64,000 nucleotides of DNA from positions 1-64,000 of the forward strand of contig JAJZCR010000011.1 in assembly GCA_021851715.1 (NCBI GenBank), in the 5' to 3' direction. The DNA comes from Planctomycetota bacterium (GTDB lineage Bacteria; Planctomycetota; Phycisphaerae; WQYP01). The translations under genes and the position numbers were made by a program. The notes below the pieces were generated by a model that searched no databases, had not been told where the DNA came from, and worked only from the letters and a program-made list of their open reading frames with translations. Position 1 is the first letter of the stretch. Each line of letters opens with the position of its first letter. Positions 1-64,000 of the stretch are shown here, piece by piece.

Positions 1-1
1 G

Positions 2-3000
2 GCGGCCCAAATCTCCATGCGGGATTTGACTGATTATCTCACTCCAATCGTCGGCCGACCACCTTTGGCCGCCGATCCCAAGGGACAAATGCACCACGCC
101 TTGTGCGATCTGTATGAAAAGCTGCGCGCCGCCATCAGCGCGTTCAATACCCCGCAGGAAGATGCGTGGAATTCCGCTCAGCAGCAACTGGCCGGCTTCC
201 AATGGCCAACCATCCGTTTTGCCCGCAACCTGTCCGACGATGACGCGGCCCGCCATTTCAAGACTAGCATCTACGACCAGGCCAAAAGACAACTCGCCGT
301 CCTGACCGAAACCCTTTTTGCCGCCCCACTGACCACCCTGCTGCAATGGAATCAGCAACTCGGCACCATCTCGCGGGCACTGTTGAAGTTTTACGCCGAT
401 GTCCATGAGCAATTTCAAGCCATGAAGGCCGCCGCCGGGCAGTTGAGCTTTGCCGATATGGAACGTTATCTTCTTGAGGCTCTCCAAATACCCGACAGTC
501 CCGTCGCCGCAGATCTTCAACGCCGCTATCGCCACGTGCTCGTCGATGAATATCAGGACATCAATCCTGTGCAGCAGGAAATTTTAACCAAAATTTGCCG
601 ACCCCGGCCGCCGGGCAGTTTTTTTCTCGTCGGCGATGCCCTGCAAAGCATCTATGGCTTTCGCGGCGGTGAGCCCAGCCTGTTTCTGGATCGTGCCAAT
701 ACCCTGCGACAGTCATCCTCTTCACCCAATCGTCTGGTCGAAATGACCGAAAACTTTCGCACGCTTCCTAATCTGCTCGATGCCATGAACATCGTCTTCC
801 AGCAACTCTTTGCCCAGCTCCCCCCCGACGCCCGCCCGGGCAATTTACCGCCCCTGCGCCATGGCCGCCCGGCCCCGGCCACCTCCGATCAGCAACTGCT
901 GACCGGCAGCCCCATCGAACTGCTGGTGGTTGTTTCCGAATCTGCTCCAACCGACACCTCAACACCTGCCGATGACGCTGATAACGCCGACGACGACGAT
1001 GCCGGCGATAACGACGCCGATACATCCATTGAAGATATGAGCAGAGCCCGGAAAGAGGCCGTGCGCCTCGTCGATCGTATTCGCCAACTCATCAGCCAAA
1101 ATAAATTATCGTCATCCGTGGATCAACAAACCCGCCCCATCACCTACAGCGATATCGCCATCTTACTCCGCAGCCCCAGGTATCAGGCGCAGGAATTTGT
1201 CCGCGTTTTTCTGGAAAACGGCATTCCCGCACAAAGCGCCATGACCAGCGGTTATTTCGCCGCGCCGGAGGTTCAGGAAATACTCGCTCTGCTGGAAGTC
1301 CTCGATAATCCATTTCAGGACATCGCCCTGGCTTCCACGCTTCTTGGACCCTTCGGCCGTTTCTCCCATGATGATCTGGCCGCTATTCGGATGCGGTTTC
1401 CACCGTCGCGTGAGTTGCCGTTCCATCAGGCCGCTTTTCGCGCGATGTATCATCCTGTTGCCGATGCAGCACGCGGGCCCGGCAATTTCGCTGATCTGCC
1501 GCAACGGCTCCAAACTTTTTTTCAAAAACTTGATCGTTGGCGTTCCGCCATACGCACCCTGGGTGTACCCGAAGGCCTGGCCCACATTTACCAGGACAGC
1601 GGCCTGCTCATCTGGTCCGCAGGCCTTCCTCATGGCCAGCAACGCGTCGCCAATCTTCAAATGCTTTACCAGCGGGCACTGGAGTTTTCCCGCTTCCAGC
1701 GACAGGGCCTGAGCCGGTTTCTTTCCTTTTTACGTGACCTGCAAGATCAGGACATAGACTTGGGCACTGCCCCCGTGGCCACCGCCGGCGATGATGCCCT
1801 TCGTATTATGTCCATCCACAAAAGCAAAGGCCTCGAATTTCCCATCGTCATCCTGGCTGGCCTTGGCACCAGATTTAATAACCGCGATACGCGGGGCGAC
1901 TGCCTGATGAACCGCCGGAACGGCATAGGCTTGCGCTACAAAGATCCGAATACCGGACAACACTGGTCATCGCCGCAATACCAGCATATACGTGCTGCCA
2001 TCAATCACCGCATGCTCGCCGAAGAAGCCCGGCTGCTCTATGTGGCCATGACCCGCGCCCGTGACAAGTTGATTCTGGTCGGATCTGTTTCCGCAAAACC
2101 CGATGCTCCATGGAAACCCTCGGCTCTTGCGCCTGCTGCGCGCTGCGCACTGGATTGGATTGCCCCCATTTTTGCCGCCAATACTGTTTGCCTGACGGAT
2201 GGCACACCGGCCCTGGTTATCGTTACTCAACCGGCTGCGGCCCGCCCCCGGTCCAACGCCTTCACCCCGGCCCCAGCGGCCCCCGACCAAACCACTGTTG
2301 CCACCCTTATCCAAATGCTCTCTGACAGCCGGTTTGAACAGGCCCGTGCCACTCCAGCCTTAGGTGTGCTGCAACCGGCGGATCCCGAGGTGCAAGCGCT
2401 TATCACCAGGCTTACCCGCACCTATCCCTGGCAGCCGCTGACCATGCTGCCCGCGGTAACCAAGGTGACAGAGTTAAAATCTCACACTCATCCCGACTGG
2501 GAAGAATCTCCGGCCGCGGAACTCATCACTGCGGATCATCCTCCAGGCATCCCACTGCCCGAAACAACCGAAAGCCCCGCCATCCAACGTGGCATAGCAA
2601 CCCACCGCCTCCTGCAATTGCTGGATTTCACCCAGCCCCTGGATGCCGCCGGAATCGGCCGGCAACTGCGAACCTTCGTCGACCGCCATCTTTTCCGGGA
2701 GGACGACGCCGCCCTGATAGATTCCGCCGCAGTGGCTTGGATATTTCAAACACCCATCGGCCAACAGATTCTCTCGATTGCCGCTACCCAGGGCCTTGCC
2801 GACGGCATTGGCGCAAAGGGCATCTATCGCGAACTTCAATTCCTGTGGTCCATGGAACCCCATCTGCTCGCCACCGCCACCGAGAACTGTGCCGCAATCA
2901 GCTCGACTCCCGCCGATCGCGTGCTGGTCCGCGGCGTTATTGATCTATTGATGGCAACGCCGTCAACATTGCACATCGTCGATTATAAAACCGATACTCC

Positions 3001-3151
3001 CTCTCAAATACAAGCCCGCATACCGATGTATACCCGCCAACTGCGTTACTACGCGCAGGCCGTCTCGACCATTCTTCGCCGCCGCGTCACCCATGCAACA
3101 CTGGTATTTATCTTGGCCCAAACCGTCACCCCCGTCACCCTGCCGTCATAA
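2..3151 (+). CDS. addA: ATP-dependent helicase/nuclease AddA (RecB-like), 5' truncated
   Basis: The reading frame is open to the window edge, and helicase motif I (Walker A) is absent, so the N-terminus lies outside. Counting from the first visible ATG at 17, the UvrD/Rep-type motifs are VDEYQD at residues 177-182 (motif II), GDALQSIYGFRGG (III), HKSKGLEFP near 601 (V) and LYVAMTRARD near 674 (VI). A C-terminal PD-(D/E)XK nuclease core follows, with GVIDLL and then VDYKTD at 988-993. This order is that of AddA/RecB proteins, which process double-strand breaks for RecA loading; addB would be expected upstream. An acidic low-complexity stretch at about 318-343, rich in Asp, sits between helicase domains and is probably a lineage-specific linker. 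AddA is preferred over RecB because no RecC or RecD is visible, but the partner genes are outside the window. Confidence 0.9.
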   Translation, partial: AAQISMRDLTDYLTPIVGRPPLAADPKGQMHHALCDLYEKLRAAISAFNTPQEDAWNSAQQQLAGFQWPTIRFARNLSDDDAARHFKTSIYDQAKRQLAVLTETLFAAPLTTLLQWNQQLGTISRALLKFYADVHEQFQAMKAAAGQLSFADMERYLLEALQIPDSPVAADLQRRYRHVLVDEYQDINPVQQEILTKICRPRPPGSFFLVGDALQSIYGFRGGEPSLFLDRANTLRQSSSSPNRLVEMTENFRTLPNLLDAMNIVFQQLFAQLPPDARPGNLPPLRHGRPAPATSDQQLLTGSPIELLVVVSESAPTDTSTPADDADNADDDDAGDNDADTSIEDMSRARKEAVRLVDRIRQLISQNKLSSSVDQQTRPITYSDIAILLRSPRYQAQEFVRVFLENGIPAQSAMTSGYFAAPEVQEILALLEVLDNPFQDIALASTLLGPFGRFSHDDLAAIRMRFPPSRELPFHQAAFRAMYHPVADAARGPGNFADLPQRLQTFFQKLDRWRSAIRTLGVPEGLAHIYQDSGLLIWSAGLPHGQQRVANLQMLYQRALEFSRFQRQGLSRFLSFLRDLQDQDIDLGTAPVATAGDDALRIMSIHKSKGLEFPIVILAGLGTRFNNRDTRGDCLMNRRNGIGLRYKDPNTGQHWSSPQYQHIRAAINHRMLAEEARLLYVAMTRARDKLILVGSVSAKPDAPWKPSALAPAARCALDWIAPIFAANTVCLTDGTPALVIVTQPAAARPRSNAFTPAPAAPDQTTVATLIQMLSDSRFEQARATPALGVLQPADPEVQALITRLTRTYPWQPLTMLPAVTKVTELKSHTHPDWEESPAAELITADHPPGIPLPETTESPAIQRGIATHRLLQLLDFTQPLDAAGIGRQLRTFVDRHLFREDDAALIDSAAVAWIFQTPIGQQILSIAATQGLADGIGAKGIYRELQFLWSMEPHLLATATENCAAISSTPADRVLVRGVIDLLMATPSTLHIVDYKTDTPSQIQARIPMYTRQLRYYAQAVSTILRRRVTHATLVFILAQTVTPVTLPS

Positions 3152-3228
3152 CCTGATGGCCGCCACCAGCACGCACCGGTCATTGCTTCACGGCGTAGCC
3201 TTGTTTACCTTTTTAACCGTTTGTCTGC

Positions 3229-4065
3229 TTACTTGTTATACGGTGAAGGCGCCGCCGCCCCAACTGGTGTAGCCATATCAAAGTTGATCGGCAGCAGCCC
3301 GAGTTTTTTGCGCGCCGCATTGCACGCCGCCAGGACACCCGGCATCTGCCGCGCCGAAATATACCGCACCTTACCATCCGCAAAGGCAAGCGGCCCCGGC
3401 TTGACTGGCTCTTGATTATTGACAAACAGCACAATCAACTGCGGCAACAGCGCTTTGCGGCTTGGACGATTGATATGCGTAAGTCCCGCCCCCGTGTAGC
3501 GGTAGTCACTGTTCTTTCGCACCAGCGTCGCCAATAGGGACGGCTTGAGGGTTTTGTAATCTTTCGGCAGGACCAAAGATTTCAACTCCAATGTCGGATC
3601 ACTTAGCGTAGTCCCGTTGATGACGCCACTGAGCACCAACACCGACAGATCCGGCGGAAAGTCATGGTGATGGTGATTGGCCCATGCCCGGCATGCCGAC
3701 AGAATTTGCTCCATCCGGGCATGCTGTTTCATTTCCAACCCTTTGTGCACGTTGATGGCGCTGACCGCAAAAAGAGATACCCCTCCCAGCATCGCCAACA
3801 GCCCCAGCCAACGCCCCACCATCGGATGTTGATGCTCATTGATATGGTAAATCAGCGCCCCGGCACCGATACAAAGCGCCAACATCGCCAGCATCAGCAC
3901 AACCACCGATGGTGGATGGTTCGATGACGTTGGATACCGCCAAAGTATCACTCCCTCCACCAGCACACAAGTTGCGGCGATAACGGAAAGCCAGTTCACC
4001 GGCCTGCGCATGAGCGGCACACTGGTATCCGCCCGACCCTTGCTGGATGTCATCTGCTGATTCAT
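3229..4065 (-). CDS. Three-TM membrane protein with pseudopilin-like C-terminal motif
   Basis: The 278-residue product has a short polar N-terminus, three hydrophobic helices (about residues 25-45, 55-75 and 85-105) and a soluble C-terminal domain of about 160 residues. That domain contains FADGKVRYIS near residue 230, which resembles the FxDGHV ending of planctomycete H-X9-DG pseudopilins, and AACNAARKKLG near the end. There is no N-terminal methylation motif, so it is not itself a pseudopilin. The gene converges with addA. No Shine-Dalgarno sequence precedes the ATG; a perfect TATAAT ends 7 nt upstream instead. The function is unknown; a membrane-anchored partner of secretion or surface proteins is only a guess. 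Confidence 0.7.
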   Translation of the reverse strand: MNQQMTSSKGRADTSVPLMRRPVNWLSVIAATCVLVEGVILWRYPTSSNHPPSVVVLMLAMLALCIGAGALIYHINEHQHPMVGRWLGLLAMLGGVSLFAVSAINVHKGLEMKQHARMEQILSACRAWANHHHHDFPPDLSVLVLSGVINGTTLSDPTLELKSLVLPKDYKTLKPSLLATLVRKNSDYRYTGAGLTHINRPSRKALLPQLIVLFVNNQEPVKPGPLAFADGKVRYISARQMPGVLAACNAARKKLGLLPINFDMATPVGAAAPSPYNK

Positions 4066-4072
4066 AGCTGCT

Positions 4073-4078
4073 ATTATA
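4073..4078 (-). promoter_or_regulatory. -10 box (TATAAT) of probable leaderless promoter
   Basis: On the minus strand a perfect TATAAT is followed by only 7 nt (AGCAGCT) before the ATG at 4065. Transcription would start at or next to the A of the ATG, and no ribosome binding site is present. No good -35 hexamer is visible at the usual distance. Confidence 0.6.
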
Positions 4079-4309
4079 AGCCAGGCACCAGCCCCATGAA
4101 TAGCTTGCCATAAAACAACGCGGCTGTCCCGCCATCATCTACAACATTAGCCAACTTGCCCACCCGCCGCTGCGCCCTGAAAGCTGACCGTTGGGTCCGC
4201 GCCACATCGTCACGGTCAAACCGCCGGCGCTTGCAGAATCCTTGCGATGGGATACCTTGGCGAAAGTTGGATCAACCGGGACACGGTTGCGCGCATCAGG
4301 AGATTTCTC

Positions 4310-5227
4310 TTGTTATCCCCCCCGCCCATTGATGATGCTATCAGCACCCTGATCCGTCTGGCCATACGCGAGGATCTGGGAGGTTTGCCGGGTGAACCGC
4401 TGGCCATGGACCGCACCGTGCAAATGACGATACCGCAATCAGCTCGCACCTCGGCCGCCATTGTGGCCAAAGCGGATGGCATCATCTCCGGCCAGTTTCT
4501 ACTTTTCGCCATTCTCCGCGAATATGATGCCACCGCGCAAGTTTACGTGCATACTCAAGACGGCCAGGCCGTCCTCGCGGGCACAACCCTGGCCACCCTT
4601 AGCGGTATCTCCGGCAGCCTGCTTTCCGCGGAACGGGTGCTGCTGAATTTCATCAGCCGGCTTTCCGGCGTAGCCACACTGACTCGCCAATACGTAGACA
4701 TGGCGCGCCGATCCAGCACCAGTCATATACCTGCCATCTGCGACACGCGTAAAACCACACCTGGATGGCGCGTACTGGAAAAATATGCGGTACGCTGCGG
4801 TGGTGGCGTGAATCATCGCATGGGTCTCTACGATGGCGTGATGCTCAAGGACAATCACATCGCCGCCCTGCACAACACCGGACCGGCCGGCGAAGCACTT
4901 GCGACTCTCACCAAGCGCATCCGTCAGGCCCTGCCGCCGACCACAACCCTGTGGCTGGAGGTGGATACACTCTCTCAACTCGCGCAAGCTTTACCCGATG
5001 GCGGTGCGGATATTATTTTGCTGGATAATATGCCGGTGATTGATCTGGCCCAGGCTGTAATCATGCGGAACGCCCTGGCTCAACCCGGCCATCCGCTGTT
5101 GGAAGCATCCGGCGGCATCACGCTGGAAAATCTCCCGGCGGTGGCCGCCACCGGAGTGGACCGGGTAAGTATCGGGGCATTGACCCATCACGCCGTTGGA
5201 CTGGATGTGTCGATGGAGTTTTTATAA
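4310..5227 (+). CDS. nadC: Nicotinate-nucleotide pyrophosphorylase (carboxylating), NadC
   Basis: The enzyme converts quinolinate and PRPP to nicotinate mononucleotide in de novo NAD synthesis. Recognisable blocks include REDLGG near the N-terminus, VLLNFISRLSGVATLT, the ICDTRKTTPGWR substrate-binding segment, KYAVRCGGGVNHRMGLYDGVMLKDNHI and the C-terminal EASGGITLENLPAVAATGVDRVSIGALTH barrel, quoted here in parts. An ATG at 4247 is in frame, but TTG at 4310 is the better start: AGGAG at 4298-4302 lies 7 nt upstream, and the protein then begins MLSPPPIDDAIS with a normal family length (305 aa). The stop directly abuts the birA start, so the two form a cofactor operon. Confidence 0.95.
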   Translation: MLSPPPIDDAISTLIRLAIREDLGGLPGEPLAMDRTVQMTIPQSARTSAAIVAKADGIISGQFLLFAILREYDATAQVYVHTQDGQAVLAGTTLATLSGISGSLLSAERVLLNFISRLSGVATLTRQYVDMARRSSTSHIPAICDTRKTTPGWRVLEKYAVRCGGGVNHRMGLYDGVMLKDNHIAALHNTGPAGEALATLTKRIRQALPPTTTLWLEVDTLSQLAQALPDGGADIILLDNMPVIDLAQAVIMRNALAQPGHPLLEASGGITLENLPAVAATGVDRVSIGALTHHAVGLDVSMEFL

Positions 5228-6256
5228 ATGATCGATCACTTTGACCGCGGCGCTATTGCCCGTGTCGCCCGGACCATCCTGGCCAAACTGGTCCAGCACC
5301 AGCCGCAATCCATCAGCCGCCTGGCCCATGAGTACCAATGCCCGCCGCGATTGATTCGCGCCGCGATCGCGGCTTTGCAGGATTCCGGCTGCATACTGGA
5401 GCATCAATCAGACCGCGTGCTGCTGCGGCAAAGCCATTGGTCGTGGTGGCGTGGCGTGCTGGAAGACATCAGCAGCCAGCGCGGCGCAATGATTGGCCGC
5501 CATGTGCTCACATACGAATCTATCAGCAGTACCAATGATGTTTGTCGGCAGGTGGCCGGCCAGGCCGGCCGGCCGGAAGGCGAAACGCTGGTGGTATTGG
5601 CGGATCAGCAATCAGCCGGCCGTGGTCGCCAGGGTCGTCGGTGGGAAGCCCGCAGAGGTCAATCCCTGCTCTTGTCGGTGTTGTTTCCAGCGGACCCGCA
5701 TCTGAACGCTCAAACTGTCACTCTCTGCGCAGCAATTGCATGCGCCAAAGCCATTGAACGCCTGGCACACCATCCCGTCCATCTGAAATGGCCCAACGAT
5801 GTGATGGTCGCCGGACGAAAAATCGCGGGCATCCTGGTGGAAACCATTCCCGCCCGACATCCCAGGAAGTCCGGCGTGCGAGCCCATCCGGTGGTTATTC
5901 TCGGGATTGGGATTAACGTGGCCCAGGCCGCGGAAGATTTTCCATCGGAACTTCAGAACAAGGCCGGCTCTCTCTACATGGCCTGGGGCCAAAAGGTGGA
6001 TCGTTTAGCATTGGCGGTGGAACTGCTTGACCAGATCGAACATTGCTGCATGCCCGGGCTTTCGCCTGAACAAATTGCCGTTGAATGGAAAAGTCGTTGC
6101 CATCTGGTGAACCGCATGGTGCGCCTGATCCATCATGGAGTGGAGCTTCAGGGCCGCGTGACCGACTTGGACCCCAGTCTAGGCTTGGTGATCACTGATG
6201 CCCACGGGCGCACCCACTTTGCCGATGCCGGCGCAACGAGCCTGTTCGAAAGCTAA
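5228..6256 (+). CDS. birA: Biotin--protein ligase BirA with N-terminal winged helix
   Basis: The N-terminal 70 residues form a winged-helix-like region (SRLAHEYQCPPRLIRAAI), and the rest is the biotin protein ligase fold. The biotinyl-AMP signature is clear: STNDVCRQ, ADQQSAGRGRQGRRWEA (GRGRQGR loop), LKWPNDVM and GRKIAGILVET. A small C-terminal SH3-like domain ends the protein at 342 residues, the usual size for the bifunctional class. It attaches biotin to acetyl-CoA carboxylase carrier protein. The winged helix suggests possible biotin-responsive repression, but no biotin operon is in this window to show it. The ATG follows the nadC TAA without a gap, so it is probably translated by coupling. 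Confidence 0.95.
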   Translation: MIDHFDRGAIARVARTILAKLVQHQPQSISRLAHEYQCPPRLIRAAIAALQDSGCILEHQSDRVLLRQSHWSWWRGVLEDISSQRGAMIGRHVLTYESISSTNDVCRQVAGQAGRPEGETLVVLADQQSAGRGRQGRRWEARRGQSLLLSVLFPADPHLNAQTVTLCAAIACAKAIERLAHHPVHLKWPNDVMVAGRKIAGILVETIPARHPRKSGVRAHPVVILGIGINVAQAAEDFPSELQNKAGSLYMAWGQKVDRLALAVELLDQIEHCCMPGLSPEQIAVEWKSRCHLVNRMVRLIHHGVELQGRVTDLDPSLGLVITDAHGRTHFADAGATSLFES

Positions 6257-6382
6257 GTCTTATCGACTGGCGCTTGCGATGGCAATACGTGCTGGTTCGC
6301 CCCCGTGCTCCCGTTCGAAATTGTCACCGTGACCTCTCTACGTCAAGTCCGAGTCCAGCAGGTCGTGCTTGCAAAGCAAATC

Positions 6383-6447
6383 TTGATGATTTCTTGATGC
6401 CAAGCAGGCCTGATTTGATGCGGCCTTGATGCCGGCAGCCGTAGAAT
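6383..6447 (+). promoter_or_regulatory. Putative kdp operator: four phased TTGATG repeats plus -10 box
   Basis: TTGATG occurs at 6383, 6394, 6415 and 6426, with start-to-start spacings of 11, 21 and 11 bp. The repeats therefore fall on one face of the helix as two tandem pairs 32 bp apart. OmpR/PhoB-family response regulators, including KdpE, bind direct repeats with 10-11 bp spacing as dimers. A -10-like TAGAAT lies at 6442-6447 (an alternative TATGAT is at 6453), but no -35 hexamer sits at the right distance, which fits an activator-dependent promoter. The function is inferred from position upstream of the kdp genes. Confidence 0.55.
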
Positions 6448-6491
6448 CAATCTATGATGAAAAGTGTGTGCAGACCGTCAAGGAGTTGCCA

Positions 6492-6587
6492 ATGTTTTGG
6501 ATTTATATATTTGTGACTGCGGCTTTCTTTTTGAGTTGTTGGGGTCTGTTGGCCCTTTGCAGCTATTTAATGGAGGCCCGTAAATGA
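6492..6587 (+). CDS. 31-aa membrane protein at the head of the kdp operon
   Basis: This short frame encodes a single hydrophobic helix followed by a polar tail (MFWIYIFVTAAFFLSCWG, ending YLMEARK). AGGAG at 6481-6485 sits 6 nt before its ATG, and its TGA overlaps the kdpF ATG as ATGA, so the two are translationally coupled. From memory, small proteins with a comparable FF-x-L-x-W-x-L pattern and a Cys before the end often precede kdpF in other bacteria. A role in Kdp complex assembly or stability is possible but unproven. The ribosome binding site and the overlap are the main support. Confidence 0.75.
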   Translation: MFWIYIFVTAAFFLSCWGLLALCSYLMEARK

Positions 6588-6676
6588 GCGTGCTTTATTG
6601 GATTGGCGGCATCATTTCCTTACTGCTTTTGATTTATCTGCTGGTGGCACTGCTTTTCCCGGAGAAATTTTCATGA
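6584..6676 (+). CDS. kdpF: K+-transporting ATPase small subunit KdpF
   Basis: A 30-residue single-helix protein (MSVLYWIGGIISLLLLIYLL, ending FPEKFS) with the length and the LLFPE-x-F ending typical of KdpF. In E. coli the peptide packs against KdpA and stabilises the KdpFABC complex. It overlaps the preceding small ORF by 4 nt and the kdpA start by 4 nt (ATGA both times), so all three are coupled. Confidence 0.93.
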   Translation: MSVLYWIGGIISLLLLIYLLVALLFPEKFS

Positions 6677-8445
6677 CCCCCAACGCCTGGCTGCAAATTA
6701 CCCTGCTCATGGGCACCGTGCTGCTGCTGGTAAGACCGGTCGGTGCATATATGGTCCACGTATATGAAAACCAGCCGGTACCCAGATTGGGTAAAATTCT
6801 GGGTCCGGTGGAGCGCGGTATCTACCGCGTGTGCGGCATATCCGCCCACCATCAACAGAATTGGAAACGCTACACCCTGGCCCTGCTGCTGTTTAACCTG
6901 CTGGGATTTATGGCGGTGTATCTCATTCAGCGGTGGCAGGGGTGGTTGCCACTGAACCCGGCCGAAATGCCCGCGGTAGCCCCCAGTTCTCTGGCCTTTA
7001 ACACCGCGGCCAGTTTTGTCACCAATACCAACTGGCAGAACTATGCCGGTGAATCCACCATGAGCTACTTCACACAAATGGCGGCGTTGACGGTGCAGAA
7101 TTTTCTTTCCGCGGCCACCGGCCTGACGGTGCTGGTGGCGCTGGTGCGCGGGCTGGCCCGCAAAACCACCACTGAACTGGGCAGTTTCTGGGTGGATTTA
7201 ACACGCAGCATGTTATACATCCTGTTGCCGCTTTCGCTGGTGCTGGCCGTGGTTTTAGTCTCTCAGGGCGTACCGCAGACCCTGGATAAATATATCACTG
7301 TGCATCTGGTGCAACCGTTTCATCAGGCCAACTCCACCACCACAGCCCCGTCCGCAGCCATCACCACCCAAACTATTGCCGTCGGTCCGGTAGCTTCACA
7401 GGAAGCTATTAAAGAACTGGGAACCAATGGCGGAGGTTTTTTTAACGCCAACTCCGCTCATCCCTTTGAAAATCCCACGGGATTGACCAATTTCCTGGAA
7501 GAGGTGGCTATCCTGTTGTTGCCGCTGGCATTTTGCTACACCTTCGGCCGCATGGTGGGAGACACCCGGCAAGGCTGGGCCGTGCTGACCGCCATGCTGG
7601 TGCTGCTGCTGGCCCTGATGATACCGTGCGTGATGGCCGAGCAGGCCGGCAATCCGCTGCTGGCCGGATATTGCAACCAGCGGCCAACGCAACTGCAAAC
7701 GGGTGGCAATATGGTGGGCAAGGAAGCGCGTTTCGGACCGGTCAACAGCGCCATTTTTGCCGGCGTGGCCACCGGCACTTCCACCGGCGCGGTAAATTCC
7801 ATGCTGGATTCGTTTACCCCACTGGGGGGCCTGTGCCCACTGTGGCTGATACAGCTTTCCGAAGTGGCTCCCGGCGGTGTTGGTTCGGGCTTGTACGGCA
7901 TGTTGATGTTTGTCCTGATTACGGTGTTCATCGCGGGCCTCATGATTGGTCGAACGCCGGAATATCTGGGCAAAAAAATAGAAGCATTTGAAATGAAAAT
8001 GGCGTCCATCGCCATTCTGGTGCCACCGTCGCTGGTGCTGGTGGGCACCGCCATTGCCTGCGTAACCGCGGCCGGCCTTGCCGGTATAGCCAATCCCGGG
8101 GCCCACGGCTTTTCCGAAATGCTCTACGCCATGACCTCCCAGGGGAACAACAACGGCTCCGCTTTTGCCGGGCTTAATGGCAATACCACGTTTTACAACG
8201 TGCTGGGAGCCTTGCTGATGCTCGCGGCGCGGTTCTGGACGATTATTCCGACCATGGCCATCGCGGGTTCTCTGGCCCGCAAGAAGATTATTCCGGCCGG
8301 ATCGGGCACCCTTGCCACGAATTCACCACTGTTTGTGTTCATTTTGATCGCCATCATTGTGATTGTAATCGCCCTGACTTTTTTCCCGGCCCTGACCCTT
8401 GGGCCTATTGTGGAACAGCTACAGATGATGGCGGGCCATCGGTAA
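6673..8445 (+). CDS. kdpA: K+-transporting ATPase subunit KdpA
   Basis: This is the potassium-channel-like translocation subunit of KdpFABC, 590 residues with about ten transmembrane helices. Typical segments are [16 protein letters not shown] (first selectivity loop), [22 protein letters not shown], a loop containing [10 protein letters not shown], and [13 protein letters not shown] in the fourth pore loop. The frame extends upstream to 6598, but the ATG at 6673, which starts MTPNAWLQ and overlaps the kdpF stop, gives the normal N-terminus. Length and motifs are complete, so the pump should be functional. Confidence 0.97.
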
Positions 8446-8474
8446 CGGTTGGCGATTTTAAGGAGCGTACAAAA

Positions 8475-10568
8475 ATGGCCACCCACCACTCTTTGAATTT
8501 GTTCAAAAGAGATGTTCTGCGGCAAGCGATAGCGGACTCGCTGGTGAAACTCGATCCGCGGCATCAAGCCCGCAATCCGGTGATGTTTGTCGTGTACCTT
8601 GGCAGTGTTCTCACCACGGTTTTGTGGGGGCAGGCTATTTTAGGACATGGCGAAGCCCCAACATGGTTTATCTTCTGGGTGTCACTGTGGTTATGGTTTA
8701 CCGTACTGTTTGCCAATTTTGCCGAGGCCATGGCCGAAGGCCGCGGCAAAGCTCAGGCGGATACCCTGCGCCGTGCCCGTAAAGATACCACCGCCCGCAA
8801 GCTCTCGGCCCCGCAGCGGGACGCCGCACAAACCCCGGTGCCCGCGTCAGCCCTGCGCAAAACCGATCTTATTTTATGTGAAGCCAGCGAAATCATTCCC
8901 GCCGATGGCGAAGTGGTGGCCGGTGTCGCCTCCGTGGACGAATCCGCCATTACCGGGGAATCAGCCCCGGTAATCCGCGAAGGTGGGGGGGACCGGTCCA
9001 GCGTGACCGGTGGCACACGCGTGCTTTCAGATTGGCTGGTCATTCGCGTGGCAGCCAACCCCGGTGAAGCCTTTCTGGATCGCATGATCGCGATGGTGGA
9101 AGGAGCCCGGCGACAGAAAACTCCCAACGAAATCGCTCTGAATATTCTGCTGGCGGGCTTTACCATCGTGTGCCTGCTGGCCACCGCCACGCTGCTGCCG
9201 TTCTCCATTTACTCCGCCCACAGTGCCAATAACGCCTTGGTCGCGGCCGGCCAGGTCGCCAGTGCGGCACCGGTATCCATCACCATGTTGGTAGCCCTGC
9301 TGGTATGCCTGATACCGACCACGATTGGGGCATTGCTTTCGGCCATTGGCATCGCTGGTATGGACCGCATGATTCAGGCCAATGTCATTGCCACTTCGGG
9401 CCGGGCGGTGGAAGCCGCTGGCGATGTGGATGTGCTGCTCTTGGATAAAACCGGCACCATTACACTGGGCAACCGGCAGGCGGTGGCGTTTCATCCGGCG
9501 GGTGGCGTGGCGGAAAAGGATTTAGCGGATGCAGCCCAGTTGAGTTCCCTGGCGGATGAAACTCCTGAAGGCCGCTCGGTGGTGATTCTGGCGAAAAATA
9601 AATTCGGTATGCGCCAGCGTCAGGTGGATCATCTGGGTGCCACCTTCGTGCCTTTTGCCGCCCAGACACGCATGTCGGGGATAGACCTGCGGGACCGACA
9701 CATCCGCAAAGGGGCTGATGCGGCGATCGAGCAATACGTGCAATCGCTGGGCGGGCACTTTCCCGCCGAGATTCGCTCCACCGCGGATAACATTTCGCGC
9801 GGCGGAGGCACGCCATTGGTGGTGGCCGATGGTGCCAAAGCCTTGGGCGTGATTGAGCTTAAGGATATTGTGAAAGGCGGTATTCGGGAGCGCTTTGCAG
9901 AGCTGCGGTCCATGGGCATAAAAACCGTGATGGTGACGGGCGACAATCCGTTGACCGCAGCAGCCATTGCCGCGGAAGCTGGGGTGGATGACTTTCTCGC
10001 CCAGGCCACACCCGAGACCAAACTGAAGTTGATTCGCGAGTATCAGGCCGGAGGCCGACTGGTGGCCATGACCGGCGACGGCACCAATGATGCCCCGGCT
10101 CTGGCCCAGGCGGATGTGGCCGTCGCCATGAACAGCGGCACCCAGGCGGCCAAAGAAGCCGGAAACATGGTGGATCTGGATTCCAATCCTACCAAGCTCA
10201 TTGAAGTGGTGGAAACCGGCAAGCAACTGCTGATGACCCGCGGGGCGTTAACCACTTTTTCCATTGCCAATGATGTTTCCAAATACTTTGCCATTCTGCC
10301 GGTGATGTTTGCTTCCATCTACCCGCAATTGGGCCGGCTGAATATCATGGATTTAAACCCGCACACCGCTATTCTTTCGGCGGTGATTTTTAATGCTCTT
10401 ATCATCATCGCCCTCATCCCCATTGCCCTCAAAGGCGTGACCTACCGCCCCCGCCCCGCCAATACCCTGCTGTGGAATAACATTCTCATTTACGGTCTTG
10501 GCGGACTGATCGTGCCGTTTATCGGGATCAAGGCCATTGATATGATCCTGAATTCCGTGCGATTTTGA
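8475..10568 (+). CDS. kdpB: K+-transporting P-type ATPase catalytic subunit KdpB
   Basis: The 697-residue product is a class IA P-type ATPase. It has the phosphorylated Asp in DKTGTITLG at residue 324, the actuator-domain motif AITGES, the hinge motif [17 protein letters not shown] and the KdpB-type helix [20 protein letters not shown]. It hydrolyses ATP to drive K+ uptake through KdpA at very low external potassium. AAGGAG lies just upstream of the ATG, 29 nt after kdpA. Confidence 0.98.
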
Positions 10569-10604
10569 TGTCGATCACCACATTGCTTGCCAAGGAGACC
10601 ACCC

Positions 10605-11288
10605 ATGACTCAATGCCCGCCACAAGCCAACCTCACCGGTACAGAGCCTGCCGCGGCCACCCCCGTAACCGCTTGCCACCCCGAAGGATGGTTATCTATG
10701 CTGCGTTCCGCCGTTGTGTTATTTGCGATCATGACGGTTCTTGGCGGAATTATTTATCCGCTGGTGGTAACGGGCATCGCCACCCTGTTTTTTCCATGGC
10801 AGGCGCATGGTTCCCTGATTAACCGCAGCGGCCAGCACGTGCTTTCTGGCCACCAGGCGGTGGGATCGGCCCTGATCGGCCAATACTTTAACAAGCCGTG
10901 GTATTTTTGGCCCCGGCCCAGCGCCACTTCTCCCATGCCCTACAATGCCGCCGCGTCCGGCGGATCCAATACCGGCCCGACCAACCCGGCATTAATTGCC
11001 AATGTGAAAGCCCGCATCGCCGCGCTGCAGGCCGCCGATCCCGGCAGTAAACAGCCCGTACCGGTAGACCTAGTCACCAGTTCCGGCTCCGGCTTGGACC
11101 CGGAGGAATCGATTGCCGCTGCGTATTACCAGATTCCGCGCATCGCCAGGCTGAGGCATATTGCGCCGGCGAAGCTCAAAGCCATGGTGAACAACCACAT
11201 CGTCGGACGGTCCCTGGGCGTACTGGGAGAACGAACCGTCAACGTACTGGAACTGAATTTGGCACTGAACCGAAAATACCCCTATTAA
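10605..11288 (+). CDS. kdpC: K+-transporting ATPase subunit KdpC
   Basis: KdpC is the single-span chaperone-like subunit of the Kdp pump. After a 30-residue polar N-terminus there is one helix (SAVVLFAIMTVLGGIIYPLV), then the typical VGSALIGQYFNKPWYFWPRPSA block and the C-terminal GVLGERTVNVLELNLAL. The ATG at 10605 is chosen over an earlier in-frame codon because AAGGAG at 10592-10597 sits 7 nt before it. The protein is 227 aa, slightly longer than the E. coli one because of the N-terminal extension. Confidence 0.96.
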   Translation: MTQCPPQANLTGTEPAAATPVTACHPEGWLSMLRSAVVLFAIMTVLGGIIYPLVVTGIATLFFPWQAHGSLINRSGQHVLSGHQAVGSALIGQYFNKPWYFWPRPSATSPMPYNAAASGGSNTGPTNPALIANVKARIAALQAADPGSKQPVPVDLVTSSGSGLDPEESIAAAYYQIPRIARLRHIAPAKLKAMVNNHIVGRSLGVLGERTVNVLELNLALNRKYPY

Positions 11289-11325
11289 ATGCGCTGCGTT
11301 ATGATGATATGCGGAATGGTAAACC

Positions 11326-14043
11326 ATGGCTGATGACCGCCCGAATCCAGATTCCCTGCTGGCACAAATCAAAGCCGAAGAGCGGCAACATGCGCGTGGC
11401 AAATTAAAGGTCTTTTTCGGCGCAGCGCCCGGCGTGGGCAAAACCTACGCCATGCTTGAGGAAGCCCGACGCCAGGCTGAACAGGGCCGCGATGTGGTCA
11501 TCGGCTACGCCGAGCCGCATATCCGCCCAGACACGGAAATGCTGCTGCTGGGCCTGGAAATACTGCCTTACAAAATTGTTCAATACAATGGCACCCAACT
11601 GAAGGAATTTGATCTGGACGCGGCTTTGGCCCGTAAGCCCGCCATTATCTGTGTGGATGAATTAGCGCACTCCAACGCCCCCGGCCTGCGCCATGCCAAA
11701 CGCTATCAGGATGTGCAGGAACTGCTGGACGCAGGCATTGATGTATTTACCACCCTCAATGTCCAGCATCTGGAATCCGTCAATGATGTGGTGGAACGAA
11801 CCTCGGGTATTAAAGTGCGCGAAACCCTGCCTGACTGGGTGCTGGAGCAGGCCCACGAGGTGCAGTTGATCGACATCTCACCGGAAAAGCTGCTGGAGCG
11901 GATTGCCGAGGGGAAAATATATCGCCAACACTCGGTGGATTATCTCACCCGGCAGTTTTTCAACCGCGGCAATCTATCGGCATTGCGTGAACTGGCCCTG
12001 CGCCGCATGACCGACCGAGTGGATGCGCAAATGGAGGATTTTCGCCGCCACAACGCCAGCGATGAAGTATGGCCGGCTTCCGATCGGATTATGGTCTGTG
12101 TCGGCCCGAGTCCATTTTCAGCCCGACTGGTGCGGGCCGCCCGGCGCATGGCCACCGCCTTCAAAGCGGAATGGATTGCCGTTTTTGTGGACCAGCCGGG
12201 CACCTACAAACTCTCGACTGCAGCGCGACAACGAGTGTTTGAAACCCTGCGCCTGGCCGAGCAGCTTGGTGGCCAGCAGACCACCTTGACTGGAAATGAT
12301 CCCGCCGAGGCGATTCTGGCTTTCGCCCGCAGCCGCAATGTAACACGCATTATTGTTGGTACTCCGCTGCGGCAGCAGCGCCGCTGGCGGACCTGGTTGA
12401 AGCGATCGCTGGTGGATGATCTGATTCGCCACGCCGGCCCGGTGGATATTTATATTATCCGCGACGTTGCCCAGCCATCGCCGTCACCCGATCGCCCTGA
12501 TCCCCGCAGCATACACCTGGCTGGCTATGGGTGGGCCGGGGTCATCACGCTGGCCATCGCTGTGCTGGGCATCGGACTGTACCACGGCCTGCATCTTTCC
12601 GATACCAACGTGCTGATGATTTATCTGCTGGGCGTATTGGGGGTGGCTCTGCGGCTGGGGCGCGGCCCGGCGGTGCTGGCTTCGATGCTAAGCGTGGGCC
12701 TCTTTGATTTTACCGTTGTCCCTCCCTATTACAGCTTTGCGATCAGCGATACCCAATACGGCATCACCTTTGCCGTCATGCTGATCACAGCCCTCACCAT
12801 TACCACGATGGCGGATCGTTTGCAGCGGCAATCGTACGCCGCGCGCCGACGTGAGCGGCAAACGGCTTTTCTACTGGCCTTTTCGCGAGAACTGGTGTTG
12901 GCCCGCGATTCAAAAACGCTCTTCTCCATCGGCGTTCGCCATATCTCCGAAATTTTCGCCTGCCATACGGCTATTTTGCTGGCGGCGATGGACTGCACAC
13001 TGTCCATCGCCGCCGGAAACTGGCCCACGCCGCCCGATCCGAAAGACTTGGGCGTGGCCCAATGGGTGCTGGACCACAATCAATCTGCGGGTAAAACCAC
13101 TGCCACACTTTCTATGGCCCGCGGTTTGTTTATTCCGCTGCGTCTGGGGCAAAATGTCATCGGCGTACTGGGCCTGACCGGTGAATCCATGGAGCAGTTC
13201 GCCGATCCTGAACGCGCCGCTTTGCTGGAAACTTTTGCCAATCAACTCGCCATGGCGCTGGAACGCATTCGTCTGGCCGATGAAGCCCATCGAGCCTGGG
13301 AACGGACCGAAACCGAATTAATCCGCAACACCCTGTTTTCCGGGGTCTCGCATGACTTTCGCACTCCGCTGGCGGTTATTACCGGTGCGGCTACGAGCCT
13401 GCTGGATGACGGAACGGCTCTTACTCCGTCGGACCGACGTGATCTGCTGCAAACCATTGCCAGCGAGGCCGATCAGATGGAACGGCTTATCGAGAATCTG
13501 CTGGAAATGACCCGGCTGGAATCCGGCGGGCTGGCCATTAAACCAGAATGGTTTCCCTTGCAGGATATTCTGGTTAGCGCCCTGCAACGGCTGTCCCGGC
13601 GGGTGAAAATACGAACGGTAAATGTGTCCATTGCGCCTGATCTACCATTACTGCACGTGGATGGCGTGCTGCTCGAACAGCTACTCGTCAATCTTATTGA
13701 CAATGCCCTGAACTACAGTCCCGCCGACAGCCCAATCGATATCCAGGCCCATGTGCAGGACAACCATATTCATATTGCCGTGGCCGACCGCGGCCACGGG
13801 TTGCCCCCGGGTGATCCGGAACTTTTGTTTGACAAATTTACGCGCGGACCGGCCGCGGGTAATCGCCGTGGAATGGGGTTGGGGTTGGCGATATGTCGCA
13901 GCATTGTGCAACTCCACGGCGGTACGATTCAGGCCCAGCCGCGACCGGGAGGAGGTTCGGTTTTTATCATGCGCCTGCCCGTGCCAAAGCCGCCCATCTC
14001 GGTCGGTGCCGCCAAGGTTGGCACACCGCCGCACTCCGTGTAA
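11326..14043 (+). CDS. kdpD: Osmosensitive K+ channel histidine kinase KdpD
   Basis: A 905-residue sensor kinase with the full KdpD layout: N-terminal KdpD domain with Walker A GAAPGVGKT at residues 32-40, a universal-stress-protein-like domain (about 250-375), four transmembrane helices (about 400-500), a GAF-like region, HisKA with the phospho-acceptor His676 in SHDFRTPL, and a HATPase domain (LVNLIDNALNYSP, then GMGLGLAICR). It would sense low K+ and phosphorylate a KdpE-type regulator. kdpE normally follows directly or overlaps; here the next gene is ric, 290 bp away and unrelated, so the cognate regulator must be encoded elsewhere. Confidence 0.97.
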   Translation: MADDRPNPDSLLAQIKAEERQHARGKLKVFFGAAPGVGKTYAMLEEARRQAEQGRDVVIGYAEPHIRPDTEMLLLGLEILPYKIVQYNGTQLKEFDLDAALARKPAIICVDELAHSNAPGLRHAKRYQDVQELLDAGIDVFTTLNVQHLESVNDVVERTSGIKVRETLPDWVLEQAHEVQLIDISPEKLLERIAEGKIYRQHSVDYLTRQFFNRGNLSALRELALRRMTDRVDAQMEDFRRHNASDEVWPASDRIMVCVGPSPFSARLVRAARRMATAFKAEWIAVFVDQPGTYKLSTAARQRVFETLRLAEQLGGQQTTLTGNDPAEAILAFARSRNVTRIIVGTPLRQQRRWRTWLKRSLVDDLIRHAGPVDIYIIRDVAQPSPSPDRPDPRSIHLAGYGWAGVITLAIAVLGIGLYHGLHLSDTNVLMIYLLGVLGVALRLGRGPAVLASMLSVGLFDFTVVPPYYSFAISDTQYGITFAVMLITALTITTMADRLQRQSYAARRRERQTAFLLAFSRELVLARDSKTLFSIGVRHISEIFACHTAILLAAMDCTLSIAAGNWPTPPDPKDLGVAQWVLDHNQSAGKTTATLSMARGLFIPLRLGQNVIGVLGLTGESMEQFADPERAALLETFANQLAMALERIRLADEAHRAWERTETELIRNTLFSGVSHDFRTPLAVITGAATSLLDDGTALTPSDRRDLLQTIASEADQMERLIENLLEMTRLESGGLAIKPEWFPLQDILVSALQRLSRRVKIRTVNVSIAPDLPLLHVDGVLLEQLLVNLIDNALNYSPADSPIDIQAHVQDNHIHIAVADRGHGLPPGDPELLFDKFTRGPAAGNRRGMGLGLAICRSIVQLHGGTIQAQPRPGGGSVFIMRLPVPKPPISVGAAKVGTPPHSV

Positions 14044-14186
14044 CCCAACAGCACCACGCCGTGGCTGCGGAATATGGGGAGCGCCCATCTTGGCCGCCAG
14101 GGACGCAGGAGGCGCTGAGATTTATAATTTGCTGCCCAGGTATTCTCTACTCCTGCCGCCCGTCGCGCGCAGGGCCACCGTGCAGT

Positions 14187-14209
14187 CGTGGCCAAACATC
14201 ATGGCCACG
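14187..14209. other. 7-bp inverted repeat after kdpD
   Basis: CGTGGCC at 14187-14193 and GGCCACG at 14203-14209 form a 7-bp stem with a 9-nt loop, about 145 bp after the kdpD stop. It could end the kdp transcript, but there is no T-run after it, so I do not call it an intrinsic terminator. The rest of the kdpD-ric interval shows no gene. Confidence 0.3.
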
Positions 14210-14243
14210 CACCCTTAAATGATGATAATAAGACCCTGATATC

Positions 14244-14272
14244 TTGAATTATTGGTCGGAGCACGCTATCAT
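14244..14272 (+). promoter_or_regulatory. Sigma-70-type promoter for ric
   Basis: TTGAAT at 14244-14249 and TATCAT at 14267-14272 are separated by exactly 17 nt. The predicted start lies about 55 nt before the ric ATG. I saw no clear FNR palindrome or NsrR-like site around it. Confidence 0.6.
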
Positions 14273-14334
14273 ATGAATGGCCGCCGATTTGGTGTCGGTC
14301 GCGATCACAAATGCCGTGTCACAGGAGTACAATG

Positions 14335-15039
14335 ATGGCAGACGTTTCAACAACATCAACGCCGGGATTGGACAGTACGGTTTCCCAATGGGTGGTGCAA
14401 GCGCCGGCTCGTTCCCGCATTTTTGAAAAGCGCGGTATCGATTACTGCTGCGGCGGCCAGGCCACGCTGCGCCAAGCCTGCGCCAAGCATCAACTCAATC
14501 TGGAGGCTTTAGTTGCGGAACTTCTGGCGACCGCACCTGAGGCCACCCAGCGTGACTGGTCCACCGCCAGCCTCACTGAACTGGCGAATCATATTGAAAG
14601 CACCCACCATGCCTATCTCAAAGATGAGCTGCCGCGGCTGGCGCGACTGGTGCATCGGACGTATACGGCGCATGGACTGCATTATCGGTGGCTGCCGGAG
14701 CTTAAAACCACCTTTGATCGCTTTGCCGCCGAAATGGACGCCCACATGTTGAAGGAGGAACACATTTTGTTTCCGCTCATTCGCCGGATCGATGCCGGTG
14801 CCAGGGGCGCGGCAGTCAGCGCACCAGTTGCCGTCATGGAACAGGAGCATGAACGTGCCGGTGCGGCCCTGGAACACATGCGCCGGTTAAGCAACAACTA
14901 CACTGCTCCGGAGGGAGCCTGCAACACCTTTCGGGCCATGCTGGATGGCTTGCGTGAATTGGAAGCGGATACCCACATTCACGTTTTTAAGGAAAATAGT
15001 ATTCTGTTTCCGAAAGCGATAGCCGCGGCCGAGGTGTAA
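14335..15039 (+). CDS. ric: Iron-sulfur cluster repair di-iron protein (Ric/YtfE/ScdA)
   Basis: The N-terminal ScdA_N (DUF542) domain carries the hallmark GIDYCCGG near residue 39. A hemerythrin-like four-helix domain follows, with its His/Glu ligands in HIESTHHAYLKDEL, MDAHMLKEEHILFPLI, MEQEHERAG and DTHIHVFKENSILFP. Such proteins hold a non-haem di-iron centre and repair Fe-S clusters damaged by nitric oxide or oxidants. Two ATGs are adjacent (14332 and 14335); AGGAG at 14323-14327 is 7 nt from the second, which is chosen (234 aa). The gene is monocistronic behind its own promoter. Confidence 0.95.
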   Translation: MADVSTTSTPGLDSTVSQWVVQAPARSRIFEKRGIDYCCGGQATLRQACAKHQLNLEALVAELLATAPEATQRDWSTASLTELANHIESTHHAYLKDELPRLARLVHRTYTAHGLHYRWLPELKTTFDRFAAEMDAHMLKEEHILFPLIRRIDAGARGAAVSAPVAVMEQEHERAGAALEHMRRLSNNYTAPEGACNTFRAMLDGLRELEADTHIHVFKENSILFPKAIAAAEV

Positions 15040-15165
15040 GCAGACAAAAGTATCACTCCAGAAATTGAGCGTGCTGATTACCGTGCCAGTGGACCGGCAG
15101 TGATTTGCCGTTTGTCCGAAGCGCCAACGAAAAGGAACCGCATCCCCGCAGCAACGTTGGTCCCA

Positions 15166-16005
15166 TCATGGGGGTGCGTTATCGGCCGGGACCTCGGCCT
15201 GTGGTTGGCTGGCATTGTTTTCGAGCCAGGCCAGCGCAGCCTCGGCGGTACCTTGACTCTTGGCCCGCTGTTGCATCCGCCGCGATTGATTGCGCAAATC
15301 TAGCATAATGATCACCATCGCCAGCCAGCCGATGCCCGCCCCGGCCGCAGTCCAGCTACCGGCGATATGGGCCTGATGCACGAGTGCAGGCAGATGCGAC
15401 CACCGCTTAATAGTGGCGGGACCGGGACGAGGGACATATTCCATCAGGCTCAGCCAGGTCAAGATACCAGTCGCAACAACTGTACCGTAGCAGCCACGCC
15501 CAAGCCATTTCTCCGGCGCAAAATATCGTCGGCGACGCTTGGCCACCAGCCAACAAACCAACAGGCCGACAGCCACCGCTGCCACGACTACCGTCAAGCC
15601 ATTGGACATTCCTGTGAATCTTGAGATTTGGACCAGGGGTACCGGACCGAGCAGGTGTAACGAGCGCGTTGCAAAGGTTAAGTTGCCAGCATATACACGC
15701 CCAACCCAGCTTAGCCAGAAAAAGGCAGCGATTGCCATGGCCGAACCGTATCCACGCTCGCCACACCCCGGCCATTTCTCGTGGGAAAAATAGCGATGGT
15801 AGCTCTTGGCCAGCGGCAACAAAATAAAAAAGGCCAAAATCGTAGAAATAATCGGCAGGAGCAACAGCCACAACGTCCACGGCCAGCGCATGCGAAAGGG
15901 CTTGGGAACCGTCAGGGCTGCCTGCCACAGCAACCATACCACGGCGACTTCCACGGCGACAAACAGAACCAACAGGAGGGCCAAGAACTCATTCGAGGTC
16001 GGCAT
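15166..16005 (-). CDS. Multi-pass membrane protein of unknown function
   Basis: The 279-residue product has six to seven predicted helices, and two similar cytoplasmic-type loops: KSYHRYFSHEKWPGCGERGY and RRRRYFAPEKWLGRGCYG. The repeated (Y)F-x-x-EKW-x-G-x-G pattern suggests an internal duplication of a helix-loop-helix unit. The C-terminus is polar and Ala/Pro-rich. The ATG at 16005 is preceded by AAGGAGGAG with a 6-nt gap, so the earlier in-frame start is rejected. I do not recognise the family. Confidence 0.7.
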   Translation of the reverse strand: MPTSNEFLALLLVLFVAVEVAVVWLLWQAALTVPKPFRMRWPWTLWLLLLPIISTILAFFILLPLAKSYHRYFSHEKWPGCGERGYGSAMAIAAFFWLSWVGRVYAGNLTFATRSLHLLGPVPLVQISRFTGMSNGLTVVVAAVAVGLLVCWLVAKRRRRYFAPEKWLGRGCYGTVVATGILTWLSLMEYVPRPGPATIKRWSHLPALVHQAHIAGSWTAAGAGIGWLAMVIIMLDLRNQSRRMQQRAKSQGTAEAALAWLENNASQPQAEVPADNAPP

Positions 16006-16158
16006 CTGATGCTCCTCCTTGAATCGGACGAGACTCAACGCAAATACTGCCCGGAATACTCTTCCCCGTTATTTAACCTTTCCACCGTTACCTCGGTGCT
16101 TGCCACTGTTGCCACTTGGCCCGAATTTGCTTTACCAGCGGGCCGGGTGAACTGCAAA

Positions 16159-16974
16159 TCATTGGAGGACCAACTCAAGATCACAATATTCCGCCAGCAA
16201 GTGGAAATTGGTTTTGGATAATTCCGGAAAACTCGATAGTTCGACCTCTGGCAGATAGCGCGAATAATTGTAGCGCCCGATTAAAACGCGCCAAGACGGA
16301 GCCTTCGGGCCAAAATGCTCGCCCCGCGCCGTAAGCATGGAGATAGGAACGGCCATCTCCGCAGTCCAGCCGTGGTCACGATCATGCCAGTTATTTAAGG
16401 TTCCATGGACCTGCGCGGCGACCTTGAGCAGATTGGTTTTGGCCCGCAAATTGCCGGGTAAACCAAGGCGCCCCGGCCCGGGAAAGAAATAGGTGGTTTG
16501 CCGATTGTTCGGGGTAACATACAATTCCCAATACCAGGTTTCGTTGGGCGGACGAATAAAAAGTTCACAGACATCACCCAACTGAAAATCGGGTAACCCA
16601 TTTGCCGTGCCTTCCGCCACCACATCCGAATCGTCCAATTGCGCCCCCAGGTAAAGATACTTTTCATTCCAGAGCATACGAATGCTGCCGCCTTCATGGA
16701 GAACCTTGCGCCGACCAGGTTCGTCGTGAACGGGCATTGCCAGCAATTGATAAGCGGGGGCGTGCCTCCATTGCGGATCACGCAAAGTGCCATCGATTTT
16801 AACAGGATCGGCGGCGTAGGCCGCCTTGAGAACCGTGCGTACAGGTGGACTCTCCGCCGCGCTGGACAATACGGCCTTGGCCGATGCGACCGGCGATTTT
16901 CCGTCCGCGGTGATCGCGGCCAGCGCCGCCAACTGAAATAGGCTGCGTCGAGAAATAGTATCGCTGCGTTTCAT
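16159..16974 (-). CDS. Tat-exported CBM9-like carbohydrate-binding protein
   Basis: The 271-residue product starts with a twin-arginine signal (MKRSDTISRRSLFQLAALAA) and continues as one domain resembling family 9 carbohydrate-binding modules: KIDGTLRDPQWRHAPA, LWNEKYLYLGAQLDDSDV, DVCELFIRP, YWELYVTPNN, GWTAEMAVPISML and WRVLIGRYNYSR. Proteins of this type bind glycans outside the cytoplasm and are often encoded with sugar-utilisation genes. AAGGAG precedes the ATG at 16974, which lies 19 nt after the kinase stop, so it belongs to the same operon. A catalytic role is not evident. Confidence 0.85.
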   Translation of the reverse strand: MKRSDTISRRSLFQLAALAAITADGKSPVASAKAVLSSAAESPPVRTVLKAAYAADPVKIDGTLRDPQWRHAPAYQLLAMPVHDEPGRRKVLHEGGSIRMLWNEKYLYLGAQLDDSDVVAEGTANGLPDFQLGDVCELFIRPPNETWYWELYVTPNNRQTTYFFPGPGRLGLPGNLRAKTNLLKVAAQVHGTLNNWHDRDHGWTAEMAVPISMLTARGEHFGPKAPSWRVLIGRYNYSRYLPEVELSSFPELSKTNFHLLAEYCDLELVLQ

Positions 16975-16993
16975 CTTTTTTGGCTCCTTAAAA

Positions 16994-18373
16994 CTAACCA
17001 CAGACCAGTTCTGCCGCGGCCGGCCCCAGGGCGGTTTGAAAAAAGCAGGCCGATGGCTGCAATTCCGGAAATTCGCGTACGTAAGTGTTCCGCCATGCGG
17101 AAAGGAAATTTGCCGCCTGTGAGGTTTGCACCAAAGCCCACACCGCTCCGCCAAACCCGGCCCCAAAGGCGGAGGCCGCCAGCGCCCCAAGACCGCGGGC
17201 TGTGGAGGCCAGTCGGCAAGTTTGCACCACCTGATTGTGCAGGCACGTGTCCGCCAGTTGCTGCGATTGATCTACGATTTTGCCCAGGTCGGTCCAACGT
17301 CCGGCAGTCATGGCGGCAATGGCGGCGGGAATCAAGCGATGGCTTTCGGCATCAAATTGATCCATACGCTGGAGCAGATCCGTAGCGGAAAAACCGGCGA
17401 TGGGCTGGTCGCCATGGGCCTGTAGCGCGGCCCGCAGACGGGGAAAGTTCTGGGGATCAGCCCGAAACATGGCTTCCAGGCAATCACCAGGTTGCTTTAC
17501 CAGATCACGCCAGAACGCCAGACTCGCGGCGGCCCTTTGTGACACATGATTATACGCGGCCATGGCTGCACCGGTTTTCCGGGCTACCACACCGCTGGTC
17601 GCGATGACCACCGTCAGTTCTGGAGGCAATTTAACGGCAGGTTGGCAGCGGGCATCAAAAAAATCGAATGCAGTCAGGCCCCCGGCCGCGCTGCATAAAA
17701 TAGCGGTCTGATCCTGGCTGCCTCCATGAGTACCCACTCCGGCATCGGATGCCAGCCCCCGCCAGGCCCGCCCGCTTTCCACTGCGCCAAGAAATTCGCC
17801 CAAGGCCACGCGATCCTGCAGTTTGTGGCCATGAACGGTGCCGCTGAACTGCCCGTTACTTTTTGCCAACAGCAGATAAAAACCGACAATAAGGCAACTG
17901 GAACTGCTTAACCCCGCCGCGGGCGGCAAGTCGCTGATAAAAGCGACATCCGCCCCACATAGCGGACCGGGGAACACCGCAGCCAGGCGTCGGCTTACGG
18001 CCGCCGGATACAAGTCCCAGCCTTGCGACTGAGCTGTAGTCTGAGCAGAAATCTGCAACTCCGTCACTTCGCCCGAAGCGGCATCCACGATGCACAGCCG
18101 GGAATCGGTCCGCGGCGAACTGCAGAAACACACGCCGCGCTCCACCGCGGCCAAAATGCTCCGGCCGGCACAATAGTCGGTATGTTTGCCGAGAAATTCC
18201 AGCCGTCCCGGTACCCACCATCGTGAAATGGGTCCGAGGTTACGGCCTAGAGAATCCAGGGCCCCGGAAGCAGTCGAAAACAATTTAGCTTTGGCAACGG
18301 CCGCCACGGGGCTTAAACCTATCTTTTCCAAGGCTTGCTCTGTCAGGTCCGCGGATAACGACCGGGCTGTCAT
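16994..18373 (-). CDS. GHMP-family sugar kinase, galactokinase-like
   Basis: The 459-residue product has the galactokinase N-terminal signature in variant form (VPGRLEFLGKHTDYCAG; the usual GEHTDY is GKHTDY), the ATP-binding GHMP motif DLPPAAGLSSSSCLI, a GSQDQTAIL segment matching the galactokinase catalytic-Asp loop, and the C-terminal FGAGFGGAVWALV. It should phosphorylate C1 of galactose or a related sugar such as galacturonate or arabinose; the altered signature keeps the substrate open. Its ATG overlaps the stop of the upstream nucleotidyltransferase (ATGA), which fits a two-step route from sugar to sugar-1-phosphate to NDP-sugar. Confidence 0.88.
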   Translation of the reverse strand: MTARSLSADLTEQALEKIGLSPVAAVAKAKLFSTASGALDSLGRNLGPISRWWVPGRLEFLGKHTDYCAGRSILAAVERGVCFCSSPRTDSRLCIVDAASGEVTELQISAQTTAQSQGWDLYPAAVSRRLAAVFPGPLCGADVAFISDLPPAAGLSSSSCLIVGFYLLLAKSNGQFSGTVHGHKLQDRVALGEFLGAVESGRAWRGLASDAGVGTHGGSQDQTAILCSAAGGLTAFDFFDARCQPAVKLPPELTVVIATSGVVARKTGAAMAAYNHVSQRAAASLAFWRDLVKQPGDCLEAMFRADPQNFPRLRAALQAHGDQPIAGFSATDLLQRMDQFDAESHRLIPAAIAAMTAGRWTDLGKIVDQSQQLADTCLHNQVVQTCRLASTARGLGALAASAFGAGFGGAVWALVQTSQAANFLSAWRNTYVREFPELQPSACFFQTALGPAAAELVCG

Positions 18374-19203
18374 ATTCGCACCTGCTTCCCGCGCAGCAGG
18401 GCAGCCACCGGAGCAATGTCGGAGCGCGACGATAAATCGAACACCGCCTGTCCACAACGCCGCACCAGATAGGACACTCCAAACTCGCGACTGGAGCGCA
18501 GCACCGCATCGGGCAGTTCCAGCTCGCCACGGGGAGATAAGGCCAGTCCACGGCAGGCCGCAAAAATTTGCGGGTCAAAACGCCATGAATTCATGCTGAT
18601 CAAAATGGGCTGTGGCAAAGACCTCAATTGCTCTTCCGTGGGCTTTTCGATCATGCCTTCCAGCCGGTCATCGGCGGAGACTTTGACAACAGCATATTTG
18701 CCGATGCGATCGGCGGGAATGTTGGAATGCTCCAGCAGTACCTCGCGGGGGTAAACCACCACGCCCGGTGAAGTTAAGCCGCACAGCAATTTAGCCGCTT
18801 CGGCCGGATAATAGTTGTCAGAATTGAGCAGGAGGAAGCCATCCTGGCCGACAAAATCCTCCGCGGCCAAAACTGCATCGGCCGTGCCACGCGGCGGATC
18901 CTGCACGGCAAAGCTGATTTTGAGCCTCCGGGTAATGCCCGGTTGGTTGTAATAATTTCTGATTTCCGCATGGCCGGGGGCCACAACCAGGCATACCTGT
19001 TCAATGCCGGCATCACAGAGCGGAGTTAAGACATAATCCAAAAATGGGCGTTCAAAAGGAATCATGGCTTTCAGGCCGGCATCGGCGGCACGACTTTGCT
19101 CGGGCGCTAAGCCCCCGGCCGTGGCATCCGCCTTCTTCATCCGTGTTCCCATTCCCGCAGCGAGAATAACGGCCTTACGCACCGGTCCGCTGGATGGTAC
19201 CAT
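18370..19203 (-). CDS. Sugar-1-phosphate nucleotidyltransferase
   Basis: An NTP_transferase-fold enzyme of 277 residues. The N-terminal nucleotide-binding loop is ILAAGMGTRM, the sugar-phosphate side carries KAMIPFERPFLDYVL (the usual KP-x-x-P loop), and NSDNYYP is the metal-binding DNDN-like motif. VEKP-like GMIEKPTEE follows. An extra stretch of about 25 residues rich in Ala and Gly (residues 26-45) separates the first two motifs. The ATG at 19203 has AGGAG 9 nt upstream. It overlaps the galactokinase-like gene by 4 nt and probably activates the sugar-1-phosphate made by that kinase; the nucleotide used cannot be told from sequence. Confidence 0.87.
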   Translation of the reverse strand: MVPSSGPVRKAVILAAGMGTRMKKADATAGGLAPEQSRAADAGLKAMIPFERPFLDYVLTPLCDAGIEQVCLVVAPGHAEIRNYYNQPGITRRLKISFAVQDPPRGTADAVLAAEDFVGQDGFLLLNSDNYYPAEAAKLLCGLTSPGVVVYPREVLLEHSNIPADRIGKYAVVKVSADDRLEGMIEKPTEEQLRSLPQPILISMNSWRFDPQIFAACRGLALSPRGELELPDAVLRSSREFGVSYLVRRCGQAVFDLSSRSDIAPVAALLRGKQVRI

Positions 19204-19782
19204 GATCAAATACTCCTATGTTTATAATAACTCATGGATATAAACTTCATGAATGATCCGCCAGATTCATGCCGGCCTGCAGCTTGGCCCGGCGTGGTTT
19301 CATACCCAGGTCTTCCCGAATCAGGCGCAAAAAATTTTAGCGGATTCAAAAAGGACTCGCAAACCGCTGCCTGGATGGCCGCCGACACACCACCCGGGCC
19401 GGTTACCAATTTAACGCCGGGTTGCGATTCCGTGGCGGTTCCATGCTCGTGTCCCTTACCTATATGCGGTATCACCCCGGCGGCCTGGACAACCGTATGG
19501 GCTTTTATGGCCAAGCGCAGTATGCCGATGCCGACACGGCCACTATATCATCGCGAATGCGACTGCCAGGACTTTAGATAAACTTTTGACGCCGATGGAG
19601 CCGACAGGCAGGCTTAAAGCATTCTTTCCAAAACCTGAAAATTTTGCCTGTATGTTATGTAATGGTTCAGCCTGAAAAGGAGAAAGAATCCTGATGCCGC
19701 TCGATCAACAATTAGGGCCAGAGTTGAATTCGCTGCCGACTGCGGCTAAACTCATCGGCTTGAAGATTCGGTCTCCATCCAT
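19204..19782. other. Intergenic region with no recognised gene
   Basis: This interval separates the leftward sugar operon from tRNA-Asp. A 102-codon frame on the minus strand (19206-19514) ends just before the nucleotidyltransferase start, and a 115-codon frame overlaps it on the plus strand; neither shows a family motif or a good ribosome binding site. A/T-rich sequence at 19204-19250 probably holds the sugar-operon promoter, but I cannot assign clear hexamers. A 32-codon frame (19694 onwards, ending inside the tRNA) follows a purine-rich GGAG but is probably chance. Confidence 0.4.
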
Positions 19783-19856
19783 GAGGGCGTAGCTCAATTG
19801 GTTAGAGCATCGGATTGTCGATCCGAAGGTTGCGGGTTCGATCCCCGTCGCCCTCG
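19783..19856 (+). tRNA. tRNA-Asp (GTC)
   Basis: A full 74-nt cloverleaf. The acceptor stem GAGGGCG pairs with CGCCCTC, the discriminator base is G as expected for Asp, the anticodon stem TCGGA/TCCGA holds the loop TTGTCGA with anticodon GTC, and the T arm reads GCGGG TTCGATC CCCGT. The CCA end is not encoded. No attachment site or integrase is next to it. Confidence 0.97.
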
Positions 19857-20176
19857 TTTGGCCGAATCTCCAAGTTTCATCCGCCCCGCCGGACACACGG
19901 ACCGTCCCCAGGGCAGGACCACCGCACGCCCTGCCCGGTCCCATTATTGTGCTACGCCAGTCGCCCCCCTTCCCATGACGATACACGTACCGGCGATTTA
20001 GCCTGCGGCTGGACCCTCTATTAAGTGAATAGGTGTAGAAACTTTTCGGCGTTGTCCGGTGCTATTGAACTTGACGGTTATTACCTCATATACCGCCGGC
20101 AAGTTGATGGCCGGCCATGGGTTGCCACTGCAGCCCCAGCCGTTAAGATTGGCCCCCGTGTAAATGGAGTTGTAGA
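19857..20176. other. Intergenic region, nothing recognised
   Basis: The 320 bp between tRNA-Asp and the glycosyltransferase hold no supported gene, no terminator with a T-run and no repeat that I can see. Confidence 0.4.
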
Positions 20177-21895
20177 TTGTCCGAATCATCCCTCCCGAAT
20201 GTTAAGGCACAAGCGCCCGCCTGGGTGCATCGCAGGTGGTGCATGGTAACGGCTTGCGGACTCCTGGTGCTGGGGTTCATCAGCAACATCATTTTTCTTT
20301 TCTATCACTGCCCTTTCGATCTGACCGAAGACGAAAGTCATTACTGGCAGTGGTCGCAGCATTTAGCCTGGGGCTATTACACCAAAGGACCGGGGATCGC
20401 CTTTATTATTCATCTTGCGGTGTTGGTGGGTCGCTGGCTGGGCGTAGCGCATGCGACAATGCCGGAGATCCGCACACCGGCGGTTATTTTTTCCAGCATC
20501 AGCGGCTTGGCGAGTCTGTTTTTGGCCCGGCGCCTCTTTCGTGACGATCGCGCGGGACTGATGGTGATTGTATTATCCGCGGCGATGCCGGTGTTCGCGG
20601 TGGGCAGTTTGTTGATCACCATTGATTCGCCGATGTATTGCTGTTGGGCCTTGGCCACGCTTTGTACGTGGCTGGCGGTGGAACCACGCGACGAAGAATG
20701 GAGTCAAACCCCCAGTTGGAGCCGGGCCCGCGTGGGATGGCTGTACGCAGCGGGTGTACTGGTGGGACTGGGCAATTTGTGCAAGCCGATACTCATTGCG
20801 CTGCCTCCATCCATAGCGATTGCCGCGTGGTGCAGCCCATACCTGCGCAAGAAACTTTCCACATGGCACAGTGCCGGAGCGTTGCTGGTAGCGGCGGCTA
20901 TCCAAATTCCCACCCTGGTATGGAATGCCGATCATCACTGGGTGATGTTTCGAGCTATTGGTGGAGAAGGAGGCATTCACGGCGGAAGCATTCACGTATT
21001 GGCGCGGCTGGAAGGCGCACCCATGCGTGTATTGAGTTTTATCGGATCCGAAGCCGGCATCACGGCCGGATTTATGTTTGTGTTCCTGGTGATGGCGGTG
21101 GTGGTCGGCTGGAAACGGGCCAGAACATTGCCGCCGGTGGCCGCCGCCGGCTGGATTTTTCTGTTGGGAACGGCCCTGCCTATTTTTGGTTTTTACACGC
21201 TGCTAAGCCTGTGGAGCAAGGTACAGGCGAACTGGCCTGCGGCCGGCTTTTTTGCGGCGATGGTGTTATTGGCCGGCCAGGCCAGCGAGGAATGGAATAA
21301 GAATGGCGGCCGGCCCAGTGCTTATCGCAAGTGGCTGGTGGCCGCGGTGGTGTGGGGATTTTTGCTCATTTTAGCTGCGGAAAATATGCAGCGGGTTTAT
21401 CCCCAACTGGCCCGACTGTTGCCTCACACTCCCGCCCGGCGGTGGGATCCCGCGTTTCGTTTACGCAATATGCGGGCGCGCGCGGCGGCCATCGAAAAAA
21501 TTCGCCTGGCCCTGACGCAGGGGCACAAGCATCCCCCACTGATCATTGCCACACGCTGGGATACCGCCAGTTCGCTGCATTTTTATCTACCGGGTCGCCC
21601 CTTTGTATTTTGCATTCAGTCACGGGTCGGCGGCAAGGGTAGCCAGTTTGATTTATGGCCGGGATTGAATCAAAAAAATCCGCGTACCGGCCAATTAAGA
21701 TTCCTGGGGCGCAATGCCGTTCTGACTGGAATTTTAGGCCAGGCCACCGTGAACAAGGTGCTGGCCTCCGCGTTTGCACACATTGCGCCGGTACAGACAA
21801 TTCAGTTGTATTTTCACGGCGTACCCACTGAAAAAATCTTTGTGCGGCGCTGTTACCACTTCCGCGGTTTTCCATCCGCCAGCCGACCACGTTAA
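20177..21895 (+). CDS. GT39/ArnT-like membrane glycosyltransferase
   Basis: The 572-residue integral membrane protein has about eleven helices. The first large loop carries the acidic DLTEDESHYWQWSQHLAWGY motif typical of PMT_2/ArnT-type (GT39 and GT83) transferases, followed by TKGPGIAF. These enzymes move a sugar from a polyprenyl-phosphate donor to lipid or protein acceptors on the outer face of the cytoplasmic membrane. The start is TTG at 20177, with TGGAG at 20165-20169 and a 7-nt gap; no ATG fits the conserved N-terminus. The acceptor and sugar are not predictable. Confidence 0.85.
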   Translation: MSESSLPNVKAQAPAWVHRRWCMVTACGLLVLGFISNIIFLFYHCPFDLTEDESHYWQWSQHLAWGYYTKGPGIAFIIHLAVLVGRWLGVAHATMPEIRTPAVIFSSISGLASLFLARRLFRDDRAGLMVIVLSAAMPVFAVGSLLITIDSPMYCCWALATLCTWLAVEPRDEEWSQTPSWSRARVGWLYAAGVLVGLGNLCKPILIALPPSIAIAAWCSPYLRKKLSTWHSAGALLVAAAIQIPTLVWNADHHWVMFRAIGGEGGIHGGSIHVLARLEGAPMRVLSFIGSEAGITAGFMFVFLVMAVVVGWKRARTLPPVAAAGWIFLLGTALPIFGFYTLLSLWSKVQANWPAAGFFAAMVLLAGQASEEWNKNGGRPSAYRKWLVAAVVWGFLLILAAENMQRVYPQLARLLPHTPARRWDPAFRLRNMRARAAAIEKIRLALTQGHKHPPLIIATRWDTASSLHFYLPGRPFVFCIQSRVGGKGSQFDLWPGLNQKNPRTGQLRFLGRNAVLTGILGQATVNKVLASAFAHIAPVQTIQLYFHGVPTEKIFVRRCYHFRGFPSASRPR

Positions 21896-22154
21896 GCTGG
21901 TGGCGTCGGCGACCACGCACCGGCAAGCACCGCTGCGTCCCCTGCGGTGAACCTCCCGGCCGCGGGCCGCATATCAACAACCTGAGAAACTTGAGAAAGA
22001 TACCGAAAGCCTCAACAAACTCACATATTTCAGCCCCACCCCTAACTTGAGAAACTAAGCTGACTGGCGCGATCCGACGCGCGCGCCGCCACGCCCGCTT
22101 GCCGGAAGCCCGCAAAACCCTTACAAACATGGCCATGGATTTAATGGAGAACGC

Positions 22155-23906
22155 ATGTATTGGTCACGCACCCTGATTCCCACCAGCCGCGAAGTACCGG
22201 CGGACGCGGATATTCTCTCGCATCAGTTGATGGTCCGGGCCGGTTTGGTCCGACGGCTTTCCGCCGGTATTTACGACTGGCTGCCGCTGGGTTGGCGGGC
22301 AATGCGGAAGATCTGTGGCATTATGCGCCAGGAAATGGCCCGCGTTGACGCGGAGGAAATACAGATGCCGGCGATTCTTCCCGCCGAATTATGGAAGCAA
22401 ACCGGCCGCTATTTTGACTACGGTCCGCTGCTTTTTAAGCTCAAGGACCGCAAAGATACGGAAATGATCTTAGGCCCTACGCACGAGGAAATTGTCACCG
22501 AACTGGTCAAGGCTTGTGTCAGCAGCCACAAACAATTGCCGCTTGCGCTTTATCAGATTCAGCAGAAATTTCGGGATGAGGCCCGCCCGCGCAGCGGCCT
22601 GCTGCGGGTGCGCGAATTTATCATGAAAGACGCCTACAGCTTTCACAGCTCTGTGGAGAGCCTGGGCAAAACCTACCACGATATGTTTAATGCGTACGTG
22701 CGAATTTTTAAACGCTGCGGCGTAACGGCGATTCCGGTGGAAGCCGAAAGCGGGCCGATCGGCGGCGATGCCAGCCACGAATTTATTTGCCCCTGCGCTG
22801 CGGGAGAGGATTTGATTGCCCGCAGCGAAGACGGCAGTTACGCCGCCAATTTGGAACGGGCGGACCGGCAACTTCCGGCCGACGCCGGTTTCCCCATTCC
22901 CGGTGCGGACGTTGCCGCACAATTGCAACGTGTCCATACGCCCGGCGCGGCCTCCATGGAACAGGTCTGCAAATTTCTGCACGCCGCGCCGCAAAACATG
23001 ATTAAAACGCTGGTTTTCGCCCGCAGCGAAGCCGACGGCGGCGGCTTTGTGGTGGCCTGCGTGCGCGGCGACCACGAAGTGAATGAAGCCAAGCTGCGCC
23101 GCCTGGTGGGACCCGTGCAACTGGCGGATGATGCAACGGCCCGGGCGGCCGGTTTTGTGATTGGCTTTGTCGGCCCGCATGTGGTGAACCATACCGGTGC
23201 TCAACTGGTCATCGATCCGGATGCGCTGGCCATTGTTACCGCTGTTACCGGAGCCAACGAAGCGGATTACCACGTGACCAATTTCAACTGGATCAACCAC
23301 CTGGAAGCCCAGCATCGCGGCAAGGCCCAGGTGGCCGATATCCGCAACGTGGTGGAAGGGGACAAATCTCCCGGCGGGTCCCGCTTGACGCTGGACAAAG
23401 GTATTGAACTGGGCCATGTCTTCAAGCTGGGCACGAAATATTCCCAAGCTCTGGGCGCTGTATACCTGGATGACAAACAGCAAAGCCAACCGATGATCAT
23501 GGGCTGTTACGGCATCGGGCCGGGCCGAATTATTGTGGCGGCACTGGAAACACTCTCAGATAAGGATGGCATCGTCTGGCCCGTCAACATTGCCCCGTTT
23601 GAGGTTCTCATCACGCCGATTCGTTATGAAGGCCAGGCCAAAACAGTGGCCGACGAACTTCATGCGCAATTGGCGGCCCGCGGCGTGGATGTGTTGCTCG
23701 ATGACAGGGATCAGCGCCCCGGGGTAAAATTCAAGGATGGGGATTTAATCGGCATACCACTGCGGATTGTACTCGGCGAAAAGGGGCTGGCGACGGGCCA
23801 GGTGGAACTCAAACGCCGCACCTCCGCCACGCCTGAAATGCTGCCGCTGGAAAATCTCGCTGATCGCCTGGTGGCGCTGATTGGCCAGATGCGCCCCCAG
23901 GTGTAG
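22155..23906 (+). CDS. proS: Prolyl-tRNA synthetase, bacterial type with editing domain
   Basis: A class II aminoacyl-tRNA synthetase of 583 residues. It has motif 1 in RAGLVRRLSAGIYDWLPLG, LGPTHEEIVTELV, motif 2 in KFRDEARPRSGLLRVREFIMKDAYSF (quoted over a known block), an inserted editing domain at about 225-390, motif 3 in GCYGIGPGRIIVA, and a C-terminal anticodon-binding domain. This is the long bacterial ProRS form. GGAG lies 7 nt before the ATG at 22155. Confidence 0.98.
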   Translation: MYWSRTLIPTSREVPADADILSHQLMVRAGLVRRLSAGIYDWLPLGWRAMRKICGIMRQEMARVDAEEIQMPAILPAELWKQTGRYFDYGPLLFKLKDRKDTEMILGPTHEEIVTELVKACVSSHKQLPLALYQIQQKFRDEARPRSGLLRVREFIMKDAYSFHSSVESLGKTYHDMFNAYVRIFKRCGVTAIPVEAESGPIGGDASHEFICPCAAGEDLIARSEDGSYAANLERADRQLPADAGFPIPGADVAAQLQRVHTPGAASMEQVCKFLHAAPQNMIKTLVFARSEADGGGFVVACVRGDHEVNEAKLRRLVGPVQLADDATARAAGFVIGFVGPHVVNHTGAQLVIDPDALAIVTAVTGANEADYHVTNFNWINHLEAQHRGKAQVADIRNVVEGDKSPGGSRLTLDKGIELGHVFKLGTKYSQALGAVYLDDKQQSQPMIMGCYGIGPGRIIVAALETLSDKDGIVWPVNIAPFEVLITPIRYEGQAKTVADELHAQLAARGVDVLLDDRDQRPGVKFKDGDLIGIPLRIVLGEKGLATGQVELKRRTSATPEMLPLENLADRLVALIGQMRPQV

Positions 23907-24097
23907 CGGGGTGTAGACCCGGTGAGAGCGGATGACGGTGGGGCCTGATTACCCACTCCAACGCATTGGCGGGAACTTCAAGTGCGATGGACTTGGTAGC
24001 TTCCGGTAAGCGGATCGCACCCGGCCAAAATGCCGATTCTAAAGATCCTATTTGGAACAGGCATTACATGTTGCGACGAAGTTTTTCGGCACCAGGA

Positions 24098-25111
24098 TTA
24101 TTTATCCCGTCCTGTGGTGTAGCGGGCCATGGTGGTGAGGATGTCGCGAATTTCGCCCGCGGGTAATACTTGGATGGCATCAATGGCCTGATCCACCAGC
24201 GACTGGGCCCGCTGGCGGGCATAGGTGATGCTGGAACTGGGAATCAGCAGTTGTCGCACATGCTCGGCACGATCTTGCTGCGTAGATTCCAGCAGGCTTA
24301 CCAGCAGTTCGCGGTGTTCGGGCGCGGCGTGGTTGAGGAAATGAATCATGGGCAACGTAAGCTTGCCTTTGTCAATATCCGTGCCCAGTGATTTGCCGAC
24401 GGTTTTCTGCTGGCCCACAATATCCAATACATCATCGACAATCTGAAACGCCATGCCTAAATGCCGACCATAAAGCGCCAGCGATTCGATCAGTCCCGTG
24501 GAAGCGCCGCGGGCCAACGCGCCCAGACGGCACGATGTTTCGATGAGGCTGGCGGTTTTGCGGTAGATAATGTCAAAATAAGTGGCTTCATCGAGTTTCC
24601 AGTTGCGGCGGTAAAAATTCTGGGTCAGTTCGCCTTCACAGACAATGTTGGTGGTATGGCCGATCAGACGCGAGGCGGCCTGACTGTTAAGGCTGCTGCA
24701 CAGGTGGAATGCGTGACTGATGAGCAGATCGCCCAGCAAGACTGCCGCTTCGTTACCCCGAAGATGGTTGATGGTGGCCCCGCGACGGCGAATTTCCGCC
24801 CCGTCCAAAACATCATCATGCACCAGAGTGGCTACATGCACCATTTCCACGACCGTGGCCAGAACCACATGTTCGTGGCCGAGTTTAATGGAAGCCCCGG
24901 TGCTGCGGTTAGCATCCGGTGACGCCACAGCCAGGCCGCACAGCAGCACCAGTGTGGGCCGCAGCATTTTTCCCCGAAATCTGTGGACGTGTCCGACGAG
25001 TTGTTGTACATGCGGCAAAGTACTGGCAAGCTCGCCCGCGAAGAGTTCTTCCACCGCAGCCAAATAAGGCTCCAAACCAATGGAGGGGGCGGCAACGGCA
25101 GCAATTGGCAT
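24098..25111 (-). CDS. Trans-polyprenyl diphosphate synthase (IspB/HepT-like)
   Basis: The 337-residue enzyme has both aspartate-rich motifs, LVHDDVLDGAEIRRR (first) and FQIVDDVLDIVG (second), plus the GKMLRPTLVLL entry region and GKSLGTDIDKGKLTLP. It builds the isoprenoid side chain of menaquinone or ubiquinone from farnesyl or geranylgeranyl diphosphate. Bulky residues are not placed directly before the first motif, which fits a long-chain product, but chain length is not certain. GAGG precedes the ATG by 5 nt. It is probably monocistronic. Confidence 0.93.
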   Translation of the reverse strand: MPIAAVAAPSIGLEPYLAAVEELFAGELASTLPHVQQLVGHVHRFRGKMLRPTLVLLCGLAVASPDANRSTGASIKLGHEHVVLATVVEMVHVATLVHDDVLDGAEIRRRGATINHLRGNEAAVLLGDLLISHAFHLCSSLNSQAASRLIGHTTNIVCEGELTQNFYRRNWKLDEATYFDIIYRKTASLIETSCRLGALARGASTGLIESLALYGRHLGMAFQIVDDVLDIVGQQKTVGKSLGTDIDKGKLTLPMIHFLNHAAPEHRELLVSLLESTQQDRAEHVRQLLIPSSSITYARQRAQSLVDQAIDAIQVLPAGEIRDILTTMARYTTGRDK

Positions 25112-25300
25112 ATGAACCTCATTAAACTAACGCCGCTAAACGGCGCATGGCGTTCAGTAATTATTGAAAATATAAGAAGAACTAGTTAATTCGTCCAGTG
25201 ACGGGAGGTTGCCAGCGGCGACCAATGGCTTGTAGCCCCATCGGTCTGCCATGGATTGATTCCTTGCTTATCTAAGAGCCGCGACTGATCCCTTCCACAT

Positions 25301-26959
25301 TTACCCTTCCACGGCAGGTGCAACCACGCGCAAATTGGTCAGCCAATGGGCCTCAACGGCGCTATCGCCTTGATACACAACCACCGGTGACTGCGTTGCC
25401 ATCGACTCATTCGGAGTCAGAATTTCCAAGCCGGCTGCCAATATCAACGGCCCTGCCGTTTCCGGTACAAAATCCATCGGTTCGCCCGCATAAAGGACGG
25501 CATCAAACCATACCTGCTCTTTCTGCTCTCCAATTTCCCAACGAATCGACCGTCCGCCAAAGCTGCCCTCCCGGTTCGCATGAATAACAATCTTCCATGT
25601 ACCGGCAGTCAAAGCCACCGTTTCATTGCCGATGCGCTGCACCGCCACATCTTTTCCTGAGAGCACATAACGGATGCGCAGGTCTTGGACACGGAAGCTG
25701 CCATTGGGGGGTCGATCCAGGCTGGGATGATAATCACCGGTGTTCTGGCTCATGTTAAACACGGTCAGAACACGGTTGGCCTCCTGCATATTTCGACAAC
25801 TGATGGCACAAAAATCTCGTCCATCATGCAGGGCCCGCACTCGCAATACCACGGCAGCATCGGTCGGCGTCCAGAGATATCCCTGCAGCGAGCGGTGCTG
25901 AGTCCAAAAAGTGGACCGATTCATCGATCCAAAGCATGCCTTTTCCGTCATCCAGGTGGTGGCATAAGAGGAATCTTCTTCCGGTTCCCGGCGAATGAAT
26001 CGCTCCTTTAACACAATGCCAGTCGCCGGGCGCGACCGGCATTGCTCAAGGGCCGATGCGGGAGCCGGCAAATGCTTAATGGGCGACCACGGCATTGGGG
26101 CAACGCCACCATCATGGGTGGGAATACGCAGGCCGGTCGCGGTAGACAGGTACGCTGCGGTTTCCGGAGGCAGATGGTCGTGATACGCGCGTGCATGTGG
26201 CGGTGCCCATTGGTTGGTCTGAGGATGGAAATGGGCCAACGTTGTTTGCCAGGCAAAATTCCGGATCCATTCCGCCGCAACTCTGGAGGCTGAATCATGC
26301 ACCAACTGTAATATCCTTTCAGTTTCATGAATCGCCACGGTCGTGTACGTAGGGCTGTTGTATTCGTTAAAATTGCCCTGATCTTGCACGTAGGCAACCA
26401 TATTGGCAAGACGCTGGCGACCGTAATCGACGAGTTGCGGCACGGCTAGAATTTCGCCAGCGGCTACAGTAACGCAGGCGCCCATAATGGCGATATTGGT
26501 GTAGTTGCTTTGGACGTTCCGGCGGAAGATCGACCAAGCCGCATGTCCCAGGGCGATGCGGATGTCGTGGCGCAGTGAGTCCGGCAGGTCCGCCCCGTAT
26601 TGGATCAGTATCTGGGCCAGGCGGGTACCTATGAAATCGGCCCAGTTCCAATCCGGTGGCGACATTTCGGCCAGCGATTCTTCCAATAGCCACGGCCAAA
26701 TCCCATAGGTACCAGCGGTTGAATTGCGCTCCTGCAAAGACAGAATCCTGGCGATGACCAGGCAGGCTCGCTGGCGGTTGGCATCCGTGCCGGACTCCAA
26801 CAGGGCAATGGCATAATCCGCCGATTCTCGGGTAGCATGAGTCCACGTTCCTTCCGGCATACGAGAATGATAGCCCGGTCCATGAAACTGTGCCCCGAGC
26901 ATCTGGCATTGGGCATCGTAACGCGGCTCGGCGTCCGTAAGATATTGGTTAAGGTTCAT
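25301..26959 (-). CDS. Large protein of unknown function, possibly alpha/alpha-toroid plus beta-sandwich
   Basis: The 552-residue product lacks a signal peptide. Residues 1-270 are helical, with repeated Trp/Tyr-rich turns and conserved-looking stretches NYTNIAIMGACVTVAAGE and FNEYNSPTYTTVAIHETERI. The rest (about 290-550) is beta-rich, with motifs such as RYVLSGKDVAV and IVIHANREGSFGGRSIRWEI. That layout, an incomplete alpha-toroid followed by beta sheets, recalls heparinase/alginate-lyase-like proteins, but I cannot point to catalytic His/Tyr residues. GAGG lies 8 nt before the ATG at 26959. Alone on its strand; possibly related to polysaccharide handling. Confidence 0.75.
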   Translation of the reverse strand: MNLNQYLTDAEPRYDAQCQMLGAQFHGPGYHSRMPEGTWTHATRESADYAIALLESGTDANRQRACLVIARILSLQERNSTAGTYGIWPWLLEESLAEMSPPDWNWADFIGTRLAQILIQYGADLPDSLRHDIRIALGHAAWSIFRRNVQSNYTNIAIMGACVTVAAGEILAVPQLVDYGRQRLANMVAYVQDQGNFNEYNSPTYTTVAIHETERILQLVHDSASRVAAEWIRNFAWQTTLAHFHPQTNQWAPPHARAYHDHLPPETAAYLSTATGLRIPTHDGGVAPMPWSPIKHLPAPASALEQCRSRPATGIVLKERFIRREPEEDSSYATTWMTEKACFGSMNRSTFWTQHRSLQGYLWTPTDAAVVLRVRALHDGRDFCAISCRNMQEANRVLTVFNMSQNTGDYHPSLDRPPNGSFRVQDLRIRYVLSGKDVAVQRIGNETVALTAGTWKIVIHANREGSFGGRSIRWEIGEQKEQVWFDAVLYAGEPMDFVPETAGPLILAAGLEILTPNESMATQSPVVVYQGDSAVEAHWLTNLRVVAPAVEG

Positions 26960-27357
26960 GAATATCCTCTTATTGTACAACAGAGATTTATGTTGTCATC
27001 CATCATGCAGCTTATGCCTTGGGTGGCATCAGCGATGGTTTGGAAAATTCTATCCGCAAACTTTCCTCAAGCGAATTGGCTCCATGATCGGCACCGTGAA
27101 AATGACCAACACTGGTGGCCGCCCTTGGGCGACGCCGGCGGCCACAACCGCCAAGAGCCTACCGCAGCACCTCTGCCCGGTGTGAAGAGATTGGACCACA
27201 CACCGCCGCTTTCCTGCAAGTCCTTAAGGCCCCGCGATTGCCCGTTAAGCACTCCCTGATTTTTGCAAAGTGGCAATCGCGCCTCCCGAATTTCATCTTG
27301 GGTGAAAGCGAAGCTGTACCGAGCTTTGCAGAAATCTTTTCTGGTAACAAGAGGCGA
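26960..27357. other. Intergenic region, nothing recognised
   Basis: The 398 bp between the orphan 552-aa gene and nnrD hold only short overlapping frames without ribosome binding sites or family motifs. No repeat or terminator was seen. Confidence 0.4.
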
Positions 27358-28413
27358 TCAACTCTTGGCAAGACGGGTGGCCAATGCCTTGGGCAAAAGA
27401 TTCGCCACGTCCGTGGCCAGCAGCCCTGCGGGTCCAATGGTTTCAACGGCCATATCACCAGCCAGACCGTGAATGTGCACGCCTAACACCGCCGCATCTG
27501 CCGGAGCAATTCCCTGGCCGATCAAGGCAGCAATCACGCCGGTAAGCACATCGCCCATACCGGCGGTCGCCATCGCTGGATTACCGGTTTGGTTGATGGC
27601 TCCGCGGCCGCCGTCGGCAATGGCCGTCCGGTGGCCTTTGAGCACAACGACGCAGCCCGTGGCACGGCTCAAAATTTCCGCCAAAGCCCAGCGGTCGGGT
27701 GCGACCGCGGCACTCTCGCCGGTGTTGACTGATCCCTCTACGGCGGCGGGCGGAGATTCCGGCTCAAAATCAATGGCTACGCCATCCGCTGTGCAATACG
27801 CTTCCGCCGCATTTTCCAGTTCCGCCGGCGTAGTGTCGGATGCGGTGGCGACTGGATGTTTCTCCTGCGGCTGTTCGCTGGTTGCATGGGAGGCAATTTC
27901 CAGACTGCCACGACGCTTGGTAACCGCGCCCATTAAACGCATGAACTCCACGGTATGGGGCGTTAAAACCACGTTACTCCAGTTTTTACGCTTCGGCCAT
28001 TCGCTGGCCTCAAGAGTAGAAAGAATATTCAGGGCATCCGCATCCAGCACCATCGGCCCGGAATGGCGGGCCAAAAGTTCCAGGACAATTTTTTTTGCCA
28101 GCGGACTTTGACCCAGACCAGGCCCCACGGCAACAGCATCATGTTGGTCGGCAAAATCCAGCAACGCTTTGGCATCACGGGAGCTTAACGCAAAGCCCGT
28201 GGCGGATGGACAAAGCGTCAGAGCGATGGACAAGGCTTCCTTGACGGTAGCGATGCGGCAAAGACCGGCACCCGTGCGGCACGCGGCCAGAGCAGTGATA
28301 GCCGGCGCGGCGGGCATGGTTTCACATCCACCGATAATAAGCACCTTGCCGTAATTGCCTTTATGAGAATCGCTTTTACGAGGAGGTATCATGGGGAGAT
28401 CAATTTTTTGCAT
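27358..28413 (-). CDS. nnrD: ADP/ATP-dependent NAD(P)H-hydrate dehydratase with internal insertion
   Basis: The enzyme repairs damaged hydrated NAD(P)H. The ribokinase-like core is plain: HKGNYGKVLIIGG, AVAVGPGLGQS, MVLDADALNIL, VVLTPHTVEFMRL (TPHPGE in most relatives), VVVLKGHRTAIAD and the catalytic NPAMATAGMGDVLTG. Residues about 167-240 form an insertion of some 75 residues, rich in Ala, Glu and Pro, between the TPH block and the VVLKG strand, where the family normally has a short helix. The N-terminal NnrE epimerase domain is absent. No Shine-Dalgarno is seen; TAAAGT ends 6 nt before the ATG, so the transcript may be leaderless. Confidence 0.92.
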   Translation of the reverse strand: MQKIDLPMIPPRKSDSHKGNYGKVLIIGGCETMPAAPAITALAACRTGAGLCRIATVKEALSIALTLCPSATGFALSSRDAKALLDFADQHDAVAVGPGLGQSPLAKKIVLELLARHSGPMVLDADALNILSTLEASEWPKRKNWSNVVLTPHTVEFMRLMGAVTKRRGSLEIASHATSEQPQEKHPVATASDTTPAELENAAEAYCTADGVAIDFEPESPPAAVEGSVNTGESAAVAPDRWALAEILSRATGCVVVLKGHRTAIADGGRGAINQTGNPAMATAGMGDVLTGVIAALIGQGIAPADAAVLGVHIHGLAGDMAVETIGPAGLLATDVANLLPKALATRLAKS

Positions 28414-28419
28414 TTATCT

Positions 28420-28425
28420 ACTTTA
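28420..28425 (-). promoter_or_regulatory. -10 box (TAAAGT) of probable leaderless nnrD promoter
   Basis: On the minus strand TAAAGT is followed by 6 nt (AGATAA) and then the nnrD ATG at 28413. No ribosome binding site is present. Confidence 0.45.
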
Positions 28426-28621
28426 GGCGAGCGCGGGTTTTGCGCCAAGCATGCGGCGGCACTGTCAAAAATCGGCCAAGCCCCCCCTCCGGAATAGCCG
28501 CCGACACGCAAGCCGGCGAATTGGCGTAAATCTACAGGTTATTCTTCGGAGATGACGATGACCGGACCATAACTGCAACCGCCGATAAAAAAAGTGTTTA
28601 TAAAAAATGATTTTTTTTCGC

Positions 28622-28649
28622 TTGACATGCGAATTTATTGGCCTATATT
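28622..28649 (+). promoter_or_regulatory. Strong sigma-70-type promoter for the G1 peptidase
   Basis: A consensus TTGACA at 28622-28627 and TATATT at 28644-28649 are spaced by 16 nt. The 35 bp upstream are A/T-tracts (28587-28619) like an UP element, unusual in this G+C-rich DNA. The expected leader is about 70 nt. Confidence 0.75.
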
Positions 28650-28727
28650 GATTTTCATGGCTGCCGGTTGAAAGTCGCATGGATGTGATTTTATCAGCCG
28701 CCAAGGTTATGATACTGAAGGAAAACA

Positions 28728-29633
28728 ATGTTGCATTTGTTTGGGAACGCGGAAGAGCTATATTCGCATAGTGTAAAGTCAGGTTTTACGGTTCGTGGTT
28801 TGAGGATTAAGGCGATTTCCGCCTTAGCCGTAGCTGCCGCTGTGGCAACGGGCGGACAGGCGGCGTTGGCAACGACGACAACCCAGACGACAATCTCGCC
28901 AAACTGGGCGGGGTATGCAGATACGCCAGCAACGGGTAACACGTTTACCAGCGTTTCGGGTTCGTGGATCATGCCCACCGTTGCCCCACCAGCGGGTGCG
29001 CCCGTTGGCGTCGAATATTACGCCTCATTCTGGGTCGGCCTAGATGGTTTCAACTCAAGCACGGTTGAACAGGTTGGGGTGGATGCCTTTACTGAGTTGA
29101 CGAATACCGGAATCGTCACCCAAGATTACGGTTTTGTCGAAATGTACCCAGCGGGGCCCACCCTGAGCTATCAAGTTTTTGCTGGCGATAACATTAACGC
29201 TTCTGTCACCTACGACAGCGGCACTAATAAGTACGATTTAGCCTACACCGACACGACCCGCAATGAATCCTACTCAGTCACGCCGACCGGCGGAACCAAC
29301 CCGGCACCACAGCGTTCTTCCGCCGAATGGATTGCTGAATCCCCAACCATCACAAACTCAAATCCCCCACCCACCTACGTGATTGCCCCGCTGGCGAATT
29401 TTGGCTCAGTAACATTCACCAACGCCGCAGTGGACGGATCCCCAGTTACCGGCTTCACGGACACCATGCTCAATATGGCCACAACCTCTTCCGGATTGGG
29501 GGCGACAACCTCGGCTCTTTCAGGAGGTGGAAGTTTGTTTACCGTAACGGTGGCGACGCCGGAACCTGCCGCCCTGGGTTTGATGAGCGTTGGTGGTTTG
29601 GCAATTTTATTTGGACGGCGTAAACGCCCTTGA
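28728..29633 (+). CDS. Secreted G1-family glutamic peptidase (eqolisin-like) with PEP-CTERM anchor
   Basis: The 301-residue preprotein has a signal region (about 25-49, ISALAVAAAVATGGQAALA), a beta-rich catalytic domain and a C-terminal sorting signal at 277-301 (ATPEPAALGLMSVGGLAILF then GRRKRP), the PEP-CTERM layout read by exosortase. In the catalytic domain, SPNWAGY (57-63), SFWVGLDGF, VEQVGVD with Gln115, and SSAEWIAESP with Glu200 match the eqolisin pattern in which a Gln and a Glu form the catalytic dyad. These peptidases act at acid pH and were first known from fungi. AAGGA precedes the ATG. The strong promoter suggests high expression. Confidence 0.88.
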   Translation: MLHLFGNAEELYSHSVKSGFTVRGLRIKAISALAVAAAVATGGQAALATTTTQTTISPNWAGYADTPATGNTFTSVSGSWIMPTVAPPAGAPVGVEYYASFWVGLDGFNSSTVEQVGVDAFTELTNTGIVTQDYGFVEMYPAGPTLSYQVFAGDNINASVTYDSGTNKYDLAYTDTTRNESYSVTPTGGTNPAPQRSSAEWIAESPTITNSNPPPTYVIAPLANFGSVTFTNAAVDGSPVTGFTDTMLNMATTSSGLGATTSALSGGGSLFTVTVATPEPAALGLMSVGGLAILFGRRKRP

Positions 29634-29919
29634 TCGCTCCCTATCGCAACTGTGCAGGCTTAGTTGCCGCCTGGAATATTTAGCCGGTAGCAACACCAGT
29701 CAGCCCAGTCACTGATGATAACGTTGGCGGTCGCTTTGCTGTACACTGAATCGTTTAAGCATTGCGAGTATCGCCAACACCACCGGAAGTTCTGCGTGGG
29801 TAGCCACAAGGATATGCACGCAGCGATTTGGTGTAGAACCACTGCACCATACTTGTCTGCGAGCCATGCCAGTACTTTGAATACTCTTTACTGGTTAGAT
29901 ACCGGCCAAACCCGTGGCA

Positions 29920-31005
29920 TCAATTTCCAGTTCCACTAATTGGAATATTGGGCCAATAAAACATCCAATTGGCCGATTGGTTGGTGGAAATGCTGCCGCC
30001 AAGCCAAGGGGAAAATGTTGAAGGTGGGCTGGATTGGGCCACCGCCCAGTTGTTGGCCGTGAGGGTGTTAACTCCTTGATTGGAGTTTGGATCATAGTAG
30101 GTGGGGTTACCAACACCCTGCACGTGGCCATCGCCAAAAAGCACATTTTGGAACGCCGGAGTATCGGAGTTGTTGAGCGCTGGATGGTTGATGAAATACA
30201 TATTGCCGTTGTTGGCACCACTCCAACCGACGGCATCCGCAGCCAGGATATCCCTGGGCGAGCCATAGGCATGTACCGCCGGTTTATTCTCGCTGGTTCC
30301 CCAATTCAGCAGACTGCTGTCATTAAACCCACTGCCAAGTGAGAGCTGCGGCCCGGATGTTCCGCGCGCGGTGGTGCCGGCCACGTACATGTAGGTGGTC
30401 GTAATAAAATAGCCCCAGGTGCCCGGCTCCGCTGATGCAAACAAATCGCTGGTGTACGTACTGCTGGGGCAAATCATCCAGGAGGCCAGTTGAACCTGTT
30501 GTGTTTGGCTTTGGGTTGGCAGTGAGCCATCCATACCCAGTTGGGTTGGGTCAAAATAGGGTATAAACGGAATATTCATGCCTTCATTCGCCGACGCCAG
30601 CGTGGTTCCATCCGGCGCATAAAATGCGCTCTGGCTGGTGCCGCCGTATTGCAAAAATGTTGAATACGGTGTGCCATAATTCAGCCATTGCGAACCGTTA
30701 AACTCATTGTTTTGGTCGTTGGAGTCCAGATTCAAGGCCATTGGATACACCGTCGGACCGGATCCGCCCATGCCCGAAATTGCCCCCTGTCCATAGCCAT
30801 AAGCCGTGGGAAACAACCCCTGGTGATCCGCAGCGTATGCCAAAGCTACATCGCCCCATGTACTTAAATTAGCCGCACAACTAACCCGATCGGCCGTCTG
30901 CCGCACCAGAGCCAGCCCCGGCAACAGTAGTGCAATGAGCACCGCGATGATGGCCATGACCACCAGCAACTCCAGGAGAGTAAAGGCCTTGCGGTTCTTA
31001 ACCAT
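29920..31005 (-). CDS. Type II secretion pseudopilin-like protein (H-X9-DG / DUF1559-like)
   Basis: The ATG at 31005 follows AAGGAA by 9 nt and gives a 361-residue protein with a classical N-terminal methylation signal, KAFTLLELLVVMAIIAVLIA, cleaved before Phe with Glu at +5. The large C-terminal domain ends in the planctomycete signature NVLFGDGHVQ preceded by NHPALNN, the H-X9-DG form. Such proteins are numerous in Planctomycetes and are probably minor pseudopilins or surface fibres assembled by a type II secretion or type IV pilus machine. No secretion gene is nearby. Confidence 0.9.
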   Translation of the reverse strand: MVKNRKAFTLLELLVVMAIIAVLIALLLPGLALVRQTADRVSCAANLSTWGDVALAYAADHQGLFPTAYGYGQGAISGMGGSGPTVYPMALNLDSNDQNNEFNGSQWLNYGTPYSTFLQYGGTSQSAFYAPDGTTLASANEGMNIPFIPYFDPTQLGMDGSLPTQSQTQQVQLASWMICPSSTYTSDLFASAEPGTWGYFITTTYMYVAGTTARGTSGPQLSLGSGFNDSSLLNWGTSENKPAVHAYGSPRDILAADAVGWSGANNGNMYFINHPALNNSDTPAFQNVLFGDGHVQGVGNPTYYDPNSNQGVNTLTANNWAVAQSSPPSTFSPWLGGSISTNQSANWMFYWPNIPISGTGN

Positions 31006-31353
31006 CGTACACAATTCCTTCTGAGCTGTTCGTACCTGAAGATTCCATTCGACAGCTCTTTGATACTGATCCGGGCTTAGATTCTCCGCGGAAGTGTCGC
31101 GGTAAAGCCCCGTGTTCATTCATCGTACAGCCGGCTCGATTTTGTCCAGTGATAACTCTATTGGGACGTTGCCAATGGCGAAATGCTTGTTTTCGGACGC
31201 AATACGTGCCAATTCTTCCATCCGATAACGTTAAGGCTCGCGTTTGGTGCGGGTGGGTAGAGCGGTGAGGAATTCAGGTTGGCCCGGCAGCACATGAGCG
31301 CGAGGTTAATACCACGTAATAAAGCGGGCGGCACCGCATCGGCAAGTTATCGC
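31006..31353. other. Intergenic region, nothing recognised
   Basis: The 348 bp upstream of the pseudopilin gene contain no supported gene. The pseudopilin promoter must lie here, but I see no convincing hexamer pair. Confidence 0.35.
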
Positions 31354-31863
31354 CTATCGGGTTGGGGCGGGCGGGGATGGCCGTGCCGCAGTTGGAGGTG
31401 GGGGCATTTGAGCTTTCAGATGCTCGGCGTTTTTAATCAGATCGGCGTTGGTCCGCTGCGCCACGGGCGGCACAATAAACGCCCAGATTTTATTATCCTT
31501 AAAGTGCATGGGAATAAGCGAGGCAAAAAGGTCCGGGCCGATCCATTGAAACCATGGCGCGTGGGCCGTGCGATGGGTGTGCAGGTAATAATACACCCAG
31601 TGTGGATCGGCGGTGGTACCGAGATTTTTTTTAGCCCGAAGGCGCACGCTGTAATCGCCATACCATTCAAAGGGAACCTTGCAGGGGCTTCGTCCCACCT
31701 CGACATCGTTTAAGTAGACCACCGCATGTTGGGGGCTGGTGACCACGGTGATGGATCTTTCCACACAGCCTGGAAGGAACCCGATGGCCGCGGCAACCAC
31801 GGCAGCAGCGAACACTTTACGGTGATTCAAAAGGCCAAGCTTAATTCCGCGCGTTATTTTCAT
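31354..31863 (-). CDS. PEGA-domain lipoprotein
   Basis: The 169-residue product has a lipoprotein signal (VFAAAVVAAAIGFLPGC) with the Cys near residue 32, then a PEGA-like beta domain: SPQHAVVYLNDVEVGRSP followed by VPFEWYGDYSVRLRA. This pattern is common in planctomycete lipoproteins and in cell-surface scaffold proteins. The tail is Pro/Ala-rich. TACAAT ends 6 nt before the chosen ATG and no Shine-Dalgarno is seen, so it may be leaderless. The longer frame upstream (to 31926) has no signal-like start. Confidence 0.8.
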   Translation of the reverse strand: MKITRGIKLGLLNHRKVFAAAVVAAAIGFLPGCVERSITVVTSPQHAVVYLNDVEVGRSPCKVPFEWYGDYSVRLRAKKNLGTTADPHWVYYYLHTHRTAHAPWFQWIGPDLFASLIPMHFKDNKIWAFIVPPVAQRTNADLIKNAEHLKAQMPPPPTAARPSPPAPTR

Positions 31864-31869
31864 GGCGAG

Positions 31870-31875
31870 ATTGTA
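31870..31875 (-). promoter_or_regulatory. -10 box (TACAAT) of probable leaderless lipoprotein promoter
   Basis: On the minus strand TACAAT is followed by 6 nt (CTCGCC) and the ATG at 31863, with no ribosome binding site between. Confidence 0.5.
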
Positions 31876-31955
31876 ACCGGACAAGGGTGGCTCCGGCCAG
31901 TGTGCAACCCGACCGCGGCACAGCAAGAAGTACGGGCTGCCAGGCGCGGCATGAA

Positions 31956-32363
31956 TTACGTGAGCGAACCTGTACGATCCTGGGCTGGTTCGATCATAGG
32001 CGTTCGGCCGTCCTGCGGCAGAGGACCGTGCAGCAATTCAATATGCGTGTAGTCATCCAGGTTCAGCACCACTTGCTCGCCATCGTCTTTTTCGATAATC
32101 AACCGGTCCAACCAAAGTCGTCCACCCTTATTGCGCGCAAACCAACTGCCGGATTCCTGGCGTTCCTGACGCAGCACCCGACCGGTAACGGCTATGGCAT
32201 GGGATTGGGTCCGCCGGGAAATTTGCTCCGTAACGCGCACGATGGAACCGGGAGCGTACACCAAAGTTCGCTGGCCCGGCCTTAAAGATTGCGATAATTG
32301 CGATTCGTCCACAACAAGCTCCCGGCGGTAAGAGTCCAATTTCCACACGAGCGGCACAGCCAC
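31956..32363 (-). CDS. Hypothetical beta-rich protein, 135 aa
   Basis: A frame opening with GTG at 32363 encodes a predicted all-beta protein (VRVTEQISRRTQSHAIAV, RLWLDRLIIEKDDGEQVVLN). I recognise no family. Codon use looks like that of neighbours, but there is no Shine-Dalgarno; TAGGCT ends 7 nt before the GTG. It lies between the lipoprotein and rmlD-like genes on the same strand with gaps of 92 and 52 nt. Confidence 0.55.
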   Translation of the reverse strand: MAVPLVWKLDSYRRELVVDESQLSQSLRPGQRTLVYAPGSIVRVTEQISRRTQSHAIAVTGRVLRQERQESGSWFARNKGGRLWLDRLIIEKDDGEQVVLNLDDYTHIELLHGPLPQDGRTPMIEPAQDRTGSLT

Positions 32364-32415
32364 CCGGCCAAGCCTAAAAATACCCGCCGGCCGGCTTTAA
32401 GACAAGCGCGGAAGT

Positions 32416-33300
32416 TTAAGCCGGCGGTGGATATTTGCAGGCAATGTAGCGTTGCAGACTTTTTTGCCAGTCTTCCATCAGATCCAGGCCCACCGTACGC
32501 AGACGGGCATTATCCAAAACGGAATAGCGCGGACGGATAGCGGCGGCGGCAAAGGCCGTGCTGCTGACCGGCTCAACAGTCACCGTCAATCCAGCCATTC
32601 TTAAAGCGGTTTGCGCAAATTCATGCCAACTGCACTGTCCATGCGACACGGCATGATACAAGCCTGGCCCAGGTTGATGTTCCAGCAGAGCCGCCAACTG
32701 GCGGGATAAGGTATCAGTGGCGGTAGGTGCCACAATCTGATCACTGACTACCCGCAGCGGCTTGCCGGCCCTGGCTGCGGCAATCATGGTATCCACAAAA
32801 TTCAGACCGCCTTTCAGTTTGCAGCCGGCAATGCCAAAGAGTCCGCAGGTGCGCACCACATAACCATATTCAGGGGCATGGGCCAGCGTTAAGCAATCGC
32901 CGGCAAATCGACTAGCGGCATAAATGCTCTTGGGACAAACAGCCGCGGTTTCGGCAATGGGTTGGCAACCAGGCCAGCCCTCGGCAACATAATCCGTACC
33001 AATTTGCATCCATAAAATCTTGCGTTTCTGGCAGGCCTTGGCGGCATCGCGAACCGCCACCGCGTTGATTTTCCATGCGTCATCCGGCCGGCTTTCACAT
33101 AAATCCACATGGTGGAAGGCGGCGGTGTTGATCACCGCATCCGGCCGGTGGCTCTCCAGCATAGCTTCCACCGCGGCGGCGTTGGCAATATCCAATTCCA
33201 AGCGACCGAAAAATCCAATCGCTTCCAGCCCCGCGGCAGGTAAGATCCGCATCAGATCATGGCCCAACTGACCACTGCTGCCGATAACCGCAACTTTCAT
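32416..33300 (-). CDS. RmlD-like dTDP-4-dehydrorhamnose reductase family protein
   Basis: An extended short-chain dehydrogenase of 294 residues: Rossmann loop GSSGQLG, the LDIANAAAVEAML segment (usual LDI/D-x-T), NTAAFHHVDLCE (usual AYTAVDKAE), QIGTDYVAEG (usual STDYVFDG), and the substrate block VVSDQIVAPT. The catalytic YxxxK is changed to Y-A-A-S-R, with Arg replacing Lys. It would make a 6-deoxy-sugar nucleotide for envelope polysaccharide if active; the altered residue and absence of rmlABC beside it leave the substrate open. AAGGAGG lies 6 nt before the ATG. Confidence 0.85.
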   Translation of the reverse strand: MKVAVIGSSGQLGHDLMRILPAAGLEAIGFFGRLELDIANAAAVEAMLESHRPDAVINTAAFHHVDLCESRPDDAWKINAVAVRDAAKACQKRKILWMQIGTDYVAEGWPGCQPIAETAAVCPKSIYAASRFAGDCLTLAHAPEYGYVVRTCGLFGIAGCKLKGGLNFVDTMIAAARAGKPLRVVSDQIVAPTATDTLSRQLAALLEHQPGPGLYHAVSHGQCSWHEFAQTALRMAGLTVTVEPVSSTAFAAAAIRPRYSVLDNARLRTVGLDLMEDWQKSLQRYIACKYPPPA

Positions 33301-33354
33301 GATTAGCCTCCTTCGACGATACCGGTTCCGTCAGATCACGTTAAACATTCCGGC

Positions 33355-34332
33355 TCAGGGACGGGGGTGGTGCTTTAAGTGCACGGCCTTTAGCCGATCC
33401 GCATCCACATGGGTGTACAATTGCGTGGTGCCCACATTGGAATGGCCCAGCAATTCCTGCACTACCCGCAGATCCGCCCCACCGGAGAGCAGATGCGTGG
33501 CAAAGGTATGACGCAGCGTATGCGGATGGATATGCCGCAAGCCACCGGCCTGCGATATTTGCGCTATGCGCTGCCACAAAACGATCCGGTTGATCGGCCG
33601 GCCTGACCGCGATAAAAATACCCGCTCCGTCCGATACCCTTTCACGGCCAAAAGCCGCGGACGCAGATCCTGCACATATTTTTCCAGAGCCTGCAGCGCT
33701 GGAACGCCCGCAGGAATAATACGCTCTTTGCGTCCCTTGCCGATCACCCGGATTACACCGAGATCCCAATGCACATCGCCCAGTTCCAGGTCCGCCAATT
33801 CCGAAGCCCGTAATCCGCAGGCATAAAACAACTCCACAATAGCCTGATCGCGTAGATACAGCGGATGGCCTGGCTGGACGGCTTGGAGCAACTTCTCCAT
33901 TTGTCCCCGGGCCAGCACGTCAGGCAGTTTACGCCATACATGGGCGGTTTCCAGTAGTTCCGTCGGGTTGATGGTGCAAAGGCCGCGGGAGATCGCAAAG
34001 CGATAAAACATTTTCATGGACGCAACATGCCGCAGCACGCTGGAGGATTGCATTTGACGATCTTCCCCCAGGTGGCGCAGATAAGCTGATACCATGCGAT
34101 CATCCGCCTCAATCATGCGTTTGCGGCCATGGCCCGCAGAGAATAATGCCCAATCGGTCAGGTCGGTGCGATAGGCTGAAAGGGTGTTGGCGGCCAATCC
34201 CAGTTCCGTATCCACGTATAAACAAAATTGCTGGATGGCGGCAATATCTTCGGGCACAAGACCGCTGATCGTATCGCCTGCCGCCGCTGGAACAGCGGAA
34301 TTGACCGGGTTAGCGCTACCGCTTTTCACCAT
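33355..34332 (-). CDS. xerD: Site-specific tyrosine recombinase XerD/XerC
   Basis: A 325-residue recombinase that resolves chromosome dimers at dif. The catalytic set is complete: Arg in ACGLRASEL, Lys in GKGRKERIIP, HTLRH in IHPHTLRHTFATHLLSGGAD, His in LLGHSNVGTTQ and the Tyr nucleophile in LYTHV. The N-terminal SAM-like domain has TLSAYRTDL and the RFAISRG/NPTE linker typical of XerD. A 25-residue extension precedes that domain. A housekeeping recombinase rather than a phage integrase, since there is no phage gene near. Confidence 0.93.
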   Translation of the reverse strand: MVKSGSANPVNSAVPAAAGDTISGLVPEDIAAIQQFCLYVDTELGLAANTLSAYRTDLTDWALFSAGHGRKRMIEADDRMVSAYLRHLGEDRQMQSSSVLRHVASMKMFYRFAISRGLCTINPTELLETAHVWRKLPDVLARGQMEKLLQAVQPGHPLYLRDQAIVELFYACGLRASELADLELGDVHWDLGVIRVIGKGRKERIIPAGVPALQALEKYVQDLRPRLLAVKGYRTERVFLSRSGRPINRIVLWQRIAQISQAGGLRHIHPHTLRHTFATHLLSGGADLRVVQELLGHSNVGTTQLYTHVDADRLKAVHLKHHPRP

Positions 34333-34358
34333 GTGCCCCTTCCATGAGGCGGACGGTA

Positions 34359-35657
34359 TCAGCCGTCCTGCTCCATCGGCAAGCGTGGCCCGCCCGCTGT
34401 CGGACCGGAATCCAGAGCCACGGCCGAATCCGAGGATTGTTCCATATTATCCGAAGAACGCTGCTTTTGCGCCCACCAGGCGCTTAACCGATCCGCCAGC
34501 GCCTGAACCTGCAAAGGCTCATCGGCGGCAATGTACAATCCGGCATCGCGCGAGCGGAATAGGTGATAGCACAGCAGGCTTACCATGTCGGCCGGATCAT
34601 CATTCAAGCCGTCTCCGGACGGCAGCGGCGTGTTGATATGGTTACACCACTGGGCAAGCACGTCGTTAACCCGTTTTTTCGGCACCGGCTCGCCGGCAAC
34701 AATTCTCCTGTCCTGAAAAAAGAAAGGTTCAACCCACGAGGCGGTGGCCCCGGGCTGGAGGATCAGAAATTTGAGACTCGGTAATCGGTGAACGTATGTA
34801 AATCTTTCGCCGGAAAGTCGAGCCGCTGAGTTGATCCGGGATTTGATGCGTGCGGCAGAGAGAAAATCCAGCTTGGCCGCGGCACTGCGCATCTGCAGTT
34901 GCTGTTCTTGCTGCCAGGCCTGGCGAATGGCCGCAGCCACCTCGCCCGGCGCTGCTCCACCTCCGACCAGAAATTCCGCCGCCCTGCGCACGCTCTGGCG
35001 ATACTCCGCCATAGTGGTACTGCCATCGCAGGGGGCCGGACATTTACCCATTTGCTTGTAGGCGCATGGTTTGCCGTGCGGTGCCTCCCGGAGTACATCA
35101 TAATACCGACACAAGTCGAAGGTGTCTTCCAATACGTGTATGGCCTGGCGGGCACTCACGGCATCCGGAAACGGCCCCAGCCATTGGCCGGTCGACTCAC
35201 GGGCGGCGGAAATGGCCAGCAACTGGGGAAACTCGGCTTCCAAGTCTACCATAACCCCCCACGCCATTTTCCACGCCAGCATTTTGCGGTACCGGTCCGG
35301 ATATAGCAGCCGCGCCGCGCGCAGATACCATAAATTGGCCGCAAAGGTGCTGCCGACCCGGCGATAATCGACCCAACGACTGAACTGGCGATAATTGACG
35401 CGGCGCAAATGAGAATCTGCGGCGGGTGGCAAGGCACAGCGATGCAGCAACCCCAGTCGCAGATTGGCGGTACTGGAAAGTAAAATGGACTCTCGGGCGT
35501 GGTCCAACAGCGCATAAACAGCGGGCTTGGCCGGCACGGTGGCCAAAGCAATATCCAAATTTCGACCGTCGGCCGCCGGGTCGAGCAGATCCGTGGGGAT
35601 TTCCGGCAATTCCACACGCTGCGGCAGCAGATCCGACAAGGTGGTTGGCGTATCCAC
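34359..35657 (-). CDS. UvrC-like protein with degenerate GIY-YIG domain and no RNase H half
   Basis: The 432-residue product aligns with the N-terminal half of UvrC. In UvrC the GIY-YIG domain reads PGVY then YVGKA-x-NLR; here it is KPAVYALL then ILLSSTANLR, so the second half of the motif is lost. Downstream features are kept: LGPFPDAVSARQAI, FDLCRYYDV, PCAYKQMGKCPAPC (Cys-x7-Cys-x3-Cys as in the UvrC Fe-S site) and a UVR-like stretch AAAKLDFLSAARIKSRI. The C-terminal RNase H-like nuclease and HhH domains of UvrC are absent. Start is GTG without a clear ribosome site. Probably non-nucleolytic or with altered activity. Confidence 0.82.
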   Translation of the reverse strand: MDTPTTLSDLLPQRVELPEIPTDLLDPAADGRNLDIALATVPAKPAVYALLDHARESILLSSTANLRLGLLHRCALPPAADSHLRRVNYRQFSRWVDYRRVGSTFAANLWYLRAARLLYPDRYRKMLAWKMAWGVMVDLEAEFPQLLAISAARESTGQWLGPFPDAVSARQAIHVLEDTFDLCRYYDVLREAPHGKPCAYKQMGKCPAPCDGSTTMAEYRQSVRRAAEFLVGGGAAPGEVAAAIRQAWQQEQQLQMRSAAAKLDFLSAARIKSRINSAARLSGERFTYVHRLPSLKFLILQPGATASWVEPFFFQDRRIVAGEPVPKKRVNDVLAQWCNHINTPLPSGDGLNDDPADMVSLLCYHLFRSRDAGLYIAADEPLQVQALADRLSAWWAQKQRSSDNMEQSSDSAVALDSGPTAGGPRLPMEQDG

Positions 35658-35709
35658 GATCTTAAACCCAATAATGGATGCTGCCGGTTCTCACCGCGCT
35701 GTTGCGGGC

Positions 35710-36183
35710 CTACACTGGCATTCCCGTAATTTTACATTCAAATACCAGAGTACCGTTGCAAACACCCTGGCAATCCGCCACAATGCGCCGCCGACTCACA
35801 TCCACCATTTTGGCAATCACGTACAAGGTGCTGGGCGGAATCACAGCACCGCGGAATTTACCATGCTCACACCGGGCAAACCCGATAAAGCCCATCTCCG
35901 GTATCAACACTCGGCCGGCATAAGAGCAGAGTTGCGCGGCCGACTCAATCATCAGAACCCCCGGCAGCAGCGGCCGGCCTGGAATATGGCCGCGGACCCA
36001 GAATTCATCCATCCGCACCTCGCGCACGCCCACAATGGTAATATTTTCCCGGTCTATATGGATAATTCCGGAAAGCTGTTCCATTTCAAAGCGATGCGGG
36101 TTGACCTTGCGAATTTCCTCCAGTGGTACCTCAATGTTGGATAAATCCAAGCGGCTTAAATCGTATAGAAGTGGTGGTGCCAC
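35710..36183 (-). CDS. FabZ-like hot-dog dehydratase
   Basis: A 157-residue single hot-dog domain. DEFWVRGHIPGRPLLPGVLMIESAAQL matches the FabZ active-site helix, here described over positions 67-93, with the catalytic His in GHIPG and Glu in MIESAAQ. It therefore probably dehydrates 3-hydroxyacyl-ACP, or is one of the FabZ paralogues used for unusual lipids in Planctomycetes (which often begin MAPPLLFD as here, VAPPLLYDL). Two GTG codons are candidates: 36189 (GGAG 4 nt upstream) and 36183 (10 nt); the latter matches paralogues. Confidence 0.85.
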   Translation of the reverse strand: MAPPLLYDLSRLDLSNIEVPLEEIRKVNPHRFEMEQLSGIIHIDRENITIVGVREVRMDEFWVRGHIPGRPLLPGVLMIESAAQLCSYAGRVLIPEMGFIGFARCEHGKFRGAVIPPSTLYVIAKMVDVSRRRIVADCQGVCNGTLVFECKITGMPV

Positions 36184-36328
36184 GAACACAATACTCCAGT
36201 TGAACACTCAAAATCACAGGTAACATACGCCAATGCAGCGGTGTTTACAACCGAAGTACCCGGCAGCCGTCCGTACTGTTTCAGCAGTTGATTGGTTGGA
36301 GTTGCAGCGGCATATCAAGCCCGGCGCT

Positions 36329-36505
36329 TCATGGCGCCTGCGTGCGCATTTCCAGTATTTTCTTGCGGATAATTTGGGCCGTGGCTCGAACATCCTGCAT
36401 GGCCTTGCGCACACGAGTGCCGGCCATTTTATTGCCGCCCTGGGCCTTGGCAATATCTTCCGCACAGGCTTCCAGAATTTTTTTTAGATTTTCGTATTCT
36501 TCCAT
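36329..36505 (-). CDS. Small histone H1-like (Hc1-type) protein
   Basis: A 58-residue frame, preceded by TAAGGAG with an ideal 8-nt gap. The sequence MEEYENLKKILEACAED, then KAQGGNKMAGTRVRKAM and IIRKKILEMR, is a charged two-helix hairpin matching the conserved N-terminal domain of chlamydial and planctomycete Hc1 proteins (KAE-x-GNK-x-A-x-x-RVR pattern, from memory). The Lys/Ala-rich DNA-binding tail of chlamydial Hc1 is missing, as in other small planctomycete versions. It may modulate DNA or RNA binding or chromosome compaction. Confidence 0.85.
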   Translation of the reverse strand: MEEYENLKKILEACAEDIAKAQGGNKMAGTRVRKAMQDVRATAQIIRKKILEMRTQAP

Positions 36506-36633
36506 GGTTTAGTCTCCTTACTTAAACCCAACTCCAATTACCGTAAAAACAACCCGACCACAACGGCGTTACCAAAACACTGTGGTTGAATGTATTATCG
36601 GCCCCATGGACTGTTTAGCTTGAGTGTTCACCG

Positions 36634-38142
36634 TCAGTGCGTCAAGCCATACACCAGAATATTGGTTCCCAGCTTCAAGGCGTCCGTTGTGGCGTAAGCC
36701 TTCGCGTAGGGGTTGGGCAGGTCTTCCCAGCCGTTGGAAAGCGAGATTCGGCTGTACACCACGGCCGGCGCACCATCGATGGTGATGCCTTCGAGCACCG
36801 GTGCGTGCAAGCCAGGATCTGCGGACGCCACCACTGGTGAATAGTTCACCTGGCGGATTTGGAATACATCGTTATAAACCGGCGACTTCATGGACAATAT
36901 TTTAAGCTTATGGTGCGGCAGCACCTTTTTAATTTCCGCACGGAACGCTTCATCAAACGCATCCGACCCCATCGCACAATCCACAAATAGCATGCCTCCG
37001 GCATGAAGGTACGCATGCAGGTTTTGCACCTCTTTGGGTGTCCAGGCAAAGTTCCGCAAACCCGTCATGTACAAAATGGGATACTGGCCCACGCTCAGCG
37101 AATCCAGCGAAACCCTGGCTCTCTTGAATTGCACGCTCAGGGTTGTTTTCTGATCGATGAACTTGAGCAGATTCGGCAGACCATGCGGCGTGGGATTCCA
37201 ATCGCCGTTGTTCATCACTTGCGCAATCACCAATTGGTCGCGGGTGGCGATTTTGGACTGCTGATAAATTTTTTGAATTTCAAACGCCCGGCCGTACTGA
37301 TAATTGGCCAGTACGTATGTCAAAATATTGGCTCCCAGCCGCAGGGCATCGCCTTGCGCATAGAGCACTCCGCCCTTGATGGGCCGGGCGGCCGCGTTCC
37401 AGCCCCAGCTCATGTCCACCGGCGAAAAAATGATTCCCGCCCGGCAGCCCATGTACATCACATCCAGGTACGGCGGAATTTCTTTCCATGGACCGGTGCC
37501 CTTGCGCACGGCCATTTGCGAAATGTGATTGAGGCAATGATACATCGGATCATCCAACGGCAGCGGGCCAAAGGGGCGATTCGGAAACAATTGATGTTCC
37601 AGGCGAATCACGCTTTTATTAAATTCCGGCCGGCCGCAACTGGCATTGATTAAAAGGGTACCGCCCGCGGTAATGAAACCTCGCATTTTCGCCAGAATCA
37701 CCGGGCTGAATTTCGGCAGCGGTGTCCATCCCGTCAGATAAAGCACCGGCAATTGCGTCGGACTCCAGCTGAACCGGGATAAATCCACCTGTACGTATCG
37801 ATAGTGCAGGCCCAGTTGCGAGTTGGTCCAGTTCATCAGGGTTTCAATATCGATGGTTTCCGTGGGGTAATTCTCCACACGGTGGCCCACTATCTGATTC
37901 AGATCAATCATGCCGATCAGGGCCGGGGGAGCGGGTTTTCGCTTATGTTCGGAGCGGCGCTGGGGCGTGGCCGGCAAAGGCAGCGGCGCAGTGGCCTCGC
38001 CTCCAGCCATACGTACGTGGTGCGCCCGCGGCGGAACCCAAGCTTTGGGATTGACAAAAGCCGTGGCGGGCAGCGCCAGCGATAACCCAGCCAAACACGC
38101 TGCCGCAGTTACTCCAATATGCTTGCACCATGAACTTCGCAT
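36634..38142 (-). CDS. Exported protein with two tandem DUF4159 domains
   Basis: A 502-residue protein with a signal peptide (AAACLAGLSLALPATAF) and two copies of the same domain. The first (about 100-295) and second (about 315-502) each contain the series RY-x-QVDLSRF / QFKRARVSL, PVLYLTG / PILYMTG, the GG-T/M-L-hydrophobic strand (GGTLLINASCG / GGMLFVDCAMG), DPMYH / SPVYN, and a closing DALRLGANILTYVL / DALKLGTNILVYGL. DUF4159 proteins are frequent in Planctomycetes and often sit with MoxR/vWA operons, but none is visible here. AAGGAG sits 8 nt before the ATG. Confidence 0.9.
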   Translation of the reverse strand: MRSSWCKHIGVTAAACLAGLSLALPATAFVNPKAWVPPRAHHVRMAGGEATAPLPLPATPQRRSEHKRKPAPPALIGMIDLNQIVGHRVENYPTETIDIETLMNWTNSQLGLHYRYVQVDLSRFSWSPTQLPVLYLTGWTPLPKFSPVILAKMRGFITAGGTLLINASCGRPEFNKSVIRLEHQLFPNRPFGPLPLDDPMYHCLNHISQMAVRKGTGPWKEIPPYLDVMYMGCRAGIIFSPVDMSWGWNAAARPIKGGVLYAQGDALRLGANILTYVLANYQYGRAFEIQKIYQQSKIATRDQLVIAQVMNNGDWNPTPHGLPNLLKFIDQKTTLSVQFKRARVSLDSLSVGQYPILYMTGLRNFAWTPKEVQNLHAYLHAGGMLFVDCAMGSDAFDEAFRAEIKKVLPHHKLKILSMKSPVYNDVFQIRQVNYSPVVASADPGLHAPVLEGITIDGAPAVVYSRISLSNGWEDLPNPYAKAYATTDALKLGTNILVYGLTH

Positions 38143-38360
38143 ACGCGCAACTCCTTAAACTAGCCCGGCGATGACGCACTCGCCCCAGGGGTGGGAAAAC
38201 CATAGTCGGCACCACGTTATACATCCTAACAAGTCTTAACGGCCAGCGGAACATGTTTCTTGCAGAAAAAACGCTTCCAACAATTCGCTTTTACGATTCA
38301 TGCACGTCAAATGTTGTTTTGTCGTCCGGTTTATCACCCGTCCGAGTTTGCGTTTCGATA

Positions 38361-40385
38361 TCAATCCGTTTGGTCTGGCGTGCCTATCTTCAGCATTAAC
38401 GCACCATGTGGTGCCACAGTGGCCGCAAACTGACCATGCAGACCCAGGTCCTGACGTCGCCAGAGGTCCCGTACCGGTTGGTGGCCCATAAATATCTTGC
38501 CGGAAGGAATCACCGGCGATATTTCCGCCCAGGTGATGGTGGTGGTCGCCTGTGTAAAGCCGCGATTAAAAACGGCTACCGCCACCGTACCATCCCACAA
38601 TGGCCTGGCCCATACTTCCATTTGGCCCATCCGGGCCACGCGCTGGGCCTGTTGGCCCAGTTCATCCTGATTAACCGCCAGCACTTCCGTGTTGGTCATC
38701 AGATCAGTGGTGAATTTATCCAACTTTTCCAGATCACATCCCAGCAACAGCGGAGCAGCTAACATGCACCACAGCGTGATGTGCGTCACCTGTTCCCACG
38801 GGGTCAGCCTGGTCCAGTGCAGCGGGCCGTCTTCAAAATAGCCGAAACCTACCACCAACATATCCGGATCGTTCCAATGGCCCGGACCGGCGAAAGGAAA
38901 CAGCCGGCGGTCCGCCCCAAACCCGTTGCGGCAAACGGCCGCCCAAGAGTCGTTGATATCGCCGCTGATACGATAACTGTTTCCAAAAACCGGAGGCTTC
39001 CCGCCCCAGGTCCATACATGGCCCATGCCGTACTGGCAGAGGCTAAAGAAAATATCTTGCGGGACTTTATCAAGGGCGGCGAGCATGGTCGCGTAGGGCT
39101 TGATGAGCTCTTCCAGATCAGGATGCGGACCGGAAATGATGCGATAACTGCACCAATCGTATTTGAGGTAATCCACGCCCCAGGCCGCGTACGTGCGGGC
39201 ATCCTGTGGTTCGTGCTGGTAACTGCCGGTGTGGCCGCCGCAAGTGGTTGGCCCCGGCGAGGAATAAAGGCCGAAGCGTAACCCCCGGGAGTGAACATGA
39301 TCGGCTAAGTCTTTCATATCGCCGAAAGCCGCGGTGGTTTTAATTTCCCCGGACGGCGTGCGGCCATTTTGCCATCCGTCGTCGATGTTAATGTACATGA
39401 AACCCTTGGCTGCCAGGCCGGTTTTGACCATGGCATCGGCGGCGGCGCGGGTTTTGGCGGCCGAGTTGCTCATGCCGTAGGCATTCCAGGAATTCCAGCC
39501 CATCGGGGGCGTCAAAGCCAGTTGATGCTCGCCGGCAACAATGCGCAGTGTACGTGTGGCCTGGCCGAGATCATTACGGGCCGTGAGTTTCACCCGGTAT
39601 TGGCCCTTGTCATGCACCGTACCGGTGATAAGTCCGCCCGGAGTCATGGATAACCCATCCGGTAACCCGACCGCTTCCATGGTGATGCGACCGGTACCGG
39701 TGTGCGGTACCTGAAACAGAAAGGGTCGTCCCGGCGTGGTGCCGATGACCCGCGGGCCATGAAATTCCGGTGTCGGAGGATCGCCGCTGGCCAGTTCGGG
39801 TGGCTTGATGGTACTGTCCAGCCGTACCGCCGTCGGCGTGGCCATGGATCCGCTGGCCAGGGTAATCACCGGGTCCGCCCAATCGGCATGGTCAAAGGCA
39901 ATTCCCATCTGGCCGGGGTGTACCAGCAACAACATAGTTTTCGCACCCCTTAAATTCAGCGCTATTTTGTATGGGGCCTGACCGTCGTGCAGCACCGGTG
40001 TGCGGGCGGCCACCTGGCCATCCACCACCACTTCAAATATCACCGCGCCCCGCCCCTGTTGTTGCCGATCCACGCCGACCAAGGCGGTAAAGCGGGCGGC
40101 GGCTTTCTTCAAATCAATTTCCAAGGCACTCGGGGCATGGGTGCCGATACCGTGGGCAAATTTGACCGCGCCGATTTGCAGAGGCGTACCCACGACGCTC
40201 TGATTTTTGTGCGGATGGCCCCAGCCCTGCTGCATCAGCGAGAGATCCATATCTTCCAGGCGCAATTTTCGTTGCGTTGCCCGGACTTGCGGAGCGGCCA
40301 TGGTGATTGAGTCATGCAAGATGGCCACTCCGGCCGCGGCCGTTATCAATTTCAGAAAGCGCCGACGATATAATTTTTCTGCCAT
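38361..40385 (-). CDS. Tat-exported GH27 alpha-galactosidase with NPCBM domain
   Basis: The 674-residue protein starts with a twin-arginine signal (YRRRFLKLITAAAG), then an NPCBM-type carbohydrate-binding domain (about 60-170, GTHAPSALEIDL), an Ig-like putative linker domain (about 200-290), and a GH27 catalytic barrel from LTPPMGWNSWNAYG (about 293). The nucleophile Asp lies in YLKYDWC and the acid/base Asp in HWNDPDMLVVG. It should release terminal alpha-galactose (or alpha-N-acetylgalactosamine) from oligosaccharides or galactomannans. AAAGGG precedes the ATG. No sugar-utilisation operon surrounds it, but a galactokinase-like operon lies 19 kb away. Confidence 0.93.
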   Translation of the reverse strand: MAEKLYRRRFLKLITAAAGVAILHDSITMAAPQVRATQRKLRLEDMDLSLMQQGWGHPHKNQSVVGTPLQIGAVKFAHGIGTHAPSALEIDLKKAAARFTALVGVDRQQQGRGAVIFEVVVDGQVAARTPVLHDGQAPYKIALNLRGAKTMLLLVHPGQMGIAFDHADWADPVITLASGSMATPTAVRLDSTIKPPELASGDPPTPEFHGPRVIGTTPGRPFLFQVPHTGTGRITMEAVGLPDGLSMTPGGLITGTVHDKGQYRVKLTARNDLGQATRTLRIVAGEHQLALTPPMGWNSWNAYGMSNSAAKTRAAADAMVKTGLAAKGFMYINIDDGWQNGRTPSGEIKTTAAFGDMKDLADHVHSRGLRFGLYSSPGPTTCGGHTGSYQHEPQDARTYAAWGVDYLKYDWCSYRIISGPHPDLEELIKPYATMLAALDKVPQDIFFSLCQYGMGHVWTWGGKPPVFGNSYRISGDINDSWAAVCRNGFGADRRLFPFAGPGHWNDPDMLVVGFGYFEDGPLHWTRLTPWEQVTHITLWCMLAAPLLLGCDLEKLDKFTTDLMTNTEVLAVNQDELGQQAQRVARMGQMEVWARPLWDGTVAVAVFNRGFTQATTTITWAEISPVIPSGKIFMGHQPVRDLWRRQDLGLHGQFAATVAPHGALMLKIGTPDQTD

Positions 40386-40413
40386 TCAAAACCCTTTCTG
40401 CAGCAACAGGTCC

Positions 40414-41592
40414 TTACGAATATAATAATTTTTTTTGCGTCCGATCGTGCATGTGCAGCAGTTTCTTGCGCAAAGTGGCGCTCCCCGGTCGATAACGCGG
40501 AAACACCCGGCACAAGGCGGTGAGCAATTCCACTTCTCCCGCAAAATCCCGCACGTCAATCGTTTCCGAGGCTATCATCGGCCCCGCTGATGGAACAGCA
40601 GCCAAGTTCTGGCCCGACGCAGACTCGGCCATGTTGTGATAGTTGCCCAAAGCCAGGCACACCGCCCCGGCCTGGTAACCAAACGCACTGAAAGCCGTGG
40701 TATCGCAGGTGCCCCCATCCATCAGCGCCCGCTGGAACTTAAATTCCGGCATAGCTGCAGCCAGATCGGCGGCAGTGCTGCCGATAAAGCCGCTCAGGTC
40801 CGGATCAAATACGCTCGTGCGGTCCCCCACACGAATCACCGGGCCATGGCCCAAACGGGCTTGGGCAGTTGTGCGGCTGGTTTCCAGACCAATCACCGCA
40901 CAATTTTTGGGTATCCAGCCCCGATGTGCCGCAGCGATAGCACCGGCAAACCCCACCTCCTCCGCACGTGTCAACAGTACCCGAACGCGGGCCGTAATCC
41001 GGCCCTGTATCAATCGGTCCAGCACACACAAACACACCGCCACCCCGGCCAGATCATCACAGGCGCGAGCCGTGAACAGATTATGGTGTGCCGCGGCATC
41101 AGGCAGGTGCCAGGTGCCGATGGTACCGGTGCGGATGCGTGTTCCGTTAGTCCGCAGCACGGCCCGCAACGGCTGCGATTTGGTTGCCGGTGTCACCGCC
41201 ATCACCTGCGCCGGTACACGGGTGAGTTCAGCCTGGGTCGCTTGCGGTGCCGGTGAATTCCACAGCAGCACGGAAGCCCCGGCGAAACATTCCGGTTTAA
41301 CTCCACCGCGAAAAATGGCCCGAACCAGGCCATTTCGCCCCCTCGACGTCACCACAAATGCCGGATGATCCAGGTGGGCCTCCAGCACCAGCAAACGGGA
41401 AATTCCCCGCCCCTTGTGATAATCCAAATGGATATTACCTGCAGGGTCGCAATGCCAGCGTATATGGCGATGGCGGTCATGGCTCTGATACCAGCTGCGC
41501 AAAGCCGCAACCACAAAATGTTCATGATATGGGGCAGTGGGAATATCGCACAACCACCGCAAAGTGGTCAGATCTGAAGTGCCAATGTACAT
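40414..41592 (-). CDS. M42-like metallo-aminopeptidase
   Basis: A 392-residue zinc peptidase of the M42/M20 group. Candidate metal ligands are in VLEAHLDHP (His, Asp), ARACDDLAGVAV (Asp), the catalytic Glu in TRAEEVGFAGA, GLETS and GNYHNMAE (His). The PDZ-like insert common in M42 is between about 90 and 210. Possible activities are leucyl or glutamyl aminopeptidase. The ATG at 41592 has AGGAG 8 nt upstream, and starts MYIGTSDLTTLRWLCDIP; the longer frame is rejected. It follows the DUF2156 gene by 61 nt on the same strand. Confidence 0.85.
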   Translation of the reverse strand: MYIGTSDLTTLRWLCDIPTAPYHEHFVVAALRSWYQSHDRHRHIRWHCDPAGNIHLDYHKGRGISRLLVLEAHLDHPAFVVTSRGRNGLVRAIFRGGVKPECFAGASVLLWNSPAPQATQAELTRVPAQVMAVTPATKSQPLRAVLRTNGTRIRTGTIGTWHLPDAAAHHNLFTARACDDLAGVAVCLCVLDRLIQGRITARVRVLLTRAEEVGFAGAIAAAHRGWIPKNCAVIGLETSRTTAQARLGHGPVIRVGDRTSVFDPDLSGFIGSTAADLAAAMPEFKFQRALMDGGTCDTTAFSAFGYQAGAVCLALGNYHNMAESASGQNLAAVPSAGPMIASETIDVRDFAGEVELLTALCRVFPRYRPGSATLRKKLLHMHDRTQKKLLYS

Positions 41593-41653
41593 GACAGACG
41601 CTCCTTTAGCCGATCCATGATAACCAGTTTGTGGCGGCATCCGCGCATGGCCA

Positions 41654-42706
41654 TCAGTGCATTGAGCTGAAACCGCCAACCCATTGCGGACGAAAAAATG
41701 CCCCCGCCATCGCATAGAGTGCTGCCGGTAAAAAACGTGAGCCGTGCACAATGGCGTACACCGGTTCCCACCGGTTCGGCCTCATGCGGGCACGAAAAGA
41801 TTCCAGCGTTTGAAAGCCGTACCATCGGCCCAGGTGGCGGCGGCTCAGTTGCATCAGGCTGCGCATCCACCATGGGTTGGCGGCCATGGCACCAGCGGCG
41901 TAGCGACTTAAGGCCACGGGTCCCTGGGTCAGGTACCCTGACCCGCGCCGGCGCAATTCCGTCATGCACGCGTCAACCAACATTTCCACCGTGCCATTGG
42001 GGGCCGCTGGATCGCGCACAATCTGTTCCACCAAAAACCCGCTCCGTCGCGGTACCGGCGAAGCCAGCAAAAAGGCGATGAGTTTTTCCCCCGCCCTCCC
42101 ATCGCGCTGCAAGGCTCCCCAAATCAGACGATCCGGATAGCCCGTCTCCAGCGCCGGCGGTTCCACCAGAAAACCCATGGGTGCCAGTGGTTTATGGTGC
42201 AGCCACACACGCAGGCAATTCTGAAATCTGGTATCTGTCGACACTTGCGCGGGCGTAAAAGCCCGAATGTAAACTCCCTTGTTCCCAGCCCGCCTTATTT
42301 GTTGCCGCAGCGATCGGTGGGTTTGCAGCAGGTCCGGCCATTCGTCCGGTACCCATACGGGCTGGGCCCCCAGAGCGATGGTCTTGTGCCCCAGAGGTTT
42401 CAAGCAATCGACCAGCGGCTGCTCCGCAAAAGAGTAGCAGACCCGACAGCGGTCGCGCTTCGCCCCGGCCTGAAATTCCACGGCGACCTGTTGCAGATGG
42501 GCCGCATCGCAAATGGGCGCGCCGGCCGCCACCCACCAGCAACCGCGTTTGACGTAGCCGACAACTGCTTGATGGTCGCTGGAAAACCAGTGGAGCATAC
42601 CGGGGTTGAGTATCTGATAGGCATTGGCATGGTACCCATGCGCCAGCACCAGTTCGCGCACACGATCTTGCCTCGGCCGTTGGCTATTCACATGCATACC
42701 CATCAT
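41654..42706 (-). CDS. DUF2156 (LPG-synthase C-terminal-like) GNAT-fold protein
   Basis: The 350-residue product resembles the soluble C-terminal domain of MprF-type lysyl-phosphatidylglycerol synthases: GHNKTIALGAQP-like KTIALGAQPVW, RQQIRRAGNKGV, FLVEQIVRDP, GTVEMLVDACM and the closing YGFQTLESFRARMRPNRWEPVY. It has no flippase helices. Free DUF2156 proteins transfer aminoacyl groups or act in other acyl/aminoacyl reactions. The ATG at 42706 overlaps the TGA of the upstream sugar kinase as ATGATG, so the two are coupled. Confidence 0.85.
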   Translation of the reverse strand: MMGMHVNSQRPRQDRVRELVLAHGYHANAYQILNPGMLHWFSSDHQAVVGYVKRGCWWVAAGAPICDAAHLQQVAVEFQAGAKRDRCRVCYSFAEQPLVDCLKPLGHKTIALGAQPVWVPDEWPDLLQTHRSLRQQIRRAGNKGVYIRAFTPAQVSTDTRFQNCLRVWLHHKPLAPMGFLVEPPALETGYPDRLIWGALQRDGRAGEKLIAFLLASPVPRRSGFLVEQIVRDPAAPNGTVEMLVDACMTELRRRGSGYLTQGPVALSRYAAGAMAANPWWMRSLMQLSRRHLGRWYGFQTLESFRARMRPNRWEPVYAIVHGSRFLPAALYAMAGAFFRPQWVGGFSSMH

Positions 42707-44208
42707 TTGACCAGCAATGCTCCGGCGCTGCCCGGACCGCCGGCCACATCCACATGCAAGGCGCTCCCGACGGTGGTGCGATACGCATGGATGATCTCCA
42801 GTATGGCTTCGGTGGCGGCGGCGGAACAATTGGTGAGCACTGTGACCGTGCCCCCGCCCCCGCATTCCCCGATGCGCCCGCCGAATATGCCGTGCTCCGG
42901 CCCAAAACTCATCAGTCGATCAATCAGCCAGTCCGCTTGCCAGCAGGAAAGCCCCAGGCGCAGACGATAACTGTGATGCGACGCCAGCAGCAACCGCCCG
43001 GCCCGGCGCAAGGTTAAATCGCGAAACGCCCGGGACCGCCGATGGCCGGGGACCGGTTCCGCCGGCTGTTCCATTTCATGCAAAAAGTGCTCCGCATGTT
43101 CGTGTTCGGAAATCAGATGGTCAATGGCCGTTCGTACCCGGTAGAACTGGCCGGGGTTAATTTCACCTGCACTCGGCGGCAACGGGCCGTAGGAGCGCAC
43201 AAAATCGCGCCCACGCAGGCGCCGCGGCAGCAACGCGCGAAAATACCGGCGGTATAAACTCGGTGACAAATTACCCAGATACCCGTGCAATGGAGCTTCT
43301 TGCCGCCCCAAATCGTTGTAAATCACCTGGATGATCTGCAAGCCCATGGCACCCGCCAGCCGCAGTGAACGCACCGTCTGCCCGCCTTTCAAAGCAGGTA
43401 CCCCGGTATTAAGGGCTAAAATTTTTACGTCCGCCGGCAGCGGAATCTGGCCGATTAAATCGTGCGGCTGGGCATTGTAGCGCAAAATATGTGGCGGTGG
43501 ACCATCCAGGGCACACAGTGTCGTTAACGCATCCACCACGTGGCTGCCCGTGCCGCCAAACATGTTCTGCGCCTGCTGAATGAGTACGGCCTTTTCGACG
43601 GTACTGATGGTCGCAGGCAAGCAGCGACAAATGGCTTGCGTTAAAGCCGTGATCACCGCCGTGGAACTGGCCTGTCCGGCATGCATGGGAATATCCGAGT
43701 GAATGAAGACCGTGGCACCTGCAAATCGACCGGTGCGGCGGTCGCGCAGTGGACTGGCAGTGGCGAGTTGTGGATGACTTAAAACCAACTCGAACAGCGC
43801 CACCAGCGGAGCAGCCCATGGCTGACATCTGGCTGCGTCCGCACTCGGTAAGGAGCGGGGCAACAAATCTAATATTTCCCGCGGCGAGCGCATGGGAGTA
43901 CCCGGCGTCGCGGGAAATTGGTCGGCATTGAGAGTAATCGGGCTTGGCCCGGTAGCCGGAGTAAGGCGCGCAGAATAAATGGCCAGTCTGCCATCAGTGC
44001 GCCATTGCACCGCCACAGACGCCCGCCGCGATAATGCCATCTGCGCCACAACGCCGCCCACTTCCGCTGCCAGCCCGCCCAGCACATCAATGCGTCCGGG
44101 AGAACTGTGCGTAACCAGCGGCGCTTGCGGGACCATTACCTCCGGCCAGGTACGCCGAAAGGTTTGTTCCAGCAGCGGAGAAGAAATAGCAGTGCCTTGA
44201 GCGCTCAT
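42703..44208 (-). CDS. GHMP kinase related to L-arabinokinase
   Basis: A 501-residue GHMP kinase whose landmarks match the kinase half of plant L-arabinokinase rather than galactokinase: SPGRIDVLGGLAAEVGG (PGR-x-DVMGG in arabinokinase), SDIPMHAGQASSTAV, HVVDALTTLCA at the catalytic-Asp position, ALNTGVPALKGGQTVRSLRL, and GYLGNLSPSLYRRYFRALLP (YLCNLSPHRYE in arabinokinase). GGRIGECGGGGTVTVL is the C-terminal loop. The N-terminal glycosyltransferase-like half of the plant enzyme is absent. The substrate may be L-arabinose or galacturonate. No Shine-Dalgarno; TATAGT ends 6 nt before the ATG. Confidence 0.87.
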   Translation of the reverse strand: MSAQGTAISSPLLEQTFRRTWPEVMVPQAPLVTHSSPGRIDVLGGLAAEVGGVVAQMALSRRASVAVQWRTDGRLAIYSARLTPATGPSPITLNADQFPATPGTPMRSPREILDLLPRSLPSADAARCQPWAAPLVALFELVLSHPQLATASPLRDRRTGRFAGATVFIHSDIPMHAGQASSTAVITALTQAICRCLPATISTVEKAVLIQQAQNMFGGTGSHVVDALTTLCALDGPPPHILRYNAQPHDLIGQIPLPADVKILALNTGVPALKGGQTVRSLRLAGAMGLQIIQVIYNDLGRQEAPLHGYLGNLSPSLYRRYFRALLPRRLRGRDFVRSYGPLPPSAGEINPGQFYRVRTAIDHLISEHEHAEHFLHEMEQPAEPVPGHRRSRAFRDLTLRRAGRLLLASHHSYRLRLGLSCWQADWLIDRLMSFGPEHGIFGGRIGECGGGGTVTVLTNCSAAATEAILEIIHAYRTTVGSALHVDVAGGPGSAGALLVK

Positions 44209-44214
44209 ACCTAA

Positions 44215-44220
44215 ACTATA
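44215..44220 (-). promoter_or_regulatory. -10 box (TATAGT) of probable leaderless GHMP-kinase promoter
   Basis: On the minus strand TATAGT is followed by 6 nt (TTAGGT) and the ATG at 44208. The AGG next to the ATG is too close to act as a ribosome site. Confidence 0.5.
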
Positions 44221-44310
44221 GCCGAAACGGGTAGTGCAGGGGAAGACCGACAGTTGGCGGGTACTGGACCGCGGCGTGGGAACCGGCAGAATGGCACCCG
44301 ACGCCAACCC

Positions 44311-45159
44311 TCAAGACCTAATACCAAATATCCGGGTGGTAAAGCTGCGGGTGCGGCCTACGCACTCGCCGTGACGTTCAAGTTCCAGAAAAACGCGGTA
44401 CCTTCCCGACAAATCGGCCGCCGCCGGGATCGACCATGTAAACCAGCGATTGACTCCAGTCGATGGAACGTGGCGAAGCACGATGCCGGTAACACATTGG
44501 TGCCCACGAAGGCTTTTGAATACCAGCACCCCGTGCAAGCCTTTCATGCCGCGCACGGGCTTGAGCACGCAATGAACATGTATCACACCGGAGAGGGGAC
44601 ATTTTTCACACCCCGCCCCGCTCACAACTGTAGTTGCCGGCCCGCTGATCCGGCCAACTATCGGGCCTGCCAGCCAATGCCGGTGGCCGTCCAAGGCGAT
44701 GGCTTGAATGTGCCAATGGCCGCTCTTATACACATACGTGATAGTCTGTCGGCTGTGTAAACCGGCGTAGGTAGCGGAAATGGTAGCCATCATTCTTGCG
44801 GATTTCCCGGCAACAATTCGGAGCCTCACCATACCGCCGTGGTGCCGCACCGCTGCGGGCAGGGCCAGTTGCCAACTGTACACTCCCGGCTGGGGCAGGT
44901 TTGCTGATGGATGATGGCGTGACATTGTGGCCAAAGCGTCCACGCGCTGCTCGACAGCCAAAGCTCCGGCGGAAGCCAGCAACTCCAACTGTAGCCGACG
45001 GTGTGTTTGCCGAGTGCGGGCCACCTCATGTTCGAACGCCGCCGCCAGCACCACCATACACAGCATTACCATAGCCAGCAGGGTAATTGCAGTGATAATA
45101 GCAAAGCCGCGGGGCTGCCGCACACCGGAACACCAGGGCCATCTGCACGATACAACCAT
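44311..45159 (-). CDS. PilX/GspK-like pilin-associated protein
   Basis: The 282-residue product opens with RQPRGFAIITAITLLAMVML, which is the RGFAL-x-T-A-hydrophobic pattern of PilX/GspK-like minor pseudopilins (Gly before the methylated Phe is retained; the usual +5 Glu is missing, as in GspK). The remaining 240 residues form a beta-rich domain with two Cys in AGCEKCPLSG. Its ATG overlaps the TGA of the upstream 63-codon frame. A minor pseudopilin role is inferred from the N-terminus only. Confidence 0.68.
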   Translation of the reverse strand: MVVSCRWPWCSGVRQPRGFAIITAITLLAMVMLCMVVLAAAFEHEVARTRQTHRRLQLELLASAGALAVEQRVDALATMSRHHPSANLPQPGVYSWQLALPAAVRHHGGMVRLRIVAGKSARMMATISATYAGLHSRQTITYVYKSGHWHIQAIALDGHRHWLAGPIVGRISGPATTVVSGAGCEKCPLSGVIHVHCVLKPVRGMKGLHGVLVFKSLRGHQCVTGIVLRHVPSTGVNRWFTWSIPAAADLSGRYRVFLELERHGECVGRTRSFTTRIFGIRS

Positions 45160-45350
45160 CAGTGCACCTCTGTGCGAGAATGGTGCGCCAGCAGCACATA
45201 TTGGGTGGGAAATATACGCAAATGGTGCCCGCCCTGGCGCAGTGCGGCCAATAGTACCAAGCCAGAAATAACGGCCAGTATCTGGCGGCGAGTCTGATGC
45301 CGCGGTGCTTGGCCGGGGTAGTTGCGGCTGGGGAACTCTGGTTGCAGCAT
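45159..45350 (-). CDS. Small membrane protein upstream of the PilX-like gene
   Basis: A 63-codon frame with one hydrophobic helix (QILAVISGLVLLAAL) flanked by basic residues. Its TGA overlaps the next ATG (TGATG), suggesting coupling. There is no ribosome site before the chosen ATG, so the start is uncertain, and an earlier GTG/ATG at 45392 overlaps the ispG region. I do not recognise it. Confidence 0.4.
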   Translation of the reverse strand: MLQPEFPSRNYPGQAPRHQTRRQILAVISGLVLLAALRQGGHHLRIFPTQYVLLAHHSRTEVH

Positions 45351-45420
45351 GGTCGCGTCCGGGGATACAATACCTTGTTGCGTGAAACGCAACGGAACAG
45401 CCTTAACAGGAGCTTATTGG

Positions 45421-46671
45421 ATGATTTCCCGGCGAAAAACCAAACAGGTAAAGGTGGGTGAGGTTCTTATCGGCGGCGATGCGCCGGTGGTGGTGCAGTC
45501 GATGACCAGCGGTTACACCCACGATATTGACGCTTGCGTGCGGGAAATTCACAAACTGGCCTCCGCCGGTGCGGATATCGTGCGCGTGGCTGTGCCGGAA
45601 AAGAAAGATACCCTGGCACTGAAGGAAATACTTCGCCAAGTGTCGGTGCCGATTGTGGCCGATGTCCATTTCCATTTCCAGCGGGCCCTGGAGGCGGTGG
45701 AGGCGGGTGTACACAAAATCCGGCTCAATCCCGGCAATATCAATGATCGCAAGCAGGTGGAAGCGGTGATTGATGCGTGCCGGGAGAGGCACATTCCCAT
45801 CCGCATCGGCGTCAATGAAGGCTCCATCGTGGAGCGCAAGGACAAACAGAAACGGATGAAGGAACTCGGCGCGGTTTTCAGCGACAGCCATCACGGCCAT
45901 CTGCTGGCGATCATGATTACCAAGCTGGAAGAATACCTGGATATTTTCTACGAGCGGAATTTTCATGACATTGTGATTTCCGCCAAATCGATTGATCCGC
46001 TGCTGGTGATTGATGCGTATACGGAAATCTCCCGCCGGTTTGACCACCCCCTGCATCTGGGCGTTACCCACGCCGGCCCCAAGGAAACCGGTACCATCCG
46101 CAGCGTGGTGCCGCTGGGCACGCTGTTGGCCAACGGTATCGGTGATACCATCCGCCTCAGCTACGCCAATGATCCGATTTATGAAGTGCAGGACGGATTG
46201 GAATTGTTATACGTGCTGGGGCTGCGCACCCGCAAAGGGGCGGAACTCATTGCCTGCCCCACCTGCGGACGCATCCAGGTGGATCTGTTTACGCTGGTGC
46301 AGCAGGTGAACCGCAAACTCAAGGAGCAGATCACGCTGCCGATTAAAGTGGCCGTGATGGGCTGTGTAGTCAATGGTCCGGGAGAATGTGAAGGAGCGGA
46401 CGTAGCCATTTTCGCCGGCGATAAGCGCGGCATCATCTACGTACAGGGAGAAAAGGTGGCCAACGTACCGGAAGAAAAAATTCTTGATGCCCTGCTGGAA
46501 CAGTGCCGGAATTTTCAGGAAAAGGTGCAGCGCGGAGAAGCGCGGCTGGGCGAAAAAGTGGTCGATATCATTCCGCCGGATCCCCTGGGCGAGTTAGGCT
46601 CAGGCTATGCCAAAATTGCCGCCGGCAAGATGGAGTCCGGCGAAGTGAAGCTCCCTATTGTACAGGGTTAA
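45421..46671 (+). CDS. ispG: 4-hydroxy-3-methylbut-2-enyl diphosphate synthase IspG
   Basis: The 416-residue [4Fe-4S] enzyme of the MEP isoprenoid pathway. Diagnostic blocks are VVVQSMTSGYTHDIDA, IVADVHFHFQRALEAVEAG, KIRLNPGNI, GVNEGSIVERKD, CPTCGRIQVDLF and MGCVVNGPGECEGADV; the Cys residues of the last two bind the cluster. The ATG at 45421 has AGGAG 8 nt upstream; the longer frame is rejected. The product feeds the polyprenyl synthase encoded at 24-25 kb and undecaprenyl phosphate for wall synthesis. Confidence 0.97.
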   Translation: MISRRKTKQVKVGEVLIGGDAPVVVQSMTSGYTHDIDACVREIHKLASAGADIVRVAVPEKKDTLALKEILRQVSVPIVADVHFHFQRALEAVEAGVHKIRLNPGNINDRKQVEAVIDACRERHIPIRIGVNEGSIVERKDKQKRMKELGAVFSDSHHGHLLAIMITKLEEYLDIFYERNFHDIVISAKSIDPLLVIDAYTEISRRFDHPLHLGVTHAGPKETGTIRSVVPLGTLLANGIGDTIRLSYANDPIYEVQDGLELLYVLGLRTRKGAELIACPTCGRIQVDLFTLVQQVNRKLKEQITLPIKVAVMGCVVNGPGECEGADVAIFAGDKRGIIYVQGEKVANVPEEKILDALLEQCRNFQEKVQRGEARLGEKVVDIIPPDPLGELGSGYAKIAAGKMESGEVKLPIVQG

Positions 46672-46755
46672 CTTTGCACCGTGGCCGTGGCCATGCAGTG
46701 CCGAAAGGCCGGGCGCACAATCGTTTCCCCCAGGTAAGACAGGTTGACATAAAGT

Positions 46756-48207
46756 ATGTTTGATTCTCTTTCAGAAAAATTCACCCTCATGGTCCGCAAC
46801 CTTTCCGGGCGCGGACGAATCACACCGGCCAATGTGCGCCAGGCTATGGAAGAAATTCGCAGCGCCCTGTTGGAAGCCGATGTGCATTATCAGGTGGTGG
46901 AGGACTTCACCCAGCGGGTCATGGAAAAATCCGCCGGCACGCAGGTTCTAGCCTCGCTGGAACCGGGCCAGCAGATCGTCCAAATTGTTTTTGATGAATT
47001 GGTGGCCCTGATGGGGCCGGTTGATTCCGGCATCTTTTTTGTCGATCCGCCTCCCACCATCATCATGATGTGCGGCCTGCAGGGATCCGGCAAAACCACC
47101 ACCTGCGGCAAACTGGCCCTGTACCTGAAAAGCAAAGGGAAAAACCCGCTGCTGGTAGCCGCAGATACGCAGCGGCCCGCGGCCATCGACCAGCTCGTCA
47201 CGCTGGGCCAGCAGGTGGATGTGCCGGTGTACAAACAGGATGGCCAGGCGGATCCGATACCGATATGCCGCAGCGCCGTGGCCTTTGCCCGGCAAAATGG
47301 CCGCGATGTGGTGATTCTGGACACCGCCGGCCGCCTGCATATCGATGATGCGCTCATGCAGCAGCTTTCGAATATTGCCGGCACCACCAAGCCCCATCAG
47401 ATATTCCTGGTGGTGGATGCCATGGTGGGTCAGGATGCGGTGAATTCCGCCCGGGCGTTTAATCAGAAGCTGGAACTGGACGGCATCATTCTTACCAAGT
47501 TTGATTCGGATACCCGTGGAGGCGCGGCGCTGTCAGTGAAAGCGATTACGGGCAAGCCGATAAAATTTCTGGGTGTGGGCGAAAAGCTGCAGATGCTGGA
47601 GGAATTTCATCCAGACCGCATAGCGCAGCGCATTTTGGGAATGGGCGACATTTTAACCCTGGTGGAAAAAGCCCAGTCGCAGTTTGATCAGGCCCAGACC
47701 GCCAAAATGCAGGAAAAACTGGCCAACGCCAGTTTCACCTTGGACGATTTTCTGGAGCAGATGCGCTCCATGCGTAAAATGGGACCGATGAAACAGCTTC
47801 TGGGCATGTTGCCGGGGCTGGGTTCCGCGCTGAAGGATATTCAGTTGCCCGAGGAAGAATTGGACCGTGCCGAGGCGATTATTCAAAGCATGAGCCGCAA
47901 GGAGCGGGAAAATCCGGACATTGTGGATTCTTCCCGCCGCCGGCGCATTGCCCGTGGCTGCGGCCTCCAGACCGAAGATGTGTCTCGGCTGGTAAAAGGA
48001 TTTTCCGCGGCCCGAGATATGGCCAGAAAAATGTCGGGGCTTTCCATGGGAGCGAAAATGAAAATGGCCCAGGCGATGAGCACCATGAACCCGGAAAGCT
48101 TATCGGCCATGGGCCATCTGGGCAGCGCCGGCCCGGCGTTGCGTCCAAGCCGCCTCTCCCCCGAGCAAAAGCGGAAAATGCGTGATCGCCGCCGGCGCGG
48201 GCGGTAG
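46756..48207 (+). CDS. ffh: Signal recognition particle protein Ffh
   Basis: A 483-residue SRP54-family GTPase with N and G domains and a Met-rich M domain. G1 is GLQGSGKTTT, G2-region DTQRPAAIDQL, G3 LDTAGRLHID, G4 LTKFDSDTRGGAALS. The M domain contains MRSMRKMGPMKQLLGMLPG and the RNA-binding RRRRIARGCGLQTEDVSRLVKG. It binds signal sequences at the ribosome together with 4.5S RNA, whose gene I do not find here. The ribosome site is weak. Confidence 0.97.
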   Translation: MFDSLSEKFTLMVRNLSGRGRITPANVRQAMEEIRSALLEADVHYQVVEDFTQRVMEKSAGTQVLASLEPGQQIVQIVFDELVALMGPVDSGIFFVDPPPTIIMMCGLQGSGKTTTCGKLALYLKSKGKNPLLVAADTQRPAAIDQLVTLGQQVDVPVYKQDGQADPIPICRSAVAFARQNGRDVVILDTAGRLHIDDALMQQLSNIAGTTKPHQIFLVVDAMVGQDAVNSARAFNQKLELDGIILTKFDSDTRGGAALSVKAITGKPIKFLGVGEKLQMLEEFHPDRIAQRILGMGDILTLVEKAQSQFDQAQTAKMQEKLANASFTLDDFLEQMRSMRKMGPMKQLLGMLPGLGSALKDIQLPEEELDRAEAIIQSMSRKERENPDIVDSSRRRRIARGCGLQTEDVSRLVKGFSAARDMARKMSGLSMGAKMKMAQAMSTMNPESLSAMGHLGSAGPALRPSRLSPEQKRKMRDRRRRGR

Positions 48208-48325
48208 CGCGGCAATGACCATCTCTCCGGCGTCCCTGCCGGTGTTCAACGGCAGCGTTTCCATACAGCCCCTCCTAAGCGTCGCAGGATGACTATCGGG
48301 AACCGGAATAGCCGGCCATGGCGAA

Positions 48326-49537
48326 TTACAGGGTGCGGCGATTGCGGACCGCTACATTCAAAAGCAACCCTGTGGCCAGCATGTACGCGGCAATAGCACT
48401 GCCTCCGTACGACAAAAACGGCAACGTAATACCGACCACGGGAATAATTCCAGCGGTCATGGCAATGTTAATCATGGTTTGCAACATCAACATGGACCCC
48501 AGCCCAACGACCATAATACGGCCAAAAGGATCCGCGGTGGAACCGGCAATTTCCAGGCAGGCTCCAAAGAATACCGCGTAAAGAATCAGAATGCCCAACG
48601 AACCCAGGAATCCCCATTGTGTGGCGATGACCGCGAAAATGAAATCGTTGGCCGATTCCGGCAGCAATCCGTTGCGAATTTGTGCAGCACCCCGTAATCC
48701 CTGGCCGGTAAGCCCGCCGCTGCCTTCGGCAATTTCGCTTTGTCGCTGCTGATAAAGATTGCCATGCAGTTCACCGGAGGTCGGTTTGCTTTCCACAAAC
48801 ATCGAGATAATGCGTTGTTTTTGATACGCTTTAAGCAGTGGGTAGCAACCGGGGGCAATCGATACGGCGATGAGCGCAATGGCCACCAGGTGGCGCAGTC
48901 TTGCCCCGGCCGCCACGAGCATGGCATACAGCGACAGTGGAAAAAGCAGGGCCGTGCCCAGGTCGGATTCGATGAGAATCAGCCCCATGGGCAGCAACAT
49001 CAGCAGAAATGGAATCACCAGGCGTGAAAGCCCCTGGACATCCTTATGCAGCCGCAGATACCATGCGACCGACATGACAAAGGCAATCTTGGCCAGTTCA
49101 CTGGGCTGAAAGTTTATACCGCCTGGTAAAATGAACCAGCGGTGACTGCCGTTGACCGCCGGCGCTTTCAGCACCGCCATGAGCAAAAGCAGGGTGAAGG
49201 CCAGAAATGCATAGGCATAGCGACCGATGTGCCGATAGGCCGGGACAATGGCCACTAACAATACAATTAAACCGATGCCGATATGAATTTCCTGCACCCG
49301 GGCCAGATCCTGCGAAGTAACTCGCACGGCGGCGAGGCTGATGGAACATAACAGCAGGATGCTGCCCAGCAGAATCCAGGCGATACGGGTGCCCAGCAGA
49401 CGCGGGAGCAGCCGATTCCAGAGTCGCAAAATGATAGAGGAGCCGTCATCCGTGCGGCGGTGAATAACGCGGGCCGGACGCAAGGCGTCGGGATTGAGCG
49501 GCGTTGAGGAAGAATCGGTCTTGGGTGTATCCGTCAC
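48326..49537 (-). CDS. rodA: SEDS peptidoglycan glycosyltransferase RodA
   Basis: A 403-residue SEDS protein with about ten helices and the family marks NGSHRWFILPGGINFQPSELAK, LILIESDLGTALLF (catalytic Asp region), NDFIFAVIATQWGFLG, and GIIPVVGITLPFLSYGGSA. RodA polymerises glycan strands for lateral wall growth together with the class B PBP encoded just upstream. Its ATG overlaps the mrdA stop by 4 nt. Confidence 0.96.
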   Translation of the reverse strand: MTDTPKTDSSSTPLNPDALRPARVIHRRTDDGSSIILRLWNRLLPRLLGTRIAWILLGSILLLCSISLAAVRVTSQDLARVQEIHIGIGLIVLLVAIVPAYRHIGRYAYAFLAFTLLLLMAVLKAPAVNGSHRWFILPGGINFQPSELAKIAFVMSVAWYLRLHKDVQGLSRLVIPFLLMLLPMGLILIESDLGTALLFPLSLYAMLVAAGARLRHLVAIALIAVSIAPGCYPLLKAYQKQRIISMFVESKPTSGELHGNLYQQRQSEIAEGSGGLTGQGLRGAAQIRNGLLPESANDFIFAVIATQWGFLGSLGILILYAVFFGACLEIAGSTADPFGRIMVVGLGSMLMLQTMINIAMTAGIIPVVGITLPFLSYGGSAIAAYMLATGLLLNVAVRNRRTL

Positions 49538-51597
49538 GGTGTCGCCGCCTGCGGCAGATAGCCACGCTGTTGCATCAGTTGAATGCAGGTTTTGACAATC
49601 GGGCCGGCCCGGCGGCCGCCGTCACCGCCCATTTCCACAATGGCCGCCAGCACATACTTGGGCTTATTGGCCGGCGCGTATCCTACAAACCAGGCGTCGT
49701 CTCCCTTTTTGATAGTCACTTTACCGTTAATGTCAATTCGTTCCGCGGTCTGCGCGGTACCGGTTTTGCCGGCCACAGGCAGCCCCATACGCAACACCGG
49801 GGCCGTTCCATGGGGACCATGCACCACCAGGTACATACCCTGGCGGACAAAACTTAAATCCGACATGTTCAGGTGAAACTTTCGAGGCGGCGGGCGGTGC
49901 AATTGCTCAATAATCTGCGGCTGCATCCACACGCCGCCGCGCAGCATGGCGGCATACGCATTGGCCATCTGCAGCGGGGTCACCGCCATCGGCCCCTGCC
50001 CGATGCCCATCATAATAGCCCAGTCCGTTATCCGAAATTGGCTGCGATCCGGCTGTTCGGAGGGCAAATAACCTGCGGTTTCCTCGTGCAGGCCAAGGCC
50101 CGTGGCCGAACCCAGCCCGAAAGTGCGGTACCCTTCGACAAGCCGTTGAAGCCCCAGCTTCATGCCCACCCGGTAAAAATAAGTATCGCAGGACTGTTCC
50201 AGGGCTTCGACCGTGTTGAGCGGACCGGGTGCGACAGGATAGGTCCAGTTGCGAAAAATATTGGGGTGGCCGGGCAGCAGATAAGCCCCGCAATTCATGA
50301 CGGCATTGGGCGCCACGGCACCCACCGTCAATGCATAAGCGGCCTCCAGTGGCTTGACGATGCTACCCGGAGGGTACGCGCTGCTGATAGCCCGGTTCAT
50401 CAGGGGCAGTTGCGTATCGGCGATTAACTTGGAAAAATCCTGGTGATAGCGATTCAGATTGTATGTCGGCAGCGAAAGCATGACCAACACCCGATTGGTA
50501 CGCACCGACAGCACCACCACCGCGGCACGGTGCATTTCACCCTGGAAGTACAGCAGATGACTTTGCGGATCCAGCATTTTTTCTTCAAGCTGCTGCTGGA
50601 GTTGAATATCCAACGTCAAACGCACGGTACGTCCGGGAATGGGCGGGCGGTAATCCTGCGGCACCTGTTTGCCGTCAAGCCGCACCAGTTCCACACCCCG
50701 GGTGGCCCTTAGCAGATTCTCGGCGGCGTATTCCACCCCAAATGCACCCATCTGGTCTCCGGGCAGATAGCCCTTGAGCTTGCCACGGGTGTCACGCAGC
50801 GATCCGGGAACAAGTCGCGGGAGCACAAACGGATTTTTTCGTAATGCCGATCCTGTTACCTGGCGCATCGCTCCAATCACCTGCGCCGCCACGCTGCCAA
50901 ACGGATAGACCCGGTGCTGGCTGGATACAATAACCAGGCCGGGATAGCGGCGGGCATGCTTTTGAAAATAAAATGCGACCTGGTCCGGAATATCCGGCAC
51001 CACTGTATGGGCTTCATGGGCCTCAAGTAAATTCAGCCCCTGGGTCAGCGCCAGATCCACATCTTGTTGCCGATCCGAAGGGGAAACGTCGGCGCGGACG
51101 TTGTTGTCATGACCGTAACGCAGAGTCCAAATATCCTGGCGTAAAAAGGCCATTCGCTTACGGATGGTATCAAAGGTTTCCAGCACTTTAGCCAGGGGCA
51201 GGTGGCAATGGCGGGCGATGGCACCGGGCAGCCAACGCAGCCGGGCGGCTATTCGCCTTCTGGTTTCCGGCAGTCGGGCGATGATCTGGGCTCGCGGGAG
51301 ATGGTCGGCGCGCAGCTCATCAATCGCCTGACGCGTAATCCACAGGTAATCACGATTCATCGCCTGATAGTCAACGGCAAGGTTGTTGCAGGGTTGCTCA
51401 ACGGCCAGGTAACGGCCTTTGCAATCCACAATGGCCCCGCGAATCGACGGGATCACCAGGTGCCGGTAGCTGAAACTGCGGGCGCGATCTTTCCACATCC
51501 GGGCCTGCACCACCTGAAGTTGATACAGGCGCACAGCGAGAATTAACACCACGAACAAGGCTGATACAAAAAGCAGAATAAGGCGGCGTTTCAACAT
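49534..51597 (-). CDS. mrdA: Penicillin-binding protein 2 (class B transpeptidase)
   Basis: A 687-residue protein with one N-terminal transmembrane helix (LILLFVSALFVVLILAV), a dimerisation domain beginning IPSIRGAIVDCKGR, and a transpeptidase domain with SxxK in YPPGSIVKPL, SxN in EQSCDTY (Cys-Asp replaces the usual Xaa-Asn) and KTG in VAGKTGTAQ. It cross-links lateral-wall peptidoglycan with RodA. An extra block of about 100 residues sits between the dimerisation domain and the transpeptidase. The order mreD-mrdA-rodA is that of rod-shape clusters. Start chosen at MLKRRLILL. Confidence 0.95.
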   Translation of the reverse strand: MLKRRLILLFVSALFVVLILAVRLYQLQVVQARMWKDRARSFSYRHLVIPSIRGAIVDCKGRYLAVEQPCNNLAVDYQAMNRDYLWITRQAIDELRADHLPRAQIIARLPETRRRIAARLRWLPGAIARHCHLPLAKVLETFDTIRKRMAFLRQDIWTLRYGHDNNVRADVSPSDRQQDVDLALTQGLNLLEAHEAHTVVPDIPDQVAFYFQKHARRYPGLVIVSSQHRVYPFGSVAAQVIGAMRQVTGSALRKNPFVLPRLVPGSLRDTRGKLKGYLPGDQMGAFGVEYAAENLLRATRGVELVRLDGKQVPQDYRPPIPGRTVRLTLDIQLQQQLEEKMLDPQSHLLYFQGEMHRAAVVVLSVRTNRVLVMLSLPTYNLNRYHQDFSKLIADTQLPLMNRAISSAYPPGSIVKPLEAAYALTVGAVAPNAVMNCGAYLLPGHPNIFRNWTYPVAPGPLNTVEALEQSCDTYFYRVGMKLGLQRLVEGYRTFGLGSATGLGLHEETAGYLPSEQPDRSQFRITDWAIMMGIGQGPMAVTPLQMANAYAAMLRGGVWMQPQIIEQLHRPPPRKFHLNMSDLSFVRQGMYLVVHGPHGTAPVLRMGLPVAGKTGTAQTAERIDINGKVTIKKGDDAWFVGYAPANKPKYVLAAIVEMGGDGGRRAGPIVKTCIQLMQQRGYLPQAATP

Positions 51598-51682
51598 CTC
51601 GGCGAGTACCTGCAAGAAACCACACACGCCATTTTACCGTCCGGACGGTCTGTCAGGATCATACCAACTCCGGGCCGGGAGT

Positions 51683-52228
51683 TCATCGGTTCCGGTTCCG
51701 GGCATGATGCGCTGGCCCGTCAAAACCCAGCAGGGGACCGATCATAAACAGCCCGCGGAATACCCAGGGTGCCAGAACAGCCGTATAAATGGCGCTGGAA
51801 AGGGCGATGGTGATGGTGGCAATGGATCCGGATATCAACGTCGTGGGTTGATCCGCACTCCATAAGCCCATCCGAATCAGAATGTTTCGGCCCAGCAGGA
51901 CAAACACAACCGTCAGAAAAACCAGCACGGATTGACTGATGGGATTCTGCCGGAAAATATTCATCCGAATGCGGGTGATTCCATAGCCCGCCAGTGAAAG
52001 TAAAACGGTATTGACACCGAACAGCCCTATACCGGTTAGATCATACATAAACCCGCAGCAGAAGCAGGCCATCAGAGCATAGTCCTCCGCCGGGTAAAGG
52101 GCATAAAAAACCGCCAGCATGGGAATAAATTCAACGTGAAAATATCCCGCGTCGCTCCATTGTCCGATGTGGGAGACCTGCAGGGCCGTCGCCAGGTACA
52201 ACAGGATGCCAAAGGTGATCCATCGCAT
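51683..52228 (-). CDS. mreD: Rod shape-determining protein MreD-like
   Basis: A 181-residue membrane protein with five to six helices, encoded just before mrdA and rodA. MreD is poorly conserved; the support is the helix pattern, length and the FIPMLAVFYALYPAEDYALMACFCCGFMYDLTG stretch (compare PDLLLALVAALA-x-GFxxDL in MreD). mreB and mreC are not adjacent. The ATG at 52228 has no Shine-Dalgarno; a weak TACTGT ends 6 nt before it. Confidence 0.75.
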   Translation of the reverse strand: MRWITFGILLYLATALQVSHIGQWSDAGYFHVEFIPMLAVFYALYPAEDYALMACFCCGFMYDLTGIGLFGVNTVLLSLAGYGITRIRMNIFRQNPISQSVLVFLTVVFVLLGRNILIRMGLWSADQPTTLISGSIATITIALSSAIYTAVLAPWVFRGLFMIGPLLGFDGPAHHARNRNR

Positions 52229-52234
52229 ATATAG

Positions 52235-52240
52235 ACAGTA
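52235..52240 (-). promoter_or_regulatory. Weak -10-like box (TACTGT) before mreD-like gene
   Basis: On the minus strand TACTGT is followed by 6 nt (CTATAT) and the ATG at 52228. It fits the TANNNT spacing seen before other genes here, but three of six positions differ from consensus. Confidence 0.25.
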
Positions 52241-52308
52241 TCGCCTGTGAAGGCCGTTATGGAAAGTCAAAATCAGGCCGCGGGCCGGCTGTCCGGATAA
52301 TAACGGGC

Positions 52309-52773
52309 CTAGTTGAGCCGTGCGACCAGTTCCAATTCCACAGTGGCACCCAGCGGCAGGGCATTGACACCCACCGCCGCCCGGGCATGGCGGCCCGCCT
52401 GACCGAAAATTTCCAGCAGCAGGTTGCTGGCCCCGTTAGCCACGATGGATTGCTGCGTAAAGTCATCGGCACATTGCACAAATACGCTCAGTCGCACAAT
52501 GCGGTCCACCTTGGACCACTCTCCGGCGCAGGCACTGTGCAGTACCGCCAGCGCGTTCAGCAGGGCCAGTTTGGCTGCCTCCTGGCCATTCTCCACCGAC
52601 ACAACGGTGGGAATTTTCCCCGTGAACCGCAACTGGCCATCCTGAAAAGGCAGTTGCCCGCTGACAAACACCAGGTGGTCGGCCCTGACATATGGTACGT
52701 ATGCCGCAACCGGATTGGGGACTGCGGGCAGGATAATGCCCAGTCGTTTCAGATGGGCTTCGATTTCGGACAT
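52309..52773 (-). CDS. RidA/YjgF-family protein
   Basis: A 154-residue RidA-fold protein with the family blocks YVRADHLVFVSGQLPFQDG and RAAVGVNALPLGATVELELVA (Arg, then the Glu that ends the active site). RidA proteins hydrolyse 2-aminoacrylate and related enamines. The form with the N-terminal ALKRLGIILPAVPNPVAAY extension belongs to the YjgH-like group, so its substrate may differ. AAGGAG is 7 nt before the ATG at 52773; the longer frame is rejected. Confidence 0.92.
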   Translation of the reverse strand: MSEIEAHLKRLGIILPAVPNPVAAYVPYVRADHLVFVSGQLPFQDGQLRFTGKIPTVVSVENGQEAAKLALLNALAVLHSACAGEWSKVDRIVRLSVFVQCADDFTQQSIVANGASNLLLEIFGQAGRHARAAVGVNALPLGATVELELVARLN

Positions 52774-52841
52774 TTTCAGACTCCTTGAAGAAAATAGAAA
52801 GCATTCGCGGATCACCCGGTGGCCATACTTCCGCTGCCGGA

Positions 52842-53840
52842 TTAAATACATCCATCCCGCGATAGCTGGAAATCCGCCGGTGAATTTTTCCGTTCCCCTT
52901 CAACCAGCCCGCGTAAGGCCAGCAGGCTGAATTGCCACATCACCCATACTTCCACTCCAAAGCCGGCAAAACCAATCAGGCCCGGCACGGGCATTTGAAA
53001 ATAGCGGATGTACTGCCAGGTTCCAAGAAAAGGCAGATGATAGGTCCATTTGGCGATGGCCCAGTAATTCCAAAATTCCCACAACAACCCGCACAACAGG
53101 CCGCCGAGCATCAAGGAAAAAGTGCGCCCCCATCGCCCCTGCCGCCAGTCGCCGATAATGCTGGGTCGTCCACACCAGAAGTTGATGGGATCCAGCAGAA
53201 AAATAGCGCTGACCCAGATGGCCAGGTTGGCAATGGCACTGTGAAAAACAAACGGCCATAAAAAAAGAGCGGCCCCCAAAATGAACGTCGCAATCTGCAC
53301 CGGCCGTCCAATGCGTACCCCCCCGCTTTGCATGCGGGCCAGCCCCATGCGCATGAGAACTTCCGCGGTCAGAAATATGCCGGGGGCAATCGCTGCAAAA
53401 GCCAGCAAGTAGCCAACTCCGCGATCCCACGGATTGGCGGGCATGCCCTGATAGTTCCACGCGTGCAGGCCCGTTGCCGGATCGCGCATAAAATAAAAGT
53501 TCAGCCAGTCAAAGTAACACCACGCTGGAACGGACCACAGCCAGCAGACCCAAAAGCGGTTTGCAAACCGCCGCAGCCACGAATCGCCGTCGCTTCGAGC
53601 CAGCAGCCCCAGCAGCACCATCAGGTACGCGCTCCACGCCCACGGAGTGATATGAATGCGCACCTGCGTGCCAATCCATGCGGCTGGACCGGCTGGCAGC
53701 AGACCACCGGCGGACGCAAATAAAATGACCTCCAAAAGCCCGATCAGCACCAGGCCGGCGAAAAGCAAACCGAGTCCGGGGCAGCCTGTGGGACGGCGCT
53801 TAAACCGGCCGGCAAGCAGGATAGGTGATGAATCCGTCAT
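52842..53840 (-). CDS. Large multi-pass membrane protein, unknown function
   Basis: A 332-residue protein of about eight helices, rich in Trp and Phe (WLWSVPAWCYFDWLNFYFMRD; LLWEFWNYWAIAKWTYHLPFLGTW). The pattern of aromatic helix ends resembles uncharacterised DUF-type planctomycete membrane proteins, but I cannot name a family. A perfect TATAAT ends 7 nt before the ATG at 53840, with no ribosome site, so the transcript is probably leaderless. Confidence 0.72.
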   Translation of the reverse strand: MTDSSPILLAGRFKRRPTGCPGLGLLFAGLVLIGLLEVILFASAGGLLPAGPAAWIGTQVRIHITPWAWSAYLMVLLGLLARSDGDSWLRRFANRFWVCWLWSVPAWCYFDWLNFYFMRDPATGLHAWNYQGMPANPWDRGVGYLLAFAAIAPGIFLTAEVLMRMGLARMQSGGVRIGRPVQIATFILGAALFLWPFVFHSAIANLAIWVSAIFLLDPINFWCGRPSIIGDWRQGRWGRTFSLMLGGLLCGLLWEFWNYWAIAKWTYHLPFLGTWQYIRYFQMPVPGLIGFAGFGVEVWVMWQFSLLALRGLVEGERKNSPADFQLSRDGCI

Positions 53841-53847
53841 ACTGGGG

Positions 53848-53853
53848 ATTATA
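53848..53853 (-). promoter_or_regulatory. -10 box (TATAAT) of probable leaderless membrane-protein promoter
   Basis: On the minus strand a perfect TATAAT is followed by 7 nt (CCCCAGT) and the ATG at 53840. No Shine-Dalgarno is present. Confidence 0.6.
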
Positions 53854-53938
53854 CGCGCCGGATCGTGATTCCGGCAGTTGCTCATCGCGTGACTGCGATA
53901 TTGGCCGGGGCTCCCGGCCGCATCTGTTCCACCGGGCG

Positions 53939-54703
53939 CTATGTCGCTTGTTTTCTTCCCGCGTCTGCCGGATCGTGGATGTATTTGTAAATATGGACGC
54001 CCTCCATGGTAATCATGCCTTCCTGCACCATGTTGTCCAGTGTGGGCAGAAAATTTTTAATTTTTTCCCGGGAATCAACTATTTCAATGACGATCGGCAA
54101 ATCCGTGGACAGCACCAGCACCTTGTTAGTGTGCAGCACGCTGTTGGCTCCAAAGCCCATGGAGCCTTTCAGCACGGTTCCGCCTGCGATCCCGGCAGCC
54201 CGGGCCTTGTGAATAATAGCCTCAAAAAGCGGTTTATGGTCCCATTCATCCGCTTCGCCGATGAATATGCGCAGCAGAACACCATCGTGATCAATTCGCA
54301 TCAGGGCATCTCCAGTTAAATCCGCAATAGTGCTAAGAGGTTCCACGGTGGGCGGCAGTTGGCTCTGGTGAGTCGAGCCTCTTTTTCGATACATCATCAC
54401 CGCGGCGCGCTCCAGCGTGACCATCCCGATTGGCATTGGTTTGGCGATTGCAGTTTGGATAAACTCGACGATTCGCCCCGCGTCATCAACCATCTCCACG
54501 ATTACCGGCGAAGCGCTGGTAAGATGATAATCTGACGACGTAAGCAGCCCGCGCTGGCTAAAGCCCATGATGCCGCGCAGCACGGTGGCACCGGCGATTT
54601 TATGCCGGCTGGCCGCCTGCACCAGGCGCTCGTAAGTCGGGCTGAAATGGTACAGGTCATTGCTGCGAAAATACGCCCGAAACAGTATCTTTTCACCAAC
54701 CAC
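53939..54703 (-). CDS. Tandem DUF190 protein, fluoride-locus partner of FluC
   Basis: The 254-residue product consists of two copies of the DUF190 domain. Each has the GATVLRGIMGFSQRG / GGTVLKGSMGFGANS signature, a SPVIVEMVDDAGRI / LPIVIEIVDSREKI strand-loop and a closing GMVTLERAAV / GMITMEGVHI. DUF190 proteins are commonly encoded beside CrcB/FluC, and single-domain forms are the rule, so the fusion is notable. GTG start with GAGG 10 nt upstream, 16 nt after fluC. Controlled by the same fluoride riboswitch. Confidence 0.88.
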   Translation of the reverse strand: MVGEKILFRAYFRSNDLYHFSPTYERLVQAASRHKIAGATVLRGIMGFSQRGLLTSSDYHLTSASPVIVEMVDDAGRIVEFIQTAIAKPMPIGMVTLERAAVMMYRKRGSTHQSQLPPTVEPLSTIADLTGDALMRIDHDGVLLRIFIGEADEWDHKPLFEAIIHKARAAGIAGGTVLKGSMGFGANSVLHTNKVLVLSTDLPIVIEIVDSREKIKNFLPTLDNMVQEGMITMEGVHIYKYIHDPADAGRKQAT

Positions 54704-54719
54704 TTGCCAAAATCCTCAT

Positions 54720-55103
54720 TTAGCCATTCATGCGATGTCCCAAAATAACGCCGGCCCGCACCGCCAACAACCCCAACAGCAAACTGCCCAGAAGATAAAA
54801 CATCGCCCGCAAGCCGGCACCATCCGAGAGCATGCTGTTGGATTCAAACATATACGTGGAAAATGTGGTATAGGCACCGGTAAAGCCAACAGCGATGGCG
54901 AGTCGAAAATCCTGGGATATGGGCAACCGGTTACCGGCCACGGTGGCAAACCAGCCGAGAAACAGGCTGCCGCTGAGGTTAATGAGCATGGTTCCCACCG
55001 GAAATGGCGAACCGGTGAACAGGCGGGCGACGAAAAACCGAGCCATGGATCCAAACAGACCGCCCACGCCAACCGCCATATATTCGAATAAAACTTTTTT
55101 CAA
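54720..55103 (-). CDS. fluC: Fluoride channel FluC (CrcB)
   Basis: A 127-residue four-helix channel subunit that exports fluoride as an inverted dimer. The signature pieces are GGLFGSMARFF, PVGTMLINLSGSLFLGWF and GFTGAYTTFSTYMFES (the F-box Phe and the Thr/Ser of the pore). The start is TTG at 55103: GGAG lies 7 nt upstream, and the resulting N-terminus MKKVLFEYMAVGVGG has the family length. The longer frame runs through the riboswitch and is not a real extension. It leads the fluC-DUF190 operon. Confidence 0.93.
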   Translation of the reverse strand: MKKVLFEYMAVGVGGLFGSMARFFVARLFTGSPFPVGTMLINLSGSLFLGWFATVAGNRLPISQDFRLAIAVGFTGAYTTFSTYMFESNSMLSDGAGLRAMFYLLGSLLLGLLAVRAGVILGHRMNG

Positions 55104-55133
55104 GACGCCGCTCCAGAGTTGGCCCACGAAACA

Positions 55134-55168
55134 CAAAAACCCCGGCTGATAATTCATCCGCCGGGGTT
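55134..55168 (-). terminator. Intrinsic terminator, expression platform of the fluoride riboswitch
   Basis: On the minus strand AACCCCGGC (55168-55160) pairs with GCCGGGGTT (55146-55138) across a 13-nt loop, and is followed by a T-run (TTTTT). The stem of nine pairs lies between the aptamer and the fluC start. In the usual design, fluoride binding to the aptamer prevents this hairpin, so transcription reads into fluC only when fluoride is present. Confidence 0.85.
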
Positions 55169-55198
55169 GGTTGTCAAAACACTCCGGCAGCGTTACCC

Positions 55199-55262
55199 GC
55201 CAGGAGTCATCAGCCTCCACGGTCATAGGCCGGGGGCGGTTCAGGTGAACTCCATCACCTTC
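55199..55262 (-). ncRNA. Fluoride riboswitch (crcB RNA motif)
   Basis: On the minus strand the leader contains GGTGATGGAGTTCACC, then GAACCGCC, a variable stem (CCGGCCTATGACC), then GGCTGATGACTCCT. These are the conserved blocks of the crcB motif: the GGNGATGG-x-TTC-x-CC hairpin, the AACCGCC junction and the closing GGCTGATGACTCCT strand. It sits about 100 nt upstream of the fluC start with a terminator between, the standard arrangement. Confidence 0.93.
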
Positions 55263-55276
55263 GATGCGATAAGCAA

Positions 55277-55306
55277 AGTCTAATGGAAGGACGATGAAGT
55301 TGTCAA
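55277..55306 (-). promoter_or_regulatory. Promoter of the fluoride operon
   Basis: On the minus strand a perfect TTGACA (55306-55301) is followed by an 18-nt spacer and TAGACT (55282-55277). Transcription would start about 10 nt before the aptamer begins. Confidence 0.65.
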
Positions 55307-55359
55307 ACCAACCCTGCGGTGGCATCTTACCAGTTCAGCAGCGGGCCATCATCCGCAAA

Positions 55360-55401
55360 AAACACACTTGACTTTTAGCCGTCTATGTGTAAAGTGTGTT
55401 T
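55360..55401 (+). promoter_or_regulatory. Promoter flanked by 10-bp inverted repeat before the DUF4143 ATPase
   Basis: AAACACACTT at 55360-55369 and AAGTGTGTTT at 55392-55401 are perfect inverted copies 32 bp apart start to start, or three helical turns. They overlap a promoter: TTGACT at 55368-55373 and TAAAGT at 55390-55395, 16 nt apart. The ATG at 55405 lies 9 nt after the -10 box, so the leader is a few nucleotides at most. A dimeric or looping regulator, perhaps autoregulatory, is likely. Confidence 0.55.
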
Positions 55402-55404
55402 ACT

Positions 55405-56538
55405 ATGATCGCCCGACCACTATGGAATCAAAGGCTCTTCGCCGGCTGGCAAAAGGCGTCCATCATCTGGCTGACCGGACCGCGCCGGGTCGGCAAAACC
55501 GTGCTGGCGCAAAGTCTGTCCGGTGCGGAATTCCTGAACTGCGATCTGCCCGCCGTGGCCGAGCGTCTACGCGATCCGGAAATGTTTTATCGGACTTCCC
55601 AGTGCGATCTGGTAATCTTCGACGAGGTACATCAACTGCCGGATCCGAGCCGGTTGCTCAAAATCGGTGCCGACGAATTTCCCAAACTGAAAATTCTGGC
55701 TACCGGCTCGTCAACCCTGGCGGCTACGCGCAAGTTTCGCGACTCCCTGACTGGTCGCAAACGCGTGGTCAATCTGGTGCCGGTGCTTTATGAGGAGCTG
55801 TCAGCTTTTGGCGTGGTGGACGTGCGAAAGCGTCTGTTATACGGCGGATTGCCGGCCGCCTTGCTGGCGGCGGATTACGATGCCGGTTTCTACGCCGAAT
55901 GGATGGATTCCTATTTTGCACGCGATGTTCAGGAACTTTTCCACTTGGAAAAGCGCTGGGCATTCCTGCGCGTGCTGGAACTTTTATTCCGCCAGAGCGG
56001 CGGGCTGCTGGATGTAAGCAAACTCGCCGCGGAAGCTCAGGTCAGCCGGCCCACGGTTGCCAATTGGCTAGATATCTACCAGACCACGCACGCGATCCAT
56101 CTCATCCGGCCATTTTCCGCCGGCGGACGGCGCGAAATTATCGCCCAGCCCAAAATTTTCGGCTTCGACACCGGAATGGTATGCCATGCCCGTGGTTGGG
56201 ACTCGCTGCGGCCGGAGGATTGCGGCTTGCTTTGGGAGCATCTGGTACTCGACACGTTGCTCGCCGCGGGTCTGCCGAAGATACATTTCTGGCGGGATAA
56301 AGCGGGGCGTGAGGTGGATTTTATCATTCCACGCGGACGCGGGGCCGTCGACGCCATTGAATGCAAAATGAACCCCGCGGCCTTCGAGGTTCGCGGGCTC
56401 GAAGCGCTACGCCGTGTGTATCCCAGTGGCGATAACTACGTCGTGTGTCCGTTGGCCGGATCCGGTTATCAGCGAGTCCAGGATGGATACAAACTGACAT
56501 TTCTATCCCCGACGGAACTGCGGCCTGTGCTGGAATAA
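55405..56538 (+). CDS. AAA+ ATPase with C-terminal DUF4143 nuclease-like domain
   Basis: A 377-residue protein with Walker A in LTGPRRVGKTVLAQ, Walker B in LVIFDEVHQLPD, sensor LATGSST, a winged-helix linker (LAAEAQVSRPTVANWLD) and a C-terminal DUF4143 segment ending HFWRDKAGREVDFIIP with AIECK, a PD-(D/E)XK-like D-x(n)-E-x-K core. The ATG at 55405 is favoured by the promoter position; a GTG at 55396 would lie right at the -10 box end. Such ATPases are common, poorly characterised and often mobile or defence-associated. Alone here, between the fluoride operon and the MutS-like pair. Confidence 0.88.
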   Translation: MIARPLWNQRLFAGWQKASIIWLTGPRRVGKTVLAQSLSGAEFLNCDLPAVAERLRDPEMFYRTSQCDLVIFDEVHQLPDPSRLLKIGADEFPKLKILATGSSTLAATRKFRDSLTGRKRVVNLVPVLYEELSAFGVVDVRKRLLYGGLPAALLAADYDAGFYAEWMDSYFARDVQELFHLEKRWAFLRVLELLFRQSGGLLDVSKLAAEAQVSRPTVANWLDIYQTTHAIHLIRPFSAGGRREIIAQPKIFGFDTGMVCHARGWDSLRPEDCGLLWEHLVLDTLLAAGLPKIHFWRDKAGREVDFIIPRGRGAVDAIECKMNPAAFEVRGLEALRRVYPSGDNYVVCPLAGSGYQRVQDGYKLTFLSPTELRPVLE

Positions 56539-56567
56539 AGCAGGCACTGGCTGCCTTCTTGAATGTT

Positions 56568-56735
56568 ATGGAAGCAACCGGGCACGATATTGACGAGATC
56601 ATTAACGAGCCGGTCGCCGGATTTCGGGTGCTCCATTTTTACAAGCTCAATCGCTTTGTGAATCATTATTTACAGGCCAAAGAGCGGGAAGCTAGCGCTC
56701 GCCAGGAAATGGAGCATTGGATTGTTCATCCGTGA
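56568..56735 (+). CDS. Short downstream frame, possible gene remnant
   Basis: A 55-codon frame starting 30 nt after the ATPase stop (GHDIDEIINEPVAGFRVLHF, then YKLNRFVNHYLQAKEREA). Composition looks protein-like with amphipathic helices, but no ribosome site precedes it, and it runs 10 nt into the 3' end of the convergent MutS-like gene. It may be a small gene, a coupled reading frame or debris. Confidence 0.3.
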   Translation: MEATGHDIDEIINEPVAGFRVLHFYKLNRFVNHYLQAKEREASARQEMEHWIVHP

Positions 56736-58237
56736 GCCGGGTCAAAAATCTGGTGATACAGGTCGTTGGCGAAGCTGGTGGCCAGCGGCTCGCCGGGGTG
56801 CATTTCGAAAGTTCGAGTGCCGTCATCTTGGCGCTTGGCCCGCAAGAACAGGGCGGTATCGTGGTAGTGTTGTTGCGCGGCGTGGGCGAATTGGTACAAA
56901 TGGGTTACAAACCAGACCCGCACGCCGGCTTCCAGCAGCGCCTGGATAACCTGGTCGGCTATTTGGGAACCCTCAATTTCATTGGTAGCCGAAAATGACT
57001 CATTGAGCAGAAGGATGGCCGCCGGAGTCAGGCCGTCGACGATATCACTTAATCGAGAGAGTTCTTCATCAAACTTCCCGCGCTTCATGGTGCGGTCTTC
57101 CTGGCGTTTGTAATGGGTGAAAATAGCCGGGGCCACATCGGCCTCAAAGTGCGAGGCCGGCACAAACAGGCCGGCTTGCATCATCACCTGCGCCGCCCCC
57201 ATGGCTCGTAAAAAGGTGGATTTGCCGCCCTGATTAGCGCCGGTAATAACGATCATGTTTTTATTATTCGCATTGATGCTGTTGGGCCGGACCTCGCTGC
57301 CGATCCGCAGTGCCAGGCCCGCGTCGCGCAGGTCGGTGCATTGGCAACGGCCGGTTCCGGCCGGTGTGGGAATTGGAAAGCACAGCGGCACGCCGCGGTC
57401 GGACAGCGCCCGGTGCAAATTCACACAGCCCCGGTAAAACGCCAACTCGGTGCGCAAGATTGTAAGAAAGCTCATCATGTGATCGGCGGATTGGGCCAGG
57501 GCATTGGCGGCCGTATTGAGTCCGCGGTTGGTCAATTCGGAAAGGGCTTGATGGCCCGCTTCATCCCGCGGATCCAGGCGAAACGCATAGCGGGCCGGAC
57601 CACGGGTAAAAAGGCGCTGAAAAAAATTGCCGGGCTGGTTATTCGTGCGGCGCAGAGTGTAGTTGTGGCCTTCATTACGGGCACCAAGCTGAGCACTGAT
57701 CACTGTGCCATCGTGAAATTTCAGTTGTCCAAGGTCATGGCGCACCTGGTTGAAATAATCCGGGGTTAACTCATGGTTGATGCGTGTGAAGAGGGCTTGG
57801 AATCCGTCCGATTCGAATTGGGGCTGATGCGCCCGCACCAGTTGCTTGAGTTCGGCAAAAATATCCAGCAGCATATTGAGCAGGTCCACAGCCTCGTACA
57901 AAATGCCGGAAGGGGACCGGCTGAAAAGGCCCAACCATTGGCGCTGCCGGCGCTCGCCGGCCTCGAGGGCCAGCTTGGCCAATCGCTCGATCAGCGGCAC
58001 GTTTGTCAGGCAGTCGCGCAGCACGGCCTGCCGATAAAGAACCGTATCGACATCATTTTGAACGCCGCCGGCAAACACGCGTTGGACCACCGTGGCTATC
58101 AGTTCATCCTGGCCGGCCATGGCGGCGGCCACCGTTGGCAGTTCCAGGTCGGCGAATAGTGTTGGCATGCGAATTGCCGAAGAGGGATGCGTGTCGAAAA
58201 CAAAATCGCGATTGGGGTGCAGCAGATAGACCTTCAT
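56726..58237 (-). CDS. MutS-family ATPase without mismatch-recognition domain (second of pair)
   Basis: The 503-residue product keeps the MutS core clamp/lever helices (about 30-310) and the domain V ATPase: Walker A GANQGGKST at 333-341, the FTHYKRQEDRTMKRGKFDEEL region, and Walker B ILLLNESFSATNE at 408-420 (Asn for the usual Asp before Glu). The N-terminal mismatch-binding domain and the Smr domain of MutS2 are both absent. It overlaps the upstream paralogue by 4 nt (ATGA), so the two are co-translated and may form a heterodimer. DNA target unknown. Confidence 0.9.
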   Translation of the reverse strand: MKVYLLHPNRDFVFDTHPSSAIRMPTLFADLELPTVAAAMAGQDELIATVVQRVFAGGVQNDVDTVLYRQAVLRDCLTNVPLIERLAKLALEAGERRQRQWLGLFSRSPSGILYEAVDLLNMLLDIFAELKQLVRAHQPQFESDGFQALFTRINHELTPDYFNQVRHDLGQLKFHDGTVISAQLGARNEGHNYTLRRTNNQPGNFFQRLFTRGPARYAFRLDPRDEAGHQALSELTNRGLNTAANALAQSADHMMSFLTILRTELAFYRGCVNLHRALSDRGVPLCFPIPTPAGTGRCQCTDLRDAGLALRIGSEVRPNSINANNKNMIVITGANQGGKSTFLRAMGAAQVMMQAGLFVPASHFEADVAPAIFTHYKRQEDRTMKRGKFDEELSRLSDIVDGLTPAAILLLNESFSATNEIEGSQIADQVIQALLEAGVRVWFVTHLYQFAHAAQQHYHDTALFLRAKRQDDGTRTFEMHPGEPLATSFANDLYHQIFDPAHG

Positions 58238-59790
58238 GGCGTGAGCCTCCGCTTGATTTGCGCATAGGTGAGATGATGTTGCTGCGCGACGGCCAGCGCA
58301 TACGCGTTGCCGTCGGCGGGGTGCCTTTCCAGGCGGAACGTGCGCTGGGTCGGGTCAGCCGGGGCAACTCCGGCGACCACGCTGACGGTGTGGTCGTTGA
58401 GACGCGAAAGCTCATCAAGGAAGGTCACGCAGACGCAAAGCGTCTGAAGTTCCGCGAGTTTTGCAATCATTCGTGTGGCCAGGTATAGCCCGTCCCGGGC
58501 GCTGGTGGAGGAAAATATCTCGTTGAGGATCACCATGCTGTGCCCGGTGGCATGGCGGACAATATCGCGCAGACGCAGCAGATCATCCTGCAGCTTGCCG
58601 CGAAGATCCGCAAAATTTTCCGGCCGCTCAAAATGGGTGAAAATTCCGTCGACTAAACCAAGCTTGGCTTCCACGGCTGGAACGGTGCAGCCCAGGCTGG
58701 CCAGGTAATGCAGTTGGCCGAGCATCCGGGCGAAGGTGGTTTTGCCGCCCTGATTGGGTCCGGAAACCACGATAATTCGCTCTGGATCATTGAGCGTGAG
58801 ATCATTGCAAACCGGTGCCGCACCGGAAGGCAGCAAGTGGGTCGCCAGGGCCAGGTCGAAGCCTTCGCGCACCGCCAGCGATTTGGCATTTACCAGAATT
58901 TGCGGATAACAGAACCTCAGACCAGTTTGCGCCACGCGGCCGGTGAATTCGACCCAAGCCATGAAAAACTGAATTTCACGTTCACATTGCACCACGATGT
59001 CGGCGGGAAAATCAGGGTACTTGGCGCAAAAGGTCTCCAAGTCGGCGAACAGATCGGGGTGCAGCCGGGCCACGAGAGCCAGAATTCGCACCTCCACGTG
59101 GTTCATGGAGTCGCCCGGGGCCAGGGCTGCCGTGTAGTCGCGGACGGTGCCCTGCTGAAACCGGGCGAAGGTGTGCTGGACTTCCTGGCCGAAGTCCGCT
59201 TCACCGGCATAGCGGCTCACGGTAACCAGGTCCTCCTGAATACGTATGCAGTAGATAATGGCCCGTAGACGTGATTGAATATTTTCCGCCATTGCGGTCA
59301 GGGTTTGAAAGTTCTCTGATTGCACGTACTCTCCGAGCCGGGTACGAAAATCCCGCAGCCCCCGGGACTCAAGCGGCATGGGTCCAAGAGCATGGTGCAA
59401 GGCGGCGACGGCCCGGCTGTAAACCGTCGCGGCCTCAAGAATATAGCCGTGCTTGTGGATCGCGAAATGGATGGTTTCGGCTGTGGCAAGATGCCGCCGC
59501 ATCCTGGCCATCTGACCGGAAAAGGCCCGAAACGCCGCCAGCGTGGGGCCCGCCTGGACATCGCGCATGATTTCCTGACGGTAAGCGATTTCCTCGGCGG
59601 TTTTCAGAGGTTGATAAAATAGCTCGGCAAGATGATATTCATCCCGTCCGGCCAGAGCGGCCGCCACAATTTCATCGAGATGCAGGTCGGCAAAGAACGG
59701 CGGCTCCGCGGGCGAAGGCGCTGCGGCGGCCGCGAAAAAGGTCGCCGGAAAAAGTATGGAATCACCGGATCTGGGCTGGACCGAGTGCAT
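58234..59790 (-). CDS. MutS-family ATPase without mismatch-recognition domain (first of pair)
   Basis: A 518-residue paralogue of the following gene: helical lever region (about 40-300) and domain V ATPase with Walker A GPNQGGKTT at 344-352, FTHFERPENFADLRGKLQDDL and Walker B MVILNEIFSSTSARDG. The first 30 residues are Ala/Pro-rich. No DNA mismatch motif (Phe-x-Glu) is present. The GQH-like region after Walker B is not obvious. The tandem order, similar length and 4-nt overlap suggest a dedicated heterodimer rather than canonical mismatch repair. The ribosome site before the ATG at 59790 is weak. Confidence 0.9.
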   Translation of the reverse strand: MHSVQPRSGDSILFPATFFAAAAAPSPAEPPFFADLHLDEIVAAALAGRDEYHLAELFYQPLKTAEEIAYRQEIMRDVQAGPTLAAFRAFSGQMARMRRHLATAETIHFAIHKHGYILEAATVYSRAVAALHHALGPMPLESRGLRDFRTRLGEYVQSENFQTLTAMAENIQSRLRAIIYCIRIQEDLVTVSRYAGEADFGQEVQHTFARFQQGTVRDYTAALAPGDSMNHVEVRILALVARLHPDLFADLETFCAKYPDFPADIVVQCEREIQFFMAWVEFTGRVAQTGLRFCYPQILVNAKSLAVREGFDLALATHLLPSGAAPVCNDLTLNDPERIIVVSGPNQGGKTTFARMLGQLHYLASLGCTVPAVEAKLGLVDGIFTHFERPENFADLRGKLQDDLLRLRDIVRHATGHSMVILNEIFSSTSARDGLYLATRMIAKLAELQTLCVCVTFLDELSRLNDHTVSVVAGVAPADPTQRTFRLERHPADGNAYALAVAQQHHLTYAQIKRRLTP

Positions 59791-59830
59791 GGCTCACCAC
59801 CGATTCAATCAACTTTTCGGTAGGAGTCAT

Positions 59831-60391
59831 TAGTGCGGCGTTAATCGTGCCGCACGGTTTCGGCGAACTCCATCGCCCACCAACACGTATGCAACTGATT
59901 GTACGGGGACGCCCCCGGCAGTGTCAAGATTCCCAACCCCTGGATTTTACGCGTTTTGCAGCAATCGTTGGCAGCGAACCGTCTTCCAGAGAGCGCCTGG
60001 CGGCCAAGGTGGCCCCCCACCAGTGCCGACCGGCTACGCAGTGCGGGCGGGGACGCCGGCGCTGCCGGGAATCTCCTTCAATATGGGGATTGGGCACGCA
60101 TTGCGGGGCAGTTGCCACAATTTATGGCCACACCCGTTGCCCTCATGCACGGCGCGCTGTAAATGGGCGTGTTGAATTTGGCCTGACGCAAGCGTAGCAT
60201 ACAGTAGAGGGATTAAGGCGATGGAGTTCGCCGGAACCGCTCCGCACCGGGGCTGATGACTCCTGCCACGTGCGAATGGGCCGATTGGCGGGTATCAGGA
60301 AACGGGCCGCGTTTTCCCCGCATTTTAATTTTGGCCGATAATTTGGCTCAAAGAGGCCAGGGCACGCGGACTTTTTGCAGGAGCGATGCCG
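59831..60391. other. Intergenic region without recognised gene
   Basis: The 560 bp between the divergent MutS-like pair and the metallophosphoesterase contain only short frames without support. A 22-codon frame on the minus strand (59830 down) reads into the MutS-like start but lacks a ribosome site. Except for the promoter at 60172-60200 nothing is assignable. Confidence 0.4.
60172..60200 (+). promoter_or_regulatory. Possible promoter for the metallophosphoesterase
   Basis: TTGAAT at 60172-60177 and TAGCAT at 60195-60200 with a 17-nt spacer. The -35 hexamer is the same as in the ric promoter. The leader would be about 185 nt. Confidence 0.4.
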
Positions 60392-61105
60392 ATGCGTGTG
60401 CTGTTGATTTCTGATCTTCATGGCAATCCGTGGGCTTTAAGAGCCGTCGCCGCCGACTGCGGCACGTTTGACTACGTGCTGTGCGGCGGAGATGTGGTAA
60501 ATTACGGGCCGGATCCCGGAGCGTGCATCACCTGGTTGCGGGGCCACAATGCGATAACCGTGTGCGGCAACCATGATTACGCCGTGGCCCATAACCAGCA
60601 TCCCCATGCCAATCCGGCCAAGGCCCAACTGGCGCTGGCCATGCGCGATTGGACGTTGGGGCAGCTAAGCATTGAGGATATCCACTGGTTAAAGCGCCTG
60701 CCGCTGCGCCTGACGTGGGATTGTGGCGGCACTACGTTTGACGTGGTTCACGCGTCGCGGATGGATCCACTCTACGATTACCGTTTGACGCCCGACCTTT
60801 CCATCAACAAACTGACGGAGTATCTGGGCAATGGTCCCCTGGCGGATGTACTGATGGTGGGCCACACACATTTGCCTTACGTACGTCCCTATATCAACAG
60901 ACAGCTCGTGAATCCCGGCTCCGTGGGACAACCGCTGGATGGTGATCCCAGGGCGTCTTATGCGGTGTGGAAGGATGGCACGATTTCCCTGCGGCGCGTT
61001 GAATATCCGGTGCAAGATGTCGTCGCCGCGTTGGATAAAATAAAGGCTCCCCTCGTACGCAAAGCGGACTTGAAACGCGTTTTGGAAACAGGCAAACTCT
61101 TTTAA
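60392..61105 (+). CDS. Calcineurin-like metallophosphoesterase (YfcE-like)
   Basis: A 237-residue metallophosphoesterase with all metal motifs: SDLHGNPWAL, CGGDVVNYGP, CGNHDYAV and VGHTHLPY, followed by VNPGSVGQP. The group includes phosphodiesterases and serine/threonine-phosphatase-like enzymes; the DLHGN plus GDVVNYGP form is that of PrpE/YfcE-like proteins of unknown substrate. ATG at 60392 has AGGAG 8 nt upstream (the earlier ATG at 60386 is 2 nt from it). Its TAA shares a TTAA with the stop of the convergent GTPase gene. Confidence 0.92.
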   Translation: MRVLLISDLHGNPWALRAVAADCGTFDYVLCGGDVVNYGPDPGACITWLRGHNAITVCGNHDYAVAHNQHPHANPAKAQLALAMRDWTLGQLSIEDIHWLKRLPLRLTWDCGGTTFDVVHASRMDPLYDYRLTPDLSINKLTEYLGNGPLADVLMVGHTHLPYVRPYINRQLVNPGSVGQPLDGDPRASYAVWKDGTISLRRVEYPVQDVVAALDKIKAPLVRKADLKRVLETGKLF

Positions 61106-63126
61106 TCCAAGTCGGGGTGCCGATCAGCGGCGGCACTGAGTTGGGCCAGGGCCTGTTCCAAAACGGCAATGTCCGCAAGGATATTACCGTCGCAATGACC
61201 ACGGCAAGCCGTGGCTGCCGCACGGAGTACCGCCGCGGCAGCATGATAGTGGATGCTTAAGTCGCCCAGCATGCCGCCACGCCAGTGCCAAAGCCTTTTA
61301 TTATAATCCAGAAGCACCGCCCCAAGACGCGATTGAACCGATTTTCGGAACTGCTCGGCCAGAACATGCCGTCGCATGACCACACTTATTTTCGTCCATG
61401 TCGGCACATGCGGCCGTGCGGCAGCGGCGATTGATGCGGGATCAAAAATGGGTAATCCCGCAATCGGAGGAAGCTCTCCGGGGGAAGGGCAAGCCAGCAG
61501 ATCGGCGGCCTTCCTGAGCGACCGTTCCACCTGGTCACGGACGTCGGTTAGCTGCCGGATGATATCCCCGGCGGTCTGGGTGACACGGGCCCGGGCGATG
61601 GCGGAGATCTCTTGGGATGCCTTTTCCACATCCCACGAGCCTTGCGCAAGGGTTTGCGCCGTTCGATCAATGATGTCATCCGCTAACCGCCGCGGAGTGG
61701 GTAGACTTGCGGCGCTGACGCGCCCGGCGGCGTCCAGAACCATGGTGCCGTGCGCCAGCAAGACGGCAACATTGCCGTCGTCATCGTTCCGCGTTGTCGC
61801 ATCCGCCGCTTGAGCTCGCCGTTTGAGAATATCAGTCACAGTGCCACCAAGCTGCTTAAGTTTATGCTGGATGGAAGCAGCACGAAGCGCAGCAGCCCGC
61901 CCAAGCAGCGGGGCTAAAGACTGGTCAAACCAGTCCCATGTCATTGGTGCCTGCGGCGCACGCACACTCACGGCATGAATCTCAGGAGGGTTATCTAAAT
62001 GATGACGGAGCTGGTCCTGGGCGTATGTCAGCACGGAGGCAAGATCATGTTCCGGGAGCAGATCCGCTTTGGTCAAGAGCACCATAATTTCCCCTCCGGC
62101 CCGCCGCAAGGCCGCAACCAATTCAATATCCATATCGGTAAGTCCGACCGCGGCGCTGGCCAGCACCAGGCCGATATCGCAACGGGGCAGGTAGGCCAAT
62201 GCGTCAGCCGATCCTTGTCCACCCAATGCTCCAAGTCCGGGCGTATCCACAAAAGCTATCCCCCGCACCATACGAGTACAGGGCAATTCGATACCGACTT
62301 CCGTTACATGTTTACAATTGTCCGGATTGCCGATTTGGGTGACGAAATCTTCAATTTGAGTCGGCTGAATAACCATACTTTTATCCGATCCAGTTTTGAC
62401 CGTAACTTTCAGGACGGGGCCATAAATAAGCCGCGTGGGAATCGTGGTAACGGGCACCGCGCCCACGGGCAGGATGTCATGCTGCCAGAGAAAATTAAGA
62501 AGCGATGATTTGCCGGCACTGACCCGGCCAAAAACGGCAATTTCAAGCTCGGTGTGCTCCATACGCTCCACAAGCACGGCCAGCGCCGGGCGAATTTCCA
62601 CCAAGTTCCGGCGCGTTATGATTTCAGCCAGTTGGGCGGCCAGAGCGGCGGTCTGGTCGGGATTACCCAGGCGGTGCAGCCGCGCTGAAATATTGCCGCC
62701 AGGTGGTTCCGCCAAGCTTTTGCCCAGTTGATCGATGATATTGAGAAGTTCGGCGGATATGGTTTGCAGATCCTCCCGGGCCGATTCATCGACGGGTCCA
62801 TAACCGACCATGTACTGCGGGCGTATCTCCTCAAGCGTATTGCTCACCGCCAGAAGCGTGCTGCGGAAAGCCCAGAGCGCACTGATTTGCGGCTCGGGGA
62901 TGGTCAGACCATGGGCGCGAATAATTCTGGCCATGGCTCGCCGCAACTCCTTAAGATACACGGCAATGAGGTACTCCTGATCGGGCGTGAAATCATATTT
63001 CAAGGTCTGAAATAGAGAATCTTTTTGGCTCTGCCGGGCGGCCGCAAATGTCCGACTCAGAGTTTCATCCACGTGCTGAAATGTTAAAAGCAGGTGTCGC
63101 CGATGATTTTCATTAAGGCCCGGCAT
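61102..63126 (-). CDS. Dynamin-like / large bacterial GTPase
   Basis: The 674-residue product has a helical N-terminal region (1-190), a GTPase domain with G1 GRVSAGKSSLLN, a Thr in VPVTTIPTRLIYG (G2), DTPGLGALGG (G3) and TKADLLPE (G4), and a long helical C-terminal region without transmembrane helices. This matches bacterial dynamin-superfamily or Era-like membrane-remodelling GTPases. It is convergent with the phosphoesterase, sharing the stop palindrome TTAA. GGAG is 5 nt before the ATG. Role unknown; possibly envelope stress. Confidence 0.85.
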   Translation of the reverse strand: MPGLNENHRRHLLLTFQHVDETLSRTFAAARQSQKDSLFQTLKYDFTPDQEYLIAVYLKELRRAMARIIRAHGLTIPEPQISALWAFRSTLLAVSNTLEEIRPQYMVGYGPVDESAREDLQTISAELLNIIDQLGKSLAEPPGGNISARLHRLGNPDQTAALAAQLAEIITRRNLVEIRPALAVLVERMEHTELEIAVFGRVSAGKSSLLNFLWQHDILPVGAVPVTTIPTRLIYGPVLKVTVKTGSDKSMVIQPTQIEDFVTQIGNPDNCKHVTEVGIELPCTRMVRGIAFVDTPGLGALGGQGSADALAYLPRCDIGLVLASAAVGLTDMDIELVAALRRAGGEIMVLLTKADLLPEHDLASVLTYAQDQLRHHLDNPPEIHAVSVRAPQAPMTWDWFDQSLAPLLGRAAALRAASIQHKLKQLGGTVTDILKRRAQAADATTRNDDDGNVAVLLAHGTMVLDAAGRVSAASLPTPRRLADDIIDRTAQTLAQGSWDVEKASQEISAIARARVTQTAGDIIRQLTDVRDQVERSLRKAADLLACPSPGELPPIAGLPIFDPASIAAAARPHVPTWTKISVVMRRHVLAEQFRKSVQSRLGAVLLDYNKRLWHWRGGMLGDLSIHYHAAAAVLRAAATACRGHCDGNILADIAVLEQALAQLSAAADRHPDLD

Positions 63127-63149
63127 GACAACTCCGGCAAGGGGTACAG

Positions 63150-64000
63150 TTACACGGCCAGCGGATTGCGAAACTCGGCGGCAGAGCCAAGCTCGGCCTC
63201 AATTTCCAACAGGCGGTTGTATTTGGCGATGCGCTCAGACCGGCAGGCGGAGCCGGTCTTAATCTGGCCGCCGCCCATGGCAACAGCAAAGTCAGCAAGG
63301 AAGGCATCTTCCGTTTCGCCGGAGCGATGAGAGATGATCCACTTCCAGCCGGCCTGTTTACACATTCGCACCGCCTCAATGGTTTCGGTTACGGTGCCGA
63401 TTTGATTGAGTTTGATCAGTACCGCATTGGTGCTGTGCTCGCGAATACCGCGGGCGATAAAGCGCGTGTTGGTAACGTAAATATCATCGCCGACGATTTG
63501 GACGCGGTGGCCGAGAGCGGCGGTTTGAGCCTTGAAGCCGTCCCAGTCATTTTCATCCAAGCCATCCTCCAGAGACACGATCGGGTATTGATCGAGCCAG
63601 GCGGCGTAGAGCTGACACATTTCGTCGCTGGTTTTGACACCCTCGCCGGACTTATCCAGATGATATTTATTCTCACGGTAAAATGAGCTGGCGGCAGGAT
63701 CAAGGGCCAGCGCAATTTGTCGGCCCGGTTGATAACCTGCGGCGGTAATAGCCTGCATGATCAGGTCGGGGGCTTCGCGGTTGTGTTTTAAATTCGGGGC
63801 AAAGCCACCCTCATCGCCCACCGCAGTGGAGTAACCGCGGGCGTGCAGGATGGACTTAAGGGCATGAAATGTTTCCACACCCCAGCGCAGGGCCTCGGCG
63901 AACGAGGGAGCGCCCACGGGCATGATCATAAATTCCTGGAAATCCAGTGAATTGTCCGCGTGCTTTCCGCCATTGAGGATATTCATCATCGGCACCGGCA
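63150..64000 (-). CDS. eno: Enolase, C-terminal part (5' end beyond window)
   Basis: The frame is open to the right edge and covers the barrel domain of enolase: [68 protein letters not shown] and [14 protein letters not shown], with catalytic Lys and metal-binding Asp residues in the expected places. It converts 2-phosphoglycerate to phosphoenolpyruvate. The N-terminal domain and start are outside the window. It is 23 nt upstream of the GTPase gene on the same strand. Confidence 0.97.

Follow-up and report, generated by a model that had tools for sequence, protein, structure and literature searches.

A family of UvrC-like proteins in the class Phycisphaerae has lost the GIY-YIG nuclease site and retains, under purifying selection, the cysteine cluster and a UVR-like hairpin. 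The member analyzed here is encoded in a window of 64,000 nucleotides (the whole stretch of DNA that was analyzed) from a Planctomycetota bacterium. In the usual description, bacterial excision repair is the work of UvrA, UvrB, and UvrC plus helpers. A catalytically dead UvrC paralog kept by selection across a class would be an unrecognized component or regulator of excision repair, and the family would be a natural case in which UvrB docking and the functions of the Cys cluster have been uncoupled from the nuclease activity of UvrC. The protein probably binds repair partners or DNA and does not cut. Because the docking parts of UvrC are under constraint and catalysis is lost, the simplest reading is a pseudonuclease paralog of UvrC that docks on UvrB, perhaps also on DNA, and modulates excision repair, a reading to which we give an even chance.

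The window protein is a relative of the N-terminal half of UvrC, in which ~38 aa precede a GIY-YIG-fold domain that is followed by a four-Cys cluster and a UVR hairpin (Table 1). Among NCBIfam models, UvrC matched with an E value of 5.3e-18 and PRK07883, the best match, with 4.7e-21, both far under the family cut-offs; for the full-length UvrC model TIGR00194, the score was 65 bits against a cut-off of 285. Similarity to UvrC is recognizable across aa 39 to 285, and the likeness lies far above chance. Profile-profile comparison (hhalign) aligned the N-terminal domain with the UvrC GIY-YIG domain at a probability of 97.2 (E 3e-11). The AlphaFold2 model, built from 91 sequences, reached a mean pLDDT of 88.9 and a pTM of 0.87, and its top PDB matches in Foldseek were UvrC GIY-YIG domains (1yd6; probability 1.00, TM 0.68 by target, E 0.07), a match that is good by probability, not by E value. 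With the UvrC GIY-YIG domain as the best fold match, the predicted fold is UvrC-like, as an earlier sequence-only reading of this gene had supposed. The motifs from which that reading started (AVY...ILLSS, GPFP, C-x7-C-x3-C, and a UVR-like helix) were all located in the open reading frame where it had placed them, with AVY at aa 46-48, ILLSS at aa 58-62, and the helix at ~252-277. G161 and P162 of the GPFP block are found in 90/91 family members and in all UvrCs of the alignment.

Table 1. Features of the UvrC-like pseudonuclease gene and its surroundings, in positions of the window.
Feature	Position	Strand	Basis
UvrC-like pseudonuclease CDS	34359..35657	-	432 aa, GTG start, open frame
Degenerate GIY-YIG-fold domain, aa 39-140	35238..35543	-	hhalign, Foldseek; active-site columns lost
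AVYALLDHARESILLSS, remnant of both half motifs (GIY to AVY, YIG to LLS), aa 46-62	35472..35522	-	Alignment to 19 UvrCs
GPFP block, aa 161-164	35166..35177	-	Alignment
Four-Cys cluster C183-x14-C198-x7-C206-x3-C210, candidate Fe-S site	35028..35111	-	Alignment, dN/dS
UVR-like helical hairpin, aa 240-282 (F265, A268)	34812..34940	-	Pfam UVR, PDB UvrB chains
C-terminal alpha/beta domain, aa 285-405	34443..34805	-	AlphaFold, weak profile match
Gene for an XerC/D-type tyrosine recombinase, 26 bp downstream	33355..34332	-	Pfam Phage_integrase 1.1e-46
FabA/FabZ-like dehydratase gene, directly upstream	35710..36207	-	Pfam FabA 1.9e-17
Hc1 (histone H1-like) gene, 5′ of the FabA-like gene	36329..36505	-	Pfam Hc1 1.5e-17
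DUF4159 protein gene, further upstream	36634-38142	-	Relatives close by in 9 related loci

The active site was compared in an alignment of 91 distinct family members and 19 canonical UvrCs, with the roles of GIY-YIG active-site residues taken from published work (PMC2630997). Six UvrC active-site positions (Y19, Y29, R39, Y43, E76, and N88) are complete in 19/19 canonical UvrCs; family members retain none of them (n = 38), one (n = 52), or two (n = 1), and the catalytic triad of Y29, R39, and E76 is never found together (0/91). At the E76 column, the family has Tyr in 73 members, Phe in 10, and other non-acidic residues in 8, and never Glu; the Y43 column is occupied by Arg or Lys in 91/91. 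The loss of catalytic residues that had been read from the single protein is thus borne out by its homologs in the family, none of which has an intact site, so that no sequencing error is implied. The alignment indicates that the nuclease site of the family was lost long ago, with the metal ligand, the general base, and the catalytic Arg gone, and an active 3′ endonuclease is not predicted, the catalytic residues being absent. That the protein is still a nuclease whose active site has migrated, as in R.Hpy188I, in which Lys stands for the YIG Tyr, is very improbable. Although GIY-YIG active sites are able to shift (PMC2630997) and the family has acquired the near-invariant residues R73 (Arg in 85/91) and Y111 (Tyr in 73/91), Hpy188I retains the metal-binding Glu, whereas the degenerate domain contains no conserved acid; a shifted site is unlikely because even the best acidic column is conserved in only 61/91 members.

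Since catalytic residues and half of the length of UvrC are missing, the gene might also be taken for a decaying pseudogene or an assembly or sequencing error, a reading to which we attach almost no weight. It is ruled out by frames that are open in five congeneric genomes, by dN/dS values of 0.22 to 0.40 among these genomes, and by conservation across the class, in agreement with the earlier claim that the gene is not debris. By region (NG86), dN/dS is lowest in the Cys region (0.15), followed by the C-terminal domain (0.29), the dead domain (0.30), and the C-terminal tail (0.56). Thus, the gene, the dead domain included, is under purifying selection.

In total, the family was found in 92 of 158 sampled Phycisphaerae genomes, nearly all of which are at least 90% complete; 95 genomes passed with the 91-sequence profile at E 1e-30, and three (G033, G042, and G389) were dropped as matching only at the level of canonical UvrC. 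Orthologs are present in 4/4 other searched genomes of the genus (77 to 82% identity to the window protein) and in 23/23 other searched genomes of the taxonomic family, G018 having only a fragment. In a 392-genome sample of the phylum, the matches outside the class, sorted by score and frame length, were only canonical-UvrC-like, and the named genome records that carry the family are almost all Phycisphaerae or Planctomycetota. One record titled Methylococcaceae (L065) carries a member nested among Phycisphaerales and is probably a misbinned contig, that is, binning contamination. Relative to 45 other UvrC/Cho-like proteins, the family forms one clade with an SH-aLRT of 100 by a quick method; the trimming pattern left out seven class UvrCs, and a long inner branch calls for caution on the point at which the family attaches. 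The family is best read as old and vertically inherited within Phycisphaerae. It is missing from ~40% of the sampled class genomes, several of which carry a normal uvrC, so that excision repair there needs no family member.

What selection has preserved in the protein corresponds to the parts with which UvrC docks on UvrB and presumably binds DNA and a metal cluster. Of the cysteines, the sequence-only reading had correctly described C198-x7-C206-x3-C210 and had overlooked a fourth, C183; all four are present in 91/91 family members. The Cys cluster of UvrC carries a 4Fe-4S cluster, and the family may likewise bind Fe-S at this site. The UVR Phe, F265, is kept in 87/91 members and the UVR Ala, A268, in 91/91. 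Pfam UVR matches 39/91 members (best 1.2e-7), and the window protein alone is sub-threshold, at 11 bits against a cut-off of 21.5. When compared with the PDB, the family profile matched C-terminal UVR chains of UvrB (E 4e-4), and an intact UVR, LEFEKAAEIRDKI, closes the C terminus of the UvrB encoded in this genome. An element of UvrC that resembles the UvrB C terminus is needed for interaction with UvrB (PMC7835731). With the UVR motif kept, UvrB docking is the most economical guess, and the pseudonuclease is accordingly predicted from its sequence to bind UvrB; the hairpin could instead bind another UVR protein or self-associate. In the UvrB-docking reading, the GIY-YIG-fold domain would no longer cut and would be retained as a binding surface, the protein's own UVR motif would most likely attach to the UVR helices at the UvrB C terminus, and the half containing the Cys cluster and the GIY-like domain would contact DNA. 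Excision repair would then be modulated by competition with canonical UvrC, by handing over to it, or by the marking of lesions; both the DNA binding and the effect on repair are presumed, as is the part of regulator or adaptor that the sequence-only reading had suggested. Against a role in repair stand the location of the gene away from repair genes, the sub-threshold UVR score of the window protein, and the ~40% of class genomes that lack the gene.

The partners that such a protein would need are encoded in the same genome, which has uvrA (C24), uvrB (C56), and a catalytically intact canonical uvrC (C53). The co-occurrence with a full uvrC that the sequence-only reading had proposed as a check was therefore found. 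The UvrC RNase H domain was detected in 11/13 family-carrying genomes checked; in G469 and G537, rated 91-100% complete, a family member is present and the domain was not found, possibly through loss of UvrC or an assembly gap. In a more specific form of the UvrB-docking reading, the family would be a dedicated pseudonuclease subunit, a class-wide dead UvrC paralog that would bind to UvrB and either control canonical UvrC or assist it, a view that we put forward tentatively.

The claim that the RNase H half is missing stands for the catalytic domain: PF08459 is present in the genome's own UvrC and was absent from the window protein and the family members in a Pfam search. It does not stand for the remainder, as a folded 120-aa C-terminal domain follows the UVR hairpin, and the protein is thus not merely truncated past this point. 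Modeled alone, this domain has an AlphaFold pLDDT of 84.9. It is co-linear with the non-catalytic module that separates UVR from RNase H in UvrC (PF22920 by Pfam in one canonical UvrC), with a weak match (E 0.011, probability 3.9), and is possibly a relic of that RNase H-like module; an RNase H-like identity was not adopted, given the weak profile match and a PDB search in which no significant fold was found. The canonical UvrC of the class is short (L002, G000:C53, ~6553-8043), with no PF22920 module and no HhH match, and in class UvrCs, where measurable, 46-48 aa lie between UVR and RNase H, versus ~160 aa in other UvrCs. An obligate partner that gives the lost RNase H-like module to canonical UvrC in trans, as an ERCC1-like dead subunit, would account for the short spacer and for the co-linearity of the C-terminal domain with the missing module in profile alignments. 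We nevertheless consider such a partner improbable: the short UvrC also occurs where the family is absent (e.g., in G363, locus L152) and in L136, outside the class, which weakens the link, and the match between domain and module is weak and unaccompanied by a fold match.

As in UvrC, the GIY-YIG fold of the family is followed by a GP block, the four-Cys cluster, and a UVR hairpin; the family differs from UvrC by the absence of catalytic GIY-YIG residues, catalytic RNase H, and HhH and by its separate clade. ERCC1 is a catalytically dead homolog that works in excision repair. Alkyltransferase-like proteins (ATL) are also catalytically dead homologs, which feed NER and contact UvrA and UvrC (PMC7835731), and they serve as a precedent for the UvrB-docking reading. 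The folds of ERCC1 and ATL are unrelated to that of the family and the likeness is one of analogy only; a dedicated pseudonuclease subunit, if true, would be their bacterial counterpart in principle. The UvrC relatives listed by Dunin-Horkawicz and colleagues are Cho, Cho+Exo, Cho-like, and Cho-like+Exo (PMC1564403). Cho-like proteins (GIY-YIG, C4, UvrB-binding, no EndoV; Gloeobacter violaceus, PMC1564403) have the same domain layout as the family, but their known members are classed as GIY-YIG nucleases, whereas the family has lost the site. A Cho-like layout without the catalytic site makes the family a variant of the UvrC/Cho-like kind. PRK07883 (Cho-like+Exo, a DEDD exonuclease fusion of Actinobacteria, NF005906) matches aa 37-390 of the window protein, which lacks its N-terminal DEDD exonuclease domain, and a Nonomuraea homolog of this type (L144) has an intact GIY-YIG domain. 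Origin from an exo-Cho fusion within the class was considered and rejected, as 0/298 class genomes reach the PRK07883 cut-off. A search of open-license papers turned up no account of a family of UvrC pseudonucleases, which is no proof of novelty.

The gene neighborhood bears on a reading outside excision repair, in which the dead UvrC paralog would bind DNA or RNA as a structural protein, for example to organize the chromosome together with the Hc1-like histone and the XerD-type recombinase. Among the 74 loci whose upstream sequence is long enough, a FabA-like gene adjoins the family gene in 49 and Hc1 is at most 1.8 kb upstream in 43; the loci are not phylogenetically independent. Downstream, the neighbor across loci is xerD or mannose-6-phosphate isomerase, and an XerC/D-type recombinase gene is found in 20/68 testable loci. 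This conserved, operon-like order of hc1, the fabA-like gene, and the pseudonuclease gene, with xerD following in some lineages, and the absence of repair genes beside the pseudonuclease gene at the examined loci favor a structural role. However, in 18 genomes without the family gene, a FabA-like homolog is present in 18/18 and is preceded by Hc1 in 13, and in two loci (L193 and L194) mannose-6-phosphate isomerase directly follows FabA, as if the family gene had been cleanly lost. Because the hc1-fabA-like pair persists without the gene, the neighborhood is best regarded as background synteny that does not identify function, and a functional link through an operon is weakened. A structural role would also leave the kept UVR Phe unexplained, and we regard it as unlikely, though it merits consideration beside the UvrB-docking reading. 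At another locus (L001), the neighboring frames 1450-2298 and 2238-3203 encode free-standing GIY-YIG-like domains with similar N-terminal regions, of which the Pfam search reported just one.
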